DNA of 64,000 nt from Symbiobacterium thermophilum IAM 14863. Its GTDB lineage: Bacteria; Bacillota; Sulfobacillia; Symbiobacteriales; Symbiobacteriaceae. Of this stretch, positions 1 through 64,000 are shown one piece after another; within the stretch, counting starts at the first letter, position 1, and each line of letters opens with the position of its first letter. The notes beneath the pieces were generated by a model, which was not told the DNA's origin, ran no database searches, and worked only from the letters and a program-made list of their open reading frames with translations. A program made the position numbers and the translations under genes. The stretch lies in contig NC_006177.1 of assembly GCF_000009905.1 (NCBI RefSeq), positions 868,001-932,000 of the forward strand. The letters run 5' to 3'.

Positions 1-780
1 CGGGGGGTGGAGGACGCCGCCAGCGAGGCGGGCTACACGGTCTTCCTCTGCAACACGGACAACGACCCGGTGCTGGAGGCGCAGGACGTCCGCAAGCTGC
101 GGGAGCACCGGGTGGACGGCATCATCTTCGTGGGCACCACGGAGCGCCGGGAGCTGGTGGACCAGCTGCTGGCCGATGACATCCCGGTCGTGGTGATGGA
201 CCGCCAGCTGGAGCACGCCGACGTCGACACCGTGACGGTGGACAACGTGGCCGGCGCCCAGGCCGCCTGCCGGCATCTGATCGAGCTGGGCCACCGGCGC
301 ATCGCCCACGCGGCCGGCCACCAGTCCACGCGGACCGGTCAGGACCGCTGCCAGGGCTACCGGATGGCCCTGGAGGAGGCGGACATCCCGTACGACCCGG
401 CCTGCGTGACGTGGGGCGACTTCACCTTTGAATCGGGCTTCCGGGTCGGCCAGGTCCTGCTGGGGCTGTCGCCGCGGCCGACCGCGGTCTTCGCCGGCAA
501 CGACCTGATCGCCCTCGGGGTCATCCGGGCCGCCGAGGAGGCCGGCCTCTCCGTCCCCGACGACCTCTCCGTCGTCGGCTTTGACAACATCCAGATGGCT
601 GCGCTGGTGCGGCCGGGCCTGACCACGGTGCGCCAGCCGGCCCGGGAGATGGGCCGCCTGGCGATGACCATGCTGCTGGAGCGCATCCGGGGCGAGTTTT
701 CCGGCCCCGGCCGGCGCCATGTCTACCCGCCCGAGCTCATCGTGCGCGGGACCACCCGAAGGAGGGAGCCACTTGGATAG
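1..780 (+). CDS. LacI-family transcriptional regulator (5' end outside window), probable ribose operon repressor
   Basis: The reading frame is open from base 1, so the N-terminal helix-turn-helix lies upstream of the window. What remains is the periplasmic-binding-protein-like effector domain: the N-terminal lobe (YTVFLCNTDNDP, VDGIIFVGTT), the GYRMALEEA segment, and the late-lobe signature VPDDLSVVGFDNIQMAALVRPGLTTVRQP typical of LacI/GalR proteins, followed by a short basic tail. It overlaps rbsK by 8 bp and leads the rbsKD operon, so ribose or a ribose derivative is the likely effector; that is inferred from context. Co-transcription with the genes it probably controls implies autoregulation. 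Confidence 0.9.
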   Translation, partial: RGVEDAASEAGYTVFLCNTDNDPVLEAQDVRKLREHRVDGIIFVGTTERRELVDQLLADDIPVVVMDRQLEHADVDTVTVDNVAGAQAACRHLIELGHRRIAHAAGHQSTRTGQDRCQGYRMALEEADIPYDPACVTWGDFTFESGFRVGQVLLGLSPRPTAVFAGNDLIALGVIRAAEEAGLSVPDDLSVVGFDNIQMAALVRPGLTTVRQPAREMGRLAMTMLLERIRGEFSGPGRRHVYPPELIVRGTTRRREPLG

Positions 781-1711
781 GCCAGTGGTGGTGGTAGGGA
801 GCTTGAACCTGGACCTGGTGGTGAACCCGGAGCGGGCGCCCGCGGCCGGCGAGACCGTCTTCGCCCCGCGGCTCGACCAGTTCCCGGGAGGGAAGGGGGC
901 GAACCAGGCGGTGGCCGCCGCGCGCCTCAGCGCCCCGGTGGCGATGGTCGGCCGGGTAGGGCAGGACGCCTTCGGCGACCGGCTGCTGGAGAGCCTGCGG
1001 GCCGACGGCGTGGCGACGGAGGGAATTTCCCGGTCGGCCACGGCCGGCACGGGCACCGCCGTGATCACGGTGGAGGCCACCGGACAGAACCGGATCGTGG
1101 TCGTGTCCGGCGCCAACGCCGAAGTGACCCCCGAGTTGGTGGAGGCCCACGGGCCGCTCATCGCCTCGGCTTCCGCGCTGCTGCTGCAGCTGGAGGTGCC
1201 CGTGGAGGCCTGCGTCCGGGCGGCCGAGCTGGCCGCAGCGGCAGGGGTGCCGGTCATCCTCGACCCCGCCCCGGCGCCGGCGGAGCCGCTGCCCGAGCCG
1301 CTGAGGCGGAACACGTGGCTGATCACCCCCAACGAGACCGAGGCCGCCGCACTCACCGGCGTGCCGGTGGCCGGCCGCTGCGGGGCGGAGGAGGCGGCCC
1401 GGGTGCTCTGGGCCCAGGGCTTCCGGCAGGTGCTGATCAAGCTGGGCAGCGAGGGCGCCTACCTGTTCCGGGGCGGCGCCGGCCAGTGGTTCGAGCCCTT
1501 CCGGGTTCCGGTGGTGGACACGACGGCCGCGGGCGACGCCTTCGCCGGCGGGCTGGCCGCGGCGCTCCACCGGGGGATGGCGCTGGAAGAGGCGGTGCGC
1601 TGGGGCATGGCCGCCGGCGCCCTGGCCGTCACCCGGCCCGGCGCGCAGCCGGCGATGGGAAACCTGGATGAGCTCATGACCTTGCTGCGGACAGGGAGGT
1701 TGGACGCATGA
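773..1711 (+). CDS. rbsK: Ribokinase
   Basis: PfkB-family sugar kinase of 312 residues, predicted to phosphorylate D-ribose to ribose 5-phosphate in the cytoplasm. Visible: N-terminal VVVVGSLNLDLVV, the sugar-binding GGKGANQAVAAARL near residue 40, and the C-terminal DTTAAGDAFAGGL, whose last Asp is the catalytic base. The start is TTG at 773, 3 nt after AAGGAGGGAG plus CCAC; it overlaps the regulator stop codon region. The length fits the family. It overlaps rbsD by ATGA, so the two are translationally coupled. GTG codons further in would remove the first beta strand. Confidence 0.93.
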   Translation: MDRPVVVVGSLNLDLVVNPERAPAAGETVFAPRLDQFPGGKGANQAVAAARLSAPVAMVGRVGQDAFGDRLLESLRADGVATEGISRSATAGTGTAVITVEATGQNRIVVVSGANAEVTPELVEAHGPLIASASALLLQLEVPVEACVRAAELAAAAGVPVILDPAPAPAEPLPEPLRRNTWLITPNETEAAALTGVPVAGRCGAEEAARVLWAQGFRQVLIKLGSEGAYLFRGGAGQWFEPFRVPVVDTTAAGDAFAGGLAAALHRGMALEEAVRWGMAAGALAVTRPGAQPAMGNLDELMTLLRTGRLDA

Positions 1712-2103
1712 AGAAGACGACGCTGCTGAACCAGGCGCTCTCGGAGGTCGTGGCGGGCATGGGCCACGGTGACCTGCTGGTGATCGGCGACTACGGGCTG
1801 CCCTGCCCGAAGGGGGTCCGGCGCATCGACCTCGCCCTCAGGCCCGGCATCCCGGCCTTCCTCGACGTGGTGGAGACCATCCTCGCCGAACTGCAGGTCG
1901 AGGCGGCGGTGGTCGCCCGGGAGACCGCCGAACGGAATCCGGCGGTCCAGGAGGGCCTGACCCGGCTTCTCGGCGGGGTGCCGGTCACCACCGTCTCCCA
2001 TGAGGAGCTGAAGGAGATCTCAGCGCGGGCGGTGGCCCTGGTGCGCACCGGGGAATGCACGCCGTACGCCAACGTCATTCTCAGGGCGGGGGTGACCTTC
2101 TGA
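1708..2103 (+). CDS. rbsD: D-ribose pyranase
   Basis: 131 residues, the usual RbsD length. It interconverts beta-pyranose and beta-furanose forms of ribose so that RbsK receives the furanose. The N-terminal MKKTTLLNQALSEVVAGMGH carries the conserved His, followed by GDLLVIGDYGLPCP and the C-terminal ECTPYANVILRAGV motif. The ATG overlaps the rbsK stop (ATGA), and its own stop overlaps the next ATG (TGATG), giving a tightly coupled operon. Confidence 0.95.
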   Translation: MKKTTLLNQALSEVVAGMGHGDLLVIGDYGLPCPKGVRRIDLALRPGIPAFLDVVETILAELQVEAAVVARETAERNPAVQEGLTRLLGGVPVTTVSHEELKEISARAVALVRTGECTPYANVILRAGVTF

Positions 2104-3392
2104 TGCCGGCCGCTCCCGTCGTGGAGATGCGGGGGATCGACCGGAGCTTTCCCGGGGTGCGGGCCCTGAAGGGCGTGGACTTCGAGCTGCGGCCCGGCGA
2201 GGTGCACGGGCTGCTCGGGGAGAACGGCGCCGGGAAGTCGACCCTGATGAAGATCCTGGGTGGCCTCTACCGGCCGGAGGCGGGCGAGGTGCTCATCGAC
2301 GGCCGCCCGGTCACCATCGACTCGCCGGCGGCGGCGACGGCCCTGGGCATCGCCTTCATCCACCAGGAGCTGAACCAGGCCCTGCACCTGTCGGTGGCCG
2401 AGAACATCTACCTGGGCCGTCCGCCCGTGACCGGCCCCTTCCGCCGGGTGGACTGGCGGGCGATGTACCAGGGGGCGGCCGCGGTGCTGGAGCGGCTGGG
2501 CGCGCAGATCGACCCGCGGGCGACCCTCGGCAGCCTGGGGGTGGGCGCCCGGCAGATGGTCGAGATCGCCCGCGCCCTGTCGCTGGACGCCCGGGTGCTG
2601 ATCATGGACGAGCCCACCGCGGCGCTCACCGAGCCCGAGGTGGAGCGGCTGTTCGCGGTGATGCGGAGCCTGGTCGAGGCCGGCGTGGCGATCGTCTACA
2701 TCTCCCACCGGCTGGAGGAGATTTTCACCATCTGCGACCGGGTGACCGTGCTGCGGGACGGCCAGCGCATCGGCAGCTGGCCCATCGACCAGGTGACCGC
2801 CGACCACCTGATCACCCACATGGTCGGCCGCCAGCTCACCGAGCGCTTCCCCAAGGTGGAGGTGGCGCCGGGCGACACGCTCCTGGAGGTGCGGGACCTC
2901 CTGCTCCGGGGCTCCTCCACCCCGGTCTCGTTCACCGTGCGTCGCGGCGAGATCCTGGGGATCGCCGGCCTCATGGGCGCCGGCCGCACCCACCGGGGCC
3001 AGGGCTTCCATGAGGCCGTCGACGGCGTCCAGGGAATCGATGTGGTGGCGAGCCAGCCCGCGGACTTCGACCGGGCCAAGGGCCTGACCGTCATGGAGAA
3101 CATCCTGCAGGCGCACCCTGACATCGTCGCCGTTTTCGCCCACAACGACGAGATGGCCCTCGGCGCCCTGGAGGCCATCGAGGCCGCCGGCAAGGCCGAC
3201 CAGATCAAGGTCGTCGGCTTCGACGCCACCGACGACGCGGTGAAGGCGGTCCAGGAGGGCCGGATGGCCGCCACCGTCGCCCAGAAGCCCAAGGAGATGG
3301 GCCGCCTCGGCGTGGAGACCGCCCTCAAGCATCTGAACGGCGAGAAGGTGGACGAGTATATCCCCGTTCCGCTGGAGCTGGTGACCAAGTAA
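2103..3392 (+). CDS. In-frame RbsA-RbsB fusion: ribose ABC ATPase joined to the end of the ribose-binding protein
   Basis: 429 residues. Residues 1 to about 296 are the first ABC domain of RbsA (Walker A GENGAGKST, Walker B VLIMDEPTAAL) plus the opening of the second domain, ending at RRGEILGIAGLMGAGRT, where RbsA normally continues into its second half. The next residues, RGQGFHEAVDG then VVASQPADFDRAKGL and VFAHNDEMALGALEAIEAAG, are the C-terminal third of the ribose-binding protein RbsB. The rest of rbsA, all of rbsC and the rbsB export signal are absent. The simplest reading is a deletion of roughly 2-3 kb that happened to keep the frame. No working ribose importer is encoded here. An assembly error cannot be excluded. 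The chosen ATG overlaps the rbsD stop. Confidence 0.85.
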   Translation: MPAAPVVEMRGIDRSFPGVRALKGVDFELRPGEVHGLLGENGAGKSTLMKILGGLYRPEAGEVLIDGRPVTIDSPAAATALGIAFIHQELNQALHLSVAENIYLGRPPVTGPFRRVDWRAMYQGAAAVLERLGAQIDPRATLGSLGVGARQMVEIARALSLDARVLIMDEPTAALTEPEVERLFAVMRSLVEAGVAIVYISHRLEEIFTICDRVTVLRDGQRIGSWPIDQVTADHLITHMVGRQLTERFPKVEVAPGDTLLEVRDLLLRGSSTPVSFTVRRGEILGIAGLMGAGRTHRGQGFHEAVDGVQGIDVVASQPADFDRAKGLTVMENILQAHPDIVAVFAHNDEMALGALEAIEAAGKADQIKVVGFDATDDAVKAVQEGRMAATVAQKPKEMGRLGVETALKHLNGEKVDEYIPVPLELVTK

Positions 3393-3413
3393 GCCAGCGG
3401 TGTGCGGCGCGAA

Positions 3414-3445
3414 GGGAGGCCCCGTCCGGGGCCTCCCGCTTTCTT
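3414..3445 (+). terminator. Rho-independent terminator of the ribose operon
   Basis: Perfect 10-bp stem, GGGAGGCCCC (3414-3423) with GGGGCCTCCC (3428-3437), loop GTCC, then GCTTTCTT. It lies 21 bp after the fusion gene stop. Confidence 0.85.
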
Positions 3446-3531
3446 ATGGACTCCATCCGCATCCGAGCCGCCGAACATAACGGATAATGTGTCCAAATCG
3501 GCGTATCCGATTCTCGTCACTGTGGGGGAGG

Positions 3532-4116
3532 ATGAAACCTGTGCTTCGACGTGTCGCCGCCGTGTTGCTGGCCCTGCTCCTGGTCGGCAGTGCCGCATAC
3601 GTGAACCGGGACCGATCCCCGGAGACGGCGGCTGCCGGCACGCCCGGAGGCCCGGTCCGGCTGCTTCTGGCCGTGCCGGCCGGTTCCGGGTCCATGGCCC
3701 TGCGGCCCGTCGAGCCGGATACGCTGGCTGATCTGCCCGGGTTCGACCCGATCCCCGTGCCGCTGGGCCTGACGGTCATCGACACCGCCGGCCTGCGCGC
3801 GGTGGGTTGTTTGGACCTGCCCGTCTCCGATCTGGCCCTTGCGCCCGACGGTCGGCGGTTGCTGCTCTGGGGCGCCAGCTGGGACTGCACGACAGGCTGC
3901 GCGCGGGAGGGGCACGGCGTCTACGTCGTGGATCCGGCCAGGCTCACCCAGGTCGCCCACCTGCTGCCGGGCAACGTCGCGACCCCGCGGGGATTCTCGC
4001 CCGACGGGCGCTACGCCTACGTTGAGGAGGATACGGGCCAGGGCAAGCTCCGGCACCGGGTGCTCCACCTGGCCACCGGCCGGCTCGGGGCGGGCCCCGT
4101 CATGCGGGGGCCCGCC
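3532..4116 (+). pseudogene. Secreted or membrane-anchored beta-propeller-like protein, 3' truncated
   Basis: The ATG at 3532 follows GGGGGAGG. The product starts with a signal peptide or anchor (MKPVLRRVAAVLLALLLVGSAAYV). It continues with propeller-like strands such as GLTVIDTAGLRAVGCLDLPVSDLALAPDGRRLLLWG and VYVVDPARLTQVAHLLPGN, then RGFSPDGRYAYVEED, resembling WD40/TolB-like repeats. Around residue 185 the similarity stops. The open frame then runs on (to 4509) only as an antisense shadow of the convergent peptidase gene, so most of the propeller is missing. Two or three blades at most remain. A deletion that brought the peptidase gene next to it would explain this. Function unknown. Confidence 0.6.
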
Positions 4117-4117
4117 C
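4088..4117. terminator. Hairpin between convergent genes
   Basis: Perfect 11-bp stem, GGGCGGGCCCC (4088-4098) with GGGGCCCGCCC (4107-4117), 8-nt loop. It begins at the peptidase stop codon and overlaps the end of the truncated propeller gene. There is no clear T tract on either strand. Confidence 0.55.
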
Positions 4118-5298
4118 TACGCGTCCTTGACGCCGAGCTCCTCCGGCGTGATCGAGAGCCGCTCCGCCCCGTCCGGGGTCACCAGGAAGGTGGACTCCAG
4201 CCCCACCGCGCCCACGCCGGGGAAGAAGAACTTGGGCTCCACCGCGATCACGTTGCCGGCCTCCAGCGGGGTGGTCTGCTTCGGAGCCAGGATCGGCCAT
4301 TCGTCCAGCTCGAGCCCCACGCCGTGGCCGACGAACCGTACCCGGCTGTTGCCCGCCCCCATGAAGTGCTCCTCCAGGCCCGCCCTGCGCGCGATGTCCA
4401 CGCTTCGCTCCCAGAGCTGCTGGCCGGTGGCGCCGGGGCGCGCCTCCCGGGCGACCATGTCCAGGATCTGCCGGGCGGTGTCGTGGGCCTCCACGAGCTG
4501 CCGGGGTAGCTTTCCGATCACCATGGTGCGGGTCTGGTCGTGGACGTAGCCATCCACCACCGTCGGGAAGTCGACGCAGACGGGCTCGTCCCGGCGGATC
4601 GGGCGCCGGCTCGCGCCGTACGGGGCGGCCGGGGTGAGCCCCTCCCCGCCGAAGGGGGTGTCGGCGAAGGAGAACGCCAGCGCCGTCTCCCCGGCCAGTA
4701 CCATCATGGCCGGGGACTCGAAGGCGTTGTGCGCGTGCCAGCGGATCATGCCCTGCGCGCCGGCCAGCCGCTGGGCGCCCTCGCCCACCACCGACAGCTC
4801 CAGCTCGGTCATTCCCTCCCGCAGCGCGGCAAACAGCGCCCGGTAGGTCTCGTCGGCCGCCCTGGCCGCAGCCCGGATGCGTTCCACCTCCCACGGCGAC
4901 TTGACGGAGCGGAGCCGGCGCAGGACAGGACCCACGTCGGCCGCATCCACGCCGGGCAGATGCCGCCGGTAGACCTCGAACTGCGCCACCGGCAGCCGGT
5001 CCAGCTCCATCCCGATCCGGCGGGCCCCGCCCAGGTGGTCCGGCAGCGCGCGCAGGGTGGTGAGCGGCTCGATGCCGGGCAGCGCGCACTCGCGGCGGGC
5101 GCGCTCCAGCACCCGGCGCACCAGGTACCGGGGCTCTCCGTTCGCCGGCACCCAGAGATGCCCCTGCTGGGCGGACCCCGTGAAGTACAGCAGCGACGTG
5201 GTGCTGTGGAGCAGGGCGCCGTCCAGCCCCAGGTCGCGCAGGGCCGCCTGCAGCCGGCCGATGCGGAGGTCCAGCTCGTGGCGGGGCGTCAGCAGCAT
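4117..5298 (-). CDS. M24-family Xaa-Pro aminopeptidase/dipeptidase
   Basis: 393 residues: an N-terminal creatinase-like domain (MLLTPRHELDLRIGRLQAALRDLGLDGALL, LYFTGSAQQGHLW) and a C-terminal pita-bread catalytic domain. The metal ligands are visible in order: Asp in CVDFPTVVDGYVHDQTRTMV (two Asp), His in GHGVGLELDEWP, Glu in VIAVEPKFFF, and Glu in VGLESTFLV. It should cleave Xaa-Pro bonds or related dipeptides in the cytoplasm with two divalent metals. The ATG is preceded by AAAGGAGAGG. The C-terminus is complete (EELGVKDA then stop). Transcribed alone; its substrate cannot be told from context. Confidence 0.9.
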   Translation of the reverse strand: MLLTPRHELDLRIGRLQAALRDLGLDGALLHSTTSLLYFTGSAQQGHLWVPANGEPRYLVRRVLERARRECALPGIEPLTTLRALPDHLGGARRIGMELDRLPVAQFEVYRRHLPGVDAADVGPVLRRLRSVKSPWEVERIRAAARAADETYRALFAALREGMTELELSVVGEGAQRLAGAQGMIRWHAHNAFESPAMMVLAGETALAFSFADTPFGGEGLTPAAPYGASRRPIRRDEPVCVDFPTVVDGYVHDQTRTMVIGKLPRQLVEAHDTARQILDMVAREARPGATGQQLWERSVDIARRAGLEEHFMGAGNSRVRFVGHGVGLELDEWPILAPKQTTPLEAGNVIAVEPKFFFPGVGAVGLESTFLVTPDGAERLSITPEELGVKDA

Positions 5299-5377
5299 GG
5301 GAATTCCTCTCCTTTACCAGGGTTTCTGATCCATTATGACGACGGCCGCCGCCCTGGGGCGACGGGGGGCCCCGCTG

Positions 5378-5385
5378 CATACGCT
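5378..5385 (+). promoter_or_regulatory. Sporulation-type -10 motif upstream of first CotE-like gene
   Basis: CATACGCT followed by GGA, 42 bp before the start codon. It matches the CATAnnnT core used by mother-cell sigma-E/sigma-K, and the sequence GCATACG-TGGA recurs before the next gene. An AC dinucleotide lies 14 bp upstream, a poor -35 spacing. Confidence 0.45.
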
Positions 5386-5427
5386 GGACCAGACGCAGCG
5401 TGTTCCGCGCCGGAGAGGAGGTGGCCC

Positions 5428-5865
5428 ATGCTTCTCGAGATCATCAGCGAGGCGGTCGTCGGCCGGGCCGAACATACCTTCACCTGGACGCACACCCTGC
5501 CGGCCGACGGGGTGGTCCAGGTCCTCGGCGTGCGCCCCGGACCGTCGGAGGCCAGGGTGCGCGCGGAGGGCGGCTCCCCGCAGGCCGAGGTCACGGTGGA
5601 CGTCGACCTGTGGTTCCTGGGCCAGGACGGTACCCGCGTCACCCGCACCCGCTGCCAGACCGTGCAGCCGGCGCCGGTGGCCCTGCGGGGGAACCTGCTG
5701 AGCGACCCTTCCTACGACCTGCGGCTGCTTGGCAACGCGCGCACCACCGACGTGCGGGTGGAGGATGGCAGCGTCCACCTGGACATGGCCGTCACGGTGG
5801 AGGTGGAGGCGAGGGCCCTGACCCGCTACTGGGTGCGGGCGGAGGATCACGTGCCCGCGCGGTGA
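5428..5865 (+). CDS. CotE-like outer spore coat protein (paralog 1)
   Basis: 145 residues. The pattern LLEIISEAVVGRAEHTFTWTHTLPADGVVQVLGV aligns with the Bacillus CotE N-terminus (REIITKAVVAKG...THT...SSILG). A middle VDVDLWFLGQDGTRVTRTRCQT strand pair and a late VHLDMAVTVEVEARALTRYWV segment follow the same order as in CotE. The acidic CotE tail is missing. CotE is the assembly hub of the outer coat in the mother cell. This copy lies directly before a sugar nucleotidyltransferase gene and has its own candidate sporulation promoter. A second, longer paralog is at 11660. Start ATG after GAGAGGAGG. Assignment from memory of CotE, so moderately sure. Confidence 0.7.
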   Translation: MLLEIISEAVVGRAEHTFTWTHTLPADGVVQVLGVRPGPSEARVRAEGGSPQAEVTVDVDLWFLGQDGTRVTRTRCQTVQPAPVALRGNLLSDPSYDLRLLGNARTTDVRVEDGSVHLDMAVTVEVEARALTRYWVRAEDHVPAR

Positions 5866-5880
5866 CCACATAGCTCCTGC

Positions 5881-5913
5881 GGCCCGCGGCCGGAAGGCCG
5901 CGGGCCGGCGCTT
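5881..5913 (+). terminator. Terminator after first CotE-like gene
   Basis: Perfect 11-bp stem, GGCCCGCGGCC (5881-5891) with GGCCGCGGGCC (5896-5906), GGAA tetraloop, then GGCGCTTTA. It separates the CotE-like gene from the nucleotidyltransferase operon. Confidence 0.7.
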
Positions 5914-5920
5914 TACGTAA

Positions 5921-5947
5921 ACCAGGTCCGGCCCCGCTGCATACGGT
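5921..5947 (+). promoter_or_regulatory. Candidate sigma-K-type promoter for the coat polysaccharide operon
   Basis: ACC at 5921-5923, 16-bp spacer, then CATACGGT at 5940-5947, fitting the sigma-K pattern (AC, about 16 bp, CATAnnnT). It lies 19 bp before the nucleotidyltransferase start and shares CCCCGCTGCATACG and TGGA with the motif at 5378. Confidence 0.55.
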
Positions 5948-5966
5948 GGAGAGAGGAAAGGCGGGG

Positions 5967-7040
5967 ATGGATGTGAGGGCCCTGGTTCTCTGTGCCAGCC
6001 GCGGCACCCGGCTGCGGCCGCTGACCCATACCTGGGCAAAGGCATCGCTTCCCGTTGCCGGGCGCCCCATCTGGCAGCACATCTTCTCTTACCTGGCGGC
6101 GCACGGATTCGACGAGATCGGGGTGGTCGTCGGCCCGGGCCAGGAGGAGCTGGCCCGGAGTGTGAAGCGGTGGTCGCCGCAGCGCGTCACCGTCATCCTC
6201 CAGGCAGAGCCCGCCGGAATTGCCCACGCGGTGGCCGCGGCGCGCCCCTTTCTGGCCGATCAGCCCTTCCTCCTCTACCTGGGCGACAACCTGACCAACG
6301 CGGACCTGGGGCCGGCCCTGCGCCGGTTCCGTGCGGAGGCGCCGTCGGCCCTGATCACCCTGCAGCGGGTGGCGGACCCGCGCACCTTCGGGGTGGCCGT
6401 GCTGGACGGTGGCCGCGTGACGGCGGTGGCGGAGAAGCCGGCAGAGCCCACGTCGGACCTGGCCATCGCGGGCATCTATTTCTTCTCCCCCGAGGTCCAT
6501 GCCGCGATCGCCGGCCTCACGCCGTCCGCGCGCGGTGAGCTGGAAATCACCGACGCCATCGCCCGGCTCATCGCCGGCGGTCGGATCGTGCTGGGGCACG
6601 AGCTCTCCGGCTGGTGGGTGGACGCGGGCACCGCCGCCGGCCTGCTGGCCGCCAACGCCCGCCTGCTGGAGGCGCTGGCGCCCGGAGTGGACCCCACGGC
6701 CGTCCTGGAGGGCGTGGAGATGGAGGGGCCCGTCGTGGTCGGGCCGAGCGCGGTGCTGCGCCGGGTCCGGCTGCGCGGGCCGGCGTTCGTCGGCCCCGGC
6801 TGCCGCCTGACGGACGCCGAGGTCGGCCCGGCCACCAGCGTCGGGGCCGGCGCGGAGCTGGAAGGCGTCAGGGTTTGGAACTCGATTCTCCTCCCCGGCT
6901 CCCGCCTGGCAGGGCCGGGGCTCTGTCTCGCCGATTCGGTGGTGGGCGCCGGCGCGACCGTGTCCGCCAGCCCGGAGGGTCCCGCCACCCTGGTGGTGGG
7001 CGACGACGCCCACCTGGCGATTCCGCCGCGACCGCGGTAA
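5967..7040 (+). CDS. Sugar-1-phosphate nucleotidyltransferase with left-handed beta-helix tail
   Basis: 357 residues. The N-terminal nucleotidyltransferase domain shows GTRLRPLTHTWAKASLPVAGRP, YLGDNLTN (metal-binding Asp), AVAEKPAEPTSDLAIAGIYFF, and ELEITDAI...WVDAGTAAGLLAAN. From about residue 240 there are hexapeptide-like turns (GPVVVGPSAVLRRV, GPAFVGPGCRL). It would make an NDP-sugar (UDP- or dTDP-glucose type) from NTP and sugar 1-phosphate. Odd: the usual AAGxG at the start of the signature is CASRG here, with Ser in place of the first Gly. It heads a run of spore coat glycosylation genes, so it probably feeds the two glycosyltransferases downstream. Confidence 0.82.
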   Translation: MDVRALVLCASRGTRLRPLTHTWAKASLPVAGRPIWQHIFSYLAAHGFDEIGVVVGPGQEELARSVKRWSPQRVTVILQAEPAGIAHAVAAARPFLADQPFLLYLGDNLTNADLGPALRRFRAEAPSALITLQRVADPRTFGVAVLDGGRVTAVAEKPAEPTSDLAIAGIYFFSPEVHAAIAGLTPSARGELEITDAIARLIAGGRIVLGHELSGWWVDAGTAAGLLAANARLLEALAPGVDPTAVLEGVEMEGPVVVGPSAVLRRVRLRGPAFVGPGCRLTDAEVGPATSVGAGAELEGVRVWNSILLPGSRLAGPGLCLADSVVGAGATVSASPEGPATLVVGDDAHLAIPPRPR

Positions 7041-7057
7041 AGCTGGGAGGTGACCCG

Positions 7058-8365
7058 GTGAACAACAGTCCTGTGATCATCTACGTGCCCGCGGGCGCGG
7101 GGATCTACGTGCCGCCCACGGGCGGTGTGCAGATTATCGGCTCCGGCCGCGCCGCACCAGGCGACGAGCCGCTGCTCACGGCCCGGCTGATCCTGGATCC
7201 CGAGGACGATGCGCCCCCCGGGCCGGTGCCGGAGCCTCGGTGGGATGCGAAGGCCGACCGGCGAGGGGCGCAGGTGAGCGCCGTGGCGCCCGCCCGACGG
7301 AATCAGGAAGAGGCGCTTCCGGACCTCACGGTCCCGCCGGAGATCCAGGATCTCGCCGAGCGGGCGGCCAAGGCCTGGGACATGAAAGTGGGCAGCTGGA
7401 CGGTCGCCGCCACGAAACCGGAAAAGGGTTGGGGCGCCATCTGGCGCATCGAGACCAACCGGGGGCCCCGGGCCCTGAAGCTGCTCCACCGGCCCTTCGA
7501 GCGGAACCTCTTCTCCATCGGCGCGCAGGACTACCTCGTCCGGCGGAAGGCCCGGGTCGCGCCGCTGGTCCCCACGCGCGACGGCAAGCTCTACACCGTG
7601 GTGGACGGCCGCATGTTCATCGTGGCGGAGTGGATCCAGGGGCTGCGTCAGGCACCCAAGGACACGGTGGACGGCGCGGCCCTGCTCTGCAGCGGCCTGG
7701 CCGAGTTCCACCGGCGGTCGCTGGGGTACAGACCCCCGAGCGGGGCGGCGCCCTCCAGCCGGCTCCACCGCTGGCCCCGGGTCTACCGGAAGCTCCGGAC
7801 CAAGCTGGACTGGTTCGAGCACCTGGCCCGGGCCTACCGGGAGATGCCCGCCAGCCCGCTGCTCCTGGAGGTCCTGCCCCGCTTCAAGGCCCAGGCGGAC
7901 GAGGCGATCCGGATGCTGGAGGCGTCGGCTTACCGGAAGCTGGCCGCCCGGGGCGAAGAGGCCTGGGGGCTGGCCCATCAGGACTACGGCTGGTCCAACG
8001 GCCAGGTGGGGCCCGACGGCAAGGTCTGGATCATCGACCTGGACGGCGTGGCCTTCGACCTGGCCTTCCGGGACCTCCGGAAGCTGATCACCGGCACCAT
8101 GGACGACCGGGGCGACTGGGACCTCACCTGGATGAAGGCGATGATCCGGGCCTACCATGAGGTTCACCCCATCGAGCCCGAGGCGATGCAGGTCATGCTG
8201 ATCGACATGTACCTGCCCAACGAGTTCTACAAGCTGGTGAAGGACGTGCTCTACGACCCGAACCTGCTGGACGCGACCATGGTCCAGGCCCTGCAGCGGC
8301 TTCTCATCACCGACGAGCACAAGCAGCAGGCCCTGCGGGAGCTGGGCCTGAGGCGGAGGGGGTGA
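7058..8365 (+). CDS. CotS-like spore coat kinase-fold protein
   Basis: 435 residues from GTG 7058 (GGGAGG eight bases before). The first about 85 residues are a non-conserved, Pro/Gly-rich region starting MNNSPVIIYVPAGAGIYVPP. The rest is the CotS/YsxE/YutH-type phosphotransferase-like fold: WGAIWRIETNRGPRALKLLHRPF (ATP-binding Lys), GLAEFHRRSLGY, the catalytic loop-like GLAHQDYGWSNGQ, and WIIDLDGVAFDLAFRDL with the DxD-type metal site. It follows the nucleotidyltransferase by 17 bp and overlaps the CotSA-like gene by GTGA. The CotS/CotSA pairing is the arrangement known from Bacillus coat loci. Substrate unknown. Confidence 0.8.
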   Translation: MNNSPVIIYVPAGAGIYVPPTGGVQIIGSGRAAPGDEPLLTARLILDPEDDAPPGPVPEPRWDAKADRRGAQVSAVAPARRNQEEALPDLTVPPEIQDLAERAAKAWDMKVGSWTVAATKPEKGWGAIWRIETNRGPRALKLLHRPFERNLFSIGAQDYLVRRKARVAPLVPTRDGKLYTVVDGRMFIVAEWIQGLRQAPKDTVDGAALLCSGLAEFHRRSLGYRPPSGAAPSSRLHRWPRVYRKLRTKLDWFEHLARAYREMPASPLLLEVLPRFKAQADEAIRMLEASAYRKLAARGEEAWGLAHQDYGWSNGQVGPDGKVWIIDLDGVAFDLAFRDLRKLITGTMDDRGDWDLTWMKAMIRAYHEVHPIEPEAMQVMLIDMYLPNEFYKLVKDVLYDPNLLDATMVQALQRLLITDEHKQQALRELGLRRRG

Positions 8366-9519
8366 CCGGTGCCGTGCGGAGCCTGATGATCTGCACCGAG
8401 AAGCTGCCGGTGCCGCCGGTGCGGGGCGGGGCCATCCAGACCTATATCCACGCGGTGGCGCCGCGCCTCGGCCGCCACCACCGCGTGACCGTGCTGGGCG
8501 TGGCGGACCCGGAACTGCCCGACCGGGAGATCCGGGACGGGGTGGAGTACTGGCGCGTGCCCGCCGGCACCTTCCCCCAGTACCGGGACCGGGTGGTGAA
8601 CCTCCTGCGCCGGGCCGGCCGCAAGTTTGACGTGGTCCACCTGTTCAACCGGCCGCGCCTGGTCCTGCCGGTGCGGGAGGCGCTGCCGGAGAGCCGGCTG
8701 ATCCTGAGCCTGCACAACGAGATGTTCCGGCCGGAGAAGATCGGGCCCGAGGAGGCCCGGGCGGCCATCGCCGCGACCGAGCGCATCGTCACCGTCAGCA
8801 ACTTCATCGGCCGAGGGGTGGAGGCGCTCTACCCCGAGGCCCGGGGCAAGTGGAGCACGATTTACTCCGGGGTGGACCTGGACCGCTTCCTGCCCATCTG
8901 GACGCCGGAGGCCCGGCGCATCCGACAGCGGCTCCGGGCCGAACACGGCCTCGGGCGGGGACCGATCCTGCTCTACGTGGGGCGGCTCTCCCCCAAGAAG
9001 GGGGCCGACGTGGTGGCGCGCGCCCTGGGCCCGGTGGCCCGCCGCTACCCCGAGGCGACCCTGGTGCTGGTGGGCAGCAAGTGGTACGGGGAGGACCGCA
9101 TCAGCGACTACGTGGCCTACGTGCGGGCGCTGGCCGCCCGGGCGCCGATGAAGGTCCTCGCCACCGGCTACGTGCCGGCCGACCGGGTGCACGAGTGGTT
9201 TGCGGCCGGCGACCTGTTCATCTGCGCCTCGCAGTGGGAGGAGCCGCTGGCCCGGGTCCACTACGAGGCCATGGCCGCCGGTCTGCCCATTATCACCACT
9301 GCACGGGGCGGCAACCCCGAGGTGGTGCGGGGCCAGGGCAACGGCCTGGTGGTGGAGGAGGCCGGCAGCCCTGAGATCTTCGCTCGCGCGATCCTGCGCC
9401 TCCTGGGCGACGCCGACCTGCGAACCCGGATGAGCCGTCGGGGGCGGGCGCTGGCCGAGGCGCACTTCGGCTGGGACCGGGTGGCCGCCGAGATCCGGGC
9501 CCTCTGGGAGCGAGGGTAG
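8362..9519 (+). CDS. CotSA-like GT4 glycosyltransferase (copy 1)
   Basis: 385 residues. LMICTEKLPVPPVRGGAIQTYI near the N-terminus is nearly the Bacillus CotSA opening. The GT-B C-terminal half has YVGRLSPKKGADVVARAL (donor-binding) and the E-x7-E motif EEPLARVHYEAMAAGLPIIT. It would transfer a nucleotide-activated sugar to a coat polysaccharide or protein on the forming spore. It starts with GTG overlapping the stop of the CotS-like gene and ends 2 bp before a close paralog, so they form one operon. No signal peptide; a mother-cell cytoplasmic location is expected. Confidence 0.85.
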   Translation: MTGAVRSLMICTEKLPVPPVRGGAIQTYIHAVAPRLGRHHRVTVLGVADPELPDREIRDGVEYWRVPAGTFPQYRDRVVNLLRRAGRKFDVVHLFNRPRLVLPVREALPESRLILSLHNEMFRPEKIGPEEARAAIAATERIVTVSNFIGRGVEALYPEARGKWSTIYSGVDLDRFLPIWTPEARRIRQRLRAEHGLGRGPILLYVGRLSPKKGADVVARALGPVARRYPEATLVLVGSKWYGEDRISDYVAYVRALAARAPMKVLATGYVPADRVHEWFAAGDLFICASQWEEPLARVHYEAMAAGLPIITTARGGNPEVVRGQGNGLVVEEAGSPEIFARAILRLLGDADLRTRMSRRGRALAEAHFGWDRVAAEIRALWERG

Positions 9520-9521
9520 GG

Positions 9522-10649
9522 ATGCGCATCGCGCTGGTCTGCACCGAAAAGCTGCCGGTGCCTCCGGTGCGGGGCGGGGCGATCCAGACCTATATCGACG
9601 GGGTGCTGCCCTACCTCGCGGCCCGGCATGACGTCACGGTGGTGGGCCGGGCCGACCCGGCCCTGCCGCCGGCAGAAGAGGCGGGGGGCGCCCGGTTCGT
9701 GCGGGTGGCCGCCGACGACGGCCCGGAGGCATACGCCGACCGGGTCGCCGCTTTCCTGGCGGCGGAGCGGTGGGACGCGGTGGAGGTCTTCAACCGGCCG
9801 GCCTTCGTCGAACGCATCGCCCGGGCCGCCCCCGGCGCCCGGCTCATCCTCTCGCTGCACAACGCGATGCTGGCTCCGGACCGGATCGACCCCGCCCGCG
9901 CCCGGCGCATCCTCGGGATGGTGGACCGGGTGGTGACCATCAGCGACTTCATCCGGCGCACGGCCGTCCGGATCTACCCCGAGTTCGCCGCCAAGTTCCG
10001 CACGATCTACTCCGGGGTGGACCTGGACCGGTTCCGCCCGGGCCCCTGCCCGGCCGCCGCAGCCCTGCGGGCGGCCCTGGGCATCGGGGGGCGCACAGTG
10101 GTCCTCTCCGTCAGCCGGCTCTCGCCCAAGAAAGGCGTCCACCTGCTGCTGGAGGCGATGGCGCACGTGGCCCGGACCCACCCGGGGGCGGTGCTGGTGC
10201 AGGTGGGATCCCGCTGGTACGGCCGGAACGACCCGGACGACTACGTGCGGGACCTGGCGCGGCGGGCGGCGGAACTGGGGGACGCGGTGCGCATGGCGGG
10301 CTACGTGCCCTACGGGGAGGTGGACGGCTACTTCCGCATGGCCGACGTCTTCGTCTGCGCCTCCCAGTGGGAGGAGCCCCTGGCCCGGGTGCACTACGAG
10401 GCCATGGCCTGCGGGCTGCCGATCGTGACCACCGACCGGGGCGGAAACGCCGAGGTCGTGGCGGAAGGGCGCGGCGGGCTGATCGTGCGGCCCCACGACC
10501 GGCCCGAGGCCTTCGCCGCCGCCATCCGGACGCTGCTGGACGACCCTGCGCTCCGGCGGCGGATGGGCGCCGAGAACCGGCGGCTGGCCGAGGCCCGGTT
10601 CGGCTGGGACCGGGTGGCGGCCGAACTGCTGGCGGTACTGGAGGGATGA
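9522..10649 (+). CDS. CotSA-like GT4 glycosyltransferase (copy 2)
   Basis: 375 residues, clearly a tandem duplicate of the preceding gene: CTEKLPVPPVRGGAIQTYIDGV, LILSLHNAMLAPDRI, FRTIYSGVDLDRFRPG, SVSRLSPKKGVHLLLEAM, SQWEEPLARVHYEAMACGLPIVTTDRGGNAEVV and EARFGWDRVAAELLAVL all have close counterparts in copy 1. The GT4 residues (KK of SPKKG, E-x7-E) are kept in both, so both should be active. Differences concentrate in the N-terminal acceptor half, suggesting two different acceptors or linkages. ATG start; the epimerase gene follows after 3 bp. Confidence 0.85.
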   Translation: MRIALVCTEKLPVPPVRGGAIQTYIDGVLPYLAARHDVTVVGRADPALPPAEEAGGARFVRVAADDGPEAYADRVAAFLAAERWDAVEVFNRPAFVERIARAAPGARLILSLHNAMLAPDRIDPARARRILGMVDRVVTISDFIRRTAVRIYPEFAAKFRTIYSGVDLDRFRPGPCPAAAALRAALGIGGRTVVLSVSRLSPKKGVHLLLEAMAHVARTHPGAVLVQVGSRWYGRNDPDDYVRDLARRAAELGDAVRMAGYVPYGEVDGYFRMADVFVCASQWEEPLARVHYEAMACGLPIVTTDRGGNAEVVAEGRGGLIVRPHDRPEAFAAAIRTLLDDPALRRRMGAENRRLAEARFGWDRVAAELLAVLEG

Positions 10650-10652
10650 AGG

Positions 10653-11531
10653 GTGGCGCGGTTTCTCGTGACCGGCGCGGCCGGGTTCATTGGATCGCAC
10701 CTGGTGGAGGCGCTCCGCGCGGCGGGGCACGACGTGGTCGGGGTCGACCGGCGGCCCGGGGCGGACGTGGTGGGCGACCTGCTCACGCTGGACCTGGCGC
10801 CGCTCCTGGACGGCGTCGAGTACGTGGTGCACCTCGCCGGGCAGCCCGGCGTGCGGGAGAGCTGGAGCCAGTTTCCCGCCTACCTGGCGGGAAACCTGCA
10901 GACCACCCAGCGGCTGCTGGAGTCCCTCCGGGACCGGCCCCTGAAGAAGTTCGTCCTCGCGTCCACGTCCTCGGTGTACGGCGAGGTGCCGATGCCGGCC
11001 CGGGAGGACGGGCCGGCCATGCCGGTCTCGCCCTACGGCCTCACCAAGCTGGCGGCGGAGAAGCTGTGCGACCTGTACGGCCGCACCGCCGGGATTCCAT
11101 GGGTCGCGCTGCGCTACTTCACCGTCTACGGTCCCCGCCAGCGGCCGGACATGGCGTTCAGCCGCTGGTTCAACGCCGCGCTGGACGGCGAACCCATCCA
11201 GATCTACGGCGACGGCAGCCAGCTCCGGGACTTCACCTACGTGGCCGACGCGGTGACCGCCACCCAGCGGGCGGCGCTGAACCCGGTGGTGGGGGTGCCC
11301 ATCAACGTGGGCGGCGGCAGCGCGGTCACGGTGCGGGAGGCGATCCGGCTGATCGCCGCCATCACCGGCCGGCCGATCCGGATCCGGCAGCTGCCCCCGG
11401 CCCCGGGCGACATGCGGGAGACCCGTGCCGACACGGAGCGGCTCTGGCGGGAGGTGGGCTTTCGGCCCTCCACCCCCCTGGAGGAGGGGCTCTGGCAGCA
11501 GTATCGTTGGCACCTGGCGCAGCGGGCGTGA
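10653..11531 (+). CDS. NAD-dependent sugar epimerase/dehydratase (UDP-glucose or UDP-glucuronate 4-epimerase type)
   Basis: 292 residues, extended SDR. N-terminal FLVTGAAGFIGSHLVEAL binds NAD (GxxGxxG). Catalytic residues: Ser/Thr in LASTSSVYGE and Tyr/Lys in SPYGLTKLAAEKL. Substrate-side motifs are RYFTVYGPRQRPDMAFSRW and YGDGSQLRDFTYVAD. It begins with GTG after GGAGGG and ends the coat polysaccharide operon. A UDP-glucose dehydrogenase at 14401 suggests UDP-glucuronate as a possible substrate, but the sequence alone does not distinguish this from UDP-glucose or dTDP-sugars. Confidence 0.8.
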   Translation: MARFLVTGAAGFIGSHLVEALRAAGHDVVGVDRRPGADVVGDLLTLDLAPLLDGVEYVVHLAGQPGVRESWSQFPAYLAGNLQTTQRLLESLRDRPLKKFVLASTSSVYGEVPMPAREDGPAMPVSPYGLTKLAAEKLCDLYGRTAGIPWVALRYFTVYGPRQRPDMAFSRWFNAALDGEPIQIYGDGSQLRDFTYVADAVTATQRAALNPVVGVPINVGGGSAVTVREAIRLIAAITGRPIRIRQLPPAPGDMRETRADTERLWREVGFRPSTPLEEGLWQQYRWHLAQRA

Positions 11532-11559
11532 CGGGGCGCGCCCGCTGCGCCGGTCTCGC

Positions 11560-11593
11560 GCGGGCCGGCCGGGTGCCTGGCCGCCCGGCCCGC
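11560..11593 (+). terminator. GC-rich hairpin at end of the glycosylation operon
   Basis: 9-bp stem, GCGGGCCGG (11560-11568) with CCGGCCCGC (11585-11593). No T tract follows, so it may only be an attenuating hairpin. Confidence 0.35.
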
Positions 11594-11618
11594 CGTGGAG
11601 CAGATCGGGGCGGCCCGG

Positions 11619-11626
11619 CATAGGTT
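11619..11626 (+). promoter_or_regulatory. Sporulation-type -10 motif upstream of second CotE-like gene
   Basis: GGCATAGGTTGA with the CATAnnnT core at 11619-11626, 33 bp before the start codon, similar to the motifs at 5378, 5940, 13705 and 15734 (minus). Confidence 0.45.
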
Positions 11627-11659
11627 GAGGTGAGAACATCGCCCTGAGGAGGATGGCCC

Positions 11660-12505
11660 TTGTCCAGCATTCGGCTGCAGGAGATCATGACCCGTGCCGT
11701 GGTGGGCCGGTGTGACCGGCGGGTCGTCTGGACGCACACGGCGCCCGCCGACGGCGCGGACTGCGTTCTCGGGGTCCACGTCGGCAACGCGCAACTGACT
11801 GTCGAACCGGGCCCGTCCGGGCCGGAGGTGCGCCTGACCGCCGTCTGCGAGGTCTGGTGCGGGGCTGGCGACGGAACCCGGGTCGAGCGCATCACGTGTA
11901 CACATACAGAGCCCGCAGACGTGCCCCTGGTGGCCCGGGTGGTCGGGGAGACCGAGACCACCGGCCGCCTGCTGCGGGGCGCCCGCTGCCTGGAGGCGGA
12001 GGTGCGCGAGGGACTGTTCCACCTGACCATCGAGATGCATATCGCCCTGGAGGCGGTGGGCACGGCCCGGCTCTGGGTGAAGGCCTTTGACCTGGAGGAG
12101 GAAGGGGCCGCGGACCTGGACGCCTTCGGCTCGGGTACCAGCGACTCGTCCCAGAGCGTCGAGGAGCCGGTCGCCGACTGGGAGGGGCAGACCGAGGCGG
12201 AGACGTGGGCGGAGCCCGAAACCTGGGCTGAGCCGGAGGAGTGGACCGGGACGGCGCCGGATGGGGAGCCGGAGGAAGGCACCGAACGGGCAGGGAAGGC
12301 GGAAGGCCAGGCGGACCCGGAGCCGGAACCGCTGGCGGAGCCGGAGCCACCTTCGCAGGCGGACGGCGAGCCGGTGGCCTGGGACGCATTCCGGACCGAC
12401 ATGGCGGCCGTGGCCTCTGTGCAGGACCGGGAGTCCCGCCGCACCAGCACCGCCGTCACCCGGTTCCGGGGGCCGACCAGCGCCCGGATCACCATCATCC
12501 AGTAG
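11660..12505 (+). CDS. CotE-like outer spore coat protein with acidic Glu/Pro/Trp-rich tail (paralog 2)
   Basis: 281 residues from TTG 11660 (GAGGAGG upstream). Residues 1 to about 150 carry the CotE pattern: LQEIMTRAVVGRCDRR, WTHTAPADGADCVLGVHVGN, VCEVWCGAGDGTRVE, ARCLEAEV, FHLTIEMHIALEAVGTARLWVKAF. CotE normally ends in a short acidic tail. Here it is expanded into about 110 residues with repeats such as ETWAEPETWAEPEEW and PEPEPLAEPEPP, then a basic end RTSTAVTRFRGPTSARITIIQ. That fits a scaffold that recruits other coat proteins, but the recruitment role is inferred. Own candidate mother-cell promoter. Convergent with cotH. Confidence 0.72.
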   Translation: MSSIRLQEIMTRAVVGRCDRRVVWTHTAPADGADCVLGVHVGNAQLTVEPGPSGPEVRLTAVCEVWCGAGDGTRVERITCTHTEPADVPLVARVVGETETTGRLLRGARCLEAEVREGLFHLTIEMHIALEAVGTARLWVKAFDLEEEGAADLDAFGSGTSDSSQSVEEPVADWEGQTEAETWAEPETWAEPEEWTGTAPDGEPEEGTERAGKAEGQADPEPEPLAEPEPPSQADGEPVAWDAFRTDMAAVASVQDRESRRTSTAVTRFRGPTSARITIIQ

Positions 12506-12512
12506 CCGTCGG

Positions 12513-12571
12513 GGGGCTATCCCCGTCATCGCGGATGACCCGATTCATCCGGGATGACGGCGGGTAGCCCC
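12513..12571. terminator. Bidirectional terminator between CotE-like gene and cotH
   Basis: Long imperfect inverted repeat: GGGGCTATCCCCGTCATC (12513-12530) against GATGACGGCGGGTAGCCCC (12553-12571), with an inner GGATGA/TCATCC pairing. It sits between two convergent stop codons. Confidence 0.7.
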
Positions 12572-12588
12572 TTCGCTGTGCGGCTCCG

Positions 12589-13653
12589 TCACAGGGAGGC
12601 CAGCTCCCGGAGCAGCACGGCCCGCCGTTCGACCGCCCAGCGGCGCAGCCGCTCGACCTCCCGGGGGAAGTCGGCACGGCGCAGGTACGGATCCCGCTCC
12701 CGCCAGGGCTCCACCTGGGAGGCCAGCCGGTCGATGAGCGGCAGCACGCTGTCCGGGGCCAGCGGCCCGTCCAGGGCGCGAAGGAAGGCCCGGCGGAAGC
12801 GGCGGCGCCCTTCCGGGTGCGCGAAGAGCCGGTAGGAGAGCTTGTTCCAGCCGGTCACCGGCACCCGGTCCAGGCGGGCGGGCCGCCCGTGGATGTCGAT
12901 GCCCCAGGTGGCGTCGTAATCCCACGGGATGATGCGGAACCGGCGCTCGCCAGGCTCCAGGTAAAGGGCGTAGTTGTGCACGAAGCCGTCGCGGTTGCCG
13001 ACGAAGACCGCGCCGATCACCCAGTGGACGTACCGCTCCAGGTCGAACCACCGGGCGGCCGCCTGCAGGAACGACGCGTCGTCCGCCAGGTTCAGGTCCA
13101 GGAGCATCTGCCGGATCGGCTCCGTGTCGGCGCCCTCCACCGGGTGGTAGCCCCTGTCCAGGGGCTCCTTCAGCGTGCGGGTGAAGGGACTGATCAGGCC
13201 GAAGTTGGCGTTCCGGTTGATCGCGTAAAAGATCGGCCCGGGGGGCCAGCCCCGGCGCAGGCAGAAGTCCCGGTCCACCGACTCGAGTCCGACGTACAGG
13301 CCGGCCGGCTCGCCGCTGACGGTGGGCAGCACGTGCCGCCACCGGGGCGCGTCCACGCCCAGCAGCGGGAAGAGGGTATAGGACAGTGCCGAGCGCATGA
13401 GGGTAGGGTCGACGAAGTCGGCGTTGAGGTGGATGCGCTGCACGGTGTGGCCGGCCGGGGGCTCGTCGGGCAGGCGCGCTCCGCGCAGGGTCACCTGCAG
13501 GGACCGCTTGGGGAACTTGCGGGAGTGTGCGCCGCGGATGCGCACGGAGACCGGCAGCTCCGGCCCGTGGTTCCAGCGGAGCGTGCCGGTCAGGCTTCCC
13601 TCTGCCAGCCGGGGCCACGGGTCCGGCCCCAGAGCAAGATCGCAGAAATCCAT
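12589..13653 (-). CDS. cotH: CotH-like spore coat protein kinase
   Basis: 354 residues from ATG 13653. CotH kinase fold: VSVRIRGAHSRKFPKRSLQVTL (the RG..S...KKS region, with the ATP-binding Lys), HLNADFVDPTLMRSALSYTLF, ESVDRDFCLRRGW, VFVGNRDGFVHNYALYLEPGERRFRIIPWDYDATWG (catalytic and metal Asp residues, normally GNxDxxxxNxx and DxDxxxG). CotH phosphorylates coat proteins such as CotB and CotG on serines. The divergent gene encodes a Ser/Gly/Asp-rich protein that is an attractive target; that pairing is inference. No signal peptide, consistent with action in the mother cell. Confidence 0.88.
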   Translation of the reverse strand: MDFCDLALGPDPWPRLAEGSLTGTLRWNHGPELPVSVRIRGAHSRKFPKRSLQVTLRGARLPDEPPAGHTVQRIHLNADFVDPTLMRSALSYTLFPLLGVDAPRWRHVLPTVSGEPAGLYVGLESVDRDFCLRRGWPPGPIFYAINRNANFGLISPFTRTLKEPLDRGYHPVEGADTEPIRQMLLDLNLADDASFLQAAARWFDLERYVHWVIGAVFVGNRDGFVHNYALYLEPGERRFRIIPWDYDATWGIDIHGRPARLDRVPVTGWNKLSYRLFAHPEGRRRFRRAFLRALDGPLAPDSVLPLIDRLASQVEPWRERDPYLRRADFPREVERLRRWAVERRAVLLRELASL

Positions 13654-13704
13654 GGGTTCACATCCTCGCTGGGGTGAGCTAGGTGACGTAACGCGGCGCG
13701 CTGG

Positions 13705-13712
13705 CATAAGAT
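13705..13712 (+). promoter_or_regulatory. Sporulation-type -10 motif before the Gly/Ser/Asp-rich gene
   Basis: CATAAGATGGA starts here. The same 11 bases occur on the minus strand upstream of the UDP-glucose dehydrogenase (15724-15734). The start codon is 52 bp downstream. Candidate AC -35 elements lie 13 and 18 bp upstream. Confidence 0.5.
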
Positions 13713-13764
13713 GGACCGTCAGGTCGCAGCAGGGACCGTACGACTGCGGTGGAGGGATGCGAAC

Positions 13765-14265
13765 GTGGCTCAGTCCGGGGACCTGATGGCGCGTCTCTTG
13801 AACCTGGTGCAAGAAGAGAAGCGGGATATGGAATCACTCTATGCGGAAGAGCCGGTTCGGGCGCACCTGCTGCAGGCGACCGGCGATGATGGCTCCGGCG
13901 ACGGCAGCGGTTCCGGCGACGGGTCCGGCGGGGGCTCGGGCGACGGCAGCGGTTCCGGCGACGGGTCGGGCTCCGGTGATGGATCCGGCGCCGACGACGC
14001 CGACGCGGCCATGACCGGCGGCGGCTCCGGCGGCGACGAAGCGGACGCCGACGGCTCCGGCGCGGACGCAGGCTCGGGCGGCGAGGACGGGTCCGGCGAC
14101 GAGGGCGTCGACGCGACGATGACCGACGACGGCTCCGGCGCGGACGCGGGCTCGGGCGGCGAGGACGGGTCCGGCGACGAGGGCGTCGACGCGACGATGA
14201 CCGGCGGCGGCTCCGGCGGCGATGCCGACGGTGCCGACGATGATAGCTTCGGCAGCGGGATGTAG
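13765..14265 (+). CDS. Gly/Ser/Asp-repeat protein, probable spore coat structural component
   Basis: 166 residues from GTG 13765 (GGAGGG upstream). A normal-composition head (MAQSGDLMARLLNLVQEEKR then DMESLYAEEPVRAHLLQA) of about 40 residues is followed by low-complexity acidic sequence built of GDGSGSGDGSG units and two copies of a 26-residue block (DGSGADAGSGGEDGSGDEGV and DATMT). It ends DDDSFGSGM. Divergent from cotH, in a coat locus, with a sporulation-type -10 motif. Such Ser-rich repeats resemble CotH substrates in general character, though CotB/CotG are basic while this is acidic. No database family recognised. Confidence 0.7.
   Translation: MAQSGDLMARLLNLVQEEKRDMESLYAEEPVRAHLLQATGDDGSGDGSGSGDGSGGGSGDGSGSGDGSGSGDGSGADDADAAMTGGGSGGDEADADGSGADAGSGGEDGSGDEGVDATMTDDGSGADAGSGGEDGSGDEGVDATMTGGGSGGDADGADDDSFGSGM
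14050..14205 (+). repeat. Tandem 78-bp duplication inside the Gly/Ser/Asp-rich gene
   Basis: Two adjacent copies (14050-14127 and 14128-14205) starting GACGGCTCCGGCGCGGACGC. I see a single synonymous difference (GCA/GCG) apart from the final bases. Such exact repeats tend to expand or contract. Confidence 0.85.
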
Positions 14266-14285
14266 CGACGTTGCGCATAAGGAAA

Positions 14286-14342
14286 GGGGCTGTCCGGCAG
14301 ATCATCTGCGATGACGCCGGGGCAGCCCCGTTTGCCTGTTTG
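14286..14342 (+). terminator. Terminator of the Gly/Ser/Asp-rich gene
   Basis: GGGGCTG (14286-14292) pairs with CAGCCCC (14323-14329), with an inner CCGGC/GCCGG, followed by GTTTGCCTGTTT. Confidence 0.65.
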
Positions 14343-14349
14343 CCGGCCG

Positions 14350-14374
14350 GGCGGGCCCCGGACCGGGGCCCGCC
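14350..14374. terminator. Near-palindromic hairpin between convergent genes
   Basis: GGCGGGCCCCGG and CCGGGGCCCGCC around a single A: a 12-bp perfect inverted repeat. It lies 26 bp past the UDP-glucose dehydrogenase stop, so probably its terminator on the minus strand. Confidence 0.55.
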
Positions 14375-14400
14375 GCCGGCGGCGGTACACATGCCCGTGG

Positions 14401-15696
14401 TCAGCGGCCCCTGCGCCCCACGCCCCGGTATCGCAGCCCGGCGGCGGCCATGGATGCGGGGTCGAAGAGGTTGCGGGCGTCCACCACCAGATCGCCCGCG
14501 AGAGCGGACCGGATCTCCTCCGGCGGGGCGGCCGCATATTCGGGCCACTCCGTCAGCACCAGCAGCGCGTCGGCGCCCCGGATCGCCTCCCAGGGATCGT
14601 CGACCAGCTCCAGCCCCGCCGGCAGACCCTGCGCCTGACCCGCGGCCAGGGCCGCCGCGAAGTTGCCCCGCGCCTGCGGGTCGTGGGCCAGGACCCGGGC
14701 GCCCTGGGCCAGGAGCGCGGGGACGATCGCCAGGGCAGGGGACTCCCGGACGTCGTCGGTGCCGGCCTTGAAGGCCAGGCCCCAGACGGCGATGCGCCGC
14801 CCGGCCGCCGGTTCCAGCATGGCCAGCACCCGCTCCCGCTGCCGGAGGTTGGCCCGGCGGGCCGCGGGCAGGAGGTCCAGCCGCACACGCCTGCGCCGGG
14901 CGGTCCAGAGCAGGGCGGCCAGGTCCTTGGGCAGGCAGGAGCCCCCGTACCCGGGGCCCGGATGGAGGAAGTGGCCGCCGATGCGCCGGTCCAGCCCCAC
15001 GCCTTTCAGCACGGCCAGGCCGTCGGCGCCCAGGGCGTCGGCCAGGGCGGCGACCTCGTTGGCAAAGGAGAGCTTCACCGCCAGGAACGCGTTGCTGGCG
15101 TACTTGATGAGTTCGGCCTCCTCCCACCCGGTGGTCACCAGGGGCGCGTCGATGCCCCGGTAGAGGTCGGCGACCTGCCGGGCCGCCGGGGCGGATTCGG
15201 CGCCCACCACGATCCGGTCGGGGTGGAAGAAGTCGTGGATGGCGGTGCCCTCCCGCAGGAACTCGGGATTGGAGACCACCGCAAAGCCCGCGCCCAGCCG
15301 GCCCTGTGCGCGGCGGTTGGTGCCGGGCGGAACGGTCGATTTCAGCACGACGGTCAGGGGTTCTGCCGGGCGGCGCACCCGCAGGTCGTCCAGCAGCCTC
15401 CACAGCGCCTGCAGGTCGGGAGCGCCGGAGGAGGACGGCGGGGTGCCGACGCAGACGATGATCATCCCGGCACGGCGAATGGCCTCGTCCAGTGACGTGG
15501 TCACCGTCAGCGACCGGCCCAGGTGGCGTCGGAGCAGCCGGTCCATCCCCGGTTCGTAGAAGGGGCATTCGCCCCGCCGCAGTCGGGCGACCCTTTCACC
15601 ATCGATCTCCAGAAGCGCGACTTCGTGTCCCAGTTCGCAGAGGCAGGCGGCCGTGGTGAGTCCCACGTAGCCTGCGCCGGCTACGGCGATGGGCAA
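14401..15696 (-). CDS. ugd: UDP-glucose 6-dehydrogenase
   Basis: 431 residues, full length. N-terminal Rossmann motif MPIAVAGAGYVGLTTAACLCELGHEV binds NAD. NPEFLREGTAIHDFFHPDRIVVG contains the catalytic region, and GPGYGGSCLPKDLAALL holds the catalytic Cys. The C-terminal UDP-binding domain has VWGLAFKAGTDDVRESPAL. It oxidises UDP-glucose to UDP-glucuronate, supplying an acidic sugar for the spore polysaccharide locus and perhaps the epimerase at 10653. The gene stands alone with a candidate sporulation promoter 31 bp upstream. Confidence 0.93.
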   Translation of the reverse strand: MPIAVAGAGYVGLTTAACLCELGHEVALLEIDGERVARLRRGECPFYEPGMDRLLRRHLGRSLTVTTSLDEAIRRAGMIIVCVGTPPSSSGAPDLQALWRLLDDLRVRRPAEPLTVVLKSTVPPGTNRRAQGRLGAGFAVVSNPEFLREGTAIHDFFHPDRIVVGAESAPAARQVADLYRGIDAPLVTTGWEEAELIKYASNAFLAVKLSFANEVAALADALGADGLAVLKGVGLDRRIGGHFLHPGPGYGGSCLPKDLAALLWTARRRRVRLDLLPAARRANLRQRERVLAMLEPAAGRRIAVWGLAFKAGTDDVRESPALAIVPALLAQGARVLAHDPQARGNFAAALAAGQAQGLPAGLELVDDPWEAIRGADALLVLTEWPEYAAAPPEEIRSALAGDLVVDARNLFDPASMAAAGLRYRGVGRRGR

Positions 15697-15723
15697 GAAG
15701 CTTCCCCCCGGTGGAGATGATGC

Positions 15724-15734
15724 TCCATCTTATG
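15724..15734 (-). promoter_or_regulatory. Sporulation-type -10 motif upstream of ugd
   Basis: On the minus strand CATAAGATGGA, identical over 11 bases to the motif before the Gly/Ser/Asp-rich gene, about 30 bp before the ugd start. I see no good -35 element at the expected distance. Confidence 0.45.
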
Positions 15735-15806
15735 GCGCAGGAGATCCACCGGCCTTAGCGAACCTGTGGTGATGCTGAGCATTGCGCACACGGGGGGTCA
15801 CGCCGG

Positions 15807-16580
15807 TTGAAGCGATATGCGGGATACGTCTTTGACCTGGACGGCACCTTGTATCTGGGAGACCACGCCATCCCCGGGGCTCCGGAGACCCTGGCCGAGC
15901 TGCGCCGCAGGGGGGCCCGGATCGCCTTCCTCTCCAACAAGCCCATCGAGCCGGCCGCGAGCTACGCCGCCAAGCTGAACCGGCTGGGCATCCAGGCGGC
16001 GGTGGAGGAGGTGATCAACTCGTCGATCGTCATGGCCCGGTACCTCAGCCGGACCGCGCCGGGGGCCCGGGTGTACCTGATCGGCGAGGAGCCCCTCGCG
16101 GAGGAGCTGCGGAAGCGGGGCATCCGGATCGTCGCGGACCCGCTGGACTGCGAGTACGTGGTGGTCTCCTGGGACCGGCAGTTCACGTACCAGAAGCTGA
16201 ACGACGCCCTGCAGGCCATCCGCAACGGCGCCCGGTTCATCGCCACGCACCCCGACCGGACCTGCCCGGTGCCCGGCGGCGAGGTGGCCGACGTCGGCGG
16301 GATGATCGGCGCCGTGGAGGGGGTCACGGGCAAGAAGGTGGAGCTGATCACCGGCAAGCCCTCGCCCATCACGGTGCAGGAGGCGATGAACCTGCTGGGG
16401 CTGCCCCCGGACCAGTGCATCATGGTCGGCGACCGGCTGGAGACGGACATGCGCATGGGCCGGGAAGCCGGCATGGCCACGGCCCTGGTGCTGACGGGGG
16501 TCACCCGCCGGGAGCAGGTGGAAAGCTCGCCCTGGAAGCCGGACTACGTGCTGGAGAGCGTGCGCGGGCTGATCGGGTGA
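15807..16580 (+). CDS. HAD-IIA family phosphatase (NagD/AraL-like)
   Basis: 257 residues. Motif I is YVFDLDGTLYLGDHAIPGA (nucleophile Asp and the +2 Asp), motif II IAFLSNKPIEP, a conserved Lys in GKPSPITVQEAMNLLG, and motif III MVGDRLETDMRMGREAGMATALVLTGVT. This is the NagD/PNPase-like IIA arrangement with the C2 cap between motifs II and III. It dephosphorylates small sugar or nucleotide phosphates; the physiological substrate cannot be inferred. The start is TTG 15807, the only start codon that keeps motif I, with a weak ribosome site (GGGGGT). Confidence 0.88.
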   Translation: MKRYAGYVFDLDGTLYLGDHAIPGAPETLAELRRRGARIAFLSNKPIEPAASYAAKLNRLGIQAAVEEVINSSIVMARYLSRTAPGARVYLIGEEPLAEELRKRGIRIVADPLDCEYVVVSWDRQFTYQKLNDALQAIRNGARFIATHPDRTCPVPGGEVADVGGMIGAVEGVTGKKVELITGKPSPITVQEAMNLLGLPPDQCIMVGDRLETDMRMGREAGMATALVLTGVTRREQVESSPWKPDYVLESVRGLIG

Positions 16581-16821
16581 TCTTCACGGGTCCCTTCGTC
16601 CGCACGGCGTACGGCAATCCGTTCGCTGATCATGCCGGCGGGATGTGACCCAGCGTTGCGCGGTGACGGGCGCCCGCCGGCATGGCTGACGGTGTCGTCT
16701 GCAGGAAATATTCGCGCATATGCGGAAGAGGAACAGGCTAGAACGGCAAGTGCTGCCTGTCATGCTCATCGCGGGTTACGGTGCCTGGCTCTAGGCAGCA
16801 GCAAGGAGCGGAGGGCGACGA

Positions 16822-17886
16822 ATGCGAAGCGACAGGTTTGCTGTTGCTCTGATGGCCGTCATCGTCGCGGTCCTGGCGTCTGCGTGTGAGGCAGGGGACA
16901 GGGGCGCGCCGGTTCCGTCGGTCCCCACTGCAGCGGCCTTTCTCGATGAACGCCACGGCTGGATCGGGGCGGCAGACGGGATCTGGTACACCGATGACGG
17001 TGGCAGGAAATGGACTCACCAGTTCCCCAGTCAGGAGGCTGTCATCCGGCTGGGTTTTGTGGATCCCCAAAACGGTTGGGCGCTCACGCAGTCATCGGCC
17101 GCTCTTCGTACACAGAACGGCGGAGCGGACTGGATCACGTTAGACGTTCCAGGGGCGTCGCTCCGGGCCGTTGATCTCGTCAGCCCCGCTCACGCGGTGG
17201 CAACCGATGGAAACGGCCTTCTCGTCAGTCGGGACGGCGGCAAGACCTGGGACCGGTCCCGCCCGCCCCTACCCCTTGCCGACCTGGACTTTGTCAGTGA
17301 AGAAGAAGGATGGGCGGCCGGGGAGGGGCAGGTATGGCACACCCGCGACGGCGGGGAAACGTGGAGCGCGCAACTCACGCTTCCTGAACCCGACCGGTGG
17401 CTGGGCGACACCTTTGTGCGTTTTCCATCGGAGACCAGCGGCTGGGTTCTGTTCTGCCTCGGGCAGGGGGCCGCATACCAGGAAACCTATCTGCTCTACG
17501 GCACCACGGATGGGGGGCGAACGTGGACTCCCCGGCTGGTCGGTGGCTGGCCCTGGCCGTTTGAGGCGGAAGCGCCGGAGGCGCCGCAAGGTCCCGGTGG
17601 GTATCCGGTCGCCTTTGATGCGCGGGCGGACACGGCCTGGGTGGCGGTCTACTCACCGGCAGCCGGCCACCTGGAGGTGGTACGGGTAACCTTGGGAGGA
17701 GCACCGCCTGTCTCCAGCGACAAGATTCCTATCGAGGATCCGCGCAAGCCGACAGTGGGGATATCCTTTGTGGATACGGAAACGGGCTGGCTGGTCATGA
17801 GCGACAGCCACCAGAAGAAGACGGCCATTCTCCGCAGCGACGACGGCGGCACGTCCTGGACGAGTACAATCGACAATCCGAGGTAA
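16822..17886 (+). CDS. Lipoprotein with Asp-box (BNR/Ycf48-like) beta-propeller
   Basis: 354 residues. Signal peptide MRSDRFAVALMAVIVAVLASAC with a plausible lipobox (LASAC; Ala at -3 is less common). Five Asp-box turns are visible: TDDGGRKWTH, SRDGGKTWDR, TRDGGETWSA, TTDGGRTWTP and SDDGGTSWTS, each preceded by strands of the GWA/GWL type (LGFVDPQNGWAL, ISFVDTETGWLV). This is the fold of Ycf48/HCF136-like and sialidase-like propellers. Extracellular, membrane-anchored, ligand unknown. The ATG follows GGAGGGCGACGA. Base composition is slightly less GC-rich than its neighbours. Single-gene unit with a terminator. Confidence 0.78.
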   Translation: MRSDRFAVALMAVIVAVLASACEAGDRGAPVPSVPTAAAFLDERHGWIGAADGIWYTDDGGRKWTHQFPSQEAVIRLGFVDPQNGWALTQSSAALRTQNGGADWITLDVPGASLRAVDLVSPAHAVATDGNGLLVSRDGGKTWDRSRPPLPLADLDFVSEEEGWAAGEGQVWHTRDGGETWSAQLTLPEPDRWLGDTFVRFPSETSGWVLFCLGQGAAYQETYLLYGTTDGGRTWTPRLVGGWPWPFEAEAPEAPQGPGGYPVAFDARADTAWVAVYSPAAGHLEVVRVTLGGAPPVSSDKIPIEDPRKPTVGISFVDTETGWLVMSDSHQKKTAILRSDDGGTSWTSTIDNPR

Positions 17887-17888
17887 TC

Positions 17889-17927
17889 GAACGCCACCCG
17901 AGGCTGGAAGCGTCCCGGGTGGCGTTC
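17889..17927 (+). terminator. Terminator of the Asp-box lipoprotein gene
   Basis: 12-bp perfect stem, GAACGCCACCCG (17889-17900) with CGGGTGGCGTTC (17916-17927), 2 bp after the stop codon; followed by ATGTGGTATGTGG rather than a T tract. Confidence 0.65.
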
Positions 17928-17960
17928 ATGTGGTATGTGGCACCGGGCCAAGCCCTGCCT

Positions 17961-17968
17961 CATATACT
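17961..17968 (+). promoter_or_regulatory. Candidate sigma-E/sigma-K type -10 element for prkA
   Basis: CATATACTTTA, 49-56 bp upstream of the prkA start. In Bacillus prkA is expressed in the mother cell under sigma-E, and this fits its CATAnnnT-like -10. No clear -35. Confidence 0.4.
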
Positions 17969-18016
17969 TTATCCCAACCGTTGGCCGAAGGCGGGCGTGA
18001 GGAGGGGAGGGTACCC

Positions 18017-19912
18017 GTGAACCTGAAGGAGCGGCTGGAGCAGCACCGTCTGGAGGAGCAGCGCCTGGCCTGGGAAGGCACTTTCCTGGACTATTTCGAA
18101 ATCGTCAAGCGCAATCCCGCAGTGGCCGACCTGGCGCACGCGCGGGTTTACAACATGATCATGGCGGCCGGGGTGGAGACGAAGGAGGACGGCCAGAAGG
18201 TCTACAAGTTCTTCGCCGACGAGATCTTCGGGCTGGAGAAGCCGCTGGAGCAGCTGGTGGAGTACTTCCGCTCGGCCGCGAAGCGGCTGGAGGTGCGCAA
18301 GCGGATCCTGCTGCTCATGGGACCGGTGGGCGGCGGCAAGTCGACCATCGTCTCGCTGCTCAAGCGGGGGCTGGAGCGCTGGTCCCGGACGGAGGAGGGG
18401 GCGATCTACGCCATCAAGGGCTGCCCCATGCACGAGGAGCCGCTGCACCTGATCCCCCACGAGCTCCGGGACGAGATCCGCAAGGAGTACGGCATCTACA
18501 TCGAGGGCGACCTGTGCCCGGCGTGCCGGGTGATGGTACAGGAGCAGTACGGCGGGCGGGTCGAGGACGTGATCGTGCAGCGGATCGCCTTCTCGGAGAA
18601 GAACCGGGTGGGCATCGGCACCTTCACCCCGTCGGACCCCAAGAGCCAGGACATATCGGAACTCACCGGTTCGGTGGACCTCTCCACCATCGGGCAGTAC
18701 GGCACCGAGTCCGACCCCCGGGCCTACCGGTTCGACGGCGAACTCAACGTCGCCAACCGGGGCCTGATGGAGTTCATTGAGATGCTGAAGTGCGACGAGA
18801 AGTTCCTCTACGGCCTGCTTACCCTGAGCCAGGAGCAGTCCATCAAGACCGGCCGGTTCGCCATGATCTACGCCGATGAGGTCATCGTCAGCCACACCAA
18901 CGAGAATGAGTTCAACGCGTTTGTAAACAATAAGAAGAACGAAGCCCTAAAGGATCGCATGATCCTCGTGCGGGTGCCCTACAACCTGAGGGTCGACGAC
19001 GAGGTGAAGATCTACGAGAAGCTGATCAACGATTCCGGGCTGAAGGGGATCCACATCGCCCCCCACACGCTGCGGATCGCCTCGTTGTTTGCCATCCTGA
19101 CCCGGCTGGAGCCCTCGAAGAAGGCCGGCCTCAGCCTGATCAAGAAGGTGAAGCTGTACAACGGCGAGTCGGTGGAGGGGTTTACCCAGAAGGACATCCG
19201 GGAGCTGCAGGAAGAGGCGCCGCGGGAGGGCATGGTGGGCATCTCGCCCCGCTACATCATCAACCGGCTCTCCAGCGCCCTGGTCAGGGAGGGCGTGACC
19301 TGCATCAATCCGCTGGACGCCCTGCGCGCCCTGAAGGACGGCTTCGAGCAGCACACCGGCATCACCCGGGAGGACAAGGAGCGGTACCTGAACTTCATCT
19401 ACGAGGCCCGCAAGGAGTACGACGAGATCGCCCGCAACGAGATCCAGCGCGCCTTCATCTACGCCTTCGAGGAGACGGCCCGCTCGGTCTTCAACAACTA
19501 CCTGGACAACGTCGAGGCCTACGTCAACAAGCAGAAGCTCATCGACCCGATCACGGAGGAAGAAGTCGACCCGGATGAGAAGCTGATGCGCTCCATCGAG
19601 GAGCAGATCGGCATTACCGAGAACGCCAAGAAGGCGTTCCGGGAGGAGATCATGATCCGCATCTCCACCCTGGCGCGCAAGGGGCTGAAGTTCGACTACA
19701 CGAGCCACGAGCGGCTGAAGGAGGCCATCGAGAAGAAGCTGTTCGCGGACATGAAGAACGTGGTGAAGATCACCACGTCCACCCGCACGCCGGACCCGGA
19801 GCAGCAGAAGCGCATCAACGAGGTGGTGCAGCGGCTGATCGAAGAGCACGGCTACTGCGAGGTCTGCGCCAACGAGCTGATCCGGTACGTGGGGACGTTG
19901 CTGAGCCGGTAG
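18017..19912 (+). CDS. prkA: PrkA serine protein kinase / AAA+ ATPase
   Basis: 631 residues, the same length as Bacillus PrkA. The N-terminal AAA+ part has the Walker A ILLLMGPVGGGKSTIVSLLKRG at about residue 100. GIGTFTPSDPKSQDISELTG and the FDGELNVANRGLMEFIEMLK stretch are hallmarks of the family. The C-terminal PrkA domain contains GISPRYIINRLSSALV, YLNFIYEARKEYDEIARNEIQ and the ending CANELIRYVGTLLSR. Known as a sporulation regulator acting in the mother cell. The start is GTG after GGAGGGGAGGG. The usual partners YhbH and SpoVR are not adjacent; transcription ends at a strong hairpin. Confidence 0.95.
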   Translation: MNLKERLEQHRLEEQRLAWEGTFLDYFEIVKRNPAVADLAHARVYNMIMAAGVETKEDGQKVYKFFADEIFGLEKPLEQLVEYFRSAAKRLEVRKRILLLMGPVGGGKSTIVSLLKRGLERWSRTEEGAIYAIKGCPMHEEPLHLIPHELRDEIRKEYGIYIEGDLCPACRVMVQEQYGGRVEDVIVQRIAFSEKNRVGIGTFTPSDPKSQDISELTGSVDLSTIGQYGTESDPRAYRFDGELNVANRGLMEFIEMLKCDEKFLYGLLTLSQEQSIKTGRFAMIYADEVIVSHTNENEFNAFVNNKKNEALKDRMILVRVPYNLRVDDEVKIYEKLINDSGLKGIHIAPHTLRIASLFAILTRLEPSKKAGLSLIKKVKLYNGESVEGFTQKDIRELQEEAPREGMVGISPRYIINRLSSALVREGVTCINPLDALRALKDGFEQHTGITREDKERYLNFIYEARKEYDEIARNEIQRAFIYAFEETARSVFNNYLDNVEAYVNKQKLIDPITEEEVDPDEKLMRSIEEQIGITENAKKAFREEIMIRISTLARKGLKFDYTSHERLKEAIEKKLFADMKNVVKITTSTRTPDPEQQKRINEVVQRLIEEHGYCEVCANELIRYVGTLLSR

Positions 19913-19926
19913 GCGGTGGGCAACAG

Positions 19927-19967
19927 GCGGCGAGCATCCCTCTTGCGTTGCACGGGATGCTCGCCGC
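19927..19967 (+). terminator. Terminator of prkA
   Basis: Perfect 14-bp stem, GCGGCGAGCATCCC (19927-19940) with GGGATGCTCGCCGC (19954-19967), then GTTGTGT. It may also serve the convergent nuclease gene. Confidence 0.8.
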
Positions 19968-19999
19968 GTTGTGTCTCAGGCGTTGCGCGTTCATGCTCC

Positions 20000-20523
20000 C
20001 TACTTCTTGTGCTGGTTCTTCTGCTGGTGCCGCAACTCTTCAGCCAGCTGATCGCGGTCGATGATGAACACGCCCAGCTTCCGAGCGCTTTGCTTGGCAT
20101 TCTCCGTAAAGTAGGAGGTGGTGACGACGATCGCCCGCGAGCAGCCGTAGTAGTCCTTGGCCGCGTACACCTCCTGGATGGCCCGCACGCCCACGGTGTG
20201 CTTGCGGTGGTACCGTTTGGCCTGCACCGCGATGCGCTCGGGGGACCCGGGCCGGGTCAGGATGAGGTCTACCCCGTAGTCCCCGGAGGGTGGCGTCATC
20301 TGTACTTTGAAACCTCCTCAAACAGCGCCTTGAGGAATTCCTCGAACTCTATGCCCGACATCCGGTCCAGCTGTTCCAGCGCCCGCACGCCCGACCGGCT
20401 GATGCGCCGCCTGCGTCCCCCTGGCGATAGCAGGGAGACTAGGTAGCCCAGCAGCGCGCAGGGGACGAACACGAGGAACATGAGCCACCAAATATCCAGA
20501 ACTGCACGGAACGCACTTGCCAC
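20000..20523 (-). pseudogene. Membrane-anchored Mrr-type restriction endonuclease-like protein, frame broken
   Basis: Two adjacent minus-strand frames encode one recognisable protein. 20296-20523 (GTG start, GGAGG upstream) gives an N-terminal membrane segment (IWWLMFLVFVPCALLGYLVSLLSP), then LDRMSGIEFEEFLKALFEEVSKYR and a stop. 20000-20299 continues with MTPPSGDYGVDLILTRPG, ERIAVQAKRYHRKHTVGVRAIQEVY and AIVVTTSYFTENAKQ. The second part has the Mrr catalytic pattern (Asp of GVD, Gln-Ala-Lys of VQAKRY); the first supplies helix 1 with its Glu. A missing G (AGAGTGACG to AGATGACG) would explain the break. The TGA and ATG overlap, so coupled translation of two polypeptides is an alternative. Confidence 0.7.
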
Positions 20524-20709
20524 AGGTCAACTGCCTCCGATCACAGGTGCTATACGTACATTTATGGCTATAATTTGATTTGCAGACTGCTAAACCTTCC
20601 CGGTGGTTGGCGGTGCATCGAACGCCACAACACAGGAATGCAGTCGTAATAGATAGAGCGCTCACCGTTGGCTGAGGCTGGGCAAAATGGGGGCAAGGAG
20701 GCAGAACTC

Positions 20710-21198
20710 GTGGCAGGAAGCGTTGCAGGCCGCATCGGCGGCCGCTGGGCGGGCAACGACCTCCGCGTGGTCTACGCGGACGGTGAACTGACCGGCCGCA
20801 TGGGCGGCAAGTGGGTCGGCAAGGACGTGGCCCTGTCCTTCGACGGCGCCGAGCCGACCGGCCGCTGGGGCGGCAGGTACGACGGGCAGGATCTGCGCTT
20901 CTCCATCCGCGGCACCGAGGGCACCGGCCGGATGGGCGGCGACGTCGTCGGCTGGGACATCGCCCTGGTGCAGGACGGGGATCGGATCACCGGGCGCATC
21001 GGCGGCGCCGTCGTCGGCGCAGACGTGCGGCTGGCCGCGCGGGACGGCCTGCTCACCGGCCGCATCGGTGGCAACTTCGACGGGAAGAATTGCACCCTGC
21101 AGGTGGACGGCGTCCCTTACCTGGTCGCGGCGGCTCTGGCGGCCATGGTTTTCTACCAGCTGTATCTGGACGCCGCCAGCACGGCGGCGAGCACGTGA
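20710..21198 (+). CDS. 22-residue GRIGG-repeat protein (copy 1), unknown family
   Basis: 162 residues from GTG 20710 (AAGGAGG seven bases before). Nearly the whole protein is six repeats of 22 residues of the form G-R-[IMW]-G-G-x3-G-x-D-[LVI]-x-[LVF]-x4-G-x2-T, for example GRMGGKWVGKDVALSFDGAE and GRIGGAVVGADVRLAARDGL. The last repeat runs into VPYLVAAALAAMVFYQLYLD, a hydrophobic C-terminal segment that could anchor or cap it. The regular length suggests a beta-solenoid or repeated hairpin. No signal peptide. The neighbouring gene is a paralog. I do not recognise a described family. Confidence 0.75.
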   Translation: MAGSVAGRIGGRWAGNDLRVVYADGELTGRMGGKWVGKDVALSFDGAEPTGRWGGRYDGQDLRFSIRGTEGTGRMGGDVVGWDIALVQDGDRITGRIGGAVVGADVRLAARDGLLTGRIGGNFDGKNCTLQVDGVPYLVAAALAAMVFYQLYLDAASTAAST

Positions 21199-21221
21199 CC
21201 GGGACGCAAGGGGGCACGAAG

Positions 21222-21722
21222 GTGGCAGGCAGGGTTGAGGGGCGCATCGGCGGCGCGGTGGTGGGCAACGACATCCGGGTCTCCTGTGAAGGTGGCCGGC
21301 TCAGCGGCCGCTTCGGCGGCGCGGTCATCGGCAAGGACGTGGATCTCACCTTCGACGGGGCCGTGCTTCGCGGTCGGTGGGGCGGCGTGTGGAACGGCAA
21401 GGATCTTCACTTCACCATCCGCGGGACGGAGGGCCGGGGCCGGATGGGGGGTTCGGTTGTCGGCTGGGACATCGCGCTGGTCCAGGACGGCGACCGGATC
21501 GCCGGCCGGATCGGCGGCGCCGTCTCCGGCGCGGACCTGCGCCTCACCGCCGGGGACGGGCGGCTCACCGGCCGCATCGGCGGATCGGTGTTCGGCAAGG
21601 ACTGCGACCTGCAGGTGGAGGGGGTGCCCTACCTGGTCGCGGCCGCGCTGGCGGCGATGGTCTACTACCAGATGCACCTGGACAGCTCCAACAACGCCTC
21701 GTCGTCCTCGGGAGGCGCATGA
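21222..21722 (+). CDS. 22-residue GRIGG-repeat protein (copy 2), unknown family
   Basis: 166 residues. It has the same six-repeat plan as copy 1 (GRIGGAVVGNDIRVSCEGGR, GRFGGAVIGKDVDLTFDGAV, GRMGGSVVGWDIALVQDGDR, GRIGGSVFGKDCDLQVEGVP) and the same C-terminal VPYLVAAALAAMVYYQMHLD, followed by a Ser-rich tail. The fourth repeat (GWDIALVQDGDRI) is almost identical in both copies, so that repeat is under the tightest constraint. The GTG at 21222 after AAGGGGG aligns with the copy 1 start; GTG 21195, overlapping the upstream stop, is an alternative. The genes are 23 bp apart, one operon. Confidence 0.75.
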   Translation: MAGRVEGRIGGAVVGNDIRVSCEGGRLSGRFGGAVIGKDVDLTFDGAVLRGRWGGVWNGKDLHFTIRGTEGRGRMGGSVVGWDIALVQDGDRIAGRIGGAVSGADLRLTAGDGRLTGRIGGSVFGKDCDLQVEGVPYLVAAALAAMVYYQMHLDSSNNASSSSGGA

Positions 21723-21825
21723 CCACGGGCGGCGGTGCCTATGCACCGGCCGCCCTTTCGCATTGATCAGCCCCTTTCCCGTATTGACCAGCCAGATCCG
21801 AACCTCTATACTCGAAAGTGAGCAT

Positions 21826-21842
21826 AAACGATCACAAACGAG
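21826..21842 (+). promoter_or_regulatory. Candidate FruR operator (decamer direct repeat)
   Basis: AAACGATCAC then AAACGAGCAA: AAACGA twice at a 10-bp interval, with a related CGAAAGTGAG just upstream. It lies directly before the DeoR-type regulator of the fructose operon. DeoR-family operators are often direct repeats, so autoregulation is likely but unproven. Confidence 0.4.
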
Positions 21843-21869
21843 CAAGAATAAATGACAGGATGTGATCGT

Positions 21870-22634
21870 ATGTTCCCGGAGGAGCGGAAGCGGCGCATCA
21901 TCGAGCGCGTGCGCAGCGGCGCAGCGGTGACCGTGCAGGACCTCGCACAGGTCTTCGGCGTCTCCGAGTCCACGATCCGCCGTGACCTGAGGGAGCTGGA
22001 GCGGGAGGGGCTGCTGGAGCGGACCCACGGCGGCGCCGTTCCGGCCGACCCCACCCTGACGGAGCCCAGCTATGCGGAGAAGACCGATCAGAACCGGGCG
22101 GAGAAGATGGCCATCGCCCGGGTGGCCGCGGGCATGGTGCACGACGGGGCGTCGATCATCCTGGACGCCGGCACCACCACCCTGGAGATTGCCCGTCTGC
22201 TGAAGGACCGCCGCAACCTGACGGTGGTGACCAACGCCTACCCCATCGCCGCCGAGCTGGCGGATGCCCCCGGCGTCGAGGTGATCGTCACCGGCGGCAC
22301 GGTCCGGGGCAAGACCCTGGCCCTCGTGGGACCCCTGGCGGAGCAGGTCCTCGAGCAGGTCAACGCCGACCTGGTGTTCCTGGGCACCAACGGCATCGAT
22401 ATCGAGCGGGGGCTGACGACGCCGACCCCGGCCGAGGCCTCCGTCAAGCGGCGGATGATCGCCGCCGCGCGCAAGGTGGTGGTGGTGGCCGACAGCTCCA
22501 AGGCCTGGCGGGTCGCCTTTGCCGCCGTCGCGCCGGTGAGCAGCATGCATATGCTCATCAGCGACCGGGGGCTCGATCCGCGGCTGGCGCACGAACTCCT
22601 GGCCCGGGGGGTTCAGGTTCTCACCGCCGAGTAA
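21870..22634 (+). CDS. fruR: DeoR-family regulator of the fructose operon
   Basis: 254 residues. The N-terminal HTH is MFPEERKRRIIERVRSGAAV followed by TVQDLAQVFGVSESTIRRDLRELEREGLLERTHGGA, the classic DeoR signature. The effector domain has ILDAGTTTLEIARLL, VTNAYPIAAEL, VTGGTVRGKTLALVGPLAEQ and FLGTNGIDIERGLTTPTPAEA. It would repress the fruK-PTS genes until fructose 1-phosphate (or a similar effector) accumulates. I prefer ATG 21870, which gives the family's normal MFPEER start; ATG 21852 would add six residues. Upstream there is an AT-richer stretch with the decamer repeats. Confidence 0.9.
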   Translation: MFPEERKRRIIERVRSGAAVTVQDLAQVFGVSESTIRRDLRELEREGLLERTHGGAVPADPTLTEPSYAEKTDQNRAEKMAIARVAAGMVHDGASIILDAGTTTLEIARLLKDRRNLTVVTNAYPIAAELADAPGVEVIVTGGTVRGKTLALVGPLAEQVLEQVNADLVFLGTNGIDIERGLTTPTPAEASVKRRMIAAARKVVVVADSSKAWRVAFAAVAPVSSMHMLISDRGLDPRLAHELLARGVQVLTAE

Positions 22635-22639
22635 AGGGG

Positions 22640-23617
22640 ATGCATACGACCTTGAAGACCATCACAACCGTCGCCCTCAACCCCGCGATCGACCGCACCC
22701 TGGTGGTGCCCGGCTTCACCGCCGGTGCCACCAACCGGGTGGCCTCGACCCGGGTGGATCCCGGCGGCAAGGGGATCAACGTCGCCCGGGCCGCCCAGGC
22801 GCTGGGCGCCCCGGTGCAGGTGCTGGGCTTCCTGGGCGAGACTAACGCGGAACTGATCCTGAACAGTCTGTCCCACGAACAGGTGGTCCACGACTTCCTG
22901 ATGGTGCCGGGAGAGACCCGGGTCAACCTGAAGATCGTCGAGCCGCAGAGCGGGCAGCTGACCGAGCTCAACGAGAGCGGGTTTGCGGTCGCCCCGGAGC
23001 AGGTGGACGCGCTGGTCCGGCGGGTGGAGCAGCGGCTGCCCGAGACGGCGGTGCTGGTGCTGGCGGGAAGCCTGCCGGCCGGCGTTCCCGGCACGATTTA
23101 CCGGGACCTCATCGCCCTGGCCCGGCAGGCGGGGGTACCGACGATCCTGGACGCGGACGGCGAGCCGATGCGCATCGCCCTGGCGGCACGCCCGACCCTC
23201 ATCAAGCCCAACCGGGACGAGGCCGAGCGGCTGGTCGGCCGCCGGCTGGACGGCCCGGACGCCCTGGTCCAGGCCGCCCGCCAGTTGTTGCACGCGGGGC
23301 CCGAGGTGGTCGTGGTCTCCAGCGGCGCGGACGGCGCCGGCCTGGTGACCGCGCAGGAGGCCTGGTGGGCGACGCCGCCCGGCATCCGGCCGGGCAGCAC
23401 CGTGGGTGCCGGCGACTCCATGGTGGCGGGCCTGGCCCTGGCGCTGAGCGGCGGCCTGTCGCTTGCGGAGGCGCTCCGGCTGGCCACCGCGGCGGGCACC
23501 GCGACGGCCCGGCTGGACGGCACGCAGGTATGCACCCGCGATGCGGTGGACGCGGTCCTGCCGCAGGTGCGCATCGCGGAGGTCAAGGCCAAAGGAGAAG
23601 GAGGTGATTCGAGGTGA
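22640..23617 (+). CDS. fruK: 1-phosphofructokinase
   Basis: 325 residues, PfkB family. TVALNPAIDRTLVVPGF and VDPGGKGINVARAAQALGAPV are the 1-phosphofructokinase/tagatose-6-P kinase substrate signatures. The C-terminal PGIRPGSTVGAGDSMVAGLALAL holds the catalytic Asp. It converts fructose 1-phosphate, the product of the fructose PTS, to fructose 1,6-bisphosphate. It starts 5 bp after fruR and overlaps the IIA gene by 4 bp (GTGA), a coupled operon. Confidence 0.95.
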   Translation: MHTTLKTITTVALNPAIDRTLVVPGFTAGATNRVASTRVDPGGKGINVARAAQALGAPVQVLGFLGETNAELILNSLSHEQVVHDFLMVPGETRVNLKIVEPQSGQLTELNESGFAVAPEQVDALVRRVEQRLPETAVLVLAGSLPAGVPGTIYRDLIALARQAGVPTILDADGEPMRIALAARPTLIKPNRDEAERLVGRRLDGPDALVQAARQLLHAGPEVVVVSSGADGAGLVTAQEAWWATPPGIRPGSTVGAGDSMVAGLALALSGGLSLAEALRLATAAGTATARLDGTQVCTRDAVDAVLPQVRIAEVKAKGEGGDSR

Positions 23618-24057
23618 GCATCCGGGAGCTGATCACACCGGAAACGATCACGCTCGATCTGAAGGCAGGAAGGCCAGAAGAGGCGATGGCGGAGCTCGGG
23701 TCCCTGCTGGTGGCCAGCGGCGCGGTGACGGATCTGGAGACCTACCTGGAGGCCGTGAAGGCGCGTGAGGCGCAGGGCACCACCGCAGTGGGGTTCGGCG
23801 TGGCGATTCCCCACGGCAAGAGCAGCGCTGTGAGCCGTGCGGCCGTGGCCTTCGGCCGCAGCCGGGGCGCTCTGCAGTGGGAGAGCCTGGACGGCGAGCC
23901 TGTGAAGATGGTCTTCCTGATCGCCGCACCGGACGGCGCGCATGACCTGCACCTGAAGGCTCTGTCGCAGCTGGCCCGGCTGCTCATGCACGAGGAGGTC
24001 CGTGAGAAGCTGCTCACCGCGGCCAGCCCGGCCGATGTGATTGCGGCCCTTCAGTAA
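23614..24057 (+). CDS. PTS fructose-type EIIA component
   Basis: 147 residues, a stand-alone IIA domain of the fructose/mannitol type. [25 protein letters not shown] carries the phosphorylated His (PHGK), and [27 protein letters not shown] is the conserved second half. It receives phosphate from HPr and passes it to the IIB domain of the next gene. No FPr/HPr domain is fused, so general HPr is presumed. GTG start overlapping fruK. Confidence 0.93.
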
Positions 24058-24104
24058 CCCGCAGACCCTCGGATTCCCTTACCCTTCCGTGGGAGGTGGC
24101 TCTC

Positions 24105-25469
24105 GTGGCGAAGAAGCTGGTTGCCGTTACCTCTTGCCCCACCGGAATCGCCCACACGTACATGGCGGCTGAGGCCCTGCAGAAGGCCGCCGCGGCCAGG
24201 CAGCTGAGCATCAAGGTCGAGACCCGGGGCTCCATCGGCGCCGAGAACGTGCTGACCGACGAGGATATCCGCGAGGCCGACGCCGTCATCATCGCGGCGG
24301 ACACGGCGGTCGACACGGGCCGCTTCGCCGGCAAGCCGCTGGTGAAGGTCGGCGTGAGCGAGGCGATCAAGGACCCCGCCGGGCTCATCGACCGGGCGCT
24401 CGCGGCCAAGCCGCAGGACCTGGTGGCCCGGGTTGAGGAGATCAAGCAGGAGCGGAAGTCCCAGGCCACCGGCTGGTATAAGCACCTGATGACCGGCGTG
24501 TCGTACATGATCCCCTTCACCGTGGCCGGCGGCATCCTGATCGCCATCTCGTTCATGTTCGGCATCGAGGCGGCCGCGACGGAAGGCACGTTCGCCTACG
24601 TGCTCAACGTCATCGGCGGGCAGGCCGGCTTCGGCTTTATGATCCCGATCCTGGCAGGCTTCATCGCCTACTCCATCGCGGACCGTCCCGGCATCGCCCC
24701 CGGCATGGCGGCGGGCTTCCTGGCCAACTCCGTCGGGGCCGGCTTCCTCGGGGCGATCGTCGGCGGCTTCCTGGCCGGCTACCTGGTCTACTACCTGAAC
24801 AAGTGGATCCGGCTGCCCCGCACCCTGGAGGGCATCAAGCCGGTGCTCGTCCTGCCGCTCCTGGGCGTGGGCATCACGGGCCTCATCATGGTGTACGTCC
24901 TCAACGAGCCCATGGCGGCGATCATGGCGGGCCTGCAGAACTGGCTGACGGGGCTGAGGGGCGGCTCCGCCGTGGTGCTGGGCTTCATCCTGGGCGCCAT
25001 GATGGCGTTTGACATGGGCGGCCCGGTCAACAAGGCGGCGTACGCCTTCAGCACCGGCCTGCTCGCCTCGCAGATCTACGAGCCCATGGCCGCCGTCATG
25101 GCCGCCGGCATGACCCCGCCGCTGGGCCTGTTCCTGGCCACGCTCCTGGCGCCGAAGAAGTACACCGGCGAGGAGCGGGAGGCGGGCAAGGCCGCCGCGG
25201 TGCTGGGCATCAGCTTCATCACCGAAGGTGCGATCCCGTTTGCCGCGGCGGACCCGTTCCGGGTCATCCCCGCCATCATGGCCGGCTCGGCCGTGACCGG
25301 CGCTCTTTCGATGCTGTTCGGGTGCCAGCTGAAGGTGCCCCACGGCGGCATCTGGGTGCTGCCGATGGGCAACGTCGTCACCAACCTGGGCATGTACGCG
25401 GTGGCGATCGTCGTCGGCACCGTGATCACGGCGCTGCTGGTGAACCTGCTGAAGCCGAACAAGGAGTAA
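24105..25469 (+). CDS. fruA: PTS fructose-type EIIBC permease
   Basis: 454 residues. The IIB domain comes first: [23 protein letters not shown] with the phosphorylated Cys, and a [25 protein letters not shown] segment. From about residue 120 the IIC membrane domain has around eight to ten hydrophobic helices, with [32 protein letters not shown] and [22 protein letters not shown], the family's substrate-binding loops. It imports fructose as fructose 1-phosphate. GTG 24105 follows GGGAGGTGG; GTG 24096 is an alternative. The operon closes with a 17-bp hairpin. Confidence 0.95.
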
Positions 25470-25483
25470 GGCACCTGACGCAG

Positions 25484-25520
25484 AGGGGCTCCTGCCCGGC
25501 TCACCGGGCAGGAGCCCCTC
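25484..25520 (+). terminator. Strong terminator of the fructose operon
   Basis: Perfect 17-bp stem, GAGGGGCTCCTGCCCGG (25484-25500) with CCGGGCAGGAGCCCCTC (25504-25520), TCA loop. The T tract is poor (GGCTGCTTCG), but the stem is the longest in the window. Confidence 0.85.
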
Positions 25521-25534
25521 GGCTGCTTCGCTGA

Positions 25535-25700
25535 CGTGTCTCCCTTCCATACGCCTGCCGCCAGCGAACCAGGAAGGCTGTCGCAAGCCCCGGGAGGGAA
25601 AGGAGCAGCTCATAACGGCCATGCCCATCCGGATCGTCCCCTGGTGCACGCCGAGAAAATCCAGGAGCGCCAGACCCGCTACAGAGCCGAGGTGTGATAA
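25535..25700 (-). pseudogene. Possible frameshifted remnant of a membrane protein
   Basis: On the minus strand, one frame reads SVAGLALLDFLGVHQGTIRMGMAV and a second frame continues RYELLLSLPGLATAFLVRWRQAY: together two plausible hydrophobic segments ending in a basic tail. A single frame change would join them. There is no start region or conserved motif, so this is only a suspicion of a decayed gene between the fructose operon and the protease gene. Confidence 0.25.
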
Positions 25701-25766
25701 ATACGAAATGTCGGTGAACCAAAGGGTGTGATGGGGCGGTCCTCCGAACGGGAGGAGGTGCGCAGG

Positions 25767-26699
25767 ATGACCACGTCCCTGAACCCGGTTTCCCCGGCCC
25801 CGCGGCCCTCGGTGTGGCGGCAGCTCCGGGCCGGCGTCACCCATCCGGCCGGCGTGCTGTTCCTCGCCCTCTGGGTGGCCGGCGCCGCGACGCTCGCACT
25901 GCGCGGCCGGGCCGAACTCGTCCTGGAGGTTGTCTTCAGACTGCTCATCATCAACCTCATTCCCCTGGTCGTTCTGCTCAGGCGGACCCCGTACCCCCCG
26001 GCGCCCGACGCGCCCCGGCATCGCCGTTGGGTGTTGTGGGTCCAGGTGGCCTTCCTCGCGGCCCTCATCGCCCTGGGCGTGCTGTACGTCCTGGGGCATT
26101 ACGGCCTCATCCCATCCAGGTGGACGCAGGTTCCGGTCTGGACGCAGGCCAACGAGGCGCTGGAGCACCTGGGAGAGAAGCTGTTCGGACAGAGGCGGAT
26201 TGTGGCCAACCCGGCCCTGAACGCGCTCCTCCCGGGGCTTGTGCTGTGGCTCGGCGGGGTGTGCCCGGCCGAGCTCTGGCTGCGGCGGGGCCACAGCTCC
26301 TTCGCCGTCGCGGCCCCCTACCTCATCTTCGTAGCCATCGCGGTGGTGCCGCCGGTGATCGCGGGCGATACCCGCACAGCCGCAATGGTCGGACTGATGT
26401 TGGTGAGGAACTTCTTCGTCAACGGGTTCACCGAGGAGTTCCTGTTCCGGGGTGCGCTGCAGACGCGGCTCAGCCAGCTCCTCGGCGAGGGCTGGGGCCT
26501 GGTTCTTGCCTCGCTGATCTTCGGGGTCGCCCACGTGGGCGGGCTGATGCCCGCACTCGACGGCGATGTCCTGGCTGCCCTGGGCCTGTGTATCACCAGC
26601 CGGGCCGCCGCGGGCCTGATCTTCGGGATCCTGGCCATACGGACCCGGAGCCTGATCGCACCCACGGTGGCGCACCTCACGCTGAACCTGTTCGGGTAG
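25767..26699 (+). CDS. CPBP-family intramembrane glutamic protease (CAAX-like)
   Basis: 310 residues, several membrane helices (VLFLALWVAGAATLAL, VVFRLLIINLIPLVVLL, VLWVQVAFLAALIALGVLYVLG and others). The catalytic motifs are intact: the Glu pair in NGFTEEFLFRGALQTRL (EExxxR), His in IFGVAHVGGLMP, and the third motif IAPTVAHLTLNLFG. Members process prenylated proteins or bacteriocin/immunity peptides; the substrate here is unknown. ATG 25767 after GGAGGAGG. Single-gene unit. A decayed stretch resembling its C-terminal part lies next to the IS element at 43.8 kb. Confidence 0.88.
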   Translation: MTTSLNPVSPAPRPSVWRQLRAGVTHPAGVLFLALWVAGAATLALRGRAELVLEVVFRLLIINLIPLVVLLRRTPYPPAPDAPRHRRWVLWVQVAFLAALIALGVLYVLGHYGLIPSRWTQVPVWTQANEALEHLGEKLFGQRRIVANPALNALLPGLVLWLGGVCPAELWLRRGHSSFAVAAPYLIFVAIAVVPPVIAGDTRTAAMVGLMLVRNFFVNGFTEEFLFRGALQTRLSQLLGEGWGLVLASLIFGVAHVGGLMPALDGDVLAALGLCITSRAAAGLIFGILAIRTRSLIAPTVAHLTLNLFG

Positions 26700-26702
26700 G
26701 GC

Positions 26703-26728
26703 GCGGGACCTCGCCGCCGAGGTCCCGC
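26703..26728. terminator. Hairpin between convergent protease and acyl-CoA ligase genes
   Basis: 11-bp perfect stem, GCGGGACCTCG (26703-26713) with CGAGGTCCCGC (26718-26728), loop CCGC, then CTTCCC on the plus strand. Confidence 0.7.
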
Positions 26729-26739
26729 CTTCCCATACC

Positions 26740-28245
26740 CTATTTCAGTTCTCGCTTCAATATCTTCCCCGCCGCGTTCTTCGGCAGCTCCGGAAGGAAC
26801 TCCACCTGCTTCGGGATCTTGTACTTGGCCAGCAGCTTCCGGCAGTGTTCGATCAGCTCCTCCTCCGTGAGGCGCATTCCGGGCTTCAGCACCACAAAGG
26901 CCTTGCCCACCTCGCCCCACTTCGGGTCCGGGATGCCGACCACGGCGCACTCGGCCACCGCCGGGTGCTGGTAGATGGCATCCTCCACCTCCAGCGGGAA
27001 GACGTTCTCGCCGCCGGAGATGAACATCTCCTTCTTCCGGCCGACGATGTAGTAGAAGCCCTCCTCGTCCCGGCGGGCCAGGTCGCCGGTGTGCAGCCAC
27101 CCGTCCTGCAGCGCCTCCGCGGTGGCCTCCGGGTTCCGCCAGTACCCCGAGAAGACGTGTCCGCCCTTGATCAGCAGCTCGCCCACCTCGTTGGTCCCGC
27201 ACAGGCGCCCGTCCTCGGCCACGATCCGCAGCTGGATGTGGGGGAGGGGGAAGCCGACGGAGCCGGGTTTGTCCCACGAGCGGTGGTCGGGCATGCCGAA
27301 GGTGTTGGGGCCGGCCTCGGTGAGGCCGTAGCCGATCTTGAACTGGCAGCCCTTCGCCCGGTAGGCCAGCTGCACCGGCTCCGGGCAGGCGGCGCCGCCC
27401 GAGATGAGGAAGCGCACCCGGCTGAAGTCGGTCTCGGCGAACCGGGGGTGGTCCATCACCATCTTGAACATGGTGGGCACCATGAAGATGACCGTCAGCC
27501 GCTCCTTTTCCACCGCATCCAGCAGTTCGCCCGGGTCGAAGGGACCCATCAGGATCGAGCAGCCGCCCAGCTCCACCAGCGGCGTGGTGAAGACGTTCAG
27601 CCCGCCGGTGTGGAAGAACGGGGTGAGGATCGGCACCCGGTCGTCCGGCGACAGCGTCCAGCCGGCGATGGTGTTCCAGGCGTTCCAGAGCACCGCCCGG
27701 TGGCTTAGCACCGCGCCCTTGCTGCGGCCGGTGGTGCCGCCGGTGTAGAGGATCATCCAGGGATCCTCCGGATCCAGATCCGGCGCGGGCGGGGTCTCCT
27801 CCGGGTAGCCGCTCAGGTCCAGGTTCAGCAGCCCCACGGGCTTCGGCGGCTGCAGTTCGGCCACGGCCTGCTCGAAGTGGGGACCGTAGAAGAAGATCCT
27901 CGGGTCGGTGTCGGCCACCAGCGGCCGCAGCTCGGCCACGGTGAGCCGCCAGTTGTAGGGGACGTAGATCGCGCCCAGCTTGCCGCAGGCGAAGAGCAGG
28001 GTCAGCATCTCCAGGCAGTTCTGGGAGAGCACCGCAACCCGGTCGCCCCGACGCACGCCCTGCTCCAGCAGGAAATGGGCCATCCGGTTCGCCATGCGGT
28101 TCCACTGGTCGTACGTGAGCCGGAGCGGCTCCGCCTGCGGGTCGCCCAACCCGGCCCGCTGGGCCCGCGGCATCACGACCAGCGCCTCCCGGAAGGGGGT
28201 GTGAATGGCCCGGCGCCCCAGCCAGTCGCCGACGGTATTGATCAT
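26740..28245 (-). CDS. AMP-dependent acyl-CoA synthetase/ligase
   Basis: 501 residues, ANL superfamily. The AMP-binding P-loop WMILYTGGTTGRSKGAVLSH lies at about residue 165; IGYGLTEAGPNTFGM is the adenine-binding motif; GWLHTGDLARRDEEGFYYIVGRKKEMFISGGENVFP is the hinge region, and AAGKILKREL has the catalytic Lys. It activates a carboxylic acid to its CoA thioester. It is the last gene of the minus-strand block with thiolase, SDR and Liv transporter, so the imported substrate is probably a carboxylic acid. Substrate class is not evident from sequence. Confidence 0.9.
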   Translation of the reverse strand: MINTVGDWLGRRAIHTPFREALVVMPRAQRAGLGDPQAEPLRLTYDQWNRMANRMAHFLLEQGVRRGDRVAVLSQNCLEMLTLLFACGKLGAIYVPYNWRLTVAELRPLVADTDPRIFFYGPHFEQAVAELQPPKPVGLLNLDLSGYPEETPPAPDLDPEDPWMILYTGGTTGRSKGAVLSHRAVLWNAWNTIAGWTLSPDDRVPILTPFFHTGGLNVFTTPLVELGGCSILMGPFDPGELLDAVEKERLTVIFMVPTMFKMVMDHPRFAETDFSRVRFLISGGAACPEPVQLAYRAKGCQFKIGYGLTEAGPNTFGMPDHRSWDKPGSVGFPLPHIQLRIVAEDGRLCGTNEVGELLIKGGHVFSGYWRNPEATAEALQDGWLHTGDLARRDEEGFYYIVGRKKEMFISGGENVFPLEVEDAIYQHPAVAECAVVGIPDPKWGEVGKAFVVLKPGMRLTEEELIEHCRKLLAKYKIPKQVEFLPELPKNAAGKILKRELK

Positions 28246-28293
28246 CGGGTATTGCCTCCTTCAGGTGGCACGGGGTTGAGTGGGGGATCGGAC

Positions 28294-28320
28294 CGGCCTC
28301 CCGCCCGGCGCGGGAGGCCG
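28294..28320 (-). terminator. Hairpin between livF and the acyl-CoA ligase gene
   Basis: 11-bp perfect stem CGGCCTCCCGC (28294-28304) with GCGGGAGGCCG (28310-28320). No T tract on the minus strand, so partial attenuation rather than full termination is possible. Confidence 0.45.
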
Positions 28321-28340
28321 CAGGGGTCGGGTGGAGGGGG

Positions 28341-29037
<697 letters not shown>

Positions 29038-29045
<8 letters not shown>

Positions 29046-29832
29046 GAGCGGCACCCTCCTCATCGTCCTCCTCGCCCAGGTAGGCCCGGATCACCGCCGG
29101 GTCGGACTGCACCTCGGCGGGGGTGCCTTCGGCGATCTTCCGGCCGAAATCCATCACCGTGATCCGCTCGCAGATGCGCATTACCAGGCTCATGTCGTGC
29201 TCCACCAGGAGCACCGTGGCCCTGTACCGGTCCCGGACCTCCCGGATCAGCTCCGCCAGTTCCAGCGTCTCCTGCGGGTTCATGCCGGCGGCCGGCTCGT
29301 CCAGGAGGATCAGCCGCGGCTGCGCCACCAGCGCCCGGCCGAACTCCACCCGCTTCTGGATGCCGTAGGGCAGCAGCTGCGGGTAGGCGTCCTTGTAGGC
29401 GGCGATGCCCAGGAACTCCAGCACCTCCAGGGCTCGCTCCTCCGCCTCACGCTCCTCCCGACGGACCGCGGGGACCAGGTTCCCCAGGGCCGAGGCGAGG
29501 AGGCCGTAGCGGATGCGGCTGTGCTGGCCGACCAGCAGGTTGCCCAGCACCGTCAGGCCGCGGAAGAGCTCCACGTTCTGGAAGGTGCGGGCGATGCCGT
29601 GATGGATGACGTCGTGGGGCGCCATCCGCAGCAGGTCCTTTCCCGCGAAGGCGATGCTGCCGCCCACGGGGTCGTAGATCCGGCTGATGAGGTTGAAGAC
29701 GGTGGACTTGCCGGCGCCGTTGGGGCCGATGAGCCCGTGGATGGTCCCTTCCTCCACCGCGAGGTCCAGCCGGTCCACCGCGACGATGCCGCCGAAGCGC
29801 ATCGTCACCTGCCTGAGCTCCAGCAGGGCCAT
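29038..29832 (-). CDS. livG: Branched-chain-type ABC transporter ATPase LivG
   Basis: 264 residues. Walker A GLIGPNGAGKSTVFNLI, the LivG-specific HHGIARTFQNVELFRGLTVLGNLLV, Walker B LILLDEPAAGMNPQE. The usual ABC signature LSxGxQ is replaced by LLPYGIQKRVEFGRAL, the normal LivG form. It ends in an acidic stretch EEDDEEGA. It abuts livM with no gap. Confidence 0.93.
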
Positions 29833-30858
29833 CTACTCCACCCCCCCGGCCGCGGCGTGCCGGCGCCCGGCCCACCAGTGCTGCAGCCTCCGCCACAGGT
29901 CCACGAGCCCCAGGGGCAGGTAGAGCACCACCAGCACCAGGATGACGCCCGTCAGCACCTGATTCAGGTTCTTGAAGACGTTCATGAGGAACGGGGAATG
30001 GTCGAAGGCCCCCGACCGCTGAAGCGCCAGCGAGATCCGTTCCACGGCCTTGGGCATCAGGGACATGAACAGCGAACCCACGATCGAGCCGGGCACCGAG
30101 GCCAGGCCGCCCAGCACGATGATGGTGAACAGCTCCATCGACAGGGCCAGGTTGAAGTCGTGGGGGGCGATGTAGTTCATCATGTGGGCCCAGAGGCTGC
30201 CGGCGATGCCGGCGTAGAACGCCGAGAGGGCGAAGGCGGTGGTCTTGTACCGGGCCAGGCTGATGCCCATCGCCTGCGCGGCGACGCTGCTGTCCCGCAG
30301 GGCGATGAAGGCCCGACCGGTGCGCCGTCTGGCGATGTTCAGGGCCACCCAGGTGAGGAGGGCCAGGGCGATCAGGATCAGGTAGTAGTAGGGGCGGTCC
30401 TCCTTGAAGTAGAGGCCATAGAGGTAAGGGGCGGCGGGCTTCACCCCGGTCCAGCCGCCGGAGAGCCCCTTCCAGAGGTTGAGGATCTGGGGCACCGCCA
30501 CGCCGAAGCCCAGGGTGGCGATGGCCAGGTAGTGGCCCTGCAGCCGGAGCGCCGGGAAGCCCAGGGCGTAGCCCACGGCGGCGCTGATCAGCCCTGCCAG
30601 CGGCAGGGCGCCCCAGAAGGGAATGCCGACCTTGGCGGTGAGGCCGTAGCTGGCGAAGGCGCCGATGGCCATGAAGGCCGCGTGGCCGATGGAGATCTGG
30701 CCGGCGAAGCCGGTGAGCAGGTTGAGGCCGATGGCCGCGATGGCCAGGATCAGGGCCCGGTTGGTGAGCAGCACCAGCCACGACCATTCGTCAGGCAGCG
30801 CGTAGGGCAGCGCCAGCACGGCCAGGGCGCCCAGGAGGAAGAGCAGCTTCTTGCCCAT
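29833..30858 (-). CDS. livM: Branched-chain-type ABC permease LivM
   Basis: 341 residues with about eight to ten hydrophobic helices; FAGQISIGHAAFMAIGAFASY is the LivM signature near the N-terminus, GFPALRLQGHYLAIATLGFG the second. The cytoplasmic EAA-like loop is RDSSVAAQAMGISLARYKTTAFALSAFYAG. It forms the membrane channel with LivH. ATG start 4 bp after livH. Confidence 0.92.
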   Translation of the reverse strand: MGKKLLFLLGALAVLALPYALPDEWSWLVLLTNRALILAIAAIGLNLLTGFAGQISIGHAAFMAIGAFASYGLTAKVGIPFWGALPLAGLISAAVGYALGFPALRLQGHYLAIATLGFGVAVPQILNLWKGLSGGWTGVKPAAPYLYGLYFKEDRPYYYLILIALALLTWVALNIARRRTGRAFIALRDSSVAAQAMGISLARYKTTAFALSAFYAGIAGSLWAHMMNYIAPHDFNLALSMELFTIIVLGGLASVPGSIVGSLFMSLMPKAVERISLALQRSGAFDHSPFLMNVFKNLNQVLTGVILVLVVLYLPLGLVDLWRRLQHWWAGRRHAAAGGVE

Positions 30859-30861
30859 GGG

Positions 30862-31731
30862 CTACACCTTCTTTCGCTGGACGGTCCCCATCAGGCCGCT
30901 GGGCCTCAGCATCAGCACCAGCACGATGAGGCCGAAGGCAAAGGGGGTTTTCAGCTGCGGGACGAACTGGCCGACCAGGTTCTCCAGCACGCCGAGGGTG
31001 AGGCCGCCCACCACGGCGCCGGGCAGCGAGGTGAACCCGCCCAGCACCGCGGCGGTGAACGCCTTGATCTGCATGTCGGCCATCATGTTGATGTCCAGGT
31101 TGGTCACCGGGGCGATGAGGATGCCGGCGGTGGCGGCCAGGACGCCTCCCAGCCCCCAGGTGAGGGAGAGGATGCGGTCGGTGGGGATGCCCATCAGGCG
31201 GGCCGCCACCCGGTTTTCGGCCACCGCCCGCATGGCGATGCCCAGCTTGGTGAACTTGAAGAGGAGGAAGAAGCCGGTCATCACCACGAGGCTGACGGCG
31301 AGGTTGACCAGGTCCGGCAAGGTGATCACCAGGTCGCCCAGGCGGATGGGGCTGCCGCTCACCGCCGTCGGGAACGGCCTGGCCTGGTAGCCCCAGATCC
31401 AGCCGGCCACCCCGTTGATGATCTGCATCAGCCCCAGCGTCGCGATCAGCACGCTGATGAGGGGGGCCTGGGCCAGGGGGCGCAGCGCCACCCGCTCGAT
31501 GACGGCGCCCATCAGGAAGGCGAAGGCCAGCGCCAGCACGAAGGCGCCCCAGTAGGGGAGGCCGGCGGTCTTCAGCAGGGTGAACATGATGAAGGTGCCG
31601 AACATGGCCATCTCGCCCTGGGCGAAGTTGACCACGTCGGTGGTCTTGAAGATCAGCACCAGGCCCAGGGCGGCCAGGGCGTAGAGCGAACCCGTGGCCA
31701 GGCCGCTGATGATCTGCTGGGCGAAGATCAC
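30862..31731 (-). CDS. livH: Branched-chain-type ABC permease LivH
   Basis: 289 residues, GTG start after AGGAGGG. ISGLATGSLYALAALGLVLIFKTTDVVNFAQGEMAMFG is the standard LivH N-terminus; MRAVAENRVAARLMGIPTDRILSLTWGLGGVLAATAGIL is the ATPase-contact loop, and AAVLGGFTSLPGAVVGGLTLG the last helices. Inner-membrane subunit of the importer served by the binding protein at 31898. Confidence 0.93.
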   Translation of the reverse strand: MIFAQQIISGLATGSLYALAALGLVLIFKTTDVVNFAQGEMAMFGTFIMFTLLKTAGLPYWGAFVLALAFAFLMGAVIERVALRPLAQAPLISVLIATLGLMQIINGVAGWIWGYQARPFPTAVSGSPIRLGDLVITLPDLVNLAVSLVVMTGFFLLFKFTKLGIAMRAVAENRVAARLMGIPTDRILSLTWGLGGVLAATAGILIAPVTNLDINMMADMQIKAFTAAVLGGFTSLPGAVVGGLTLGVLENLVGQFVPQLKTPFAFGLIVLVLMLRPSGLMGTVQRKKV

Positions 31732-31748
31732 AGAATCGCCCTCCTACG

Positions 31749-31787
31749 CCGGCGGGGGGAGGGGGAGGCCCCGCTCCCCCCCGCCGG
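31749..31787 (-). terminator. Stem-loop between the binding-protein gene and livH
   Basis: CCGGCGGGGGGAG (31749-31761) pairs with CTCCCCCCCGCCGG (31774-31787) with one bulged C. Such hairpins after binding-protein genes usually lower expression of the permease relative to the binding protein. Confidence 0.5.
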
Positions 31788-31897
31788 TCCGCGTCTCTGT
31801 CAGGAAGCGGTGGTGGGTGCGCTCCCGCCGGGGCCGCCTGAGGACCCGTGCGGACCCGGCTGGTGCGGCCCGGCGGAGCGCGGTGTGGGCTTTCGGT

Positions 31898-33184
31898 TTA
31901 CCGGAGGCGGTACGGCTCCTGGTTCACCTGCACCATCACGATGTTGCCGTCCTGCTCGATGACCTTGTTCAGGTAGAAGGCCTTGACGCCCGCCCGCTCG
32001 CCCGGGCCGTAGGTCAGGTTCCGGGCCATGATGCCGCTCCAGTCGTTCAGGTTCTCGAGCGCCTGGATGAAGCTCTCGTAGGTGAGGTCGCGGCCGGCGT
32101 CCTCCAGGCCCTTCACCAGCAGCTCGGCGGCGATGAAGCCGGCGGTGCCGTAGGCGTCAGGCAGCTCGCCGTTGTTGTACCGGCCGTAGATCTCCCAGAA
32201 CTTCTGGATGTTGGGGTCGTCGGGGTCGGCCACGGGCACCCAGCCGCCGGCGTAGAGGCCGATGGCCGCCTCGCCCGCGAGGGCCGGCACGTTCACCGGG
32301 TCGGCGTTGACGTAGGAGGTGATGGGCACGGCGGTGACGCCTTGCTTGTGCATCTCCTTCACGATGCCGATGGTCTCCGCCAGGGTGGTCATGATCACCA
32401 CGCCCTCGGCGCCCTTCTGCTTCAGGTTGAGCACCGGGGTGGTGAAGTCCACCGAGCCGGCGTCGTGCGGGGCGTCGTAGACCAGTTCAGCCCCGAGCTC
32501 GCCGATGTAGTCCTTCACGCCCTTCAGGCCCTGCTCACCCATGTCGCTGTTCTGCCAGAGCACGGCGATCTTCTTCAGGCCCAGCTCGTCCACCAGGTAC
32601 TGGGTGAGGATCTTGGCCTCGTCGTAGTTGTTGGGCTGCACCGCGAAGATGTTCTCCTGGGGCGGGTGAGCCGTCTGTTCCACGCCGGTCATCGGGTAGA
32701 TGACGGGGATCCGCTTCTCCACGAAGTAGTCGTAGCTGGCCATGAAGCCGGCGGTGCCCAGGATGGGCGCCAGGGCGAAGACCTTGTCCGACTCCACCAG
32801 CTGCTTGGCGGCCGTCAGGGCCTTGGAGCCGTCGAACTGGTCGTCGATGATGTTCACGATCTCGATCTTCCGGCCGTGGACGCCGCCCTGGTCGTTGACG
32901 TGCTTGATGTAGGCCTCGAAGCCCTTGCGCACCGAGATGCCGATCGGCGCCACGGGGCCGGACTGGGCGGCGAAGCCGCCGACCTTGACGGTGGTGTCGG
33001 TGACGCCCTGGACCTCACGCCGGGGCTGGGTCTCCCCGGACTGTCCGCCCGTCTGCCCGGCCGGCTGGCTGGAGGACGGGCCGGAGGTCTGCCCCGGCGA
33101 CTCCGCCTCGGGCGGCGCCGAGCACCCGGCGATCAGGGCCAGGGAAAGCGCGCAGGCGAGGATCGCAGTGAACCAACGTCTCAC
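31898..33184 (-). CDS. livK: Liv-type ABC substrate-binding lipoprotein
   Basis: 428 residues. MRRWFTAILACALSLALIAGC is a lipoprotein signal (LIAGC), followed by a Gly/Ser/Pro linker to about residue 60 and a type I periplasmic-binding fold: VKVGGFAAQSGPVAPIGISVRKGFEAYIKHVNDQGGVHGRKIEIV, then ALAPILGTAGFMASYDYFVEKRIPVIYPMTG and KKIAVLWQNSDMGEQGLKGVKDYI. These proteins bind branched-chain amino acids, amides or aromatic and aliphatic acids. Being downstream of thiolase and SDR genes, a carboxylate ligand is plausible. Confidence 0.88.
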   Translation of the reverse strand: MRRWFTAILACALSLALIAGCSAPPEAESPGQTSGPSSSQPAGQTGGQSGETQPRREVQGVTDTTVKVGGFAAQSGPVAPIGISVRKGFEAYIKHVNDQGGVHGRKIEIVNIIDDQFDGSKALTAAKQLVESDKVFALAPILGTAGFMASYDYFVEKRIPVIYPMTGVEQTAHPPQENIFAVQPNNYDEAKILTQYLVDELGLKKIAVLWQNSDMGEQGLKGVKDYIGELGAELVYDAPHDAGSVDFTTPVLNLKQKGAEGVVIMTTLAETIGIVKEMHKQGVTAVPITSYVNADPVNVPALAGEAAIGLYAGGWVPVADPDDPNIQKFWEIYGRYNNGELPDAYGTAGFIAAELLVKGLEDAGRDLTYESFIQALENLNDWSGIMARNLTYGPGERAGVKAFYLNKVIEQDGNIVMVQVNQEPYRLR

Positions 33185-33237
33185 GTCTGTCTCCCCCTAT
33201 CTGTGATGGAGATGCGTGCAGGGTGCAGGCGGACCGG

Positions 33238-34416
33238 TCAGGCCCGCTCGACCACCATGGCGATGCCCTGGCCGCCGCCGATGCAGAGGGTCGCCAGGCC
33301 GTACCGGCTCCGCCGCCTCTGCATCTCGTAAAGCAGCGTGACCAGGATGCGGGCGCCCGAGGCCCCTACGGGATGGCCCAGGGCGATGGCGCCGCCGTTG
33401 ACGTTGACCTTGCCGGGGTCCAGTTCCAGCCCCCGGACCACCGCGAGGGCCTGGGCGGCGAAGGCCTCGTTGGCCTCGATCAGGTCCAGCCGGTCGATGG
33501 TCAGTCCCGCCCGGGCCAGGGCCTTCCGGGTGGCCGGGATGGGGCCGGTGCCCATGATCCGGGGCTCCACCCCGGCGGCGGCGTAGCTGCGGATCACCGC
33601 CATGGGCCTGACCCCCAGGGACGCCGCCTTCTCCGCCGACATCACCACCACCGCCGCGGCGCCGTCGTTGATGCCGGAGGCGTTGCCGGCCGTCACGGTG
33701 CCGCCCTCCTTGAAGGCCGGGCGGAGTTTGGCCAGCGCCTCCACCGTGGTGCCGAAGCGCGGGTGCTCGTCGGCGTCCACCACCGTGTCGCCCTTGCGGC
33801 CGGGCACGGTCACCGGCACGATCTCCTCCCGGAACCTGCCGGCCTTGATCGCCGCCTCCGCCTTCTGCTGGGAGGCGGCGGCGAAGGCGTCCTGGTCCTC
33901 CCGGCTGATGCCGAACTGCTCGGCGATGTTCTCGGCGGTGAGCCCCATGTGGACGTGCTCCCAGCCGCAGGTCAGGGCGTCCGCGATCATCGAGTCCACC
34001 AGCTGGCCGTGGCCCATCCGGTAGCCGAACCGGGCCCGGGGCACCAGGTAGGGGGCCCCGGACATCGACTCCTGGCCGCCGGCCACCACCACGTCGGCAT
34101 CCCCGAGCATGATCGCCTGGGCGGCCAGGGCCACCGCCTTCAGGCCGGAGCCGCAGACCTTGTTGACGCCGGTCACCGGCACCGTGTAGGGGATCCCGGC
34201 CTTCAGGCTCGCGATCCGGGCAGGGTGTTGCCCCTCCCCGGCCTCCAGCACCTGGCCGATGATCACCTCATCCACCTGCTCGCCGCGGATCCCGGCCCGG
34301 CGCAGCGCCTCGGCGATGGCGGCCGCGCCCAGCTCGTAAGACTTCACGGTCGACAGCGCGCCGCCCAGGCTGCCGATGGGGGTGCGCACCGCCGACACGA
34401 TCACCGCTTCCCGCAT
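33238..34416 (-). CDS. Acetyl-CoA acetyltransferase / thiolase
   Basis: 392 residues. Acyl-enzyme Cys in [19 protein letters not shown], His in [20 protein letters not shown], and second Cys in [19 protein letters not shown]: all three thiolase motifs are intact. It could run degradatively (acetoacetyl-CoA to two acetyl-CoA) or biosynthetically. ATG 34416 is best, eight bases after GGGAGG. It follows the SDR gene by 18 bp, suggesting consecutive steps on a 3-hydroxy/3-keto acyl-CoA. Confidence 0.93.
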
Positions 34417-34434
34417 GGCCGGCACCTCCCGGGG

Positions 34435-35175
34435 CTACATGTACACGCCGCCGTTGCAGTCGATCACGGCGCCGGTCATGTAGTGGGCCCGGGGCGAGGC
34501 CAGCACCCCCGCCCAGTAGGCGATGTCCTCGGGCTTGGCCCAGTAGCCCACGGGGATGGAGGCGGTGATCTTCGCCTTCTGCTCCTCGGGGTAGCCCATC
34601 ATCATGTCGGTCATGATGTACCCCGGCGCCAGGGCGTTCACGGTGACGCCGTAGCGGGCCATCTCGACGGCCACCTCCTTGGTCAGGCCGATGACACCGG
34701 CCTTGGAGGCGGCGTAGTACGGCGTGCCGAAGACGCCCGTGCGGCCCACGTAGGAGGCGATGTTGATCACCCGTCCCCAGCGCCGTTCCCGCATGGCGGG
34801 GGTGAAGGCCTTCAGGCAGTTGAAGGTCCCGGTGAGGTTCACGTCGATCACCAAGTCCCAGTCGGCCTTGCTGGATTTCCGCATGGTGCCGTCCCGGTTC
34901 ACGCCGGCGTTGTTCACCAGGATGTCGACCTGGCCCACTTCCGCGGCCATCCGGTTCACCTGTTCCTCGTCGTTGACGAAGGCGGGGTAGAAGCGGGCCT
35001 TGACGCCCAGGGCCTGGGCCGCGGCCACCGTCTCGGCGGCCACCTCAGCCATGTCCGGAACGTCGTTCACGATCACGTCCGCGCCCCGGGCCGCCATCTC
35101 CAGCGCAATGGCCCGTCCCAGTCCGCGGGCGGCCCCGGTCACCAGGGCAACCTTGCCGGTGAGTTCCCGTTCCAT
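34435..35175 (-). CDS. SDR-family 3-oxoacyl/acetoacetyl-CoA reductase (FabG/PhaB-like)
   Basis: 246 residues. NAD(P) motif VALVTGAARGLGRAIALEMA, NNAGVNRDGTMRKS, catalytic Ser region VINIASYVGRTGVFG and YYAASKAGVIGLTKEVAVE (YxxxK), C-terminal GAVIDCNGGVYM. It interconverts 3-hydroxyacyl and 3-oxoacyl thioesters. The NRDGTMRKS loop is common in PhaB acetoacetyl-CoA reductases. Between a 57-residue gene and the thiolase gene in one operon. Confidence 0.88.
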   Translation of the reverse strand: MERELTGKVALVTGAARGLGRAIALEMAARGADVIVNDVPDMAEVAAETVAAAQALGVKARFYPAFVNDEEQVNRMAAEVGQVDILVNNAGVNRDGTMRKSSKADWDLVIDVNLTGTFNCLKAFTPAMRERRWGRVINIASYVGRTGVFGTPYYAASKAGVIGLTKEVAVEMARYGVTVNALAPGYIMTDMMMGYPEEQKAKITASIPVGYWAKPEDIAYWAGVLASPRAHYMTGAVIDCNGGVYM

Positions 35176-35198
35176 CTGCGATCACACCTCGGCTTTCG

Positions 35199-35372
35199 TT
35201 ACTCGCCCTCCGTCTTGCCGGAGAGCTGCAGGCAGTGCTCCATGAAGGCCAGCGCTTCCTCCAGCCGGAGGCAGCGCATCTCCTGGCCGGACTGCACGTG
35301 GCGCACCAGGACCCGGAGCGGCGGTCCGGTGAGCCGAACCACAAACGAGGCGATCCAGGGCTGTTCCGTCAC
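35199..35372 (-). CDS. Small conserved-looking protein, 57 residues, unknown
   Basis: GTG start at 35372 with GGAGG nine bases upstream, 16 bp after the hydrolase stop and 23 bp before the SDR start, so clearly part of the operon. It reads MTEQPWIASFVVRLTGPPLR, then VLVRHVQSGQEMRCLRLEEALAFMEHCLQLSGKTEGE: a beta-strand-rich first half, then an amphipathic helix ending in a charged tail. Codon use and GC at third positions match the neighbours. No recognised domain. The RxVQSGQEMRCxxLEEALAFME pattern could be a small regulatory or complex-forming subunit; that is a guess. Confidence 0.7.
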   Translation of the reverse strand: MTEQPWIASFVVRLTGPPLRVLVRHVQSGQEMRCLRLEEALAFMEHCLQLSGKTEGE

Positions 35373-35388
35373 GGCGCTCCGCCTCCGA

Positions 35389-36192
35389 TCACGCCAGAAG
35401 CGCCTGGCGCAGGAAGTCCAGGGCCGTCCGGGAGAACAGGTCGACCTGCTCCAGGAACATGCAGTGGCCGGCCTCCGGCAGCACCACGACCCGGCTGCCC
35501 GGGATCCGCTGCTCCAGGGCTCGGCTGTAGCGGAGCGGCGTGAGCACGTCCTCGTCGCCGGTCATGAGCAGCGTCGGGCAGGTGATGTTCGCGGCCTGGA
35601 CCAGCGCGTCGTGGTCCATCGCGCCCCGGATCAGGTGAAGCACGGCGTGGGCTGGCAGGGCGGTACCCTTCTCCCGCCAGGGGCGGAGCGCCTCGTAGTG
35701 CCGGTTGAGGAAGGTGGCGCCCCAGATCCAGGCGACGGAGACATCGAACCGCAGCGGCCCGCCGCCGGCCTCCATGGCCCGGAGCCAGGAGTTCAGCTTC
35801 ACCTGCATGGCGGTGTCGGCCGCGCCGTAGCCGTTGGCCAGCACCAGGGCCGAGACGCGTTCGGGCCACCGGCCGGCGAAGCTGAGGGCCACGCAGGCGC
35901 CGCTGGAGACGCCGAGCAGGGCGGCCTTCTCCACGCCCAGTCCGTCCAGCAGCCCCTTCAGGTCGTCGGCGTGAAGCCGAGGCGTGTAGGGGCCGTCGTC
36001 CGGCTTCTCGCTTGCGCCCTGACCGCGGCAGTCGTAGGTGAGCACCCGGAAGTACGGGGTGAAGTGAGGCAGGTGGCCGTTCCAGCTGCTCAGGTCGGTG
36101 AGCAGGCCGTTGATGAGGACCAGCACCGGGCCGTCCTCCTGCCCCCGCCACTGGTAGTGGAGCGTGATCCCGTTGGCGCGAATCTCAGGCAT
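35389..36192 (-). CDS. Alpha/beta hydrolase
   Basis: 267 residues. Oxyanion strand region LVLINGLLTDLSSWNGHLPHF, DCRGQGASEKPDD, nucleophile elbow LLGVSSGACVALSFAG (G-V-S-S-G), acid TGDEDVLTPLRYS, and base His in LPEAGHCMFLEQVDLF. Close in layout to 3-oxoadipate enol-lactonases and ring-cleavage hydrolases (MPEIRANGITLHYQWRG start). Start ATG 36192. It lies between the KAS III-like gene and the 57-residue gene. Thioesterase, lactonase or C-C hydrolase activity are all possible. Confidence 0.85.
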   Translation of the reverse strand: MPEIRANGITLHYQWRGQEDGPVLVLINGLLTDLSSWNGHLPHFTPYFRVLTYDCRGQGASEKPDDGPYTPRLHADDLKGLLDGLGVEKAALLGVSSGACVALSFAGRWPERVSALVLANGYGAADTAMQVKLNSWLRAMEAGGGPLRFDVSVAWIWGATFLNRHYEALRPWREKGTALPAHAVLHLIRGAMDHDALVQAANITCPTLLMTGDEDVLTPLRYSRALEQRIPGSRVVVLPEAGHCMFLEQVDLFSRTALDFLRQALLA

Positions 36193-36269
36193 GTGCTCGC
36201 CTCCCCATCTCGGGCGGTTCCGCCCGTACGTGCGCGATCGGCCCGGCTCTCGGCTGCCCGGCCGGGGGT

Positions 36270-37322
36270 TCAGCCGGCGGCCTGCTTGCGCGCCCGGGTG
36301 GCCCCGACCGGCCCCCACTCGATGGCCGTGGCGCCCCAGGCGTAGCCGACGCCCGCGCTCACCCCCACCACCAGGTCGCCGTCCCGGATCAGCCCCCGCT
36401 CCAGGGCGAGGTGGATGGAGAGGATCTGGTCGATCTGGCCGATGTGGCCGTACTCCTCCAGGTAGATCGCCCGGTCGACGGGGATGCCGAGCTGCTCGAT
36501 CAGGGCCTGGTGGGCCGAGCGCTTCATGTGCAGGATCGCCAGGTAGTCGATGTCCTGGGTCCGGTAGCCGCCCTGCGCGCAGACCCGGCTGACCACCTCC
36601 ACCCAGCGCTGGGTCGACACGGCGTTGAGCCGGGTCTTCATGTACTCCACGTCGAACACGTCCAGCTGGTAGAGCGAGTCGTCGTGGTTGTGGAGGCCGG
36701 CCAGCGTCCCGCCCCCGCGGACGCCCACCGTCTCGGAGAGCGAGCCGTCCACGATGATCTCCGAGCCCACCACCCGGTTGCGGCCGTAATTCTTGCGGAG
36801 CAGCATCGCCCCGCCGCCGGCTCCGAGGTTGTACATGAAGGAGACCCGGGGGTTGGCGTAGTTGATGTAGTCCACGTTCCGGTAGCCGCCGGCCAGCAGG
36901 AGGGTGTTCACCCGGTCGTCGCTGAGCATCAGCGCCTGGGCCAGCTTCATGCCCAGCACCCAGGTGCCGCACCGCAGCTGGGCGTCAAAGGCCCAGGCGT
37001 TGTGCGCGCCCACCGCGTGCGCCGTCTTGATGCCGGCGGTCCACAGCTGGTACTCCTTGTACTCCTCGCCGATGTAGATCACCAGGTCGATGGCGGCCGG
37101 GTCAATGCCGGCCCGCTCGATGCACTGCTGCGCGGCCCGGATGCCCATGGCCGCCGTGCCGTCGTCGGGGCCGGGGATGGGCTTGCGCAGGATGCCCATC
37201 TTCTGCTTCACCACGTCCAGCGGCACGCCCGACCGGTCGGCGATCTCCTCGGCGGTCATGTAGCGGTCCGGGATGTAGATGCCGGTGCTGACCACACCGA
37301 CGTGGGGCTGAGTCGTGGTCAT
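36270..37322 (-). CDS. KAS III / HMG-CoA synthase-like thiolase-fold enzyme
   Basis: 350 residues. The thiolase fold is seen in VGVVSTGIYIPDRYMTAEEIADRSG, candidate nucleophile Cys118 in AQLRCGTWVLGMKLA, His265 in YLAILHMKRSAHQAL, and YGHIGQIDQ, where KAS III enzymes normally have YGN: His293 replaces the catalytic Asn. LLLAGGYRNVDYINY and LGAGGGAMLLRK are also family features. FabH proper condenses acetyl-CoA with malonyl-ACP; the altered third residue and catabolic context suggest another acyl-CoA condensation or thioester reaction. It is the first gene of the operon behind the 21-bp element. ATG 37322. Confidence 0.75.
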   Translation of the reverse strand: MTTTQPHVGVVSTGIYIPDRYMTAEEIADRSGVPLDVVKQKMGILRKPIPGPDDGTAAMGIRAAQQCIERAGIDPAAIDLVIYIGEEYKEYQLWTAGIKTAHAVGAHNAWAFDAQLRCGTWVLGMKLAQALMLSDDRVNTLLLAGGYRNVDYINYANPRVSFMYNLGAGGGAMLLRKNYGRNRVVGSEIIVDGSLSETVGVRGGGTLAGLHNHDDSLYQLDVFDVEYMKTRLNAVSTQRWVEVVSRVCAQGGYRTQDIDYLAILHMKRSAHQALIEQLGIPVDRAIYLEEYGHIGQIDQILSIHLALERGLIRDGDLVVGVSAGVGYAWGATAIEWGPVGATRARKQAAG

Positions 37323-37393
37323 GGGCTGCACCTCACCGTGTGTGCTTTCTGAAACGCCTCGCACCGATGGTCTTACCCCCAACGTAAGGGGCC

Positions 37394-37425
37394 GGAGTCA
37401 CCGGGCTGTTACACGGGAGTCACCA
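37394..37425. promoter_or_regulatory. Regulatory element upstream of the KAS III operon: 21-bp repeat plus extra half
   Basis: 37405-37425 is identical to 38474-38494 (core CACGGGAGTCACCA). In addition GGAGTCACC occurs twice here at a 22-bp interval (37394-37402 and 37416-37424), two helical turns apart. It lies 83-103 bp before the KAS III-like start codon. A binding site for the neighbouring AfsR/MalT-type regulator is the natural interpretation. Confidence 0.6.
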
Positions 37426-37579
37426 AAACGAATGAGGACCCGCTCATCCGGTAGGAGGAGAAGGTCCTCGTTCTGGGAGAGTATGGATAGGGCCGGCGAG
37501 CGGCCCCGGGGGCCGGTCGGACTCGGATCGGAGCGCCCTGAGGAATGCCTGTCCGGCGGCGAGCGGCCCTACAGCAGGA

Positions 37580-37605
37580 GGAGCACCCCTGGCGCGGGGT
37601 GCTCC
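37580..37605 (-). terminator. Terminator hairpin after the second alpha/beta hydrolase gene
   Basis: 10-bp perfect stem GGAGCACCCC (37580-37589) with GGGGTGCTCC (37596-37605), 11 bp past the stop codon on the minus strand. No T tract. The rest of the 294-bp gap to the KAS III gene (37323-37616) holds only the promoter elements. Confidence 0.6.
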
Positions 37606-37616
37606 ACGCGTAGTCG

Positions 37617-38396
37617 CTACAGCTGAATGCCGAAGAACTCGATCAACCGTTTCGCCAGTCGCTCGGGCGCCTCCACCGGGGCCGAGTGACCGACCTCCGG
37701 CCAGACCTCCAGCTGGGCGCCCGGGATCTGGTTCCGGGTCCGCTCCATCATGTCCAGCGTGACCAGGCCGTCCTGCCGGCCGTAGAGGATGAGGGTTGGC
37801 ACCCGCAACCCGCCCACCTGCTCCACCAGGTTCATCCCGTCCAGGGCGCGGCCGTTGGGGATCAGGGCGCCGGCCGACTTCTGCACCGACTCCTCCAGCA
37901 CCGCCTGGTAGAACTCGTCCCTGGGGGCGGTGGGCATCATCAGGGCGAGGGCGGCCTTCAGGAGTTCCGGCGCCTTCACCGCCGCCTCCAGCTGCGCGTA
38001 CCGCTCCGGTGGCGTCACCAGCCCTTCGGCCGGCGCCGAGTTGATCAGCACCAGCCGTTCCACCAGGTCGGGGTGGGCGACCGCCAGCTGCATGGCGACC
38101 CCGCCCCCCAGCGAGTGGCCGACCACGAAGCAACGCTGGACGCCCATGGCTTGGGTGAACTGGTACACGTCCTCGGCCAGGTCGGCGATGGACCAGGGGG
38201 GCGCCGGCTTGTCGCTGTCGCCGCAGCCCCGGAGGTCGGGGGCGAGCGTCCGGACGTGCCCGGGCAGGTGCGCCATCACCCGCTCCCACCAGAGAGAAGA
38301 GGCGGTGTTGCCGTGGATCAGCAGGACCGTCTGCCCTCCGTGGCCACGTTCGCGGTAGAAGAGGCGGAGGCCGCTCGGAAGCGTTACCGTAGCCAT
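37617..38396 (-). CDS. Alpha/beta hydrolase (second copy type)
   Basis: 259 residues. VLLIHGNTASSLWWERVMAHLPG (oxyanion region), APDLRGCGDSDKPAPPW, nucleophile FVVGHSLGGGVAMQLA, acid LYGRQDGLVTLDMM, base His VWPEVGHSAPVEAPERLAKRLIEFF. Only loosely similar to the other hydrolase at 35389, so probably a different substrate (haloperoxidase/epoxide hydrolase/lactonase-like group). ATG 38396. It has its own upstream copy of the 21-bp element and a terminator, hence a one-gene unit controlled in parallel with the KAS III operon. Confidence 0.87.
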   Translation of the reverse strand: MATVTLPSGLRLFYRERGHGGQTVLLIHGNTASSLWWERVMAHLPGHVRTLAPDLRGCGDSDKPAPPWSIADLAEDVYQFTQAMGVQRCFVVGHSLGGGVAMQLAVAHPDLVERLVLINSAPAEGLVTPPERYAQLEAAVKAPELLKAALALMMPTAPRDEFYQAVLEESVQKSAGALIPNGRALDGMNLVEQVGGLRVPTLILYGRQDGLVTLDMMERTRNQIPGAQLEVWPEVGHSAPVEAPERLAKRLIEFFGIQL

Positions 38397-38473
38397 GTGA
38401 GTCCCTCCCGTCAGCGGGAAATGCTGATGCGACTGCGACAAGGCGGCGTCGCTGCCGCGCATTGTCGCACCAT

Positions 38474-38494
38474 GCTGTTACACGGGAGTCACCA
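38474..38494. promoter_or_regulatory. 21-bp repeat upstream of the second alpha/beta hydrolase gene
   Basis: Identical over 21 bp to 37405-37425 (core CACGGGAGTCACCA). It sits in the 110-bp gap between the regulator stop codon and the hydrolase start, 77-98 bp before that start, a spacing close to that at the KAS III operon. Confidence 0.6.
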
Positions 38495-38506
38495 TTCAGA
38501 CGACGG

Positions 38507-41500
38507 CTACGGATCGCCGCCTTCGGGGGCGTGCGCCGCGCTCCGGCGAATGCGCTCGTAGAGCCGGGTGGTGCTGGCCATCGGCCCTACGCCCAGTTCC
38601 CTGCGCAGGCTCTGCACGCACTTTTCATAGGTGCGCAGGGCCATCGCCCGGTTGCCGAGCCGGAAGTGGCTGTGCATGAGGAGCCGGTAGGCCTCCTCCC
38701 AGCAGGGGTCGCAGGCCAAAATCCGCTCGCAGAGCCGCACGCACTGCTCGTACCCGCCGTGCCGGGCCGCGTCCTGCGCCAGCCACTCGAGCGCCCGCAG
38801 GTAGAGCACCTGCAGCCGCTCCCGTTCCTCGGAGCACCAGTCTTCGTACCGCAGCTCGGCCAGGAACTCCCCCTGGTAGAGCTCGACGGCCTGGCTCAGG
38901 GTATCCCGGGCCTGGTCCTCCTGCCGCCGCTCCGCCAGGGCGAGCCCTTCGGCGGCCAGCCGTTCGAACTCGTCGGCGTCCAGCCAGTAGCCGGAGTGGG
39001 GGTTGAGGCCGTAAGCCAGCCCCTCCCGCACGATGTAGAAGGAATCGGCGCGGGCGGGCCGGTCCGGCTCCAGGGCCGAGAGCAGGGCGTTGAGCGCCAC
39101 CCGGAAGTCCCGCTGGGCGGTCTCGGGATCGGCGTCCGGCCAGAGCAGGTCCAGGATCTGCTCCCGCTGCAGCAGCCTGCCCCGGTGGGTGATGAACAGC
39201 TGGAGCAGCTGCCGCGCCTTCTCCCGCCGCCACTCCCGGCGGGTGATCTCCTGCCGCCCCCGCCATGCCTGGAAGGCGCCCAGGGTCCGCAGCCGGAGGG
39301 TGTAGCCGGGGTGGTGCTCCGGGTCCGTCATGCCGATCTCGGCGAGGAGCCGGGTGGCGTAGGCGGGATGGATGCCCCGCCGGCGGGCTTCCTGCAGGAG
39401 CGGCACCAGCGCCTGCGGGTCCTGGGGACCGAACAGGGTCCGGCGGGTGAAGAGGTAGCCGTAGCCGTGCTCCTGCGCCGCGGCGAGGGCGGACTCCATC
39501 GAGGCGGCAAAGCCGGCCCAGTCTCGCTGCCGGTGGGCCAGCAGCGCCTGCCAGACCCGGGCCAGGGCGAGGCCGTACGGATCGCCGGTCGCGGCGAACT
39601 CCTTCTCGGCTTCCCGCAGGTACCCCTCCGCCTCGGTGCGCCCGAGGGCGGCGGCGGAGGAGCCCAGGCTGAGGAGCGCGTAGCCGTGGAACCACTGGTC
39701 GCAGGCCGCGCGGGCGATCCGGGCCGACTCCAGGCCGTAATGCTCCGCCTGCGCCCAGTTGCCGGCCCGGTGGCCGTAGAACAGGGCGAGGCCGGCCAGC
39801 GGCTCTGCCTTGCCGCGGGTGACGTTGATCTCGTCCATCAGGGCGATGGCGGCCTGGTACTCCGCGGCCACTGCCTCGTCCGGGGCGTGGGGGTCCAGCT
39901 GCAGGGCGTGTGCGCGGCGCATCAGGCCGACGCCTTCCACGAAGGGCGACCGCTTCTCCTTGCCCAGGCGGATGCCCTCTTCCGCGCCCGTCCGGGTGAG
40001 CCGCGTGTCGCCCATGAGGGCGGCGATGTACGAGATCAGGAGCGGGACCTCCCGGTGGGCGCGGCTGGCGCCGGCCAGCCCCTGCCGGGCGAGCCGCTCC
40101 AGGATCCGCATCGCCTCGGCCAGCCGGCCCGTGCGCAGCAGGGACCGGACTTCCAGGAGATCGTCCACCGGGGCGCCGGTGCTGGCAGCCGCCATGCTGG
40201 CGAAGCGGGCGGCGTTCTCGGGCCGGCCCCGGTTGGTTTCGTTTTCCGCCAGGAGGGCCATCAGGTCGGCCCGCTCCCGGTCGGTGAGGGCATGGGCGAG
40301 CCGCTGCGCCTCGACCAGGGCGTCGTCGGCCTTGCCGGGGGAGATGGTGTCCAGGTAGACCCGGGCCTCGCCCATCAGGGCAAGGCACCGCCCGCGGTCG
40401 TCACCCAGCACCGCGTACTTTTCCGCGGCCTGGCCGTAATAGGCCAGCGCCTCGTCGAAGCGGCTGGTGAGCCGGGCGACGTCGCCGCAGCGCAGGAGCA
40501 GCGCGGGGAACCGGCTGTACGTCTCCTGAGGAAGGCGCGCCAGGAAGGCGCCCAGCGCTTCCACCCGCCCGGCTTCGATCATGCCGTCGGCGGCCTGCAG
40601 GATGGCGTCCGCGGCCTGGTCGAACTCGCCCACCTCCGCGAAGTGGTGGGCCGCGGTCTCGGCGCTGCCTGCGGCCAGGTAGTACCGGGCGGCAGCCAGG
40701 TGGTGGGTCCGCCAGGACGCGGGATCCTGCCGGGCCTGCTCCCGCAGGAACTGGTGGAACAGCTGGTGGTAGCGGAACTCCCCGTCGCCCACCGCCTGCG
40801 TGAACAGGCCGCTTTCCTCCAGCGCGGCCAGCACCCGTTCGCTGTCCCCCTCGCCGGTCAGGTGGTCGCAGGCGCGCGGGTGCAGCCGCTCCAGGACGCA
40901 CGTGGTGAGCAGGAAGCGGCGGATGAAGGGGCGCTGGCGGTCCAGCACCTCGTGGGCCAGGTAGTCGAAGAGCGTGTCCAGGTTCTTGGGCTGCCCCTCC
41001 CAGAAGTCCTGGAGGGACGAGCCCTTGCGCAGCCCCTGCCAGGCCAGCTGCAGGGCGATGATCCAGCCCTCGGTCCGCGCAGCCAGCGCCGCGGTCTGCT
41101 CGTCGGTCAGCCGGATGCCGTACTGGTCGAGGAAGAGCTCCTCCACTTCGGCTGGGGTGAAGGCCAGATCCTTCTCCGACAGCTCCACCACGTCGGCCAA
41201 GGCCCGCCACCGGGGCAGGCCGCTGAGCGGCGGGCGCCGGCGGGTGGCCAGCGCCAGGTGGACGTGGTGCGGCATGTGCTCGATGAACTGCTCGACCAGC
41301 GCCACGATCTGGGGGTTCTCGTCCACGTGGTGGAAGTCGTCCAGGACGACCAGGAGTTCCTGCCCGGCATGCCCGTGCAGGTCCGCGGTCAGGGCGTCCA
41401 CCACCTGCGTCCAGGGCCGGTGGGGCCCCGCGGCGGACTGCAGCAGCGCCGCGGCTCGCTCGCCCAGGCCGGGGACCGCGGCGTTCACAGCGTGGATCAG

Positions 41501-41749
41501 GTGGAGGAGGAAAGGGAGCGGGTGCTGGTCCTCGGCCGAGACGGCGTACCAGCCCCAGCGGCACGGCGCGGCCGAGAGGAAGGAGACCAGCGCGGTGGTC
41601 TTGCCGTACCCGGGGCCGGCCTGCACGATGGTGAGCGGCACGTCCAGGGCCTCCAGCAGCCGCTGGTGCAGGCGCGGGCGGACCAGGGTGTGCCGACGGA
41701 GCCGGGGCGGCAACAACTTGGACTTGAGCACCTGCTCGCCGGCCGACAT
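38507..41749 (-). CDS. AfsR/MalT-like STAND ATPase transcriptional activator with C-terminal BTAD
   Basis: 1080 residues. N-terminal MalT-like NTPase: LTIVQAGPGYGKTTALVSFL (Walker A, about residue 45), LLVVLDDFHHVDENP (Walker B), ATRRRPPLSGLPRWRA, EGWIIALQLAWQGL. A long helical TPR-like middle follows (about 330-800). Around 815-900 is a winged-helix of the OmpR/SARP type (LRLRTLGAFQAWRGRQEITRREWRREKARQLLQLF, LLWPDADPETAQRDFRVALNALLSAL), and residues about 930-1065 are a bacterial transcriptional activation domain (EFLAELRYEDWCSEERERLQVLYLRALEWLA). This architecture activates secondary-metabolite or catabolic operons on ligand binding. It directly precedes two units bearing the shared 21-bp element. 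ATG preceded by GGTGGGAGC. Confidence 0.88.
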   Translation of the reverse strand: MSAGEQVLKSKLLPPRLRRHTLVRPRLHQRLLEALDVPLTIVQAGPGYGKTTALVSFLSAAPCRWGWYAVSAEDQHPLPFLLHLIHAVNAAVPGLGERAAALLQSAAGPHRPWTQVVDALTADLHGHAGQELLVVLDDFHHVDENPQIVALVEQFIEHMPHHVHLALATRRRPPLSGLPRWRALADVVELSEKDLAFTPAEVEELFLDQYGIRLTDEQTAALAARTEGWIIALQLAWQGLRKGSSLQDFWEGQPKNLDTLFDYLAHEVLDRQRPFIRRFLLTTCVLERLHPRACDHLTGEGDSERVLAALEESGLFTQAVGDGEFRYHQLFHQFLREQARQDPASWRTHHLAAARYYLAAGSAETAAHHFAEVGEFDQAADAILQAADGMIEAGRVEALGAFLARLPQETYSRFPALLLRCGDVARLTSRFDEALAYYGQAAEKYAVLGDDRGRCLALMGEARVYLDTISPGKADDALVEAQRLAHALTDRERADLMALLAENETNRGRPENAARFASMAAASTGAPVDDLLEVRSLLRTGRLAEAMRILERLARQGLAGASRAHREVPLLISYIAALMGDTRLTRTGAEEGIRLGKEKRSPFVEGVGLMRRAHALQLDPHAPDEAVAAEYQAAIALMDEINVTRGKAEPLAGLALFYGHRAGNWAQAEHYGLESARIARAACDQWFHGYALLSLGSSAAALGRTEAEGYLREAEKEFAATGDPYGLALARVWQALLAHRQRDWAGFAASMESALAAAQEHGYGYLFTRRTLFGPQDPQALVPLLQEARRRGIHPAYATRLLAEIGMTDPEHHPGYTLRLRTLGAFQAWRGRQEITRREWRREKARQLLQLFITHRGRLLQREQILDLLWPDADPETAQRDFRVALNALLSALEPDRPARADSFYIVREGLAYGLNPHSGYWLDADEFERLAAEGLALAERRQEDQARDTLSQAVELYQGEFLAELRYEDWCSEERERLQVLYLRALEWLAQDAARHGGYEQCVRLCERILACDPCWEEAYRLLMHSHFRLGNRAMALRTYEKCVQSLRRELGVGPMASTTRLYERIRRSAAHAPEGGDP

Positions 41750-42101
41750 GCTCCCACCCCCTGGGAGGACTCGCTGATGCTGACTTACACTTCAACTCTG
41801 GAAAGTGCATCTCCTCCAGCTGGGCGTGGTGCCGGGCGCGGTACAGCCCGCGTGGCAGGTATATTCGGTCCCGCGCCGTCTGCGCGGCAAGGCAGGCGAG
41901 CGGGTCGAGGAGCCGAACGCCTGAAAAGCATGTTCGGGCTTGTGCTATCTGCACCGCTGTAAGCACCAGCCCCCACCCGCATGCCGAGGTGGGGGCAGTT
42001 TCGCTCCTGAGCGGGGCCCTGTTCGCGTTGAGCGGGCACAGCTCTGGTTCAGGCGATCTTCTTCTCGTGTGGGATCGACCTGATCGGCCTGCTCCTGGTG
42101 C
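41750..42101. other. Gene-free stretch between the regulator and the IS element
   Basis: About 350 bp without a supported gene. It holds the presumed minus-strand promoter of the regulator and one perfect 9-bp hairpin, GCCCCCACC (41969-41977) with GGTGGGGGC (41988-41996), followed by AGTTTCG, that could be an orphan terminator. No recognisable protein remnant. Confidence 0.5.
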
Positions 42102-42105
42102 CTAG

Positions 42106-43632
42106 GAGCCTGTCTGAGTAAGCCAGTTCTGTAGGAGCGAAAGGGTTGGGTGTCCAATGTCTTCATCATGAGCAAGAAGACGTATCGACCGTATCAGCCC
42201 AATCAGCTGTTGCTGCTGCCCCCTGCCCTGCAGGACTGGCTTCCGCATGACCATTTCGCTTATTTCCTGAGTGATGTCGTGGACTCACTCGATCTAAGCC
42301 AAATCGAACGGACATACGAGCGAGAGCTGCGAGGTTACCCACCGTACCATCCGCGGATGATGGTCAAGGTGCTGCTGTACGCCTACTGCAACGGCGTCTA
42401 CTCCTCTCGCAAGATCGAACGCCGGCTGCAGGAGGACGTAGCCTTCCGCGTCCTTGCGGCCAACAACCAGCCCGACTTCCGGACGATCAGCGATTTCCGG
42501 AAGCGGCATCTAAAGGCCCTCTCCGACCTGTTCCTGCAAGTGGTCAAGATCTGCAAGAAGGCCGGGCTGGTTCGCCTGGGTCATGTGGCCCTGGACGGCA
42601 CCAAGATCAAGGCCAACGCCTCCAAGCACAAGGCGATGAGCTACAGCCGGATGGTGGAGGAAGAACAACGCCTGAAGGCGGAGATCGCAGAGCTGCTCCA
42701 GAAAGCCGAGCAAGCTGACCAGGCCGAGGATCACCGCTTCGGCCCACATCGTCGTGGGGATGAACTGCCCGAAGAACTCCGCTTCCGTGAGCGGCGGCTG
42801 GCCAAGATTCAAGAAGCCAAGGCTGCTCTGGAAGCCGAAGCGCGCCTGAGGGCCGGCGCTGACGAACATGAGCCTCCCGAGGAGCCGGGACCCAAGGGGC
42901 CCAAGGGCGGTCGTCGGCGGAAGCGGCCGAAGGCAGAACCCGCACCAACAGCGCAGCGCAACTTTACGGATCCCGATTCCCGGATCATGAAAGGCTCTGA
43001 CAAGCAGTTCATCCAGGGGTACAACGCCCAGGCCGTCGTCGATGCCGATACGCAGATTGTCGTCGCTGCTGCCGTAACAAACCAGGCGGCAGATGCTCCG
43101 CACTTGATCCCCATGATGGAGCAGGTCGAAACCAATGTCGATGAGATGCCGGAGGAGGTTTCTGCCGATGCAGGGTACTTCAGTGAGCAAAACGTTCAGT
43201 GGCTCTTGCAGCGGCGAATCAATCCCTACATTCCTCCGGAGAAGCAGCGGCACAGCGAACGTCGCCGTGCGAAATCACCACGCGGCCCGATTCCCAAGGG
43301 AGCAACGCTTCGGGATCGGATGCGGCGGAAACTGCAGCTAAAGCGACACGCCGAGCGCTACCGAAAGCGAGAGCAGAGCATTGAGCCGGTCTTCGGGCAG
43401 ATCAAGGAGGCTCGTGGTTTCCGGCAGTTCCATCTCCGTGGACTGGAAGCAGTCAACGGGGAATGGCTTCTTGTGTGCCTTTGCCACAATCTCTTGAAGC
43501 TCTACGCCTTCAGCCAGGCCGCATAGGCCCGAAATCTGCCTTCAGACAGCGCATGAAGAAGTAGGCACGATCGTTGATATCCAATCATTGGGAGTCTGCC
43601 CCTATCTCACGTGCGGTTACCCGGACAGGCTC
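42106..43632 (+). mobile_element. IS1182-like insertion sequence, 1527 bp
   Basis: Left end GAGCCTGTCTGAGTAAGC; right end, read inward, GAGCCTGTCCGGGTAACC: terminal inverted repeats of about 18 bp with 3 mismatches. CTAG flanks both sides (42102-42105 and 43633-43636), a 4-bp target duplication or palindromic target site. One complete transposase gene. GC is lower than the chromosome. The element appears intact and potentially mobile. Confidence 0.85.
42150..43526 (+). CDS. IS1182-family DDE transposase
   Basis: 458 residues. The N-terminal conserved block KKTYRPYQPNQLLLLPPALQ, then DWLPHDHFAYFLSDVVD and RELRGYPPYHPRMMVKVLLYAYCNGVYSSRKIERRL, is typical of IS1182 (ISL3/IS5-superfamily relatives). 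Catalytic residues are suggested by GHVALDGTKIKANASKHKAMS (Asp), QAVVDADTQIVVAAAVTNQAADAPHLIPM / EVSADAGYFSEQNV (Asp) and EQSIEPVFGQIKEARGFRQFHLRG (Glu). A charged linker (170-270, EPPEEPGPKGPKGGRRRKRPK) interrupts the fold. GTG 42150 or ATG 42168 may be the start. Probably active: no stop or frame break. Confidence 0.92.
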   Translation: MSNVFIMSKKTYRPYQPNQLLLLPPALQDWLPHDHFAYFLSDVVDSLDLSQIERTYERELRGYPPYHPRMMVKVLLYAYCNGVYSSRKIERRLQEDVAFRVLAANNQPDFRTISDFRKRHLKALSDLFLQVVKICKKAGLVRLGHVALDGTKIKANASKHKAMSYSRMVEEEQRLKAEIAELLQKAEQADQAEDHRFGPHRRGDELPEELRFRERRLAKIQEAKAALEAEARLRAGADEHEPPEEPGPKGPKGGRRRKRPKAEPAPTAQRNFTDPDSRIMKGSDKQFIQGYNAQAVVDADTQIVVAAAVTNQAADAPHLIPMMEQVETNVDEMPEEVSADAGYFSEQNVQWLLQRRINPYIPPEKQRHSERRRAKSPRGPIPKGATLRDRMRRKLQLKRHAERYRKREQSIEPVFGQIKEARGFRQFHLRGLEAVNGEWLLVCLCHNLLKLYAFSQAA

Positions 43633-43659
43633 CTAGACTGATCCCAAACCGGCTGGGGC

Positions 43660-43850
43660 AAGACCCGACCCGGCACCGCCCAGCGGATGGGGCTCACATC
43701 CTGGTCTGGTCGCCCCATGAACTCGGCCCGGAACAGCTTGATGAGCGGCTGCCCGGCACTAACTGGGGAGGGATCACTCCACGGTGCAGGGTGACGCCCT
43801 GGCGGCCCTGGGGTTGTGCCTTACCAGTGATGCCGTTGTCGGTGCTGGGA
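43660..43850 (+). pseudogene. Decayed fragment resembling the CPBP protease C-terminal part
   Basis: Just right of the IS the frame through 43787 reads QGDALAALGLCLTSDAVVGAG, against DGDVLAALGLCITSRAAAG in the CPBP protease at 26.57 kb: 11 of 14 residues match in the best stretch, and the DNA is alike too. A stop lies shortly upstream in that frame and no further conserved motif can be aligned with certainty. It looks like the remains of a protease paralog partly erased near the IS. The remaining bases up to 43993 hold only a possible promoter for the next gene. Confidence 0.4.
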
Positions 43851-43993
43851 ATCCTTTTCATGCCATCATCGGCACAAACGTCCTGAAGGGAGTCGGCACT
43901 GTATCCTGTATTGCACAATCTGTCGAAGGATTGTTTGTAATAGCACCAAATATATAGCATAGGTCTGGTCTAGAAGGGAGAGCCAGATGCGGA

Positions 43994-44551
43994 ATGCAGT
44001 CTCCAGAGGGCCTTCACAAGAGTGGTGAGAACTTCGTTTTGGCCACAAAACGGTATCTTGAGGCCACACTTGTTATTGACGTGTTGTGGACGGTTTATGA
44101 CGGTAACGGCATGACGGTGTTACGAGGGTTAGATGGGCAACCCCACACGTTCGATGCGCTGGCACGTCTGAAGGAAGGCGAAAAGCGACCGATCTACATA
44201 GAGGCTAAGAAACGCACTAGCGCCAATATTAACGCTGAATACGATGATTTCATAGCAAAATCCTTCAGTTGCTACATGGCAGAGAGGTGGAGACCAGATT
44301 GGAACCCTTATTTTATGTTCGTCACCGATCATCCGTTTAAGATGAAAGACTACGCAAGGTTGCTGGAAGCAGATTATCTCCTTACATTTTTGGGTACTTT
44401 CGAAAAGTATGGAATTGCTAATGCAGCATTGGAACATGTGGTCGACTTCAAGGATAGAGTTTGGCTCGTGATATGGTCTAACCGGCAAGAGCTAATGTGT
44501 GTCACGAATCCAGCCTTGTATCAGAAGCTAGTGGTGGATGGGGGGGGCTAA
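43994..44551 (+). CDS. Putative PD-(D/E)XK-fold nuclease, first gene of an AT-richer pair
   Basis: 185 residues, not recognised as a named family. The pattern fits a restriction-endonuclease fold: helix 1 with Glu12 (HKSGENFVLATKRYLEATLV), Asp54 (QPHTFDALARLKEG) and Glu70-Ala-Lys72 in EKRPIYIEAKKRTSANI, i.e. the D...ExK arrangement, followed by alternating strands (YFMFVTDHPFKMKDY, DRVWLVIWSNRQELMCV). GC drops to roughly half here against about 70 percent around, a sign of transfer. The only good ribosome site (AAGGGAGAG) is 13 nt before ATG 43994, so the start is uncertain. Its stop lies in a G8 tract overlapping the next gene. Confidence 0.6.
   Translation: MQSPEGLHKSGENFVLATKRYLEATLVIDVLWTVYDGNGMTVLRGLDGQPHTFDALARLKEGEKRPIYIEAKKRTSANINAEYDDFIAKSFSCYMAERWRPDWNPYFMFVTDHPFKMKDYARLLEADYLLTFLGTFEKYGIANAALEHVVDFKDRVWLVIWSNRQELMCVTNPALYQKLVVDGGG
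44540..44547 (+). repeat. G8 homopolymer at the junction of the two island genes
   Basis: Eight Gs directly before CTAAG. The first gene reads GAT-GGG-GGG-GGC-TAA through it; with seven Gs the frame would be GAT-GGG-GGG-GCT-AAG-ATG and continue in frame into the second gene. It is therefore a potential slippage or phase-variation site, or a sequencing-length error in one long gene. Confidence 0.7.
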
Positions 44552-44552
44552 G

Positions 44553-46220
44553 ATGACCACTACCTTTCTAGAGTTGTACAGAACGTTACAAGAGAAGGAC
44601 CCTTGGCAAGCGGTCCACTCCATCCAGGCGTACGTGATGCGTGCACTAGCGTGGGCTTTCTCTGATCGGCTTGAGGCAACCGGAGCATTTCAGCACACAT
44701 TTCTGCCAGATTACATGGTTCATCTACAACCTGGTCCAAAGCTCGCAGTTCACCTGCGATTTAGTGAGGTATCAGCATTGGCTTTAGCGCAAAGTATGCC
44801 GACTAAGAGTAGGCACGTAAAGCACGTTATCTTGGTAAACACACTTCCCGATCACCTAGTTGAAGACAGAAAAAACGATACAGAGTACAAGCGGCGCAAT
44901 GTACTGGTCACCTCATTTGATATTATAGACCAAATAATCAGAGTAGTGGAACTAGTGGAGGAACATGGTCCATACTCGACTACCCTGAGAATCAGAAACC
45001 TGCAGCGAGAGTTAGTACGCTGGTTCTTAGATTCGTACGGATGGAGGCCAGCCCCAAGACTGGAAGATTTCATCCGCCATCAACCTGTCGAGCCCCGTAG
45101 AACTCTCAGGTTACGGTCGACGCCAGTCACGGTCTGGGTACAGAGACATCCAGATGGTTATGCTGCATACCGCTATCTTCGGGACTCCACCAGTCTAGGA
45201 GTCCGTTCCATTCAGAAGCGGTCCTTCAAGGAAATGGGGCGGGGAGCAAGCTTTAGCCGAGTTAACCGCATTAGGGATGTGGCTAAGCCAACAGTTCTTC
45301 TTACGTGGACGGACCAAAGGGTGCACATCCCGGTGTTGGCTTGCACATTCACAAGACATGCGCCGATGGGACAGAATGCATTCCAAATTCTTCCACAGGC
45401 GGTAGCCTGTGCAGAAATCGGCACCCCATTTATCTTAGTCGCTCCGGAGAAGGCGCCCGTCAGAAGGATGACCGGTGAGGTGACTGTTGAAAAAGCCCAT
45501 CCTCTATTGTACCAGGCACTGACTAGGATGATGCATATATATCGGATCCCGATCCTGATGCTTCCCTGGCCCACCGATGACGATCTGAACGGATTACCCA
45601 CACTCCGTTGCGACAGACGATATCCGTCCCTACCTGATCGGGCTACAAGCGCCATTCAGTTACTCTTCCGCTGCGTTGACTTCGTGTTGGAGGGGCATTC
45701 GTACACATCTGCTGTATCTAACCTGCTAGGATACTATGGGGTGTCACGGAGAAGGCTTGAGATGGAAGAGGCCCGGTTCCGTCTAGGCATGAGGGCCATT
45801 CAAGAGCCTCCTCGAAACAGCGGGCTTCTGTTGCACACAGGAGACACCCTGAGTTATATCCGTGAGACAACAGGGGTGCGAAACGCAAGAATCCCATTTG
45901 CACTAAGACACCGGCCCACAACGGTCGTGTTCACAACTAGGTCTAAGAGCCTTCGTGCTGATCCGTATCTAGGTACACTTCTGGCTTTTGACTTCGCGTT
46001 CTGCAGGACAGGTCCGAGCGTTGTAGATCGGTCGAGCAATCTGTTTGCCCAGTTCCAGGACGTTCACTTAGATGAGGCGTTGACACAACTGTTTGAAAAC
46101 GCGAAACTCGAACAGCCTCGCTTCAACCGAAATGCACTGTTCTTGCAGTATGCAGACGCACTAATCTTTAAGGATGGTATGGTTACGAAGCGTGGCGATA
46201 AGTGGGTTGTCTATCGGTGA
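44553..46220 (+). CDS. Second protein of the AT-richer pair, unknown, possibly a nuclease-fold relative
   Basis: 555 residues from ATG 44553 (GGGGGGG upstream), or 560 from ATG 44538. No named family recognised. The N-terminal 150 residues follow a degenerate restriction-fold order: FLPDYMVHLQPGPKLAVHLRFSE (PD, but HLR where ExK would be), HVKHVILVNTLPDHL, VLVTSFDIIDQIIRVVELV. The middle has VHIPVLACTFTRHAPMGQN and VACAEIGTPFILVAPEKAPV; the end has LRADPYLGTLLAFDFAFCRTGPSVVDRSSNLFAQF. No membrane segments. Low GC like its partner. Co-transcribed and possibly fused by slippage with the nuclease-like gene, next to an IS: the setting of a defence or selfish module. Confidence 0.6.
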   Translation: MTTTFLELYRTLQEKDPWQAVHSIQAYVMRALAWAFSDRLEATGAFQHTFLPDYMVHLQPGPKLAVHLRFSEVSALALAQSMPTKSRHVKHVILVNTLPDHLVEDRKNDTEYKRRNVLVTSFDIIDQIIRVVELVEEHGPYSTTLRIRNLQRELVRWFLDSYGWRPAPRLEDFIRHQPVEPRRTLRLRSTPVTVWVQRHPDGYAAYRYLRDSTSLGVRSIQKRSFKEMGRGASFSRVNRIRDVAKPTVLLTWTDQRVHIPVLACTFTRHAPMGQNAFQILPQAVACAEIGTPFILVAPEKAPVRRMTGEVTVEKAHPLLYQALTRMMHIYRIPILMLPWPTDDDLNGLPTLRCDRRYPSLPDRATSAIQLLFRCVDFVLEGHSYTSAVSNLLGYYGVSRRRLEMEEARFRLGMRAIQEPPRNSGLLLHTGDTLSYIRETTGVRNARIPFALRHRPTTVVFTTRSKSLRADPYLGTLLAFDFAFCRTGPSVVDRSSNLFAQFQDVHLDEALTQLFENAKLEQPRFNRNALFLQYADALIFKDGMVTKRGDKWVVYR

Positions 46221-46243
46221 TAGTTCTGGTTCCCCAAGAACTA
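46221..46243 (+). terminator. Hairpin at the end of the island
   Basis: TAGTTCT (46221-46227) with AGAACTA (46237-46243), 9-nt loop, immediately after the stop codon. No T tract, so termination is uncertain; it also marks the return to high GC. Confidence 0.4.
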
Positions 46244-46281
46244 GCGACGTTCCCATGCCGTAGTGCTACTGCTATCAGCTG

Positions 46282-47070
46282 TCACATGTTGCCCCGCACC
46301 CACTCCCGCCAGTCCTCGCCAATCAGCCCCTGCGCCCGGGCGCCGGCCATCGCCCGCCCGCAGCTGCAGCTTCGCCGGACCGGGGCCAGCTGCGCGGCCC
46401 GCTCCAGAACAGCCAGTACGTCTGCCTGCGCCTCCCTGACCACCGTCAGCGCGGCGTAGCACAGCTCCAGCTCCCGGGCGAGAAACGCCTCCGGCACCAG
46501 CCCGGAACCGACGACGTCCGCGCCCCAGGCGCGGTACATCCGCCGCTCGGCCGGCGTCGCCTCCCGGGATCCGTCCAGCCCCACGTACGTCGCCCCCCGG
46601 AACGCCCGGGGGGTCTTTTCGCGCCCCGCGGCATACAAGGCCGCCGACAGCTCCGGGCAGAACGGCGGGTCGAGCCGGATGAACCCGTAGCCCTTCCCCA
46701 CGAAGAAGGTCGGGGGGAGCAGGCGGGTGAGGTCGATCACGTCCACCGGGACGACCAGGTCGCCCGGCTCCAGGAGGGGGCTGACCGGTTCGACCCGCGC
46801 CGCGGCCAGAACGGCGGACGCGCCCGCCGCCTTGGCTGCGTAGATCAGGGCCCGGGGGTCGGCCTCCGCCGTCCGCATGAGCACGGGGCCCCGCTGTTCC
46901 ACCTTCCCGTAGGGCGTCTCGTGCAGGATCAGCCGGTCGAAGTCACCGGTCCCGGAATACGCGGTCTCGGGAGCCCCGGTCCCGGGGTGCCGGAGCCCGG
47001 GGTGCCCAGCGCCAGGTGAACCTACCCCGGCGGCCATCGCCTCCGGCAGGATGAACAGCACCTCACCCAT
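46282..47070 (-). CDS. Divergent MTAP/purine nucleoside phosphorylase-family protein
   Basis: 262 residues from ATG 47070 (GGAGG upstream; ATG 47076 also possible). It aligns with its upstream neighbour and with methylthioadenosine phosphorylase: DFDRLILHETPYGKVEQRGPVLMRTAEADPRALIYAAKAAGASAVLAAARV, then WGADVVGSGLVPEAFLARELELCYAALTVV. Key motifs are worn: the N-terminal GGSG phosphate loop is replaced by a Gly/Pro-rich stretch (GVGSPGAGHPGLRHPGTGAP), EGPRFETPAE reads DGSREATPAE, and VVGMT reads VVGSG. It may have a changed substrate or be a non-catalytic partner. It overlaps the preceding gene by 8 bp. Confidence 0.72.
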   Translation of the reverse strand: MGEVLFILPEAMAAGVGSPGAGHPGLRHPGTGAPETAYSGTGDFDRLILHETPYGKVEQRGPVLMRTAEADPRALIYAAKAAGASAVLAAARVEPVSPLLEPGDLVVPVDVIDLTRLLPPTFFVGKGYGFIRLDPPFCPELSAALYAAGREKTPRAFRGATYVGLDGSREATPAERRMYRAWGADVVGSGLVPEAFLARELELCYAALTVVREAQADVLAVLERAAQLAPVRRSCSCGRAMAGARAQGLIGEDWREWVRGNM

Positions 47071-47860
47071 ATGCATTCGCCTCCTCCTCCAGCAGCCGCA
47101 GCATGATCCGGAACATTAGCTGTCCCACCTCCGGCCCGAACAGCCGCTGCTCCGGGCCGTCGAAGGGCACGCCCGTCGCGTAATTGGACACCCAGCAGAT
47201 CGACCCGTAGGCCATCCCCAGCTCCCGGGCCAGGAAGACCTCCGGTGCGAGGGTCATGCCCACCAGCTCGGCCCCCGCCTGGGCCAGGAGGGCGATCTCC
47301 GCCCGGGTCTCCAGCCGGGCGCCCTCGGTGGCGGCGTAGACGGCCCTTGGCGCGGCCCGGTGACCGCAGGCCGCGGCCGCCTGCACCAGCCGGGCGCGCA
47401 GGTCCGGGTCGAACAGCCCGGCGTATGCGGGCCCGGTGGCATGTCCGGCGGGCGGTGCCGGATGGCGCACCACCGTATCGCGCACCGCCGGATCACGCGC
47501 CGCCGCCCCGAAGCTGTCCGGCCGTCGCCGGGTCCAGTCGATCAGGTCCGACACCACCGCCAGGCTCCCCGGCGGCAGCGCGCGCACCATCGAGCCGGCG
47601 CTGTTCCAGCTCAGTACCCGCCGGGCGCCCAGCGCGCGGGCCGCCCACACGTTGGCCCGGTAGTTAATGAAGGGCGGCGTGACCCCCAGTCGCCCCTCGC
47701 CGCCGTGCCGGCTGAGGAAGGCGACCGGCCGCCCTGCCACCGCGAAGATCCGGAACGGTCCGGCCGGGCCGAAGGGGGTCTCCACGGTCCGCTCCGTCCA
47801 GCCCGGGTCGAACTGCAGGTGGTACGCCGCCGTACCCCCGATGATGACCGTATCGACCAT
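47063..47860 (-). CDS. MTAP/purine nucleoside phosphorylase-family enzyme
   Basis: 265 residues. VDTVIIGGTAAYHLQ (phosphate loop, GGSG-like), VAFLSRHGGEGRLGVTPPFINYRANVWAARALGARRVLSWNSAGSM and VYAATEGARLETRAEIALLAQAGAELVGMTLAPEVFLARELGMAYGSICWVSNYATG are the MTAP/PNP family blocks in order. It should phosphorolyse a 5'-modified adenosine (methylthioadenosine, 5'-deoxyadenosine, or perhaps aminodeoxyfutalosine). It lies directly after the MtnA-like isomerase that would take its sugar phosphate product, and divergent to menaquinone genes whose radical SAM chemistry makes 5'-deoxyadenosine. Confidence 0.82.
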   Translation of the reverse strand: MVDTVIIGGTAAYHLQFDPGWTERTVETPFGPAGPFRIFAVAGRPVAFLSRHGGEGRLGVTPPFINYRANVWAARALGARRVLSWNSAGSMVRALPPGSLAVVSDLIDWTRRRPDSFGAAARDPAVRDTVVRHPAPPAGHATGPAYAGLFDPDLRARLVQAAAACGHRAAPRAVYAATEGARLETRAEIALLAQAGAELVGMTLAPEVFLARELGMAYGSICWVSNYATGVPFDGPEQRLFGPEVGQLMFRIMLRLLEEEANAYG

Positions 47861-47861
47861 G

Positions 47862-48911
47862 CTACTCCTCCGGCTCCGGGGCCCTGAAGTAGTCCCGCAC
47901 GTTCCAGGGGGAGAACAGCCCCCGGTCCGTGGCGATCACGCTCACGTACTGCGGCGGCGTGATGTCAAAGGCCGGGTAGTACCCCCGGATCCCCTCCGCG
48001 GCGGTGCGCACGCCGCGGCAGTAGAAGACCTCCTCCGGGTCCCGCTCCTCGATGGGGATGTCCGCCGCGGTGGCCCGCTCGCGGTCGGGGCCATCGTAGC
48101 CCAGCACCATGAAGGGCACGCCGAAGTGGTGCGCCAGCACCGCGTACTGGAAGGTGCCGATCTTGTTGGAGACGTGCCCGTCCAGGGAGATCGAGTCGGC
48201 CGCGGTCACGTACTTGGTGATCATCCCCCGGTAGAACAGGTATCCCGGCATGTTGTCGGTCACCAGGGTCACCGGCACGCCGATCTCCCGGGCCTGGGCG
48301 GCGGTGAGCCTGGCTCCCTGCAGGTAAGGCCGGGTCTCGGTGGCGATAAGCTCGATCCGCTTCCCCGCCTTCAGGGCGAAGTAGAGCATGTAGTTCAGGG
48401 CGGCGCCTGCGAAGCAGTGGGTGAGGATCCGGTCGCCGTCCTCCAGCAGGCCGGCGGCGTGGGAACCGCACAGCCGGGCGGCCCGGTCGCCGGCCCGGAT
48501 CTGCCCGTCCACGAACTCCCTCACCGCCGCCTCCGGGTCGCGCCCCTCTTCGAGGGCGGCCAGCGCCAGGGCCAGGGCCCGGTCCAGCAGCGGGAAGATG
48601 TCGGCCCCCGTGGGCCGGGTGGCCCGCAGCTCCCGGTGGGCCTGCTCCAGGGCCCGGCGGCGCTCCGGCGCGGGGAGATCCCGGCTCTGGCGGCAGGCCA
48701 GGGCCAGGCCGTAACCGGCGGCGTAGGCGAGGGGCGGCGCCCCCTGGATCACCATGTCCACGATGGCCCGGGCCACCTCCCGGTAGTCCCGGCAGTCCAC
48801 GAAGACGGTCTCCTCCGGCAGCCGGCGCCGGTCGAGGATCCGCACCACCCCGTCCTCGTACTTCAGCGTGTCGGCCCGGTTGGTCAGCAGCGGCAGCTTC
48901 GGTCCGTTCAC
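47862..48911 (-). CDS. MtnA-like methylthioribose-1-phosphate (or 5-deoxyribose-1-phosphate) isomerase
   Basis: 349 residues from GTG 48911 (GGAGG seven bases before). eIF2B-alpha/MtnA family: IVDMVIQGAPPLAYAAGYGLALA (normally RGAPAIG), LRATRPTGADIFPLLDRAL (ATRPTAVNL), ILTHCFAGAALNYMLYFALKAGK (the conserved THCNxGALA Cys region), ETRPYLQGARLTAAQAREIGVPVTLVTDNM (ETRPxxQGARLTAxEL), ADSISLDGHVSNKIGTFQYAVLAHHFGVPFMV (AD.I..NGDVANKIGT with His for Asp). Departures in the substrate loops suggest a paralog rather than the housekeeping MtnA. It isomerises an aldose 1-phosphate to the ketose, following the phosphorylase encoded next door. Confidence 0.82.
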   Translation of the reverse strand: MNGPKLPLLTNRADTLKYEDGVVRILDRRRLPEETVFVDCRDYREVARAIVDMVIQGAPPLAYAAGYGLALACRQSRDLPAPERRRALEQAHRELRATRPTGADIFPLLDRALALALAALEEGRDPEAAVREFVDGQIRAGDRAARLCGSHAAGLLEDGDRILTHCFAGAALNYMLYFALKAGKRIELIATETRPYLQGARLTAAQAREIGVPVTLVTDNMPGYLFYRGMITKYVTAADSISLDGHVSNKIGTFQYAVLAHHFGVPFMVLGYDGPDRERATAADIPIEERDPEEVFYCRGVRTAAEGIRGYYPAFDITPPQYVSVIATDRGLFSPWNVRDYFRAPEPEE

Positions 48912-49087
48912 GGCCTTTCCTCCCCTGGGTTCTGTCTCCTTCCCATCATGCCGCAGCGCTGGGCGCCGGTCCGGTCGATAAGTGTCACAAAACGGACATT
49001 GCCCCTCCACGGGCCCCCACCGCCGCCCCGGTCCCGTTACAGTAGAGGCAGCGTCCCCGACGACATTCGAGCGGAAGGAGCGGACAC

Positions 49088-50443
49088 ATGGGCGTGAGCA
49101 CCCTTCTGGAGCGGACCCTCGACGCCCGCCTGGCCCCCATCTACCGCAAGGTGGTGGCCGGTGAGCGGCTCTCCTTCGACGACGGCGTGACCCTGATGAC
49201 CCACCCGAACCTGTTTGCCGTCGGGCAGTTGGCCAACCTGGCCCGGCGGCTGCGGGTGGGCGACCAGGTCTACTTCAACAACAACGCCCACATCAACTAC
49301 TCCAACGTGTGTGCCATCCACTGCAAGTTCTGCGCCTTCGGCCAGAGCCGGCGCAGCCCCCGGGCGTTCACCCTGTCCATCGACGAGATCGTGGCCAAGG
49401 CCCGGGCGGCCGTGGCGCAAGGGGCGACGGAGCTGCACATGGTCGGCGGCCTGCACCCCGACCTCCCCTGGGAGTGGTACCCGGCGATGCTCCGGGCCGT
49501 GAAGGCGGCCTGCCCCGACGTGCACCTGAAGTGTTTCACGGCGATCGAACTGATCCACTTCACCCGCATCTCCGGCCTCTCGCTGGAGCAGGTGCTGCTG
49601 GAACTGAAGGAGGCGGGGCTGGGCTCCCTGCCCGGCGGCGGGGCGGAGATCTTCGCCCCCCGGGTGCGGGAGGCGATCTGCAAGCCGAAGGAGACGGCGG
49701 AGGAGTGGCTCCACGTCCACGACACCGCGCACCGGCTGGGGCTGAAGTCCAACGCCACCATGCTCTACGGAACCATCGAGACCCCCGAGGAGCGGGTGGA
49801 CCACCTGATCCGGCTGCGGGAGCAACAGGACAGGAGCGGCGGCTTCCAGGCGTTCATCCCGCTCCGGTTCCACCCGGAGAATACGGGGCTGGCGCACCTG
49901 CCGGGCCCCACGGGTTACGACGACCTGCGGGTGATCGCCGTCGGCCGGCTGATGCTGGACAACTTCCCCCACATCAAGAGCTACTGGATCGCCAGCTCCC
50001 CGGCGATCACCCAGGTGGCGCTCCACTTCGGCGCCAACGACATCGACGGCACCGTGCGGGAGGAGAAGATCTACCACATGGCCGGCGCCCGGACGGCCCA
50101 GTACACCGAGCTGCAGCAGCTGCTGCGGATGATCTGGGAGGCCGGCCGCATCCCCGCCGAACGGAACACCGTGTACGAGGTGATCCGCGCGTACCCGCCG
50201 GAGCCGGACCCCCAGTTGGTGGCCGACGGCGCGATCCACGGCTACACGGCCGAGAACGTGCACCTGTCCGCGGCGGAGCGGGCCATCGCCGAGGGGCGGT
50301 TCCATCCGGGCGGCCGCCGGGCGCGGCCCGTGCCGGTCCAGTTCCTGGAGGACCTGGAGCAGTGGGCCGGAGGCGAGGGGAACGGCGCGGCGGTGGACGG
50401 GAGCCGGCACGCCGGCGAGTGTGCCGCGGAAGGGAGGGTGTGA
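49088..50443 (+). CDS. mqnE: Aminodeoxyfutalosine synthase (radical SAM)
   Basis: 451 residues. The radical SAM cluster motif is CAIHCKFCAF (CxxxCxxC) at about residue 75, after VYFNNNAHINYSNV. MVGGLHPDLPWEWYPAMLRAVK and SNATMLYGTIETPEERVDHLI then FIPLRFHPENTGLAHLPGPTGYDDL are characteristic of MqnE. It joins the adenosyl radical to 3-(1-carboxyvinyloxy)benzoate, step two of the futalosine menaquinone pathway. The tail past residue 385 is variable. ATG 49088 follows GGAAGGAG. First gene of mqnECA. Confidence 0.95.
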   Translation: MGVSTLLERTLDARLAPIYRKVVAGERLSFDDGVTLMTHPNLFAVGQLANLARRLRVGDQVYFNNNAHINYSNVCAIHCKFCAFGQSRRSPRAFTLSIDEIVAKARAAVAQGATELHMVGGLHPDLPWEWYPAMLRAVKAACPDVHLKCFTAIELIHFTRISGLSLEQVLLELKEAGLGSLPGGGAEIFAPRVREAICKPKETAEEWLHVHDTAHRLGLKSNATMLYGTIETPEERVDHLIRLREQQDRSGGFQAFIPLRFHPENTGLAHLPGPTGYDDLRVIAVGRLMLDNFPHIKSYWIASSPAITQVALHFGANDIDGTVREEKIYHMAGARTAQYTELQQLLRMIWEAGRIPAERNTVYEVIRAYPPEPDPQLVADGAIHGYTAENVHLSAAERAIAEGRFHPGGRRARPVPVQFLEDLEQWAGGEGNGAAVDGSRHAGECAAEGRV

Positions 50444-50446
50444 GCG

Positions 50447-51682
50447 GTGAACCCTTTGGAGCACGTGAAGACGGTGGATCGGTGCGGCGCAGCGGAGCCG
50501 GTGAAGCCGGCGGACCGGGCGGAGCCGGAGGCGCAGCTGGAGCGGATCCACGAGGCGCTCCTGCGGCCGGAGCCCACCCCGGCGGTGGAGCGGATCCTGC
50601 ACAAGGCCCTGGACGGCCATCGGATCAGCTATGAGGAAGGCTGCGTGCTGATGCGGGAGGGCGACCTGGGTTCTCTGGGCCTGGTCGCCGGGGAGATCAC
50701 CCGCCGGTTTCATCCGGATAACATCGTGACCTTCGTCGTGGACCGGAACATCAACTACACCAGCGTCTGTGTCACGGACTGCAAGTTCTGCGCCTTCTAC
50801 CGGCACGAGAAGGATCCGGACGCCTGGGTGCTGAGCCACGAGGAGATCCTGCAGAAGGTGGGGGAACTGGCCGCGACCGGCGGCACCCAGGTGCTGATCC
50901 AGGGCGGCCACCACCCGAAGCTGCCGTTTGCGTACTACACGGAGATGTGCCGGCTGATCAAGCGGCACTATCCCCAGGTCGCGATTCACTCGTTCTCGGT
51001 TTCCGAAATCCGCCACTTCGCCCGGGCGTACAAGATGCCGGTGCGGGAGGTGATCGAGCGGCTGAAGGAGGCCGGGCTGGACTCGGTCCCGGGCGCGGGC
51101 GGCGAGGTGCTGGCCGACCGGCCCCGCCGCATCATCGCCCCCCTGAAGGACCCGGCCCGGGACTGGCTGGAGACCTACGAGCTCATCGCCGACTGCGGGC
51201 TGCGGGGCTCGTCCACCATGATGTTCGGCCACGTGGAGACGCTGGAGGAGCGGGTGGAGCACCTGCTTCGGCTCCGGGAGGTCCAGGACCGAACCGCCGA
51301 GAAGCACGGCGTGGGCGTCTTCTGGTCCTTCATCTGCTGGACTTTCCAGCCGGGCAACACCCCGCTGGTGGCGGAGGGGCTGCACAACGGCGTGGCCACC
51401 TCCAGCTACGAGTACCTGCGCACCCTGGCGGTGGCCCGGATCTTCCTGGACAACATCCCGAACATCCAGGCCTCGTGGGTGACCCAGGGGGTGCGCATCG
51501 GCCAGATCAGCCTGGACTGCGGCTGCAACGACTTCGGCGGGACGATGATGGAGGAGAACGTGGTGGCAGCCGCGGGCACCATCTACCACGCCACGCCGGC
51601 CGACGCCATCCGGCTCATCCGCGACGCCGGCAAGATTCCGGCCAGGCGCAACACGTTCTACGAGATCCTGGAGACGTACTAG
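50447..51682 (+). CDS. mqnC: Cyclic dehypoxanthinyl futalosine synthase (radical SAM)
   Basis: 411 residues. FVVDRNINYTSVCVTDCKFCAFYRHEKDPDAWVLSHEEIL contains the CxxxCxxC cluster site with the MqnC-type following residues. TQVLIQGGHHPKLPFAYYTEM, SVSEIRHFARAYKMPVREVIERLKEAGLDSVPGAGGEVL and SFICWTFQPGNTPL are hallmark blocks. It cyclises dehypoxanthine futalosine and releases 5'-deoxyadenosine. GTG 50447, 3 bp after mqnE. The first 50 residues are an unusual extension with charged repeats (AEPVKPADRAEPEAQ). Confidence 0.95.
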   Translation: MNPLEHVKTVDRCGAAEPVKPADRAEPEAQLERIHEALLRPEPTPAVERILHKALDGHRISYEEGCVLMREGDLGSLGLVAGEITRRFHPDNIVTFVVDRNINYTSVCVTDCKFCAFYRHEKDPDAWVLSHEEILQKVGELAATGGTQVLIQGGHHPKLPFAYYTEMCRLIKRHYPQVAIHSFSVSEIRHFARAYKMPVREVIERLKEAGLDSVPGAGGEVLADRPRRIIAPLKDPARDWLETYELIADCGLRGSSTMMFGHVETLEERVEHLLRLREVQDRTAEKHGVGVFWSFICWTFQPGNTPLVAEGLHNGVATSSYEYLRTLAVARIFLDNIPNIQASWVTQGVRIGQISLDCGCNDFGGTMMEENVVAAAGTIYHATPADAIRLIRDAGKIPARRNTFYEILETY

Positions 51683-51696
51683 GAGGTCGGAGCACG

Positions 51697-52611
51697 ATGG
51701 GTGACCAGCTGTTCGCGGCCGGGGACGCCGTGCCCGCGGGGCGGCTGCCGGGGCGGAAGGCCGCGACCGCCGCACCGGAGGCCCCCCCGATCCGGCTCGG
51801 CTACATCGACTACCTCAACTGCCTGCCGGTGTACTTCGGCATCGAGCAGGGGGCGGTGGAGCTGGACGTGACGGTGCAGAAGGGCCCGCCGTCCGCACTC
51901 AACCGGGCCTTCCGGGAGGGGCGGCTCGACGTCACGCCCGTCTCCAGCATCGAGTACGCCCGGCACGCCGCCGACTGCGTGATCATCCCCGGCCTCTCCA
52001 TCAGCGCCGACGGCCGCGTGGCGTCCATCCTACTGTTTCACCGTCGGCCCCTGGAGGAGCTGGACGGCCGACCCGTGGCCCTCACCGCCTCGTCAGCCAC
52101 CTCGGTGGTGCTGACCCGGATCATCCTGGAGCTGCGCTACGGGGTGCGGCCCGCATACCGGGTGGCGCCGCCGGACCTGGACGCGATGCTGGCGGAGCAC
52201 GACGCCGCCCTCCTGATCGGCGACGACGCCTTGCTGGCGGCGCAGGCGTACCCGGAGATCCCCCACGTCGATCTGGGGGCCGAATGGAAGGCCTTCACCG
52301 GCCACCCCATGGTGTACGCCCTCTGGGTCGCCCGCCGGGAGCTGGCGGAGGCCGACCCGGCCGCCCTCCGCCGGGTGGTGCGGGTGTTTCACGCCTCCCA
52401 GGAGTACGCCTGGGACCGCCGGCCGGAGATGGTCGCGGAGGCCGTGGCCCGGAGGGGGCTGCCGCCGGACGTGGTGGACGACTACTTCGACCTGATCCGG
52501 CACGAGTTCGGGCCCCGGTACCGCCGGGGGCTGGTGGCCTTCTACGAGTACGCCCGGCGGCTGGGCGAGCTGGACGCCGTGCCGCCCCTGCGGGTATGGG
52601 GCGAGGAGTGA
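51697..52611 (+). CDS. mqnA: Chorismate dehydratase
   Basis: 304 residues. After a 28-residue variable lead, IRLGYIDYLNCLPVYFGIEQGAVELDVTVQKGPPSALNRAFREGRLDVTPVSSIEYAR is the MqnA start; TASSATSVVLTRIILE, LLIGDDALLAAQAYPEIPHVDLGAEWKAFTGHPMVYALWVARRE follow. Periplasmic-binding-protein-like fold working in the cytoplasm; dehydrates chorismate to 3-(1-carboxyvinyloxy)benzoate, the first committed step. MqnB and MqnD are not in the window. ATG after GGAGG. Confidence 0.95.
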   Translation: MGDQLFAAGDAVPAGRLPGRKAATAAPEAPPIRLGYIDYLNCLPVYFGIEQGAVELDVTVQKGPPSALNRAFREGRLDVTPVSSIEYARHAADCVIIPGLSISADGRVASILLFHRRPLEELDGRPVALTASSATSVVLTRIILELRYGVRPAYRVAPPDLDAMLAEHDAALLIGDDALLAAQAYPEIPHVDLGAEWKAFTGHPMVYALWVARRELAEADPAALRRVVRVFHASQEYAWDRRPEMVAEAVARRGLPPDVVDDYFDLIRHEFGPRYRRGLVAFYEYARRLGELDAVPPLRVWGEE

Positions 52612-52654
52612 ACGGGCCTGCCTCCGGTGGAAAGGCAAGAGCGGAACAACGAGC

Positions 52655-52690
52655 AGATCCCCCTCCCGGCGAGGGGGATCTTCCTCTTTT
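52655..52690 (+). terminator. Rho-independent terminator of mqnECA
   Basis: AGATCCCCCTC (52655-52665) with GAGGGGGATCT (52671-52681), loop CCGGC, then TCCTCTTTTCTT: the clearest stem plus T-rich tail in the window. Confidence 0.9.
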
Positions 52691-52767
52691 CTTGCCGGCG
52701 CGCGGGGTGTAAACTGGTCGTGGAAATCGAATAAGTGAGAATTGCCTATACCAGAAAGGGACGGACC

Positions 52768-54897
52768 ATGCGCATTCAAGACCTCATCCTGGAGCGGCAG
52801 CGCAGCCTGTTCGTCGGCCGGGCGCGCGAGCTGCGGCTCCTGCAGGAACTGGTGACCTGTCCGGCGGATGACTGGCATCTCCTGCATATCCACGGCCCGG
52901 GCGGGATCGGCAAGAGCACCCTGCTGCGCCTGGCCGCAGAGCGGATCGGACCCGACCGGGCGATCCTGATCGACAGCAGCTGCGGCTTCGGCCGGCCGGA
53001 GGACGTGCTGGCGCGGATCGGACAGGAGCTGGCCGCCCGCGGGGCCATGGTCTCGGAGGCGGCCGATCGTTCCGCCGGATCGGTTGCCCGCGCGCTCAAC
53101 GCCCATGCGGCTCGGCAGGGCGGCATCCTCCTGGCCCTGGACGCCTTCGAGAAGTGGGCGTTGGTGGAGGAATGGCTGCGGGAGGAGTGGATCCCCGGGC
53201 TGGACCACCGGGTCCGGATCTGCACCGCCGGGCGGCATCGGCTGATCGGCCCCTGGCAGGCCGGCGGCTGGAACCTGCTGATCCGCTACCTGGAACTCCC
53301 GCCGCTCTCCCGGCAGGAGGTGGACGAGTACGGCCGGCGGCTCGGCCTCTCGGACGAGGGGGTCCTGGAGGATCTCCGGCGCATATCCGGGGGCCACCCA
53401 CTGGCACTCTCGCTGGCCGGCCCGCTGCTGGTTCGCCGCGGACGACTGGGCGCCGGCTGCGGCGAGGCCCGGGCCCTCATGCAGCAGCTGATGGAAGCGG
53501 TGCTGGCGGACGTCGCGGACCCGCTGCTGCACCGCTGCACGGAGGCCGCGGCGGTGCTTCTGCGCTTCGACCACGATCTCCTGGAGGCGACGTTGGGGGA
53601 GCCCGTCCCGACGGACCGGTTCCGGGCCCTGTGCAGTCTGCCCTTCGTCACCCGGTGCGGCGATTGCTGGATGCTGCACGATTCGGTGCGGCAGTGGGCC
53701 CGGGCGGACGTGCGGGCCCGCCGGCCGGAGGCCTACGCGCGATACCGGTCGCGGGCCGGGCAGGCCATCGACCGCCGGCTTGGGGCCGGACCGGCGGAGC
53801 AGTCGGAATGGCTTTTCGACCGGCTCTACCTCTCGGAAAGCGACTTCATGCACGGTCTTCTCTTCGGGCAGGAGGATGAGCTGGAGGTGCACGGCCTCTC
53901 CGCGTCGGACGCGGACGAGGTGGAGCGGATGTACCGGCGTCTCCTCAGGGCGACCCGGCGATCGCCGCGCGAGGAGAGGCTCCTGGCGCTGATCAGGCCC
54001 CTGCTCGCCGCGGCGCCCGAGGCCTTCGGCGCTTTGCGCCGGCAGGGCCGGCTGATGGCCTTCGGTTCGGTGTTCCCGCTCACGGGACGGACGGTTCCGA
54101 TCCTCGCCGCCCATCCGGTGACCGCCCCCGTGGCCCGCCGGTACGTGCCCGGGCAGTCCCGGTACTACCTGGGACTGGCGGGGCACGATCCACAGGGGGT
54201 GAGTGGGCTGGAGGCGCTGATGGCCCGCGATCTCCTGCGCCTGCTCCCCGACCAGGGGCTCGTGCTGGGCCAGCTGGAGGAGAACGGGTGGGACCGGTTC
54301 TTCCGGCTCATCGGGTTCGAACGGGCGCCATGGCTGGACGCCGCATCCCCGGGCGGGACGTCTTACCGGGGATACGTGCTGGACCTGCGCACCGAGCGGC
54401 TGCACGCGAAGGTCCTCCGCCGGCTGCGAGCCGAGGAGGGGGCCCCGGAAAGGGGGCCGGTGCGGACGGCGCCCAGACAGCCGCCGGCCAAGCCGGGACG
54501 GACCCCGGCGCAGCCGCCGGCGCGGCAGGCGAACCTGACGGCCGCCGCGCTGGCCCAGCGGCTCAGGAGGGCCCTGCGCCACTTCGACCGGCTGTACGCC
54601 CGGCCGGAGCTGGTGGAGCCGCTGCGCTTCCTGGCCACCTGCGCACCCGGCGAGGATGCGGCAGACCCGGCGCTGCAGGTGCAGGAACAGATCCGCCGCG
54701 CGATCCAGCGGCTGGAGGACGGAAACGAGGCGGAACGGTGGGACGGGCAGATCCTGCGGATGGCCTTCCTGGAGCGCCGGGGCAGCCACGAGCAGACGGC
54801 GGAGCGGCTGCATCTCTCCGTTCCGACCTACTACCGCCACCTGCGCCTGGCCGTGCACCGGCTGGCGCGGGAGCTCCTGCGGGCGGCGCCCGGCTGA
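52768..54897 (+). CDS. STAND-type ATPase with C-terminal HTH-like segment, putative regulator
   Basis: 709 residues from ATG 52768. FVGRARELRLLQELVTCPADDWHLLHIHGPGGIGKSTLLRLAAERIG is an AAA16/NB-ARC-like start with Walker A; GILLALDAFEKW is a Walker B-like strand; LLIRYLELPPLSRQEVDEYGRRLGL, SGGHPLALSLAGPLL (GLPL-like) and DCWMLHDSVRQWA complete the ATPase and winged-helix part. Residues 390-560 resemble an acetyltransferase-like middle (LLALIRPLLAAAPEAFGAL, YYLGLAGHDPQG, VLGQLEENGWDRFFRLIGFERAPW). A Pro/Ala-rich linker leads to a C-terminal AALAQRLRRALRHFDRLY...QTAERLHLSVPTYYRHLRLAVHRLARELL helix-turn-helix. Directly upstream of a Liv operon, which it may control. Confidence 0.72.
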   Translation: MRIQDLILERQRSLFVGRARELRLLQELVTCPADDWHLLHIHGPGGIGKSTLLRLAAERIGPDRAILIDSSCGFGRPEDVLARIGQELAARGAMVSEAADRSAGSVARALNAHAARQGGILLALDAFEKWALVEEWLREEWIPGLDHRVRICTAGRHRLIGPWQAGGWNLLIRYLELPPLSRQEVDEYGRRLGLSDEGVLEDLRRISGGHPLALSLAGPLLVRRGRLGAGCGEARALMQQLMEAVLADVADPLLHRCTEAAAVLLRFDHDLLEATLGEPVPTDRFRALCSLPFVTRCGDCWMLHDSVRQWARADVRARRPEAYARYRSRAGQAIDRRLGAGPAEQSEWLFDRLYLSESDFMHGLLFGQEDELEVHGLSASDADEVERMYRRLLRATRRSPREERLLALIRPLLAAAPEAFGALRRQGRLMAFGSVFPLTGRTVPILAAHPVTAPVARRYVPGQSRYYLGLAGHDPQGVSGLEALMARDLLRLLPDQGLVLGQLEENGWDRFFRLIGFERAPWLDAASPGGTSYRGYVLDLRTERLHAKVLRRLRAEEGAPERGPVRTAPRQPPAKPGRTPAQPPARQANLTAAALAQRLRRALRHFDRLYARPELVEPLRFLATCAPGEDAADPALQVQEQIRRAIQRLEDGNEAERWDGQILRMAFLERRGSHEQTAERLHLSVPTYYRHLRLAVHRLARELLRAAPG

Positions 54898-55155
54898 TGT
54901 TCGCCCCCCTTCGCACCCGCGTGCAGGTTCTGTAGGATCAGAATCGAGCGAAAATATCTTTCCGCCGATCCGCGGAATCCGCGCTGTTCTAGGGCTTTCG
55001 GGATTTTACCGCGACAGTTCGGTGATTCAACGAAATCTCCTGCCCGCGACCGAGAGGAGTTTTTGACCCACCAGAGAATATACACTAGCTAATATCCGGG
55101 GAATCCCGTGATAAGTAAGACAACGGAGAGGGGAAGTAGGATGAGGGGGGTCAGC
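54898..55155 (+). promoter_or_regulatory. Leader region of the second Liv operon
   Basis: 258 bp, AT-richer than its surroundings. TTGACC (55061-55066), 17-bp spacer, TAGCTA is a possible sigma-A promoter, with weak -10. GATCCGCGGAATCCGCG (54965 region) and GGGAATCCC near 55099 are short repeats that may be binding sites. No riboswitch fold recognised. Confidence 0.35.
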
Positions 55156-56385
55156 ATGAAGCGTCTACTCGTAGGACTGCTGGCGGTTTCCTTGCTGGTG
55201 CTCGCGGCCTGTGGGGGAAGCCAGTCGCAGGCCCCGGGCGGCAGCACCTCGCAGGGCGGTACCCCGCAGGGCGGCACCTCCGCCGGGAGCAGCTCGTCGG
55301 GGCCGTCCACCAGCGCCGGTGACAAGGTGATCAAGATCGGCCTGATCGCACCGCTCACCGGCAGCGTGAAGACCTTCGGCGAGTCCAGCCAGAAGGGCTT
55401 CCGGCTCGCCCTGGAGCAGGCCGGGTACAAGGCCGGCGACTTCACCATCGAGGTGGTGGAGGGCGACGACAAGGGCGACGCCACCGAGGGCCAGAACCTG
55501 GCCACCCGCTTCATCACCCGGGACGGCGTGAAGGCGATCGTGGGTTCCATCACCTCGGGCGTCACCATTCCGGTCAGCCGCATCGCCAACGAGAACAAGA
55601 TCCCGATGATCACGGGCACCGCCACCGCCGAGGGCGTCACGGTGGAGGAGGACGGCACCCGCAAGCCGTTCATCTTCCGGGCCTGCTTCATCGACCCGTT
55701 CCAGGGGCAGGTGGCCGCGCGCTTTGCGCTGCAGGAGCTGGGCGTGAAGACGGCGGCGGTCTTCTACGACCGGGGCAACCCCTACACAGTGGGCCTCGCG
55801 GAGTCCTTCCGGGCCGAGTTTGAGGCCGGCGGCGGCCAGATCGTCGCCTGGGAGGCCTATACCGAGGCCGACACCGACTTCTCCGCGGTGATGACCAACG
55901 TCGCGGCGCTGAAGCCGGAGCTGCTCTACCTCCCTGACTACTACAACAAGGTCTCGCTGCTGGCCAAGGCGGCCAGGGACAAGGGCCTGGGGGACGTCCC
56001 CATGCTGGGCGGCGACGGCTGGGACTCCGAGGATCTGGACTTCGAGGCGCTGGCGGGCAACTACTTCACCGCCCACTACTCCGCGGACGACCCGAGCCCC
56101 GCGGTGCAGAAGTTCGTCCAGGAGTTCGAGGCCAAGTACGGCCACAAGCCTGACTCCTTCGCCGCACTGACCTACGACGCCACCAACATCCTGCTGGAGG
56201 CCATCCGGGTCGCCAACACCGACGACACCGATGCCATCCGGCAGGCCATGCAGGATCTGAAGGGCTTCCAGGCGGTCGGCGGTTCGATCTCCTTCGACGA
56301 GAAGGGCAACCCCATCAAGGCCGCGACCATCCTCCGGGTCAACCCGGACAAGACCTACGAGTTCGTCACGACGGTGAATCCGTAA
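55156..56385 (+). CDS. livK: Liv-type ABC substrate-binding lipoprotein (second system)
   Basis: 409 residues from ATG 55156 (GAGGGGGG upstream); ATG 55141 would add five residues. Signal MKRLLVGLLAVSLLVLAAC with lipobox LAAC, then a Gly/Ser/Thr linker, then VIKIGLIAPLTGSVKTFGESSQKGFRLALEQAG, VKAIVGSITSGVTIPVSRIANENKIPMITGTATAEGVT, KTAAVFYDRGNPYTVGLAESF and a C-terminal FQAVGGSISFDEKGNPIKAATILRV. This end (G.i.FD..G.p.k...i.....g) is typical of true branched-chain amino acid binders, so this is the better candidate for amino acid uptake of the two Liv systems. Confidence 0.92.
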   Translation: MKRLLVGLLAVSLLVLAACGGSQSQAPGGSTSQGGTPQGGTSAGSSSSGPSTSAGDKVIKIGLIAPLTGSVKTFGESSQKGFRLALEQAGYKAGDFTIEVVEGDDKGDATEGQNLATRFITRDGVKAIVGSITSGVTIPVSRIANENKIPMITGTATAEGVTVEEDGTRKPFIFRACFIDPFQGQVAARFALQELGVKTAAVFYDRGNPYTVGLAESFRAEFEAGGGQIVAWEAYTEADTDFSAVMTNVAALKPELLYLPDYYNKVSLLAKAARDKGLGDVPMLGGDGWDSEDLDFEALAGNYFTAHYSADDPSPAVQKFVQEFEAKYGHKPDSFAALTYDATNILLEAIRVANTDDTDAIRQAMQDLKGFQAVGGSISFDEKGNPIKAATILRVNPDKTYEFVTTVNP

Positions 56386-56407
56386 CACAGACAGTTACCA
56401 GGGTCGT

Positions 56408-56441
56408 GCCAGGGCCCGGCCGAGCGCGGCCTGGCCCTGGC
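56408..56441 (+). terminator. Stem-loop between binding-protein and permease genes
   Basis: GCCAGGGCC (56408-56416) with GGCCCTGGC (56433-56441) around an inner CGGCC/GGCC. No T tract; probably an mRNA-stabilising or attenuating hairpin. Confidence 0.5.
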
Positions 56442-56470
56442 GGCCGTTTGGGTAAGGAGGAGGCGGGCCT

Positions 56471-57358
56471 ATGGGCCAGTTTGCAGAACAGGTGGTCAAT
56501 GGCCTCCAACTCGGATTCGTCTACGCCCTGATCGCGGTGGGTTATACCATGGTCTACGGCATCATCAAGCTGATCAACTTCGCCCACGGGGACGTCATCA
56601 TGGTGGGCGCCTTTGTCACCTTCTTCGGGCTGGTCCGGGGCATCCCCTGGCCCGCCGCCATCCTGACCGGCATGGCCACGTGCGCGCTGCTGGGCGTGGT
56701 GATCGAGCGGCTGGCCTACCGGCCTCTGCGGGTCAAGGGGGCGCCGCGCATCGCCGCCCTCATCACCGCGATCGGCGTGTCGCTCTTCCTCGAGAACTTC
56801 GCCAGCCTGCGCATTGCCTTCGGGCCGGACCACCGCCAGTTTCCGGCGATGGTCACCCGCCTGCAGTGGAACGTCTTCGGGGTGACCATCAGCAGCGTGC
56901 AGGTGCTGATCGCCGGGGTGACCATCGTCCTGGTGCTCATCCTGCAGCTGGTGGTCTACCGCACGAAGATCGGCAAGGCGATGCGGGCGGTGGCGCTGGA
57001 CTTGGACGCCGCCCGGCTGATGGGCATCAACGTCGACCGGGTGATCGCCTTCACCTTCGCCATCGGTTCGGCGCTGGCGGCAGCCGCCGGCGCCCTCTGG
57101 GCGGCGGCGTATCCGCAGATCTGGCCCTACATGGGCATCCCGCCCGGCCTGAAGGCCTTCACCGCCGCCGTGCTCGGGGGCATCGGGTCGATCCCCGGGG
57201 CGCTGCTGGGGGCGGTGCTGATGGGCCAGGCCGAGGTGCTGACCGCGGCCTACATCACCACCGACTTCCGGGACGCGGTGGCCTTTGCCCTGCTGATCCT
57301 GGTGCTGCTGGTCCGCCCGGCGGGCCTTCTGGGCAAGGCCGGGCCGGAGAAGGTGTAG
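56471..57358 (+). CDS. livH: Branched-chain amino acid ABC permease LivH (second system)
   Basis: 295 residues. VVNGLQLGFVYALIAVGYTMVYGIIKLINFAHGDVIMVGAF is the LivH signature; MRAVALDLDAARLMGINVDRVIAFTFAIGSALAAAAGALWA is the cytoplasmic coupling loop, and KAFTAAVLGGIGSIPGALLGAVLMGQAE the last part. Eight or so helices. ATG after GGAGGAGG; 13 bp before livM. Confidence 0.95.
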   Translation: MGQFAEQVVNGLQLGFVYALIAVGYTMVYGIIKLINFAHGDVIMVGAFVTFFGLVRGIPWPAAILTGMATCALLGVVIERLAYRPLRVKGAPRIAALITAIGVSLFLENFASLRIAFGPDHRQFPAMVTRLQWNVFGVTISSVQVLIAGVTIVLVLILQLVVYRTKIGKAMRAVALDLDAARLMGINVDRVIAFTFAIGSALAAAAGALWAAAYPQIWPYMGIPPGLKAFTAAVLGGIGSIPGALLGAVLMGQAEVLTAAYITTDFRDAVAFALLILVLLVRPAGLLGKAGPEKV

Positions 57359-57371
57359 GGGGGTGGCGACC

Positions 57372-58412
57372 GTGCCGAATGGCAGCAGCTCCTTCGCCGG
57401 CGGCGGGCGGCCGGCGGTGACGGTGAACGCGGTGGTCTCCGCCGCGCTGATCGTCGCCCTGTACATCGTGCTCTCCCTGCTGCGGCAGCAGGGCATCATC
57501 GGCACCTACTGGGGCATGATCCTGGACCTGGCCCTGATCACCACCACCTCGGCAATCGGTCTCAGCCTGATCTACGGCTTCGCCGGCCAGTTCTCGCTGG
57601 GGCACGTGGCCTTCTACGGCATCGGCGGGTATGTGTCGGCCTACATCACCAAGGCCTACGGCGCCACGACCCTCAACTTCGTGCTGGGCCTCGCCGCCGG
57701 CACCCTCGCGGCGGCCCTGATCGCGTTCCTGATCGGCCTGCCCATCCTCCGGCTGCGGTCGGACTACCTGGGCATCGCCACGCTGGGCTTCGGCGTCATC
57801 GTCAAGGTGTTCATGGACAACAGCGACAAGATCTCCAAGCTGCTGGGCGGCTCCATGGGCATGACCGGCATCCCGCGCCTCACCACCTTTCCCTGGGTGT
57901 TCTGGTCGGCGGTGCTGGTGATCCTGCTGGCCCGGAACCTGGTCCACTCCAGCCACGGACGGGCGTGCATCAGCGTGCGGGAGGACGAGATCGCCGCGGA
58001 CATCATGGGCATCGACACCACCCGGTTCAAGATGCTGGCCTTCGTCCTGGGCTGCGCCATGGCCGGGCTGGCGGGCGGCCTGTACGCTCACCTGTATGTC
58101 TACCTGCACCCGAAGAGCTTCGAGTTCCTGAAGTCCTTCGACGTGCTCCTGATCGTGGTGCTGGGGGGCCTGGGCAGCCTGACCGGCACGGTGGTGGCCG
58201 GCATGGGCGTGGTGTTCCTGCAGGAGGTGCTGCGGGACGTGCTGGGCCAGCAGTTCCTGGAGTGGCGCGGCGTGGTCTACGCCCTGGTGCTGATCGTGCT
58301 GATGATCCTGCGCCCGCAGGGGCTCATGGGCGGCTGGGAGTTCAGCCTCGACCGGTGGCTTTCGCGTCCGTCGAAGGGAGGGAAGGCCAGTGGCACTGCT
58401 GGAATGCCGTGA
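57372..58412 (+). CDS. livM: Branched-chain amino acid ABC permease LivM (second system)
   Basis: 346 residues from GTG 57372, eight bases after AGGGGGG; GTG 57363 would put the ribosome site too close. LSLIYGFAGQFSLGHVAFYGIGGYVSAYI and GLPILRLRSDYLGIATLGFGVIVKVFMDN are the LivM signatures; CISVREDEIAADIMGIDTTRFKMLAFVLGCAMAGLAGGLYA is the coupling loop. It overlaps livG by 23 bp. Confidence 0.94.
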   Translation: MPNGSSSFAGGGRPAVTVNAVVSAALIVALYIVLSLLRQQGIIGTYWGMILDLALITTTSAIGLSLIYGFAGQFSLGHVAFYGIGGYVSAYITKAYGATTLNFVLGLAAGTLAAALIAFLIGLPILRLRSDYLGIATLGFGVIVKVFMDNSDKISKLLGGSMGMTGIPRLTTFPWVFWSAVLVILLARNLVHSSHGRACISVREDEIAADIMGIDTTRFKMLAFVLGCAMAGLAGGLYAHLYVYLHPKSFEFLKSFDVLLIVVLGGLGSLTGTVVAGMGVVFLQEVLRDVLGQQFLEWRGVVYALVLIVLMILRPQGLMGGWEFSLDRWLSRPSKGGKASGTAGMP

Positions 58413-59160
58413 CGTCTCCCGCCACTTCGGCGGCCTGAAGGCCCTGGTGGACTTCGACCTGCAGCTGGAGAAGGGCGAGCTGGTCGGGCTCATCGGCCCG
58501 AACGGCGCCGGCAAGACCACCGTCTTCAACGTCATCACGGGGGTGTTCCCCCCGACCGCAGGCGAGGTGGTGCTGGAGGGCCGGGTGCTCAACCGGCTGA
58601 AGCCCTACCAGATCACGCGGCTGGGGATCGCCCGCACCTTCCAGAACATCCGGCTGTTCAAGCAGATGACGGTGCTGGAGAACGTGATGACCGTCATGCA
58701 CCCCCGGTGCGGGTACGGCCTGCTGGACACGTTCCTGCGGACGCCGCGCTTTCTGCGGCAGGAGCGGGCGCTGCGGGAGGAGGCCGAGGCGCTGCTGGAG
58801 CGGATGAACCTGGCCGACCGGCGGCACGAGAAGGCCGGGTCGCTGCCCTACGGCGCCCAGCGCCGGCTGGAGATCGCCCGCGCCCTGGCCACCCGGCCGA
58901 AGGTGCTGCTCCTGGACGAGCCGGCCGCGGGCATGAACCCCTCGGAGGTGGGCCAGCTGGTGGAGCTGATCCGCCAGGTCAAGGCGGAGTTCGACCTGAC
59001 GGTGCTGCTGATCGAGCACCAGATGGGCCTGGTCATGAACCTCTGCGAGCGGCTGGTGGTGCTGGACTTCGGCCAGGTCATCGCCAGGGGCACGCCGGCG
59101 GAGATCCAGGCGGACCCGCGCGTGCTGGAGGCCTACCTCGGAAAGGCGGTGGGCGGATGA
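58390..59160 (+). CDS. livG: Branched-chain amino acid ABC ATPase LivG (second system)
   Basis: 256 residues, GTG start after AGGGAGGGAAGG. Walker A GLIGPNGAGKTTVFNVI, LGIARTFQNIRLFKQMTVLENVM (LivG Q-loop region), SLPYGAQRRLEIARALA signature, Walker B VLLLDEPAAGMNPSE, LLIEHQMGLVMNLCERLVVLDFG. The ATGA overlap with livF couples the two ATPases. Confidence 0.95.
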   Translation: MALLECRDVSRHFGGLKALVDFDLQLEKGELVGLIGPNGAGKTTVFNVITGVFPPTAGEVVLEGRVLNRLKPYQITRLGIARTFQNIRLFKQMTVLENVMTVMHPRCGYGLLDTFLRTPRFLRQERALREEAEALLERMNLADRRHEKAGSLPYGAQRRLEIARALATRPKVLLLDEPAAGMNPSEVGQLVELIRQVKAEFDLTVLLIEHQMGLVMNLCERLVVLDFGQVIARGTPAEIQADPRVLEAYLGKAVGG

Positions 59161-59876
59161 TCCTGCAGGTGGAGGACCTCTACGTCGCATACGGCAACAT
59201 CGAAGCGCTGCACGGCGTCTCCCTCGAGGTGAACCAGGGCGAGATCGTGACCCTGATCGGGGCCAACGGCGCCGGCAAGTCCACGACGCTCCGGGCGATC
59301 TCCGGGCTCAACCGCGCGAAGAGCGGCACGATCCGCTTCCAGGGCAGGGACATCACCCGGACCCCCGCCCACGAGATCGTGGCCATGGGCATCGGTCACG
59401 TGCCGGAGGGCCGTCGGGTGTTCGCGGACCTCACGGTCCGGGAGAACCTGGAGCTCGGCGCTTACCTGGTGCATCCGTCGCAGTTCCGGAAGAACCTCGC
59501 CGAGGTCTACGAGCGGTTCCCCCGCCTGAAGGAGCGCGAGCACCAGCGGGCCTCGACCCTCTCGGGCGGCGAGCAGCAGATGCTCGCCCTCGGCCGGGCC
59601 CTCATGCTCCAGCCGAAGCTGCTGCTCTTGGACGAGCCCTCGATGGGCCTCGCGCCGCGCCTCGTGCAGGAGATCTTCGAGATCATCGCCGAGCTCAACC
59701 GGCGGGGCGCCACGATCCTGCTGGTGGAGCAGAACGCGGCGATGGCGCTCTCCATCGCCCACCGGGCGTACGTGCTTGAGACCGGCCGGGTCGTGCTCTC
59801 GGGCCCCGCGAGCGAGCTGCGCACGCACCCCGCGGTGCGCGAAGCCTACCTGGGCGGCGCCGCCCACGGGGGCTAA
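59157..59876 (+). CDS. livF: Branched-chain amino acid ABC ATPase LivF (second system)
   Basis: 239 residues from ATG 59157. MILQVEDLYVAYGNIEALHG, Walker A TLIGANGAGKSTTLRAI, MGIGHVPEGRRVFADLTVRENLELGAY, LSGGEQQMLALGRALM, LLLLDEPSMGLAPRLVQEIF, ILLVEQNAAMALSIAHRAYVLETG. Last gene of the operon, followed by a hairpin. Confidence 0.95.
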   Translation: MILQVEDLYVAYGNIEALHGVSLEVNQGEIVTLIGANGAGKSTTLRAISGLNRAKSGTIRFQGRDITRTPAHEIVAMGIGHVPEGRRVFADLTVRENLELGAYLVHPSQFRKNLAEVYERFPRLKEREHQRASTLSGGEQQMLALGRALMLQPKLLLLDEPSMGLAPRLVQEIFEIIAELNRRGATILLVEQNAAMALSIAHRAYVLETGRVVLSGPASELRTHPAVREAYLGGAAHGG

Positions 59877-59941
59877 TGCCGGGCGGGCTGAGCGGTTCGG
59901 GCCGACCAGCCCGGGCCGGTCGGGGCGGTGAAAACAGGATC

Positions 59942-59975
59942 GGGGACGGGCTTGTCGGCTCGTCCCCGTTGTGTT
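59942..59975 (+). terminator. Terminator of the second Liv operon
   Basis: GGGGACGGGC (59942-59951) with GCTCGTCCCC (59958-59967), one G-U pair, loop TTGTCG, then GTTGTGTT. Confidence 0.75.
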
Positions 59976-60127
59976 ACATCGTACTTCGGGATCACGTCTT
60001 TGGGCGCAACGCAAAATCGGTACGGGTGATTAGGTAAATAGAACTATGGTCAAAAAGAGGATCATTGAGCACAATCAGCGTAGACTACCTGAAAAATCAT
60101 TATGATGAAAGGACTGAGGGGTCGACG

Positions 60128-62440
60128 ATGAACTTCCGTCGGATCGGCGGGGTGTCCATCGCCGTGCGTATCATCTTGATCACGCTGCTGGCCGTTGCGG
60201 TGCCGGCGATCGGCCTGCTGGCGACCAGCGCGTACCTGAATCAGGCCGTGACCCGCGACATCGAGCGGCAGGCGGACACGACGCTACAGCTGGCCATGCA
60301 GGTTCATCAGTCGATCATCGAAGGCCGGTTACAGGCCCTGTTTGGCTCGGCTTCCGCCTTCGCGGCCAATGACGCCCTGGCACGGGTGGCCTCGGGAGAG
60401 GAGACCGACACGAAGACCCTCGACCGCCTGGGCCAGTCGTTGCGGGGCCATGCAGACATCTTCCTCATCGTGGACCAGAACGGGCGTACCCGTTACCGCT
60501 ACGGCGGTTCCGCCGGCGACCGGATCTCGTTCGGGGGGCTGGTCGAAGCGGTGCTCGCCCAGGGGCGGACCCTCTCGTCGCCCGTACGTGTCTCCGCCGC
60601 GGACCTGACGCAGGAGCGGGCCGAGGTCCGGCAGCAGGTCGTGGTCAACGTGGCTGCGGACGCCAACCACGAACTGGCAGGGAGCCAGCTGACCGACGCG
60701 CTGGCCCTGGCGGCGGCCGCACCCCTCCGGACGGGGGACGGCCGGGTCATGGGGGCCGTGGTGGTGGCGGACATCCTCAACAACGACCCGACGATCGTGG
60801 ATGAGGTCCAGCGGCGGTCCCCGGACGGCACGCCGCTCACTGCGACCATCGCCCTGGACGGCATCCGCATTACGACCAACGTGCGCCGGCAGAACTCGGT
60901 GGAGCGGGCCGTGGGGACGGTCTACTCCGACGCCGTGATGGAGCGCATCCGGCAAGGGGAGTCCTACCAGGGCCGGGCGCTGGTGGTGGACCACTGGCAG
61001 CGCACCATCTACGCACCGCTCATCGACCTGAACGGGCAGGTCATCGCCAGCCCGTACGTCGGCATCCCCGAGTGGCACTTCGACCAGGTGGCCGGCGCGT
61101 TCCGCACCGCCACGACCGCGGGCATCGTGCTGGGCGTCGTCGCGCTGATCCTGGGCGGCGTCCTGCCGTGGCTGCTGGCGCAGCGGGGGGTCAGCCGGCC
61201 GCTGCTTCGCTTCGCCGCCGCCCTGGACGCGGGCGACCTCATGACCACCTTCACGGCCCCGTCCCGGGACGAGGTGGGCCGTATGGCGGAGAGCCTGAAC
61301 GGGCTGCTGGAGCGGGTCCGTCAGGCCACCCTGCGGGTGAGCGGCGCAGCGCGTGACGTGGCCAGGCTGAGCGCCTCGCTGGCGTCGGCGGCGGATCAGA
61401 CCGTTGCCCTGGCGGAGGCGGTCGCCGCCCGCACCGAGGGCGGCGCGGCCATTGCCACCGAAGTGCGGGAGAAGTCGGCCCAGGTGGCGGCAGGGATGGA
61501 CGAGCTGACCCGGGCCGCGGAGGGCATCGCGCGCGGCGCAGAGGAGCAGGCCAACCATGTGGACCGGGTGACGGCAATGGTGAGCGAGATCGACCGGAGC
61601 CAGGAGGAAAGCCTCGCGCAGGGAGAGGCGGCGCGCCAGGCGGCGGAGCGCACGTTCCTGCTGGTGCGGGAGGGTGACGAGGCCCTGCGCGCCACGCTGG
61701 AGGGCGTGCGCCGCATCGCCGAGAACGCCGACCGGTCGGTGGCCCTGGTGGAGCGGCTGGGCGAGCACTCCCGCTCCATCAGCGACATCACCTCGGCCAT
61801 CTCCGAGATCGCCGGGCAGACCAACCTGCTGGCCCTGAACGCGGCGATCGAGGCCGCCCGGGCCGGCGAGCAGGGACGGGGCTTCGCGGTGGTGGCCGAG
61901 GAGGTTCGGCGGCTGGCGGAGCGCTCCAGCCAGGCCACCCAGGAGATCGGCCAGCTCATCAGCACCACGCTGAGCCTCATCGACCAGACGGTGTCGGCCA
62001 TGCGGGAGGCACGGGCTCTGGCGCAGGAGGGGGTGGAGTCCGGAAGCGAGGCCCGGGCGCGTCTGGACCAGATTCTCGCGGCGAGCCAGGAGGCGGCCGC
62101 CGCGGTGGACCAGATCGTCCGCGGGGCGATCGCGGCAAATGCCGAACGGGTGCGCACCATCGCCGGCGCCATGGAAAACGTGGCCGCCGTGGTTCAGGAG
62201 AACACGGCGGCATCCGAGGAGATGGCGGCGTCTGCGGAACGGGCCTTGGGCTCGGTGCAGGCCATCTCCGGCGGCATCGGCGAGGTCTCGGCGATGGTGG
62301 CGGAGATCCGGGACCAGATGGGGCAGGTCGTCCAGGCCCAGGCCGAGCTGCGCCAGCTGGCGGCGAGGCTCCAGGAGGTCTCCGGCAGCCTGGCCGAGAC
62401 GATCGCAACCCTCGGTGCGCAGTCCGTTCCGCTGCAATAA
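60128..62440 (+). CDS. Methyl-accepting chemotaxis protein
   Basis: 770 residues from ATG 60128 (GAGGGG upstream). TM1 about 11-34 ([24 protein letters not shown]), an extracellular dCache-like sensor about 35-320 ([41 protein letters not shown]), TM2 about 327-350 ([21 protein letters not shown]), HAMP to about 405, then a long coiled-coil cytoplasmic domain. The hairpin tip [41 protein letters not shown] is the CheA/CheW contact. The ligand is unknown. No chemotaxis genes nearby. The 250-bp upstream gap is AT-richer near the start (GATTAGGTAAATAGAAC), probably its promoter. Confidence 0.93.
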
Positions 62441-62449
62441 GGCTGTTCC

Positions 62450-62485
62450 CGCCCGGGCGCACCGCCTGCCCGGGCGCATCTTTTT
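62450..62485 (+). terminator. Rho-independent terminator of the chemoreceptor gene
   Basis: CGCCCGGGC (62450-62458) with GCCCGGGCG (62468-62476), then CATCTTTTT. Confidence 0.85.
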
Positions 62486-62534
62486 CCGCTTTGCCGGGCG
62501 TCCGGTTTCCCGGGGGTCCTGGCCAGGGGCCGGG

Positions 62535-63344
62535 CTACGCCCCCAGGAAGCTCTCGATGAACTGGCCGACGCCGTCCTCGTCGTGATGGGCGACCACCCG
62601 CGGCACCGCAGCCAGCACCGCCTCGTGGGCGTTGGCCACGGCGGCGCCCAGGCCGGCCCAGTGGATCATCGACAGATCGTTGCGCTCGTTGCCGATCGCG
62701 GCCACCTGGGTCCGGTCGATGCCCAGGCGGGCCGCCAGGGCCCGGACGACCTCGCCTTTGGTGGCCCCGGGCGCCGTGAGTTCCACCAGGTCGGGCTCCG
62801 AACTGGTGACCTCCAGCCGGCCGCCCCACCGGGACCGCACCTCCGCCTCCACGACCGGCATTTCGGCGGGGTCGCCCATGAGCACGATCTTTGTGGGCGG
62901 CTCCGTCACGGCGCTCGCCAACGCCGGTTCGTACCGGCACTGCGCGCCCAGCCGGCGCATGAACGCGAGCGTCCGCTCGGTCATCCGGTTGATCAGTGCC
63001 AGCGTCGTGAAGTAGACCCTCGCCATGATACGGCTCCGGTCGATCCACGACAGCACCTCAACGGCCAGGTCGAGGTCGAGCGTCCGCTGGGTGATGGGCT
63101 CCGTCTGCCCGGGCGCGAAGAGCTGCGCCCCGTTGCACGGCGCCAGCCAGATCGGGCGGCCCGGCCAGTACTCCAGGTACGGGGCCGCAGCCGGATAGAA
63201 GCGGCCGGTCGCGAGGAGCACCGTGATGCCGCGGTCCAGGCAGGCTGCAACGGCCGCCTGGTTGCGCGGGGAGACGGTCTGGTCGGACCGGAGCAGCGTT
63301 CCGTCCAAGTCCAGTGCCAGCAAGCGGATGGGGGTATGGTACAT
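62535..63344 (-). CDS. Cof-type HAD-IIB phosphatase
   Basis: 269 residues, ATG 63344 after GGAGGAGAC. Motif I LLALDLDGTLLRSDQTVSP, motif II VLLATGRFYPAA, a C2B cap between, conserved Lys in PGATKGEVVRALAARLGI, and motif III VAAIGNERNDLSMIHWAGLGAAVANA. In this family motif III is normally GDxxND; here it is GNERND, so the first metal-ligand Asp is Asn. It would dephosphorylate sugar phosphates or flavin-type substrates; activity may be reduced by the substitution. Single-gene unit convergent with the chemoreceptor. Confidence 0.88.
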   Translation of the reverse strand: MYHTPIRLLALDLDGTLLRSDQTVSPRNQAAVAACLDRGITVLLATGRFYPAAAPYLEYWPGRPIWLAPCNGAQLFAPGQTEPITQRTLDLDLAVEVLSWIDRSRIMARVYFTTLALINRMTERTLAFMRRLGAQCRYEPALASAVTEPPTKIVLMGDPAEMPVVEAEVRSRWGGRLEVTSSEPDLVELTAPGATKGEVVRALAARLGIDRTQVAAIGNERNDLSMIHWAGLGAAVANAHEAVLAAVPRVVAHHDEDGVGQFIESFLGA

Positions 63345-63479
63345 GGTTTATGTCTCCTCCTTATCGAAACCAGTCTAGCCGGCGCAGGCACAGGCGGTCA
63401 ACCCGGCGGGCCCGGCAGGAGCGTCCGCCGGCCGGGCAGAAGCAATGCAGGACATCCGTCCGACAAGGAGGCGGGGCAT

Positions 63480-64000
63480 GTGAGGGAGAGCATGATCCGG
63501 CGGTTTGAGGCGGTCCGGCAGTTCTTGCGGGAGCGGGGAATGGCCGCCGGCCTCGTGACCGGACCGATCAGCATGCGTTACCTGACGGGCTGGTCCAATC
63601 CCAGCAAGCGGTTCGCCGGGCTGGTGATCCCAGCCGACGGGGAGCCGGCGCTCCTCGTGCCGGCCCTGGAGGTGGAGGAGGTTCGCTCCGCTTCGGCCCT
63701 TCGGCTGGTGGCATGGCAGGACGGCGAGGATCCCTTCGCCGCGCTGTCAGGGATGCTTCGGGCGGCAGGCGCGGGCGAAGGCCGCATCGCCCTGGAGCAG
63801 GCCGACCTGCCGGTGGGTCAGCTGCGGCGCATCGCCGGTGCGCTGGGGCTGGCGCCCTCGGTCCTGCTCGATGCCGCCGCCGATCTGAGCCCGGCGCTCT
63901 CCGCACAGCGCGAAAGCAAGGACGAGGACGAGATCGCCCTGCTGCAGCAGGCAGCCGACATGCTGAACCCCGCCCTGGACGCCGCCTTGGCGGCGATCCG
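63480..64000 (+). CDS. M24-family Xaa-Pro peptidase (3' end outside window)
   Basis: 173 residues visible, frame open to the window end. MIRRFEAVRQFLRERGMAAG, LVTGPISMRYLTGWSNPSKRFAGLVIPADGEPALLVPALEVEEV and LSPALSAQRESKDEDEIALLQQAADMLNPALDAALAAI form the creatinase N-terminal domain and the start of the catalytic domain (SKDEDEIALLQQAA is the usual junction). Metal ligands lie beyond the window. GTG 63480 sits eight bases after a perfect AAGGAGG; ATG 63492, four codons later, is an alternative. Distinct from the M24 gene at 4117. Confidence 0.88.
   Translation, partial: MRESMIRRFEAVRQFLRERGMAAGLVTGPISMRYLTGWSNPSKRFAGLVIPADGEPALLVPALEVEEVRSASALRLVAWQDGEDPFAALSGMLRAAGAGEGRIALEQADLPVGQLRRIAGALGLAPSVLLDAAADLSPALSAQRESKDEDEIALLQQAADMLNPALDAALAAI

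Follow-up and report, generated by a model that had tools for sequence, protein, structure and literature searches.

A predicted SARP-type operator–activator pair with a MalT-like regulator in Symbiobacterium thermophilum, and its probable role in poly(3-hydroxybutyrate)/3-hydroxybutyrate use

SARP targets are direct repeats that lie 11 or 22 bp apart, with 8 bp between the 3′ repeat and the −10 element (PMC10936776). The afs box recognised by AfsR of Streptomyces coelicolor follows this arrangement, consisting of two 11-bp direct repeats that overlap the −35 region, and AfsR itself combines the SARP fold with additional ATPase and TPR-like domains (PMC10936776). PimR, a regulator of the SARP-LAL type, has its SARP domain joined to a large ATP-binding-regulator half, and its operators comprise one triplet and one doublet of the heptamer CGGCAAG, the triplet having 4-bp spacers (an 11-bp period); both operators belong to a single promoter, where the main one stays clear of the −35 box (PMC5930380). 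The SARP domain of AfsR is N-terminal, AfsR controls antibiotics, and the family as a whole is typified by an N-terminal domain and by Streptomyces antibiotic clusters.

The window, that is, the whole 64,000-nucleotide stretch of the Symbiobacterium thermophilum genome analysed here, contains a regulator of 1080 residues (Table 1) that fits neither description, since its SARP domain is C-terminal and its neighbours are catabolic genes. The N-terminal region matches the MalT model (NF003420) over residues 8-434 only and below the cut-off (237.7 bits against 537), and the C-terminus, unlike that of MalT/LAL proteins, carries a SARP domain (residues ~815-1070 of 1080) rather than a LuxR-type HTH. 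The first-pass annotation had described this domain as SARP-like from the letters alone, an assignment now upheld by a BTAD match above cut-off (1.7e-31) and by a whole-domain fold match: the C-terminal 267 residues were modelled at pLDDT 93, and the best Foldseek match was AfsR in its initiation complex (TM 0.74-0.82), followed by EmbR. The Trans_reg_C match falls just under its cut-off (25.3 bits against 26.2). The regulator thus differs from AfsR in having a MalT-like in place of an AfsR-type ATPase and in the position of its SARP domain, and its domain order is likewise reversed relative to PimR.

The recognition helix differs as well. In the window regulator it reads RDFRVALN, and the orthologues share the form RDF[RK]VA[LMF]N, which no other MalT-BTAD protein of the alignment has. 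Among the DNA-contact residues of AfsR, W74 and P79 are kept in the window protein, and T88, R94 and K95 align with V, L and S; V and A/S/N replace AfsR T88 and R92. A second MalT-BTAD regulator of about 1078 residues, with the helix SLRVALHHLRR, is encoded 2.5 kb past the window (G000:C1:934507-937638, G000 being the window genome). A transposase ORF (42150-43526, plus strand, DDE_Tnp_1 / DUF772) lies some 400 bp ahead of the start of the regulator gene. No such ORF was seen upstream of the regulator in the related genomes G001 and G004, and the promoter region of the regulator gene itself may therefore be altered in the window genome.

Table 1. Features of the two transcription units, their promoters and the regulator gene (positions in the window)
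Feature	Position	Strand	Remarks
AMP-forming acyl-CoA ligase	26740-28245	-	Last gene assigned to KAS III unit
Liv-type ABC importer	28341-33184	-	Binding protein 31898-33184
Liv-type ABC importer ATPases	29038-29832; 28341-29063	-	
Liv-type ABC importer permeases	30862-31731; 29833-30858	-	
Thiolase	33238-34425	-	Acetyl-CoA acetyltransferase type
SDR	34435-35175	-	FabG / acetoacetyl-CoA reductase / hydroxybutyrate dehydrogenase superfamily
Small conserved protein, 57 aa (SFVVR...VRHVQSGQE)	35199-35372	-	No family; relatives at the corresponding position in G001 and G004
HYD1, alpha/beta hydrolase	35389-36192	-	3-oxoadipate enol-lactonase-like, below cut-off
KAS III-like enzyme	36270-37322	-	NF005308/PRK06840 above cut-off
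−10-like hexamer TACGTT, KAS III operon	37381-37386	-	8 bp past last heptamer
KAS III operon operator	37397-37423	-	GTGAC 37423-37419, GTAAC 37412-37408, GTGAC 37401-37397; period 11 bp
Terminator-like hairpin between hydrolase unit and KAS III operator	37427-37475	-	dG −29.7 kcal/mol, z −4.6
HYD2, alpha/beta hydrolase	37617-38396	-	Closest solved relative: poly(3-hydroxybutyrate) depolymerase
−10-like hexamer GACAAT, hydrolase unit	38461-38466	-	8 bp past second heptamer
Hydrolase-unit operator	38477-38492	-	GTGAC 38492-38488, GTAAC 38481-38477; period 11 bp
Regulator, 1080 aa	38507-41749	-	MalT-like ATPase N-terminus, helical/TPR-like middle, C-terminal OmpR-type wHTH + BTAD (SARP domain)

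Attention had been drawn to this locus by an identical 21-bp element upstream of two transcription units, and sequence comparison bears the identity out: positions 37405-37425 and 38474-38494 agree over all 21 bp (GCTGTTACACGGGAGTCACCA), and identity is 93% when the comparison is extended to 27 bp. The element reads on the minus strand, as do the genes, and the regulator gene ends 12 bp upstream of the second site. With the starts placed at 37322 and 38396, downstream of the element, the distances to the start codons are 82 bp and 77 bp, against the roughly 80-100 bp first estimated. A genome-wide search, which the first-pass annotation had proposed as a check, recovered the 20-mer exactly twice with up to three mismatches across the entire single-contig genome of 3,566,135 bp, against none for the reversed control. 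Both copies of the 21-bp element are intergenic and lie before genes. A dispersed repeat, with many copies in unrelated or coding positions, was rejected, as only two copies are present in the 3.57-Mb genome.

The 21 bp are not, however, the functional unit; the unit is the direct repeat GTNAC(T) with a period of 11 bp. A pattern of 22-bp repeats only, GGTGACTCC-N13-GGTGACTCC, was rejected because a second good copy is absent from the genome, a result that led to the 11-bp unit. The additional GGAGTCACC reported 22 bp from the first site is real, and its spacing corresponds to two 11-bp periods. On the minus strand the KAS III operon promoter reads GTGAC tcccgt GTAAC agcccg GTGAC tccggcccct TACGTT, and the hydrolase promoter reads GTGAC tcccgt GTAAC agcatggtgc GACAAT. 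In both, 8 bp separate the last heptamer (GTNACTN) from a −10-like hexamer; the hexamers are weak, and upstream of them no −35-like hexamer was found at 16-18 bp. The two layout features of SARP targets, repeats 11 bp apart and an 8-bp distance from the 3′ repeat to the −10 element, are therefore both present, as is the overlap with the −35 region seen at the afs box. The triplet and doublet resemble those of PimR, from which the window operators differ in being divided between two promoters, in their heptamer and in occupying the place of a −35 box.

A generic search of the window for promoters with 11-bp repeats (7-mers at least 6/7 identical, TA...T as −10) returned no others and also misses both real sites. 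A loose pentamer-pair pattern run on five genomes gave extra matches that are palindromes, GTTAC-N6-GTAAC, on both strands (G001:C1:266845-266892, G004:C193:9431-9478 and G000:C1:1781009-1781040), which are probably targets of unrelated regulators. The hairpin directly before the KAS III operator has a TTCGTTTT tail, its stem is kept in G001 by a paired change, and it is probably the terminator of the hydrolase unit.

The arrangement is conserved in the Symbiobacteriaceae. The gene order regulator-hydrolase-KAS III is kept in the sister genome G001 (protein identity 81-89%) and in G004 (62-75%), with extra genes separating the hydrolase from KAS III; G002 retains hydrolase-KAS III, with the regulator on a different contig, and in the relative G025 the KAS III gene directly follows the regulator (identities 38% for the regulator and 56% for KAS III). 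In four Symbiobacteriaceae genomes three repeats precede KAS III and two precede the hydrolase, with 8 bp to the −10 hexamer and changed flanks. The three-repeat layout stands before the KAS III orthologue in G001, G004 and G002, and the −10-like hexamers at the KAS III position in the relatives are TAGGTT, TACCAT and TAGCAT. In G001 the two sites are unlike each other and yet the pentamers persist, so the exact 21-bp identity is incidental. That the identity stems from a dispersed repeat or from a promoter recently duplicated, in either case devoid of regulatory meaning, a reading to which its restriction to the window genome lends itself, is scarcely credible given two intergenic copies before genes and a repeat core that is kept in diverged genomes with different flanks.

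Further out, a scan of named genomes based on the regulator alignment led to relatives in Tumebacillus, Bacillus and the Chloroflexota, and in most of those with enough flanking sequence the operator adjoins the regulator. The repeat layout is kept at orthologous loci in Symbiobacteriaceae, Tumebacillus, Bacillus and one Chloroflexota MAG, beside orthologues of the 1080-residue regulator, and the operator with its adjoining activator recurs in dozens of other Bacillota. When the geometry was scanned at 12 orthologue loci, 20 matches had a period of 11 bp with 8 bp to the −10 hexamer, and other periods or distances gave 0-5; with the −10 distance varied alone there were 20 matches at 8 bp and at most 4 elsewhere. 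At 30 loci of distant MalT-BTAD regulators only one match to the operator geometry was obtained, so an operator of the GTNAC(T) type is not a property of all such proteins. The complete genome of T. avium has three pattern matches, all downstream of the regulator gene at distances of up to about 10 kb, and none in the reversed control. A PWM built on operator sites outside the Symbiobacteriaceae ranked the two window sites first and second in the 64-kb window (20.1, the hydrolase-unit operator, and 11.7; the third match scored 6.7). The random maximum was 6.2 ± 3.2, with 21.7 the largest in 200 runs, and the second-site score is modest by itself; the ranking is supportive and not independent, because the training sites came from a pattern begun in Symbiobacterium.

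Co-occurrence was assessed in 150 relatives of Bacillus pinisoli, 45 with a regulator orthologue and 105 without. The strict operator is present in 37/45 of the genomes that have the regulator and in 1/105 of those that lack it (Fisher 4e-26, uncorrected for ancestry), and 57 of the 66 operator sites lie within 15 kb of the regulator. Two operator-like matches, G087:C33:39669 and G140:C1:389322, are explained by neither a regulator locus nor a depolymerase. AAC-type −35 motifs of ECF sigma factors resemble GTAACT, and this likeness, together with the fixed distance to the −10-like hexamer, would suit a sigma-factor promoter of that kind in place of an activator site. The repeats, however, come in two or three copies with a helical period ahead of a conserved housekeeping-type −10 at a fixed distance, and they track the SARP-domain regulator and its type of recognition helix, which makes a sigma-factor promoter highly improbable. 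The window operator and the adjacent regulator very probably form an activator-operator pair, as predicted from sequence. The suggestion of a regulon with its operator and neighbouring activator is accordingly sustained by the exclusive genome-wide location, the cross-phylum geometry and the co-occurrence, with binding predicted; the 11-bp unit, the promoter geometry, the PHB/3-hydroxybutyrate substrate and the breadth of the system had no part in it. What emerges is a conserved SARP-type pair, judged by its sequence, in a lineage where it was not expected; the domain order is reversed and the recognition helix altered.

The genes downstream of the operators point to a probable role of this pair in the use of poly(3-hydroxybutyrate) (PHB) and 3-hydroxybutyrate (3HB). 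In Tumebacillus and Bacillus, operator sites at a distance from the regulator gene stand before secreted PHB depolymerases (NF050058, above cut-off), before GntP-type permeases and before a MetX-like esterase. In the 150-genome set, exact sites are found at 8/11 PHB depolymerase promoters in regulator genomes and at 0/13 in genomes without it (p = 2e-4, uncorrected for ancestry); with one mismatch allowed the counts become 10/11 and 0/13 (p = 6e-6, uncorrected for ancestry). At L141, the eighth above-cut-off depolymerase of the five Tumebacillus and Bacillus genomes with these distant sites, the repeats are followed by 7 instead of 8 bp. Against the intracellular PHA depolymerase family, with its cut-off of 300 bits, the operon hydrolases of two Bacillus relatives reach 443 bits, and the Bacillus operon otherwise has the same kinds of gene as the window: a Liv-type importer, a small protein, a KAS III-like enzyme, an SDR, a thiolase and a CoA ligase. 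An above-cut-off secreted depolymerase is present in only 10/45 of the regulator-bearing B. pinisoli relatives, so polymer breakdown is not a universal role. The PHA synthase model had no match in 11 genomes, which did not include a positive control, and this favours a polymer made by others over the mobilisation of own stores. We regard PHB/3HB with good confidence as the substrate of the regulon in Bacilli.

In Symbiobacterium the regulon appears to be reduced to two promoters, one for HYD2 and one for a KAS III-HYD1-small protein-SDR-thiolase-ABC importer-CoA ligase operon. The same regulator and operator could here serve another substrate, such as branched or hydroxylated short-chain acids, lactones or esters, the PHB link having been added in Bacilli. 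Both HYD1 and HYD2 also resemble enol-lactonases, and above-cut-off secreted depolymerases are lacking in G000-G004 and G025, as in most regulator-bearing Bacillus relatives. The sameness of gene content between Symbiobacterium and Bacillus, whose operon hydrolase passes the PHA depolymerase cut-off, and the PHB depolymerase that is the best solved relative of HYD2 argue against a different substrate, which we consider rather unlikely. PHB/3HB, as in Bacilli, is thus the favoured substrate in the window, with somewhat reduced confidence: the Symbiobacterium hydrolases do not reach the PHA depolymerase cut-off, HYD2 matching the i_nPHAscl model only partially, over the first half (154.6 bits against 300), and no above-cut-off secreted type-1 depolymerase was found in the window genome. 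S. thermophilum depends on other bacteria, and one may speculate that taking up 3HB or oligomers set free by its neighbours would fit such a way of life.

From the repeats, their geometry and conservation, the co-occurrence and the gene identities we infer binding, activation, inducer and substrate, and the proposal as a whole, that a MalT-type ATPase with a C-terminal SARP domain activates a regulon for exogenous PHB/3-hydroxybutyrate through two promoters, is likely. The N-terminal part of the regulator would sense an inducer, for which 3-hydroxybutyrate or a derivative is the natural guess, and the MalT-like ATPase and helical repeats would gate binding by the SARP domain on that inducer. 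The repeated element would be the activator-binding part of the two promoters, where the C-terminal SARP domains may occupy adjacent GTNAC(T) repeats of 11-bp period, on one helix face and over the missing −35 box. Once bound, they would contact sigma region 4 of RNA polymerase, by analogy with AfsR (PMC10936776), and bring the polymerase to the −10 hexamer that lies 8 bp further downstream, in the manner of AfsR at the afs box. The products switched on would be the alpha/beta hydrolase and the uptake operon with its Liv-type ABC importer; the CoA ligase may activate 3-hydroxybutyrate or its oligomers, and the SDR, thiolase and KAS III-like enzyme may oxidise and cleave them. The Tumebacillus/Bacillus regulon would add two depolymerases, a secreted one for PHB and one of the intracellular PHA type.

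No published account of SARP-type control of PHB/3-hydroxybutyrate use was found in the open-access literature. In contrast to AfsR, the system described here combines a GTNACT repeat with catabolism in Bacillota and Chloroflexota, and we lean towards regarding MalT-type ATPases with a C-terminal, non-canonical SARP domain as undescribed inducer-sensing master activators of exogenous PHB/3-hydroxybutyrate use in these phyla, carrying the SARP mechanism of actinobacterial antibiotic control into carbon catabolism. If this is true, a regulator can be named, an operator defined and the genes listed for the switch that turns on PHB breakdown and uptake in Bacillota, and the SARP promoter mechanism would extend well outside Streptomyces. 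PHB is both a natural polyester and a commercial bioplastic, and the operator/regulator pair would predict, for each genome, which depolymerase genes fall under its control.

It would also become possible to test what the KAS III-like enzyme, the small protein and the Liv-type importer do. The KAS III-like enzyme is unexpected for simple 3HB oxidation; it keeps the Cys and His of FabH, and the position of the Asn aligns with His (EYGHIGQID vs KYGNTSAAS). Beside the 57-residue protein of the window may be listed a 70-residue protein of Bacillus, encoded immediately ahead of the KAS III gene (L228:11617-11826). In G004 a gene of the acetyl-CoA hydrolase/transferase family lies between KAS III and HYD1 (L025:11300-12274), and it is plausibly an acetoacetate/3HB CoA-transferase.

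Follow-up and report, generated by a model that had tools for sequence, protein, structure and literature searches.

What does a compact pair of AT-richer genes encode in the GC-rich chromosome of Symbiobacterium thermophilum, and are the two genes read as separate proteins or, as an earlier note on this DNA proposed, alternately as two chains and as one? The pair, here termed A and B, lies in a stretch of 64,000 nucleotides (hereafter the window), which covers 868001-932000 of a single 3,566,135-base contig and in which the following features are relevant.

42102-43636, + strand: insertion sequence with 20-bp inverted ends and a DDE transposase gene at 42150-43526 (Pfam DDE_Tnp_1); outside the module
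43994-44551, + strand: gene A (P0001), 185 aa; intact ORF; PD-(D/E)XK-type nuclease candidate (D54, E70-x-K72)
44540-44547, + strand: G8 tract, 5 nt before the ATG of B; likely the Shine-Dalgarno region of B
44553-46220, + strand: gene B (P0002), 555 aa; intact ORF starting at ATG 44553; comes after A in all intact relatives
44571-44921, + strand: B residues 7-123, N-terminal domain common to Actinomycetota B proteins (profile match, 8.4 bits)
45744-46106, + strand: C-terminal part of B (residues about 398-518), with a related ORF in genome G076 (tblastn E 6e-10)

An AT-rich gene pair at a variable site

The two open reading frames and their AT-richer composition, as first described, are borne out. 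The GC content is 0.471 for A and 0.512 for B, with a GC3 of 0.53 for the pair; the native neighbours have a GC content of 0.68-0.74 and a GC3 of 0.90-0.96, and the chromosome is 69% GC. Such foreign composition supports the view that the pair was horizontally acquired. For B, an alternative ATG at position 44538 would extend the protein to 560 aa.

The pair is flanked by the insertion sequence on one side and by a metabolic gene on the other, and in the S. thermophilum genome it stands alone, outside any defence island. The bordering insertion sequence is 1.5 kb long and is present in seven further copies in the genome, two of which are partial. On the other side, the adjoining minus-strand genes (46282-47860), which read as methylthioadenosine-phosphorylase-like, are kept in the congeners, as found by blastn comparison of synteny. 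In the case of congener G398, a GC-rich gene, apparently an ABC-type permease, lies between these minus-strand genes and a large regulator gene, with no AT-rich insert. In congener G399, the same bordering genes are adjoined by a different AT-rich hypothetical gene (L036 4249-5187, 312 aa) that has no match in Pfam or PADLOC scans. Gene A itself has no match in 20 relatives, two congeners among them. A-B belongs to the accessory DNA, and what occupies its site varies from one species to another.

A candidate nuclease and its partner

Both genes pass as hypothetical proteins in the annotation, because the models of Pfam, NCBIfam, PADLOC (2023) and PHROGs recognise neither. Direct scans of these collections and of PDB sequences returned chance-level matches only, for instance to TauD (E 0.059) and DpnII (E 0.05), and no description of the pair was found in the titles and abstracts listed by literature searches.

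For the product of A, a PD-(D/E)XK pattern had been proposed with Glu12, Asp54 and Glu70-x-Lys72 as its elements. In an alignment of seven diverse homologues, D54 and E70-x-K72 are invariant, whereas Glu12 varies. The full set of invariant residues is E5, G11, K19, L22, E23, T25, G48, D54, E70, K72, A88, Y94, A96, F107, M108, P114 and Q165, with K19, L22 and E23 carried on the N-terminal helix. Against a profile from which it was left out, the window protein reaches 75 bits, and no other ORF of the window exceeds 2 bits.

Structure prediction, which had been suggested as a check, gives moderate support for the fold of A and weak support for that of B. The AlphaFold model of A, built from four sequences, is of low confidence (pLDDT 52) and contains helices at residues 4-23 and 79-97 and strands at 67-72 and 106-111 in an order that fits the PD-(D/E)XK fold, with the first hairpin unresolved. 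By VIA-align, the five best matches of this model are to Avs3 (Z 6.7), LmuA (Z 5.4 and 5.0) and HerA-DUF4297 (Z 5.2 and 5.0), all at a Z below 8 and hence short of proof, while XisH, Bse634I and EcoO109I follow at lower Z, mixed among unrelated folds; all six we take to be of PD-(D/E)XK type. Because motif and fold stand together, A is likely to be a PD-(D/E)XK nuclease and would be expected to cut DNA.

The assignment of B is a more delicate matter. A family profile of Actinomycetota B proteins matches the window protein at residues 7-123 only, and homology to other B proteins past residue about 125 is not supported. The score of 8.4 bits is reached by none of 3000 shuffles (the best scoring 4.6) and approached by no other ORF of the window, none of which exceeds 0.5; though weak by database standards, it is a fair single test, as the only location in question is the gene after A. 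P52-D53 is retained throughout the seven aligned B proteins, in all of which the site matching the E-x-K of A is [HYF]-x-R (HLR in the window protein), so the motif part of the suggestion that B begins with an inactive nuclease-like domain stands. The evidence for the fold is weaker. B yielded a poor model (pLDDT 40), although its low-confidence N-terminus has a helix at 17-35, strands at 40-43, 53-57 and 65-70, a helix at 75-81 and a strand at 89-95, which is the order expected for the PD-(D/E)XK fold; in a fold search many unrelated folds outrank the few nucleases, which do not rise above noise, and hhalign detects no match between the profiles of A and B. A candidate pseudo-nuclease is a reasonable reading of the B N-terminus from its motif and model, and the two proteins would fit a nuclease/pseudo-nuclease pair.

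The remainder of B is of a different character. About 120 residues of its C-terminal part are common to an ORF of a single genome, G076 (tblastn E 6e-10, reverse search 4e-7), and the block LRADPYLGTLLAFDFAFCRTG, which the earlier note had singled out as conserved-looking, does recur elsewhere, as RGDPYPGALAALDYLLCREG in locus L002. Next to the G076 ORF lie a PD-(D/E)XK-looking ORF and a C5 methyltransferase in truncated form (Pfam E 3e-53), and the locus is, as far as its sequence can be read, a decaying restriction-modification-like locus. In the same genome (L038 223-2279, the same DNA as in L002), the PD-(D/E)XK-looking ORF has a likely frame break, and a dnaB-like gene adjoins. In another relative, L015, the B protein ends in TPRs. 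When two Streptomyces pairs are compared, omega is 0.09 for A and 0.23 for B, indicating purifying selection; in a second comparison, L008 against L014, B also diverges faster than A (dN of 0.395 versus 0.145). The C-terminal part of B varies, as a recognition module would be expected to.

Relatives on plasmids and viral contigs

A tblastn search of plasmids with A led to Arthrobacter and from there to Streptomyces plasmids, and profile scans added three viral contigs, so that the search for the pair in other genomes, which had been proposed earlier, did find it on plasmids and viral contigs, often near restriction or defence-type genes. In every intact relative (L007, L008, L009, L011, L014, L015 and L016) a gene of 470-640 aa follows A and overlaps or abuts it. 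Other copies are worn: B is split by a frame break in L010, A is truncated in L012, and only the C-terminal part of B is left in L013. Such wear is what would be expected of accessory genes. By comparison, tblastn with B alone against plasmids and phages returned nothing, scans of the genome collection gave no relative of either window protein, and the collection of phage genomes that was searched does not contain the pair. Weak genome matches (L003, L005 and L006) lie within unrelated genes and were rejected as chance.

Defence-type neighbours were counted within about 10 kb of the pair, a count that has no matched background rate for plasmid or phage genes; mobile elements are rich in defence-type genes. 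For instance, the pair is accompanied by a type ISP/IIG enzyme in L007 (PADLOC E 8e-277), by a type I HsdR and S subunit in L008, and by an OLD/GajA-like ATPase-TOPRIM protein and an HNH effector-like protein in L009, whereas an Mrr nuclease (Mrr_cat) lies near the truncated A of L012. On the viral contig L015, a convergent HsdR-like type I gene is found about 75 bp from the B gene with the TPR extension (10591-12516). This context supports a role in defence without proving it: the pair is conserved in mobile surroundings that are often rich in defence genes, and the defensive role is read from those surroundings.

Two further arrangements deserve mention. On a Streptomyces plasmid, TniQ-, TnsA- and Mu-transposase-like genes (L011 4333-9803) lie directly upstream of A-B, and the pair may there be the cargo of a Tn7-like element. 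In L009, 0.6 kb past A-B, the HNH effector-like gene is followed by two overlapping hypothetical genes with no Pfam match (12647-15485), possibly another defence operon.

Known systems and rival explanations

Several known systems resemble the pair in part. The closest structural matches of A are of Cap4/DUF4297 type (HerA-DUF4297, LmuA and the Avs3 N-terminus), which are likewise anti-phage nuclease effectors. Unlike these, A is a stand-alone protein of 185 aa, and no DUF4297/Cap4 profile matches it in Pfam, PADLOC or NCBIfam, or its homologues in Pfam or PADLOC; in addition, unlike the partners in HerA-DUF4297, Lamassu and Avs systems, B has no HerA, SMC, SAVED or STAND domain by Pfam scan. 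XisH of the XisH/XisI system is a small protein of a predicted fold similar to that of A, and Foldseek with A ranks an fdxN excision factor first and XisH third, at an E of only 0.05-0.08. XisI is small, unlike B proteins of 480-640 aa, and neither A nor B matches the Pfam profiles of XisH or XisI. GmrSD type IV and heterodimeric type II enzymes are, like A-B, two-protein nuclease systems, and the L002 ORF related to the C-terminus of B has a weak, sub-threshold match to GmrSD_C (E 0.045); unlike two-chain restriction enzymes, the window proteins have no GmrSD, McrBC or type II family match. Finally, Mrr-type nucleases share with A a helix followed by a D...ExK core, but A and its homologues lack an Mrr_cat match.

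Such likenesses leave several explanations to be weighed against a module directed at invaders. If A-B were a restriction enzyme, A would cut and B would directly recognise a sequence or a modified base, in the manner of a type IV system or of a type II system whose methyltransferase is encoded elsewhere or is unneeded. This is rather unlikely. In its favour, the ORF that resembles the C-terminal part of B adjoins a truncated C5 methyltransferase, restriction genes occur close to several relatives, and there are sub-threshold matches to DpnII (E 0.05), to a type II enzyme (E 0.031) and to GmrSD_C; but these weak matches are at chance level, no methyltransferase is found among the ORFs adjoining A-B in the window, and the restriction neighbours of the relatives differ in type. 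A toxin-antitoxin system, in which A would be a toxic DNase that B neutralises, so that plasmids or prophages are maintained, would explain why plasmids and phage contigs carry the two genes in coupled form. It is nevertheless improbable, given that B, at 480-640 aa, is long for an antitoxin and variable at its C-terminus, that the likely nuclease is encoded first, and that of the two genes L013 has kept just the end of B, and L012 a truncated A alone. Similarly low is the probability that the pair processes DNA for its carrying element, in replication, excision or recombination, as XisH-type excision factors would. The weak Foldseek matches point in this direction, as does the position of the pair in phage contigs, between replication-type and HNH/packaging-type genes; against it, the carriers are very different, the window chromosome has no such element around the pair, no XisI-like partner is present, and the searched phage genomes lack the pair.

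The junction of A and B bears on a fourth explanation, namely that the locus is one ordinary gene with a true G7, encoding a single A-B fusion of 740 residues that appears split through sequencing error or slippage. The G8 tract is real and is the only one in the window. Dinucleotide-preserving shuffles of these 64 kb give 25.4 on average, and the whole genome of 3.57 Mb holds about 13 runs of at least eight G, which are thus strongly under-represented genome-wide. Deletion of one G brings A into the frame of B and fuses the two, as had been stated, and long G runs are error-prone; addition of one G changes the end of A from GGG* to GGGLR* and keeps the start of B. The one-gene explanation is very improbable, however, as all relatives have two genes, each with its own start and stop, and the window B has its own ATG right after the stop codon of A. 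The view that the locus is normally one fused gene is accordingly rejected, the relatives' junctions containing neither a fused A-B nor such a G tract. As for the proposal that the tract is a phase switch, the homologues are all two genes, the tract occupies the expected Shine-Dalgarno position of B, and slippage would switch neither protein off. Phase variation of A-B through G8 is therefore unsupported, although slippage at the tract could, judging from the frames, yield a fused minority product.

The explanation preferred here, and held to be reasonably probable from the sequence comparisons, is that A-B is a mobile two-component module against invaders, consisting of nuclease A and a controlling partner B. 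In such a module, the small PD-(D/E)XK nuclease A would act as the effector that cuts DNA, and B would pair with it by way of its N-terminus, a domain of the same general type stripped of the catalytic Glu and Lys. The fast-evolving, exchangeable C-terminal part of B would recognise the invader, either as a DNA feature or as a phage product, and recognition would license A to cut, the outcome being the exclusion of a phage or plasmid. The direct binding of A to B, the nuclease fold of the B N-terminus and the sensing role of B are presumed in this scheme. In its overall interpretation the earlier note is upheld for the nuclease motif of A and the PD without ExK of B, and the conserved, mobile pair adds support, but it is not upheld for the G8 fusion switch.

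Because the pair is conserved across phyla and recurs on plasmids and phages of distant bacteria, often near anti-phage genes, it is probably a defence system, uncatalogued but of the known kind in which a nuclease effector is joined by a controlling partner. A fuller version is more tentative and stands as a possibility on the doubtful side: an undescribed two-component defence family of Actinomycetota plasmids and phages and of one distant Gram-positive chromosome, in which a PD-(D/E)XK nuclease would be gated by a pseudo-nuclease whose C-terminal sensors are exchangeable, one being common to a restriction-modification-like locus, and in which the G8 tract would occasionally fuse the chains. 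If active, the pair would add an uncatalogued nuclease/pseudo-nuclease defence module to those of Actinomycetota plasmids and phages, and would offer a simple case for studying the possible control of an active nuclease domain by an inactive nuclease-like one.
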